8,399 bases of DNA from Clostridia bacterium. Lineage in GTDB: Bacteria; Bacillota_A; Clostridia; Oscillospirales; CAG-272. The notes under the pieces are model-generated. The model ran no database searches, was not told the DNA's origin, and was given only the letters and a program-made list of their open reading frames with translations. Both the position numbers and the translations under genes were made by a program. The stretch is from the NCBI GenBank assembly GCA_017457545.1, contig JAFTHF010000143.1:1-8399 (forward strand), given 5' to 3'. This document shows, one piece after another, positions 1 to 8,399 of the stretch. How positions within the stretch are numbered: position 1 is the first letter of the stretch; each line of letters starts with the position of its first letter.

Positions 1-498
1 AAAAGCTTTTACAAGTTAATCAAGGATAGCTCCCATGGGGCTGTAATTATAGGCTGTAACGCTATCGGTCACCTTTGTGCAGGACTTCATCAGCTTAACA
101 GAACGGGCGATGATACAAGCGGCTTTGAGTGGTGCAGAACCGCAAAGATGGGTGTAAACACTCTTGCCTTCCGTGTGGCGCAGAACAACGCATTTTTCGG
201 TGCTGACGCAGACTGTGTAGGCATTACAGGTGCAATTGACTGGTCCCTTAACCGTGAGTGGCTAAAGGCACTTTCTCTTAGCTCCTCCTCTCTTTTCGTT
301 TCCTGTAAGCCGGGAATTTTAAACGAGGAGCAAACAAAGGAATTAAAGGCTGCATTTAAGGCTGCATCCGTGCAAAAGGACGAATTTATCCCCCTTGACT
401 GGATGGAAACAACCTGTCCCGAGAAATATCTCATAAACGGCAAAGAAGTTACATTCAGCTGGTATCCCGAAAACGGAATTGAGCTGCCTATAAAGTAA
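1..498 (+). CDS. Alpha-galactosidase-like glycoside hydrolase, C-terminal part (5' end outside window)
   Basis: The reading frame is open from base 1 to a TAA at 496-498, giving the last 165 residues of a longer protein. The visible part contains GCNAIGHLCAGLHQLNRTGDDTSG (in two pieces: GCNAIGHL at residues 18-25 and RTGDDTSG at 34-41), then KMGVNTLAFR and FFGADADCVGIT. This pattern resembles the end of the barrel in clan GH-D enzymes (alpha-galactosidase/melibiase-like, GH36/GH27), where an Arg followed closely by Asp carries the acid/base; D37 or D38 of the fragment is the candidate. After the barrel only about 90 residues remain, consistent with a short beta-rich C-terminal domain. The expected role is hydrolysis of alpha-galactosides from plant oligosaccharides. 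No signal peptide can be judged because the N-terminus is missing. It is convergent with the bactofilin gene and ends at a shared terminator. The exact GH family and substrate are inference; the in-frame ATG at 148 is internal, because homologous-looking motifs lie upstream of it. Confidence 0.75.
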   Translation, partial: KSFYKLIKDSSHGAVIIGCNAIGHLCAGLHQLNRTGDDTSGFEWCRTAKMGVNTLAFRVAQNNAFFGADADCVGITGAIDWSLNREWLKALSLSSSSLFVSCKPGILNEEQTKELKAAFKAASVQKDEFIPLDWMETTCPEKYLINGKEVTFSWYPENGIELPIK

Positions 499-506
499 CA
501 AATATA

Positions 507-539
507 AAGAAAAACCCGACACACAGTCGGGTTTTTCTT
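507..539. terminator. Bidirectional intrinsic terminator between convergent genes
   Basis: A perfect 14-bp inverted repeat (507-520 with 526-539) encloses the loop ACACA. The stem core is CCCGAC/GTCGGG, flanked by A/T pairs that supply a T-run on either strand (GGGTTTTTCTT in both directions). It lies 9 nt after the hydrolase stop codon. Its right edge overlaps the TAA stop (540-538) of the minus-strand bactofilin gene, so it can end both transcripts. Confidence 0.93.
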
Positions 540-1227
540 ATATTTTTTCTACTGTTCCTATTTTTGCCTTGGAAGATGCCTCAAATTTGTCGGAATACTG
601 AACAAGGTCAATATCGCAGTAATCACCGATTATTACGCTTTTGCCGGACACACGGGGAGTATTTACTCCCTCGATTTCTATTTTGTCGCCCTCAATAGAT
701 GATTTAACATTAACAGAATGTCTTTTCTTATGGCGTTCCCTTTCGCTTACAATAAGTATTTTACTTCCACCGATGCTGCCAATATCCATAGAATCGCTGT
801 AATAAATAACCACTTCCTCGGCATTTATAAGTCCCTCGCAATTTATTATGCCCTTTACCTTTATCTTCTCTGCCTCAACATCATTTACAACGGTTACAGC
901 GCCTGATAAGGAAATATCAGCGCCCTTTAAGCTGCCTCCGCATCTTGCACTTCCTGCAGTTTTTAATGTACCGTCTGCAATAATATCGCCATCGCATCTG
1001 AGTGAGCCTGCGGTAGATACACTACCTGCACTTATGGCGCCCTCAAAGTGACCGCTACCTGCTGTCTTAAATTCATTCTCGCACTCTATTGCTTCTCCGT
1101 GTACAGAGCCTGCACTGGAAAAATCCTTACAACGAACAAGTCCGCAAAGGCGTGCGCTACCCGCCGTTCTTACGCTTTCATATTCTCCGGAAGGGATATT
1201 ACCGCTTCCCGCTATTTTCATATCCAT
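538..1227 (-). CDS. Bactofilin-like polymer-forming protein (YhbE/YhbF type)
   Basis: The gene encodes 229 residues. The N-terminal half is a regular repeat: the triplet AGS recurs at residues 6, 22, 39, 56, 73 and 91 (with an extra copy at 67), and SG follows at 108. This gives a period of 16-18 residues, as expected for turns of a right-handed beta-helix in bactofilins, which polymerise into cytoplasmic or membrane-associated filaments. The second half keeps alternating hydrophobic strands (KIKVKGIINCEG, VVIYYSDSMDIGSIGGSKI) but loses AGS, and a basic stretch RERHKKRH lies at 163-170. There is no signal peptide or membrane segment. The start is supported by AAGGAG placed 6 nt upstream; a second ATG two codons later is less well placed. 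The TAA of the upstream yhbD-like gene forms the start of that Shine-Dalgarno, so translation is probably coupled. The family assignment rests on the repeat pattern and on the YhbD-like neighbour, the same arrangement as yhbD-yhbE-yhbF in Bacillus. Its cellular role here is unknown. Confidence 0.75.
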   Translation of the reverse strand: MDMKIAGSGNIPSGEYESVRTAGSARLCGLVRCKDFSSAGSVHGEAIECENEFKTAGSGHFEGAISAGSVSTAGSLRCDGDIIADGTLKTAGSARCGGSLKGADISLSGAVTVVNDVEAEKIKVKGIINCEGLINAEEVVIYYSDSMDIGSIGGSKILIVSERERHKKRHSVNVKSSIEGDKIEIEGVNTPRVSGKSVIIGDYCDIDLVQYSDKFEASSKAKIGTVEKI

Positions 1228-1237
1228 ATTTATCTCC

Positions 1238-1621
1238 TTACTCCTCTAAGATTTTAAGTATTTTTTCTGTTATATCCTGCTTTTCCTCACCCTTATCAAG
1301 AACAACTGATATTATTTCACTTAAATAGTATTTCTTAGCGCCCAGGGCTGTTTTAACGGTAACTGAGGGTCTTGCCCTTGTTTCTTTGTTAAACTGCTTT
1401 AGCAGCTCGTCAAGACAGATTTCTTCCTTTTCTCTTATGATAAGCTCAACCCTTTCGCAAATAAGAGATTTCGGGAAAAAGGTTTCCTGACCTGTAACCG
1501 TGGATTTCTTTATAAACCAATCCTCAGGTATAAGCCCCTTTCGTTTCCAACGGTACAAGGCACCGTAGGAAATCCCATATCTTTCAAGCAGGTCCTTTTT
1601 TGATATTAATTCCTGTTCCAT
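1238..1621 (-). CDS. YhbD-like (DUF4004) MerR-type helix-turn-helix protein
   Basis: The gene encodes 127 residues. Residues about 5-50 read [20 protein letters not shown] followed by [12 protein letters not shown], a MerR-like winged-helix DNA-binding segment (helix, turn, recognition helix with YRWKRKG, then LIP as at the start of the wing). [15 protein letters not shown] follows and is typical of the YhbD/DUF4004 family. The remainder is a charged helical stretch ([19 protein letters not shown]) and a C-terminal helix ([14 protein letters not shown]) that could mediate dimerisation. There is no metal- or drug-binding domain like that of classical MerR proteins. The start has AAAGGAG 5 nt upstream and a 30-nt leader from a strong promoter. 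It is the first gene of a two-gene operon with the bactofilin. Because palindromes overlap its own promoter, autoregulation by this protein is a reasonable inference, but the sequence does not prove which protein binds them. Confidence 0.8.
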
Positions 1622-1638
1622 AGCTGCTCCTTTCGTTG

Positions 1639-1653
1639 CGTAACATTGTTACG
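1639..1653. promoter_or_regulatory. Operator-like palindrome O2 at the predicted transcription start
   Basis: CGTAACATTGTTACG is a perfect inverted repeat (7-bp arms, central T) and differs by one base from the copy in the promoter spacer. It covers the predicted start site and the first transcribed bases. The near identity of the two copies, in otherwise non-coding DNA, indicates a specific DNA-binding dimer. Confidence 0.82.
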
Positions 1654-1658
1654 ATTAC

Positions 1659-1687
1659 ATTATAGCATAACATTGTTACGCTGTCAA
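1659..1687 (-). promoter_or_regulatory. Consensus sigma-A promoter of the yhbD-like/bactofilin operon
   Basis: Read on the minus strand, TTGACA (1687-1682) is followed by a 17-bp spacer and TATAAT (1664-1659): both hexamers and the spacing are exact consensus. Transcription should start near 1652, leaving a leader of about 30 nt before the ATG at 1621. A promoter this strong is normally held down by a repressor, which fits the two palindromes overlapping it. Confidence 0.93.
1666..1680. promoter_or_regulatory. Operator-like palindrome O1 in the promoter spacer
   Basis: CATAACATTGTTACG is a 7-bp inverted repeat around a central T with one mismatch (1667 against 1679). It fills almost the whole spacer between the -35 and -10 hexamers. 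A bound dimer here would compete with RNA polymerase. Its centre (1673) is 27 bp from that of the second copy. Confidence 0.8.
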
Positions 1688-1720
1688 TAGGATTTGTGAA
1701 TTTTTTGGTCAAGTCCTTGC

Positions 1721-1749
1721 AAAAGAAAAAGACACGGCATAGCCGTGTC
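1721..1749 (-). terminator. Intrinsic terminator of the liv-met operon, after metA
   Basis: On the minus strand, GACACGGC and GCCGTGTC (1749-1742 and 1738-1731) form an 8-bp perfect stem with a 3-nt loop, followed by TTTTTCTTTT (1730-1721). It begins about 50 nt beyond the metA stop codon and lies about 35 bp before the -35 box of the yhbD-like operon, so it separates the two transcription units. Confidence 0.92.
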
Positions 1750-1798
1750 AATTTTCCTATTTCTGTGTCTTTTTAGTCTGTGCTTATTGCATCAGCCC

Positions 1799-2713
1799 TT
1801 ACTGAAGCTTACTAAGGTCAAAGGGGGTTACCTGATATACATAGTAGTTCAGCCAGTTTGAGTAGATAATGTTGGCTGTTGAATGCCAATTCTGTACCAC
1901 CTTGGTCTTAGCCTCATCTCTGAAATAATTCTTAGGCGGCTCAATATAAAGTCCCTTAGCCATATCTCTGTCATACTCTGCCTTCAAGGTATACTTATCG
2001 TATTCCATATGTCCCATAAGGAATATGCGACGTCCGTCCTTGGAGCGAACAATAGATGCACCGATTTCCTCAGAGCCTGCAAGGATAACAAGGTCGTCAG
2101 CCTTTTTAAGCTCATCCATTGTAATGGTGGTATGACGTGAATGGGGAATGAAAAATTCCTCATCTGTACCCTTTAAAATAGGGTCATACATTACGTACTT
2201 TGTGTGGGGGAATACACCGAAAAGCTTCTTTTCCAGTCCTATTTTATTAAGACCGTAGTAGTAATGAAGCGCTGCCTGTGCGCCCCAGCAGATAAACATA
2301 GTGCTTTGCACATTGGTCTTGGCAAACTCCATTATCTCACAAAGCTCCTGCCAGTATTTAACCTCCTCAAACTCCAAGGTTTCAACAGGTGCGCCTGTAA
2401 TAATCATACCGTCAAAGCGACGGCTTTTTACCTCGGAAAAGGTATGGTAAAATCTGTGAAGATGCTGTAAGGGGGTATTCTTTCCTATGTAGCTCTCTGT
2501 ACCGATAAGCGTTACCTTAATCTGCAAGGGAGAATTAGAAAGAAGTCTTATAAGCTGAGTTTCCGTTTCTATCTTTGTGGGCATAAGATTTACTATGGCG
2601 ATTTCGATAGGACGGATATCCTGAGACTGCGCCCTTTCGTGGTCCATAACAAATATGTTTTCCCCGTAAAGTGTGGAATAGGCGGGAATATCGTGTGGAA
2701 TAATAATTGGCAT
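1799..2713 (-). CDS. metA: Homoserine O-acetyltransferase MetA (MetA/MetX class with E111)
   Basis: This 304-residue cytoplasmic enzyme acylates the hydroxyl of L-homoserine, the committing step of methionine synthesis. The length and the whole MetA pattern are intact: MPIIIPHDIPAY at the N-terminus, LMPTKIETETQLIRLL, ITGAPVETLEFEEV, the nucleophile C142 in FICWGAQA, and the H235/E237 pair in LMGHMEYDKY. Residue 111 is Glu (GAPVE). In this family Glu at that position is known to favour acetyl-CoA, whereas Gly, as in E. coli, favours succinyl-CoA; the product is therefore predicted to be O-acetylhomoserine. That matches the adjacent sulfhydrylase gene. The start has GAGAGG 7 nt upstream. It is the last gene of the minus-strand operon, separated from metY by about 106 nt carrying a hairpin array, and followed by an intrinsic terminator. 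No S-box or T-box was seen directly in front of it. Confidence 0.95.
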   Translation of the reverse strand: MPIIIPHDIPAYSTLYGENIFVMDHERAQSQDIRPIEIAIVNLMPTKIETETQLIRLLSNSPLQIKVTLIGTESYIGKNTPLQHLHRFYHTFSEVKSRRFDGMIITGAPVETLEFEEVKYWQELCEIMEFAKTNVQSTMFICWGAQAALHYYYGLNKIGLEKKLFGVFPHTKYVMYDPILKGTDEEFFIPHSRHTTITMDELKKADDLVILAGSEEIGASIVRSKDGRRIFLMGHMEYDKYTLKAEYDRDMAKGLYIEPPKNYFRDEAKTKVVQNWHSTANIIYSNWLNYYVYQVTPFDLSKLQ

Positions 2714-2733
2714 AATTTAACCTCTCAAATTAA

Positions 2734-2808
2734 TGACACACAGTGTCAATTCATGCACAACGCAATTCATGATGCCTGCATCAATTCATGACACAGGGTG
2801 TCAATTCA
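2734..2808 (-). repeat. Tandem array of four mini-hairpins with invariant TGAAT linker
   Basis: The metY-metA gap contains four consecutive units, each a small palindrome plus the linker ATTCA (TGAAT in the sense of the transcript). In plus-strand order: TGACAC-ACA-GTGTCA (2734-2748), TGC-ACAAC-GCA (2754-2764), TGATGC-CT-GCATCA (2770-2783) and TGACAC-AGG-GTGTCA (2789-2803). Linkers lie at 2749-2753, 2765-2769, 2784-2788 and 2804-2808. Every stem begins TG and ends CA, but the inner bases and stem lengths differ while pairing is kept. There is no T-run, so it is not a terminator. The last hairpin in the transcript ends 7 nt before the metA ribosome binding site. The function is unknown; RNA processing, stability or translation tuning of metA are possibilities. 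Confidence 0.85.
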
Positions 2809-2819
2809 TTGAGCTTAGC

Positions 2820-4088
2820 TTATATATTTTCAAGTGCCTGACGGATATCGTCAATAATATCCTCAGCGTTTTCAATACCTACGGAAAGACGGATAAGATT
2901 ATCCTTGATGCCGATTGCCTCAAGGTCCTTGCTTGAAAGCTGACGGTGTGTTGTTGATGCAGGGTGAAGCACGCAGGAGCGAGCGTCTGCAACGTGGGTA
3001 ACAATCTTAATCATCTTAAGCTTCTCCATAAATTCGGCTGCCTTTTCGCTGCCACCCTTTACACCGAAGCTCATCATTCCGCCCATACCGTTTGGCATAT
3101 ATTTCTTAGCAAGGTCGTAGTACTTATCTGTGGGAAGTGAGGGGTGCTTTACCCACTCAACCTTATCATTTTCTGACAGGAACTTAGCTACCTTAGCGGC
3201 ATTTTCGCTATGGCGCTCCATACGGAGAGCAAGTGTTTCCATACCCAGATTTGTAAGGAATGCGTTTTCAGGGCTCATAATTGCGCCAAGGTCACGCATC
3301 ATCTGTACTCTGCACTTTACGCCGAAGGCTGTATTGCCGAGGGTTGCGTACACAAGTCCGTGATAGCTTTCGTCGGGAACCAAGAACTCCTTATATCTTT
3401 CGGTAGCGGTAAAATCAAAGTTACCGCAATCCACGATACAACCACCGAGAGCAACTGCGTGTCCGTCAAGATACTTGGATGATGAATATACAACAATATT
3501 AGCACCGAATTCCTTGGGTCTGAAAAGAACAGGTGTAACAAGTGTGTTATCAACCACGAAAAGAACATTATGCTTTTTTGCAATCTCTGCAACCTTATCA
3601 AAATCGAATACTACGATAGTGGGGTTTGCAATAGTTTCAGCAAAAATAATCTTTGTCCTTTCGTCTACAAGAGCATCAATGCTCTCCTGTGAATCGTCAG
3701 GGTCAAAGAATCTGCACTCGATACCGTATTTCTTAAGGGTAATTGAGAAAAGGTTATATGTTCCACCGTAGATTGCTCTTGAGGAAACGATATTATCTCC
3801 CGCATTACATACGTTAAGCACGGTGAGAAGTGTTGCGCTCATGCCCGATGCACAGGCGATTGCGCCTGTACCTCCGTCAAGCTCTGCAAGCTTGCTTTCA
3901 AATACGGCAACTGTGGGGTTGGCAAGACGTGTGTAGAAGTAGCCGTCTGCCTTAAGGTCGAAAAGATCTGCAAGCTCGCTTGCCTTTTCGTATACAAAGG
4001 TTGTGCTTTTTACAACAGGGGTAACTCTTGCCTCACCTGTTTTGGGATTGTAGCCACCCTGTACGCAAACTGTATCTAATTTAGCCAT
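2820..4088 (-). CDS. metY: O-acetylhomoserine sulfhydrylase (PLP-dependent, Cys/Met metabolism family)
   Basis: This 422-residue cytoplasmic enzyme converts O-acetylhomoserine and sulfide to homocysteine and acetate. Fold-type I PLP signatures of the Cys/Met metabolism family are present: YTRLANPTV at 52-60 (Tyr and Arg that reach the phosphate of the neighbouring subunit's PLP), ASGMSA at 80-85, Y107 in AIYGGTYNLF (stacks on the ring), D180 in VVDNT (pyridine nitrogen), and the Schiff-base lysine K205 in SSSKYLDGHA. The C-terminal HVADARSCVLHPASTTHRQL is characteristic of MetY rather than of the shorter cystathionine synthases and lyases. The length fits MetY (about 420-430). The ATG is preceded by AAAGGAG, built partly from the stop codon of the UPF0210 gene 12 nt upstream. 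With an acetyl-type metA downstream, direct sulfhydrylation is the coherent pathway. Methionine gamma-lyase activity is a less likely alternative that sequence alone does not fully exclude. Confidence 0.93.
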   Translation of the reverse strand: MAKLDTVCVQGGYNPKTGEARVTPVVKSTTFVYEKASELADLFDLKADGYFYTRLANPTVAVFESKLAELDGGTGAIACASGMSATLLTVLNVCNAGDNIVSSRAIYGGTYNLFSITLKKYGIECRFFDPDDSQESIDALVDERTKIIFAETIANPTIVVFDFDKVAEIAKKHNVLFVVDNTLVTPVLFRPKEFGANIVVYSSSKYLDGHAVALGGCIVDCGNFDFTATERYKEFLVPDESYHGLVYATLGNTAFGVKCRVQMMRDLGAIMSPENAFLTNLGMETLALRMERHSENAAKVAKFLSENDKVEWVKHPSLPTDKYYDLAKKYMPNGMGGMMSFGVKGGSEKAAEFMEKLKMIKIVTHVADARSCVLHPASTTHRQLSSKDLEAIGIKDNLIRLSVGIENAEDIIDDIRQALENI

Positions 4089-4100
4089 TTTAAATCTCCT

Positions 4101-5459
4101 TTAGTTTCTTAAACTATGTATAGGAGCAGGGATTCTGCCTCCACGGGCAATGAAATCCTCACTGGAATACTTATTAAGAGGCATAATGGGGGCATGACCC
4201 AAAAGTCCTCCGAATTCAACGCTTTCGCCAACACCCTTGCCGATAACGGGGATAAGACGAACAGCTGTTGTTTTATTATTGATTACACCTATTGCAATTT
4301 CGTCAGCGATAATACCGCTGATTGTAGCTGCAGATGTGTCGCCGGGAACGGCAATCATATCAAGACCTACGGAGCAAACCGCAGTCATAGCCTCAAGCTT
4401 TTCAATAGTAAGCGCACCGCACTCTGCGGCGGAAATCATACCTGCGTCCTCAGATACGGGAATAAATGCACCACTAAGTCCACCTACGTGGCTTGATGCC
4501 ATAACTCCACCCTTTTTAACTGCATCATTAAGCATAGCAAGGGCTGCTGTTGTGCCGTGAGTGCCACACTTCTCAAGTCCCATATTCTCAAGAATATGAG
4601 CAACGCTGTCACCGATAGCCGGGGTAGGCGCAAGAGAAAGGTCGATAATACCGTAAGGTGTGTTAAGGCGCTTTGATGCCTCATAGGCAATAAGCTGACC
4701 TACACGTGTAATCTTAAATGCTGTCTTTTTAATAACATCGGCAAGCTGAGAGAAATCGCAAAAGCCCTCTCGCTTAATTGCAGATGCCACAACACCGGGG
4801 CCGGAAACTCCCACATTGATAACCGTATCGCTTTCGCCCATACCGTGCATTGCGCCTGCCATAAAGGGATTATCCTCGGGAATATTTGCAAAAACAACAA
4901 GCTTGGCGCAGCCGATGGAGTCTGCGTCCTTGGTAAGCATAGCTGTTTCCTTAACTATTTCACCCATACGCTTAACTGCGTCCATATTGATGCCTGCCTT
5001 GGTTGATGCCACGTTTACGCTGGAGCAAACCTTTGTTGTGGTAGCAAGCGCCTCGGGAATGGCCTCTATAAGATTATGCGCGCCCTTAGTCATACCCTTT
5101 TGCACAAGAGCGCCAAAGCCACCGATAAAGTTTACACCTACATCGTTGGCTGCTTTTTCAAGAACCTGAGCAAGACGTACATAGCCGTCTACACCGATAT
5201 TGCTTCCCACCAAGGAAATGGGAGTAACGCTTATTCTCTTGTTAATGATTGGAATACCGTAGGTATGCTCAAGGTCTATGGCTGTGGAAACAAGATTTTC
5301 TGCGCTTTTTGCAATCTTATCGTAAATCTTTGCTTCAAGTCTTTTCTGGTCATCTGTAATACAGTCAAGGAGGGAGATACCCATAGTAATTGTACGGATA
5401 TCAAGATTCTCCTCACGTATCATATTTATGGTTTCAAGAATGTCCTTTGTATTAATCAT
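4101..5459 (-). CDS. UPF0210 (DUF711, PFL-like fold) family protein
   Basis: The gene encodes 452 residues, the usual length of this family. Recognisable stretches include [13 protein letters not shown] (about 73-85), [14 protein letters not shown] (110-123), [17 protein letters not shown] (190-206), [10 protein letters not shown] (215-224), [15 protein letters not shown] (273-287) and [17 protein letters not shown] (371-387). The family is annotated as having a pyruvate formate-lyase/ribonucleotide reductase-like barrel fold, but the C-terminus ([14 protein letters not shown]) has no glycyl-radical motif, so radical chemistry should not be assumed. Its biochemical role is not known to me. 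It lies 11 nt downstream of the ACT-domain gene, its common partner in Firmicutes. The start is supported by GAGGTGG immediately after that gene's stop codon. Here the pair sits between branched-chain amino acid transport genes and methionine synthesis genes, suggesting a role in amino-acid metabolism. It is soluble, with no signal or membrane segment. Confidence 0.9.
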
Positions 5460-5470
5460 CTCGCCACCTC

Positions 5471-5740
5471 TTAAATGCGGTGCATTGCGTTGAAGATATC
5501 CTCGTGCATTACGCGGATTTCAAGATTCTTCTCCTTGCCAACAAGGTCAAGGGCGTCCTGAAAGCCTGTGAGCTTAACGTTCATATTATCAATCTCAACA
5601 AGCATAATCATTGCAAAATAGTCCTGAAGAACGCTTTGTGTAATATCTACGATATTAACATTGTTCTTTGCACATTCTGCGCTGATAGCAGAGATAATTC
5701 CTACATTGTCCTTACCGATTACTGTAATTACTGCTTTCAT
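5471..5740 (-). CDS. ACT-domain protein, UPF0237 family
   Basis: This small protein of 89 residues consists of essentially one ACT domain with the beta-alpha-beta-beta-alpha-beta order: strand KAVITVIG, the ligand-loop motif GKDNVGI at 9-15, helix [11 protein letters not shown], strands [12 protein letters not shown] and [11 protein letters not shown], helix [14 protein letters not shown] and strand [14 protein letters not shown] domains usually dimerise and bind small ligands, often amino acids, at the interface. UPF0237 proteins are routinely encoded next to UPF0210 proteins, so a regulatory subunit for the downstream gene product is likely but unproven. The start has AAAGGTG about 6 nt upstream, 15 nt after the livF stop codon. 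Which ligand it binds cannot be read from the sequence; branched-chain amino acids or methionine are suggested only by the operon. Confidence 0.9.
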
Positions 5741-5755
5741 TTTATCACCTTTTAA

Positions 5756-6466
5756 TTAACCGCCAAGATAAGCCTTCTTGATTTCCTCACTGGCAAGAAG
5801 CTCCTTGCCTGTGCCTGTGAGAACTATTCTGCCGTTTTCAAGCACGTAGGCTCTGTCGGAGATAGCAAGTGACTTATTGGCATTCTGCTCTACCAAAAGA
5901 ATGGTAGTTCCTATTTCATGGAAGTGTTTGATAATCTCAAATACCTGATCAACAAGCAAGGGAGAAAGTCCCATTGAGGGCTCATCAAGCATAAGAAGCT
6001 TGGGCTTACTCATAATCGCTCTGCCCATGGCAAGCATCTGCTGCTCACCACCGGAGAGTGTGCCTGCAATCTGGTTCTTTCTTTCCTCAAGTCTGGGGAA
6101 AAGCGCATATATATCCTTAAAATCCTTTTCGATACCCTCCTTATCGGTGCGTGTGTATGCGCCCATAAGAAGATTTTCATATACTGTAAGCTCTGAGAAG
6201 ATTCTTCTTCCCTCGGGAACCTGAGTCATACCGAGCTTAACTATCTTATGTGAGGGAATACCGTTGATTTTCTGTCCGTTATAATAAATCTCACCGTGGC
6301 TTGGATGGATAAGTCCCATTATGCTTTGCATAGTGGTGGTCTTACCTGCACCGTTAGCGCCGATAAGGGTTACAATCTCGCCCTCGTTTACCTCAAAGGA
6401 TACGTCCTTGATAGCCTGAATAACGCCATAATGCACATCAAGGCTTTTTACTTCTAAAAGTGCCAT
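5756..6466 (-). CDS. livF: Branched-chain amino acid ABC transporter ATP-binding protein LivF
   Basis: This 236-residue ATPase is one of the two nucleotide-binding subunits that power import of leucine, isoleucine and valine through the LivHM channel. All ABC elements are visible: Walker A GANGAGKT at 36-43, Q-loop Q82 in MTQVPEGRRIFSELTV (the PEGR-IF stretch is typical of LivF), signature LSGGEQQ at 137-143, Walker B LLMLDEPS at 157-164, D-loop SMGLSP, and LLVEQN at 190-195. In that last motif the switch histidine is replaced by Gln, as is normal for LivF. The length agrees with the family. The start is fixed by a perfect AAGGAGG whose first bases are the TAA stop of livG, implying translational coupling. 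It is peripheral to the membrane on the cytoplasmic side. Related transporters of this HAAT family can carry other substrates such as urea or amides, so specificity depends on the binding protein outside the window. Confidence 0.95.
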   Translation of the reverse strand: MALLEVKSLDVHYGVIQAIKDVSFEVNEGEIVTLIGANGAGKTTTMQSIMGLIHPSHGEIYYNGQKINGIPSHKIVKLGMTQVPEGRRIFSELTVYENLLMGAYTRTDKEGIEKDFKDIYALFPRLEERKNQIAGTLSGGEQQMLAMGRAIMSKPKLLMLDEPSMGLSPLLVDQVFEIIKHFHEIGTTILLVEQNANKSLAISDRAYVLENGRIVLTGTGKELLASEEIKKAYLGG

Positions 6467-6478
6467 ATCATATCCTCC

Positions 6479-7324
6479 TTAGTTACCGATATATGCCTTA
6501 ATAACCTCAGGGTCATTAAGCGCCACATCTGCTGTACCCTCGGCAAGAACTGTACCGAAGTTAAGAACTGTGATTCTGTCGCAAAGGCCGGAAACGAACT
6601 TAAGGTCATGCTCAATAAGGAGAATAGTCATATCGAACTTATCTCTTATAAGCTTGATTGTGTTCATTAAGTCCTCTGTTTCATTGGGGTTCATACCTGC
6701 CGCAGGCTCGTCAAGGAGAAGAAGCTTAGGATTTGTTGCAAGGGCTCTTGCAATCTCAAGCTTTCTCTGCTTACCGTAGGGAAGGTTACATGCAAGGTTG
6801 TTTCTTTCTTCCTTAAGGCCGAATATATCAAGAAGCTCCTTTGCCCTTTCTCTCATCGCCTTTTCAACCTTTAAGTGTCTTGGCAATCTGAGAACGCTTT
6901 CAATAACGGAGCATTTGTACTCCTCCTGATTGTGAAGTCCTACCATTACGTTTCTTACAACACTCATGTTGTTGAAAAGACGGATGTTCTGGAAGGTTCT
7001 TGCAATACCCTTATGGTTAATTACTTCCTGTGGGAGAGTTCTCAGCTCCTCGCCGTTCAGGTAGAATGTACCCTCTGTGGGCTGATATACGCCTGTAAGA
7101 AGGTTAAATACTGTGGTCTTACCTGCACCGTTAGGTCCAACAAGACCGTAAATTTCGTTTTTCTTAATCTTAAGGTTTACATTCTGTACAGCCTTAAGAC
7201 CGCCAAAGGAGATGCCGAGATTTTCTGTTTCAAGAACATTTTCTGCTTCAATTGTTCTTCTCTCCACCTTTTTAGGCAGCTTCTTATCAATGAAGGACTT
7301 GATACTGTCAATGAATTTAGCCAT
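6479..7324 (-). CDS. livG: Branched-chain amino acid ABC transporter ATP-binding protein LivG, with N-terminal extension
   Basis: This 281-residue ATPase is the partner of LivF. Walker A GPNGAGKT lies at 63-70, Q112 in ARTFQNIRLF, the LivG-type signature LPYGKQRKLEIARAL at 181-195, Walker B LLLLDEPA at 201-208 and the switch H239 in LLIEHDLKFV. The C-terminal NDPEVIKAYIGN is the usual LivG ending. The ABC core starts near residue 30 (LETENLGISFGG), where most LivG proteins begin; about 29 extra residues precede it, rich in Lys and Arg and predicted amphipathic (FIDSIKSFIDKKLPKKVERR). The longer start is supported by AGGAGG 8 nt upstream and by a TAATG overlap with the livM stop codon; no comparable site was seen for a shorter form. 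The extension could touch the membrane or LivM, which is inference. Confidence 0.94.
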   Translation of the reverse strand: MAKFIDSIKSFIDKKLPKKVERRTIEAENVLETENLGISFGGLKAVQNVNLKIKKNEIYGLVGPNGAGKTTVFNLLTGVYQPTEGTFYLNGEELRTLPQEVINHKGIARTFQNIRLFNNMSVVRNVMVGLHNQEEYKCSVIESVLRLPRHLKVEKAMRERAKELLDIFGLKEERNNLACNLPYGKQRKLEIARALATNPKLLLLDEPAAGMNPNETEDLMNTIKLIRDKFDMTILLIEHDLKFVSGLCDRITVLNFGTVLAEGTADVALNDPEVIKAYIGN

Positions 7325-8399
7325 TATTTAGTACCTCCTCTTTCACGGATATCTGCGCTGTCATCGCCACGGTTGTTTCTGTCAACCACAAGGTCTGTGG
7401 AAAGAACCTCATTCATCTCAATCTTGGTAGGTACAACATCCCAACGTGCAGCATCTCCTGTAATTTCGGAGGGGTCGTGCTTCTTCTTTACAATCTTGTT
7501 TACAAGGTTCTTAAGATTGTACTTTTCTCTGAAGCCCTTAAGCGCAGGTGCATTATTATATATAACTAGGAGAATAAGAATAAGTGCATAGAAAAGGTCC
7601 TTGAACACTGCGTTGTCGCCTGTAAGATATACAGTAAGCTTATCGTTGAGAACTGTAATAAGTGTAGCTGACAAAATGGAGCCGTTAATACTACCCATAC
7701 CGCCAAGAACTACCATAACAAGAATTTCGATTGAATAGTTATAGTCAAAGGTATCAGCCTTAACAGGAGAGTTGGCATAGCTGAAAAGCACGCCTGCAAT
7801 ACCTGCAAAGGCAGCGGAGATAACAAATACCATAAGCTTATGCTTCGTTACGTCAATACCTGTTGCCTTAGCTGCGATTTCGTTGTCACGAATAGCTGTA
7901 ATTGCTCTACCTGTCTTACTTCTTAAGAGGTTCTGAATTACGAACAGAGTAAGAAGAATAAGAACAAAGCCGATAATTACAAGAATATATGTCTGCTTCT
8001 TTGCAAAGGAGGGGCTCTGAAGACCGAGAGCGCCACCGAAGGAGCTTGACGATGTGTTTGTAAAGATAACTCTTACGATTTCACCGAAGGCAAGAGTAAC
8101 AATGGCAAGGTAGTCACCTCTTAAGCGAAGAGCCGCAAAGCCTACGATAAATCCGCAGAGGGCTGCACAAAGTGCGCCAACCAAAAGCGCCACCAAGAAT
8201 ACAAGAATGTTGCTTGCCTTAAGATTACCGCTTTCGATAAGAACAAGGGCAACCTTACCGCCAAGATATGCGCCTATACTCATAAAGCCTGCGTGACCCA
8301 AGGAAAGCTCACCGAGGAAGCCGACTACAAGGCTTAATGAAACTGCCATAATAACAGCAACTGTAATCTTCTGGAAAAGAAGAGCTGTTGATGCCTTCA
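7324..8399 (-). CDS. livM: Branched-chain amino acid ABC transporter permease LivM (N-terminus outside window)
   Basis: The frame is open to the right edge. The visible 357 residues include 16 codons upstream of the ATG at 8349, which is internal because TALLFQKITVAVIMAVSLSL is a continuous first membrane segment. Typical LivM blocks follow (numbered from that Met): GELSLGHAGFMSIGAYLGG at 13-31, GFAALRLRGDYLAIVTLAFG at 70-89, and the EAA-type cytoplasmic loop GRAITAIRDNEIAAKATGID at 147-166 that contacts the ATPases. VLGGMGSINGSI lies at 215-226, with hydrophobic segments between. With LivH it forms the membrane channel for branched-chain amino acids. After the last membrane segment (about 251-266) there is a hydrophilic, charged tail of about 70 residues, longer than usual for the family. 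The stop overlaps the livG start by one base. It is the most upstream gene visible in the operon; livH and livK would be expected further right. Confidence 0.93.
   Translation of the reverse strand, partial: KASTALLFQKITVAVIMAVSLSLVVGFLGELSLGHAGFMSIGAYLGGKVALVLIESGNLKASNILVFLVALLVGALCAALCGFIVGFAALRLRGDYLAIVTLAFGEIVRVIFTNTSSSSFGGALGLQSPSFAKKQTYILVIIGFVLILLTLFVIQNLLRSKTGRAITAIRDNEIAAKATGIDVTKHKLMVFVISAAFAGIAGVLFSYANSPVKADTFDYNYSIEILVMVVLGGMGSINGSILSATLITVLNDKLTVYLTGDNAVFKDLFYALILILLVIYNNAPALKGFREKYNLKNLVNKIVKKKHDPSEITGDAARWDVVPTKIEMNEVLSTDLVVDRNNRGDDSADIRERGGTK

Follow-up and report, generated by a model that had tools for sequence, protein, structure and literature searches.

An array of small hairpins between metY and metA is probably one arm of a dispersed, non-coding DNA element of Clostridia

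Four linked hairpins in the metY-metA gap

The window analysed here is an 8,399-nucleotide stretch of DNA from a Clostridia genome. Its minus strand carries the ORF of metY (2820..4088), encoding an O-acetylhomoserine sulfhydrylase-like protein with a Cys_Met_Meta_PP domain (Pfam PF01053, 6.1e-125), and downstream of it the ORF of metA (1799..2713), encoding a homoserine O-acyltransferase with an HTS domain (PF04204, 2.9e-129) and preceded by a likely ribosome binding site, GAGAGG, identified by eye at 2721-2726. In the 106-nt gap between the two genes the plus strand at 2734..2808 reads as four palindromes, TGACACACAGTGTCA, TGCACAACGCA, TGATGCCTGCATCA and TGACACAGGGTGTCA, with ATTCA after each, the first and fourth having identical stems and different loops (ACA versus AGG), exactly as described in the first-pass annotation of this DNA. 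Because both flanking genes lie on the minus strand, that is the natural strand on which to read the array, and there the gap contains ATGAATT GACACCCTGTGTC ATGAATT GATGCAGGCATC ATGAATT GCGTTGTGC ATGAATT GACACTGTGTGTC ATTA.

The unit on this strand is ATGAATT plus a hairpin, repeated four times and closed by ATTA; adding the ATTA at 2731-2734 to the array end places the limits of the array at 2731-2809. Linker 1 (2803..2809) is followed by hairpin u1 (2790..2802), GACAC-CCT-GTGTC, whose stem reaches 6 bp with the flanking T and A. Linker 2 (2783..2789) leads to hairpin u2 (2771..2782), GATGC-AG-GCATC, the tip of which may open to a 4-nt loop, and linker 3 (2764..2770) to u3 (2755..2763), GC-GTTGT-GC, a weak hairpin of 3 bp, one of them a wobble. 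Linker 4 (2748..2754) precedes hairpin u4 (2735..2747), GACAC-TGT-GTGTC, and the outer end ATTA (2731..2734). All four linkers are exact matches to ATGAATT, and the outer end has counterparts in the A2 collection of left arms, 11/33 of which end in ATTA and another 13/33 in ATTT or ATTG. In a predicted fold CTCAA (2809..2813) could form an outer stem with TTGAG (2724-2728). The motif ATGAATTG occurs exactly four times in the window, every copy within the array, a count reached by 1 of 200 shuffles.

Folded as a single strand, the gap forms a nested multi-branch structure whose z-score is -3.1 on the minus and -2.4 on the plus strand, and the 85-nt array folded alone gives about -1.6 on either strand. 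Such moderate values are suggestive only, and the folding energy of the gap could not by itself settle whether the array is real.

Three familiar explanations dismissed by the first-pass annotation can also be rejected here. CRISPR repeats are about 24 nt or longer and are separated by unrelated spacers; the present repeat is 7 nt and its "spacers" are palindromic, 149 of the 237 units analysed below being self-complementary over at least four pairs. The array is not a terminator, as it has no U-tract on its 3' side and runs into the metA ribosome binding site. An Rfam search gave no match at the array, either to a Met riboswitch or to any other family. Elsewhere in the window, at 1638-1689, two tandem GTAACAATGTTAC-type palindromes overlap a perfect minus-strand promoter, TTGACA-17-TATAAT, that precedes a DUF4004 gene (1238-1621) and a gene for a bactofilin-like protein (538-1227); these palindromes are probably an autoregulated operator.

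The array in a dispersed family

A covariance model of 84 positions and 19 pairs, R1, was built from 33 left arms of other genomes, the window not among them. The arms were hand-picked from 53 candidates to thin near-duplicates, and only units with three or more end pairs had been admitted to the arms behind A2 and R1. R1 matches the window along its full length (positions 1-84 of 84) with 69.2 bits and an E-value of about 1.5e-10, which like all R1 E-values is rough because the calibration was short. This full-length match settles the reality of the array where folding energy could not. Judged by this sequence-structure model of left arms, the array (2731..2809, minus strand) is a member of a family of hairpin arrays with a TGAAT linker, and corresponds to a left arm standing alone.

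The pattern ATGAATTG-N6-20-CATGAATTG, with neighbouring units of one array counted separately, was found in two of the six genomes behind the near loci (18 matches in G001 and 2 in G002; none for the reversed control). Among relatives of G001 it occurs in 11 of 38 genomes, G001 included, with up to 71 matches (G008) and one control match. In an even sample of the class, ATGAATT arrays were detected in 32 of 391 genomes, again including G001, with up to 58 matches (G176) and four control matches in total; for two of the 32, G055 and G213, the evidence is a single match that lacks a clear hairpin. The main suggestion of the first-pass annotation, a small modular repeat element, is thus borne out, the array being one member of a dispersed multi-copy family. 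No description of this family as a repeat was found in the literature searched.

Arrays are seldom inside genes. At loci of at least 2.5 kb, the array midpoint falls in an ORF of at least 100 codons in 5 of 83 clusters, compared with 1304 of 1660 random positions, and the 69 arrays with gene neighbours called on both sides lie between 55 tandem, 10 convergent and 4 divergent pairs. At locus L144 (G024), ORF translations examined by eye place one two-arm element just after a dnaN-like gene and another after a recF-like gene. A pattern scan of viral contigs returned 11, of which 8 carry hairpin arrays, some being the same stretch on overlapping contigs; the other three (L001, L004, L009) were judged by eye to be simple or coding-like repeats and were dropped from later counts. 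A stricter pattern retained L002 only, and blastn searches of phages and of plasmids, each with one full element as the query, gave no match.

A two-arm plan with a centre complementary to the first hairpin

The 108 linker clusters comprise 63 with a forward and then a reverse arm, 11 with the reverse order (all in G008), 29 with a single orientation and 5 compound cases. In the G008 loci L161-L170 the arms diverge from the centre instead of converging. The commonest plan consists of a left arm of about four hairpins (units u1-u4), a centre, and a right arm of units r1-r3 (three or four hairpins) with inverted linkers, to which some copies add a GCATCT(AAAC) tail. The centre is complementary to linker 1 and the 5' strand of u1. 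It matches its own u1 over at least four letters in 26 of the 37 TGAAT elements with a recognisable centre, compared with 65 of 1008 pairings with the u1 of another element, and this complementarity offers two alternative folds. A perfect hairpin of at least seven pairs ends no more than 8 nt upstream at 29 of the 109 arms that were not identified as right arms, at 1 of 17 right arms, and at 48 of 1500 random positions. Right-arm units of the GGAGCGAAGCGAGAA kind recur (e.g. L237, L239, L158); they are not full palindromes and contain GCGAAGC, an unusually stable DNA mini-hairpin.

Neither the complementary centre nor the inverted right arm is present in the 106-nt gap of the window, which has one orientation only, as do 28 of the 107 other clusters, some of them cut by contig ends. 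The units within one array differ from each other and units at the same position in different copies are often alike, so that the growth by unit duplication suggested in the first-pass annotation is not supported.

Linker dialects and the Gut-1 RNA

Searching 12 element loci against Rfam returned Gut-1 (RF01706), a model whose consensus has hairpins joined by GUGAAAU. With 44.5 bits for the GTGAAGT-linked array of L011 and 28.8 bits for the left arm of the TGAAT element in L098, both stay below the gathering score of 50. The window did not reach this score and gave no match at E up to 5; the GUGAAAU linkers of Gut-1 are not found in it, its own linker being ATGAATT. The statement of the first-pass annotation that no named repeat family was recognised comes close to being right, the window itself having no match to Gut-1, the closest named family, which has the same plan and another linker. 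Weinberg et al. 2010 (PMC2864571) record Gut-1 from human gut only and place it with the motifs that are most likely to be expressed as non-coding RNAs; it is not listed there as a repeat element. That paper alone mentions RF01706 in the literature searched.

RF01706 matches 64 of the 391 genomes of the class sample at E 1e-3 or better, 39 of them above the cut-off, with a maximum of at least 12 matches per genome, the number of candidates scored being limited to about 11; among 14 control genomes there was a match in E. coli only, below the cut-off. TGAAAT arrays were present at 19 of 20 fetched Gut-1 loci and both arms at 18. The centre matches its own u1 over at least six letters in 16 of 17 Gut-1 elements (control 0/150), which shows the plan more than covariation because most of the 17 share one u1; one copy, in L220, has a changed u1 and an unchanged centre. 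The two-arm plan with its u1-complementary centre is an observation made here and no part of the Rfam definition of Gut-1.

A linker-blind finder applied to 273 loci (1.96 Mb) recovered the linkers TGAAT, TGAAAT, TCGATAT, AATTTAGC (equivalent to GCTAAAT), GTGATA and GCGATA. Two-arm examples were seen for TCGATAT (L159), GCTAAAT (L220, L222) and GCGATA (L128, L248), the GCTAAAT, TCGATAT and GCGATA dialects being represented by few loci each. A GCATCT tail follows the right arm in eight TGAAT elements (L208, L222, L223, L226, L242, L244, L245, L247), in three TGAAAT elements (L220, L255, L258) and in the GCGATA element of L248; GCATCT occurs 107 times in all fetched DNA, and 16 of these occurrences were tagged beside an arm, one of which (L068) is no real array. 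In L220, at 1150-2150, TGAAAT, GCTAAAT, TGAAT and TGAAAT elements follow in succession, apparently after a tRNA gene (assigned by eye) and its terminator. TGAAT arrays and Gut-1 occur together in 27 genomes (of 32 and 64; 5 expected), a coincidence to which kinship and cross-detection by the Gut-1 model contribute.

Gut-1 and the family of the window thus have in common rows of short hairpins joined by one invariant linker, a centre complementary to u1, several matches per genome and, at some loci, the GCATCT tail; they differ in that the linker is TGAAAT in one and TGAAT in the other. Gut-1 is the TGAAAT dialect of a hairpin-array family; the array of the window belongs to the TGAAT dialect of that family and is itself no match to Gut-1.

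Stem variation favours DNA palindromes

When 237 distinct units were taken from between exact linkers with no hairpin filter, 149 had a perfect end stem of at least four pairs, compared with 0.6% of shuffles, and these 149 used 29 different four-letter arms. In the 57 unfiltered units that are 13 long, 89.5% of cells are paired (58.9% in shuffles) and 80 cells have changes on both sides (25.6 in shuffles), with no excess over shuffles in further pair types. The shuffle controls overstate significance because the counted sequences are related; sliding the partner by one to three columns, a control that retains this relatedness, lowers pairing to 23-46%. Across whole left arms double changes affect 17 of 19 pairs and 135 cells versus 39, figures that are inflated, and partly built in, because a minimum of three end pairs per unit was required when the arms were gathered.

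G-U pairs are normally frequent in RNA helices. In the 57 unfiltered 13-long units G-U accounts for 3 of 255 paired cells, and in the filtered whole left arms for 5 of 537. Among the 237 unfiltered units there are 13 G.T mismatches on the array strand and 25 A.C, the latter being G.T on the other strand; across four dialects the numbers are 8 and 11 of 1456, for the 297 of 374 units that remain after those with at least two mismatches were dropped. Since the stems vary yet stay paired, and G-U is nearly absent, DNA palindromes are favoured over RNA, and the wobble counts of the two strands give no sign of one strand folding as RNA. What matters is therefore either both strands or the DNA duplex, unless perfect palindromes are remade by a templated process.

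These counts bear directly on the alternative that the arrays are a structured non-coding RNA, or a leader or intercistronic RNA family, with the metY-metA copy acting in cis on the stability or processing of the mRNA. Strong covariation, the tandem genes around 55 of 69 arrays and the filing of Gut-1 as a likely non-coding RNA (PMC2864571) are in keeping with such an RNA, as is the location of the present array between two same-strand genes. It is opposed by the near-absence of G-U, by array-strand wobbles that are no commoner than those of the other strand, and by two-arm elements that hold both orientations. Together with the evidence from related genomes described below, this leads us to consider an RNA family unlikely and to favour a DNA element.

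The same gap in related genomes

From a metA scan of genome contigs the best 80 loci were taken. The closest, L012, comes from a Clostridia MAG from roe deer rectum; its MetA is 91% identical and it carries the array in the same gap. By eye, the array is not in the metY-metA gap of L013-L018, L020 or L022. A genus-level search found MetA in 26 of 29 genomes, and at the 20 of these loci where the gap was read the array is present in two, in G001 (the genome of L012) and in G021 (L276). It is absent from the other 18, including those of G015 and G429, which have a MetA identity of 89-90% and other sequence there. In L277 and L278 (G015, G429) the place of the array is taken by palindromic sequence of the CCTCC...GGAGG kind, and an outer CATTAATTTGAGAGG-like end is common to both and the window. 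R1 gives 50.7 bits for L012 and its twin L110 and 41.6 bits for L276; it does not match L277-L280 and, at E up to 1, finds nothing in 47 other metA loci (921,868 bases).

Comparison of the window with L012, after segmentation into stem, linker and loop by hand and with one loop aligned with a gap, shows no change among the 34 stem letters, 5 changes among the 28 linker letters and 10 among the 13 loop letters, with 94 of 183 fourfold sites changed in metY (Fisher p 8e-10 for stems versus fourfold sites). The stems of u1 and u2, the inner stem of u4 and the GC/GC of u3 are all retained in L012, and linker 3 reads GCAAATT there. For L276 the corresponding counts are 5/34, 3/28, 8/13 and 88/189. 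Constraint therefore acts on stems and linkers, and not on loops. In u1 the loop letters are CCT for the window and AGG for L012, exact reverse complements of one another, as inversion of the hairpin would give; for three letters the probability of this by chance is 1 in 64. Four stem pairs are altered in L276, of which two, by eye, are G-U on the sense strand, and two stem pairs are lost.

The unchanged stems of L012, set against so many changed fourfold sites, look like host function rather than passenger sequence and indicate that the metY-metA array may be co-opted; co-option of a half-copy at this site is plausible. The array may also affect metA RNA, the alternative raised in the first-pass annotation. 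Like the two G-U pairs of L276, the 34 stem letters retained in L012 agree with an RNA element acting on metA, whereas the 18 of 20 genus loci read without an array do not, and together with the near-absence of G-U they speak against a dedicated metA regulator. The window array is probably an old half-copy, kept with conserved stems in three genomes and missing elsewhere.

The first-pass annotation had held that a pattern confined to this genome, in a gap unconserved even in close relatives, would be a chance or decayed sequence. The 18 loci without the array, the weakness of the third hairpin and the two pairs lost in L276 are what such a sequence might show. Against this, the array is conserved in the same gap of two other genomes, the pattern occurs in tens of genomes and R1 matches the window with an E-value of about 1.5e-10, and we regard chance or decay as scarcely credible.

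Copies at unrelated loci and their insertion sites

G113 and G141 carry copies of the element that lie at unrelated loci and share 97% identity over 327 bp; the sole comparable flank is 69% identical over 397 bases. The 5' boundary of these copies is exact. Binning errors could mimic a transfer between G113 and G141 because many of the genomes are probably MAGs. Both flanks are available at five sites, one of them (L216, L217) put together by inference from two contig ends. Complementarity between the outside flanks extends over 9, 10, 11 and 13 letters at four of these sites and over 4 at the remaining one, compared with at most 8 letters in 30 mismatched combinations. At 4 of the 5 resolved sites, therefore, the copy sits between the two arms of another hairpin. 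Of these four hairpins, those at L213 and L217 have the clear T-run of an intrinsic terminator, and that of the other two is weak or missing by eye. Over all 108 TGAAT clusters flank complementarity shows no excess over the control, so no general target rule is proposed and insertion into a hairpin loop is claimed for the G113/G141 copies only. In the Gut-1 group, left arms defined by u1 and centre have TTTT no more than 16 nt upstream at 16 of 17 loci, compared with 349 of 3000 random 14-nt stretches; Gut-1 elements thus seem to start just after a terminator-like T-tract. Searches with the G141 and G113 flanks gave no usable empty site, the second flank having no real counterpart in G113.

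The exact 5' boundary of the G113/G141 copies, and a common ATAACGAAG near both of their ends (by eye; at the 3' end in L210, L211, L212, L213 and L217), possibly a subterminal inverted repeat, are features that would suit a MITE-like element, in which a DDE transposase or other recombinase acts on the element ends and the hairpins are passengers. By eye, however, the ends read here differ between dialects and the hairpin plan is common to them, and no target duplication was demonstrated. We therefore think a MITE-like element quite unlikely.

Intergenic, palindromic, multi-copy sequences in both orientations also recall the REP, BIME and REPIN repeats mobilised by a Y1 transposase (RAYT), and at L204 (G012:C82) about 1.3 kb separates a TGAAT array from a Y1 transposase gene whose length is RAYT-like. 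REPs are defined by a GTAG or CGTC tetranucleotide at the hairpin foot, and G-T pairing is often observed in the stems of GTAG REPs (PMC3733652). Neither tetranucleotide is found on the hairpins of the window, whose foot is TGAAT; G-T is rare in TGAAT arrays, and their unit is the array rather than a single hairpin or pair. The main text of that GTAG/CGTC survey (PMC3733652) contains no words beginning Clostridi or Firmicutes. The Y1_Tnp domain (PF01797) shows no association with arrays: 22 of the 32 genomes with arrays have it and so do 211 of the 359 without (p 0.35; genomes may be incomplete), the relatives giving 5 of 11 and 12 of 27, respectively. The group II maturase domain (GIIM), present in three of the 38 relatives including one that has arrays, likewise shows no association, so that neither of the two domains looked at, Y1_Tnp and GIIM, yielded a mobilising enzyme. 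The window array is not a REP, and RAYT-type mobilisation of the family is very improbable.

Discussion

The membership of the array in the family, its presence in the same gap of three genomes, the two-arm plan, the paired variation of stems, the intergenic dispersal and the near-identical copies at unrelated loci are direct observations, as is, for two groups of elements only, placement inside or just after other hairpins. The reading that we favour, and consider probable, is that the metY-metA array is the solo left arm of a dispersed, non-coding and probably mobile DNA element of Clostridia. The stems of such an element would act as DNA hairpins, in single-stranded DNA or as cruciforms, and would be read by an enzyme recognising the linker and the fold rather than the stem sequence; it is by such reading of DNA hairpins that the element would move. 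The half-copy in the window lies inside a probable metY-metA transcript, where, shortly before the metA ribosome binding site, it would serve at least as a structured spacer between the two cistrons.

Compared with known systems, the array probably works like a structured, dispersed, probably mobile repeat of the kind represented by REP and BOX elements. With REP, BIME and REPIN sequences, which are hypothesised to be non-autonomous mobile DNA, the family has dispersed intergenic palindromes, single or in opposed pairs, in common; it differs in having three to four different hairpins per arm, free stem sequence, rare G-T and no Y1 association. MITEs and fold-back elements are likewise short and non-coding, with near-identical copies and opposed arms, and are built on one inverted repeat, whereas the arms of the TGAAT family are arrays of different hairpins with an inverted linker. 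With the BOX elements of pneumococci the likeness is in plan only: BOX modules are sequence-conserved, whereas the TGAAT family conserves its linker and not its stems and has several linker dialects. BOX elements (boxA-boxB-boxC) are described as intergenic, structured and probably parasitic, and as likely to affect co-transcribed genes (PMC3049150).

A more far-reaching interpretation is possible, and we advance it tentatively. The arrays could represent a new class of mobile DNA known by a short linker and hairpin shape, whose stems are free in sequence yet self-complementary, perhaps through template switching within the hairpin. At least five dialects would then share one plan, Gut-1 would have been misfiled as a non-coding RNA, the element would switch between two folds by means of its centre, and the change of the u1 loop from CCT to AGG would be the trace of an inversion.

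On these results Gut-1 takes on a new identity that can be tested, that of one dialect of a probably mobile DNA element present in multiple copies; its plan is also found with other linkers and in many more genomes of Clostridia. They also indicate that strong covariation alone is no proof of a functional RNA, for palindromic DNA repeats give an equal signal, and the frequency of G-U may separate the two. Palindromes that evolve with almost no G-U intermediates are, finally, a natural system in which the upkeep of perfect bacterial palindromes is directly testable.
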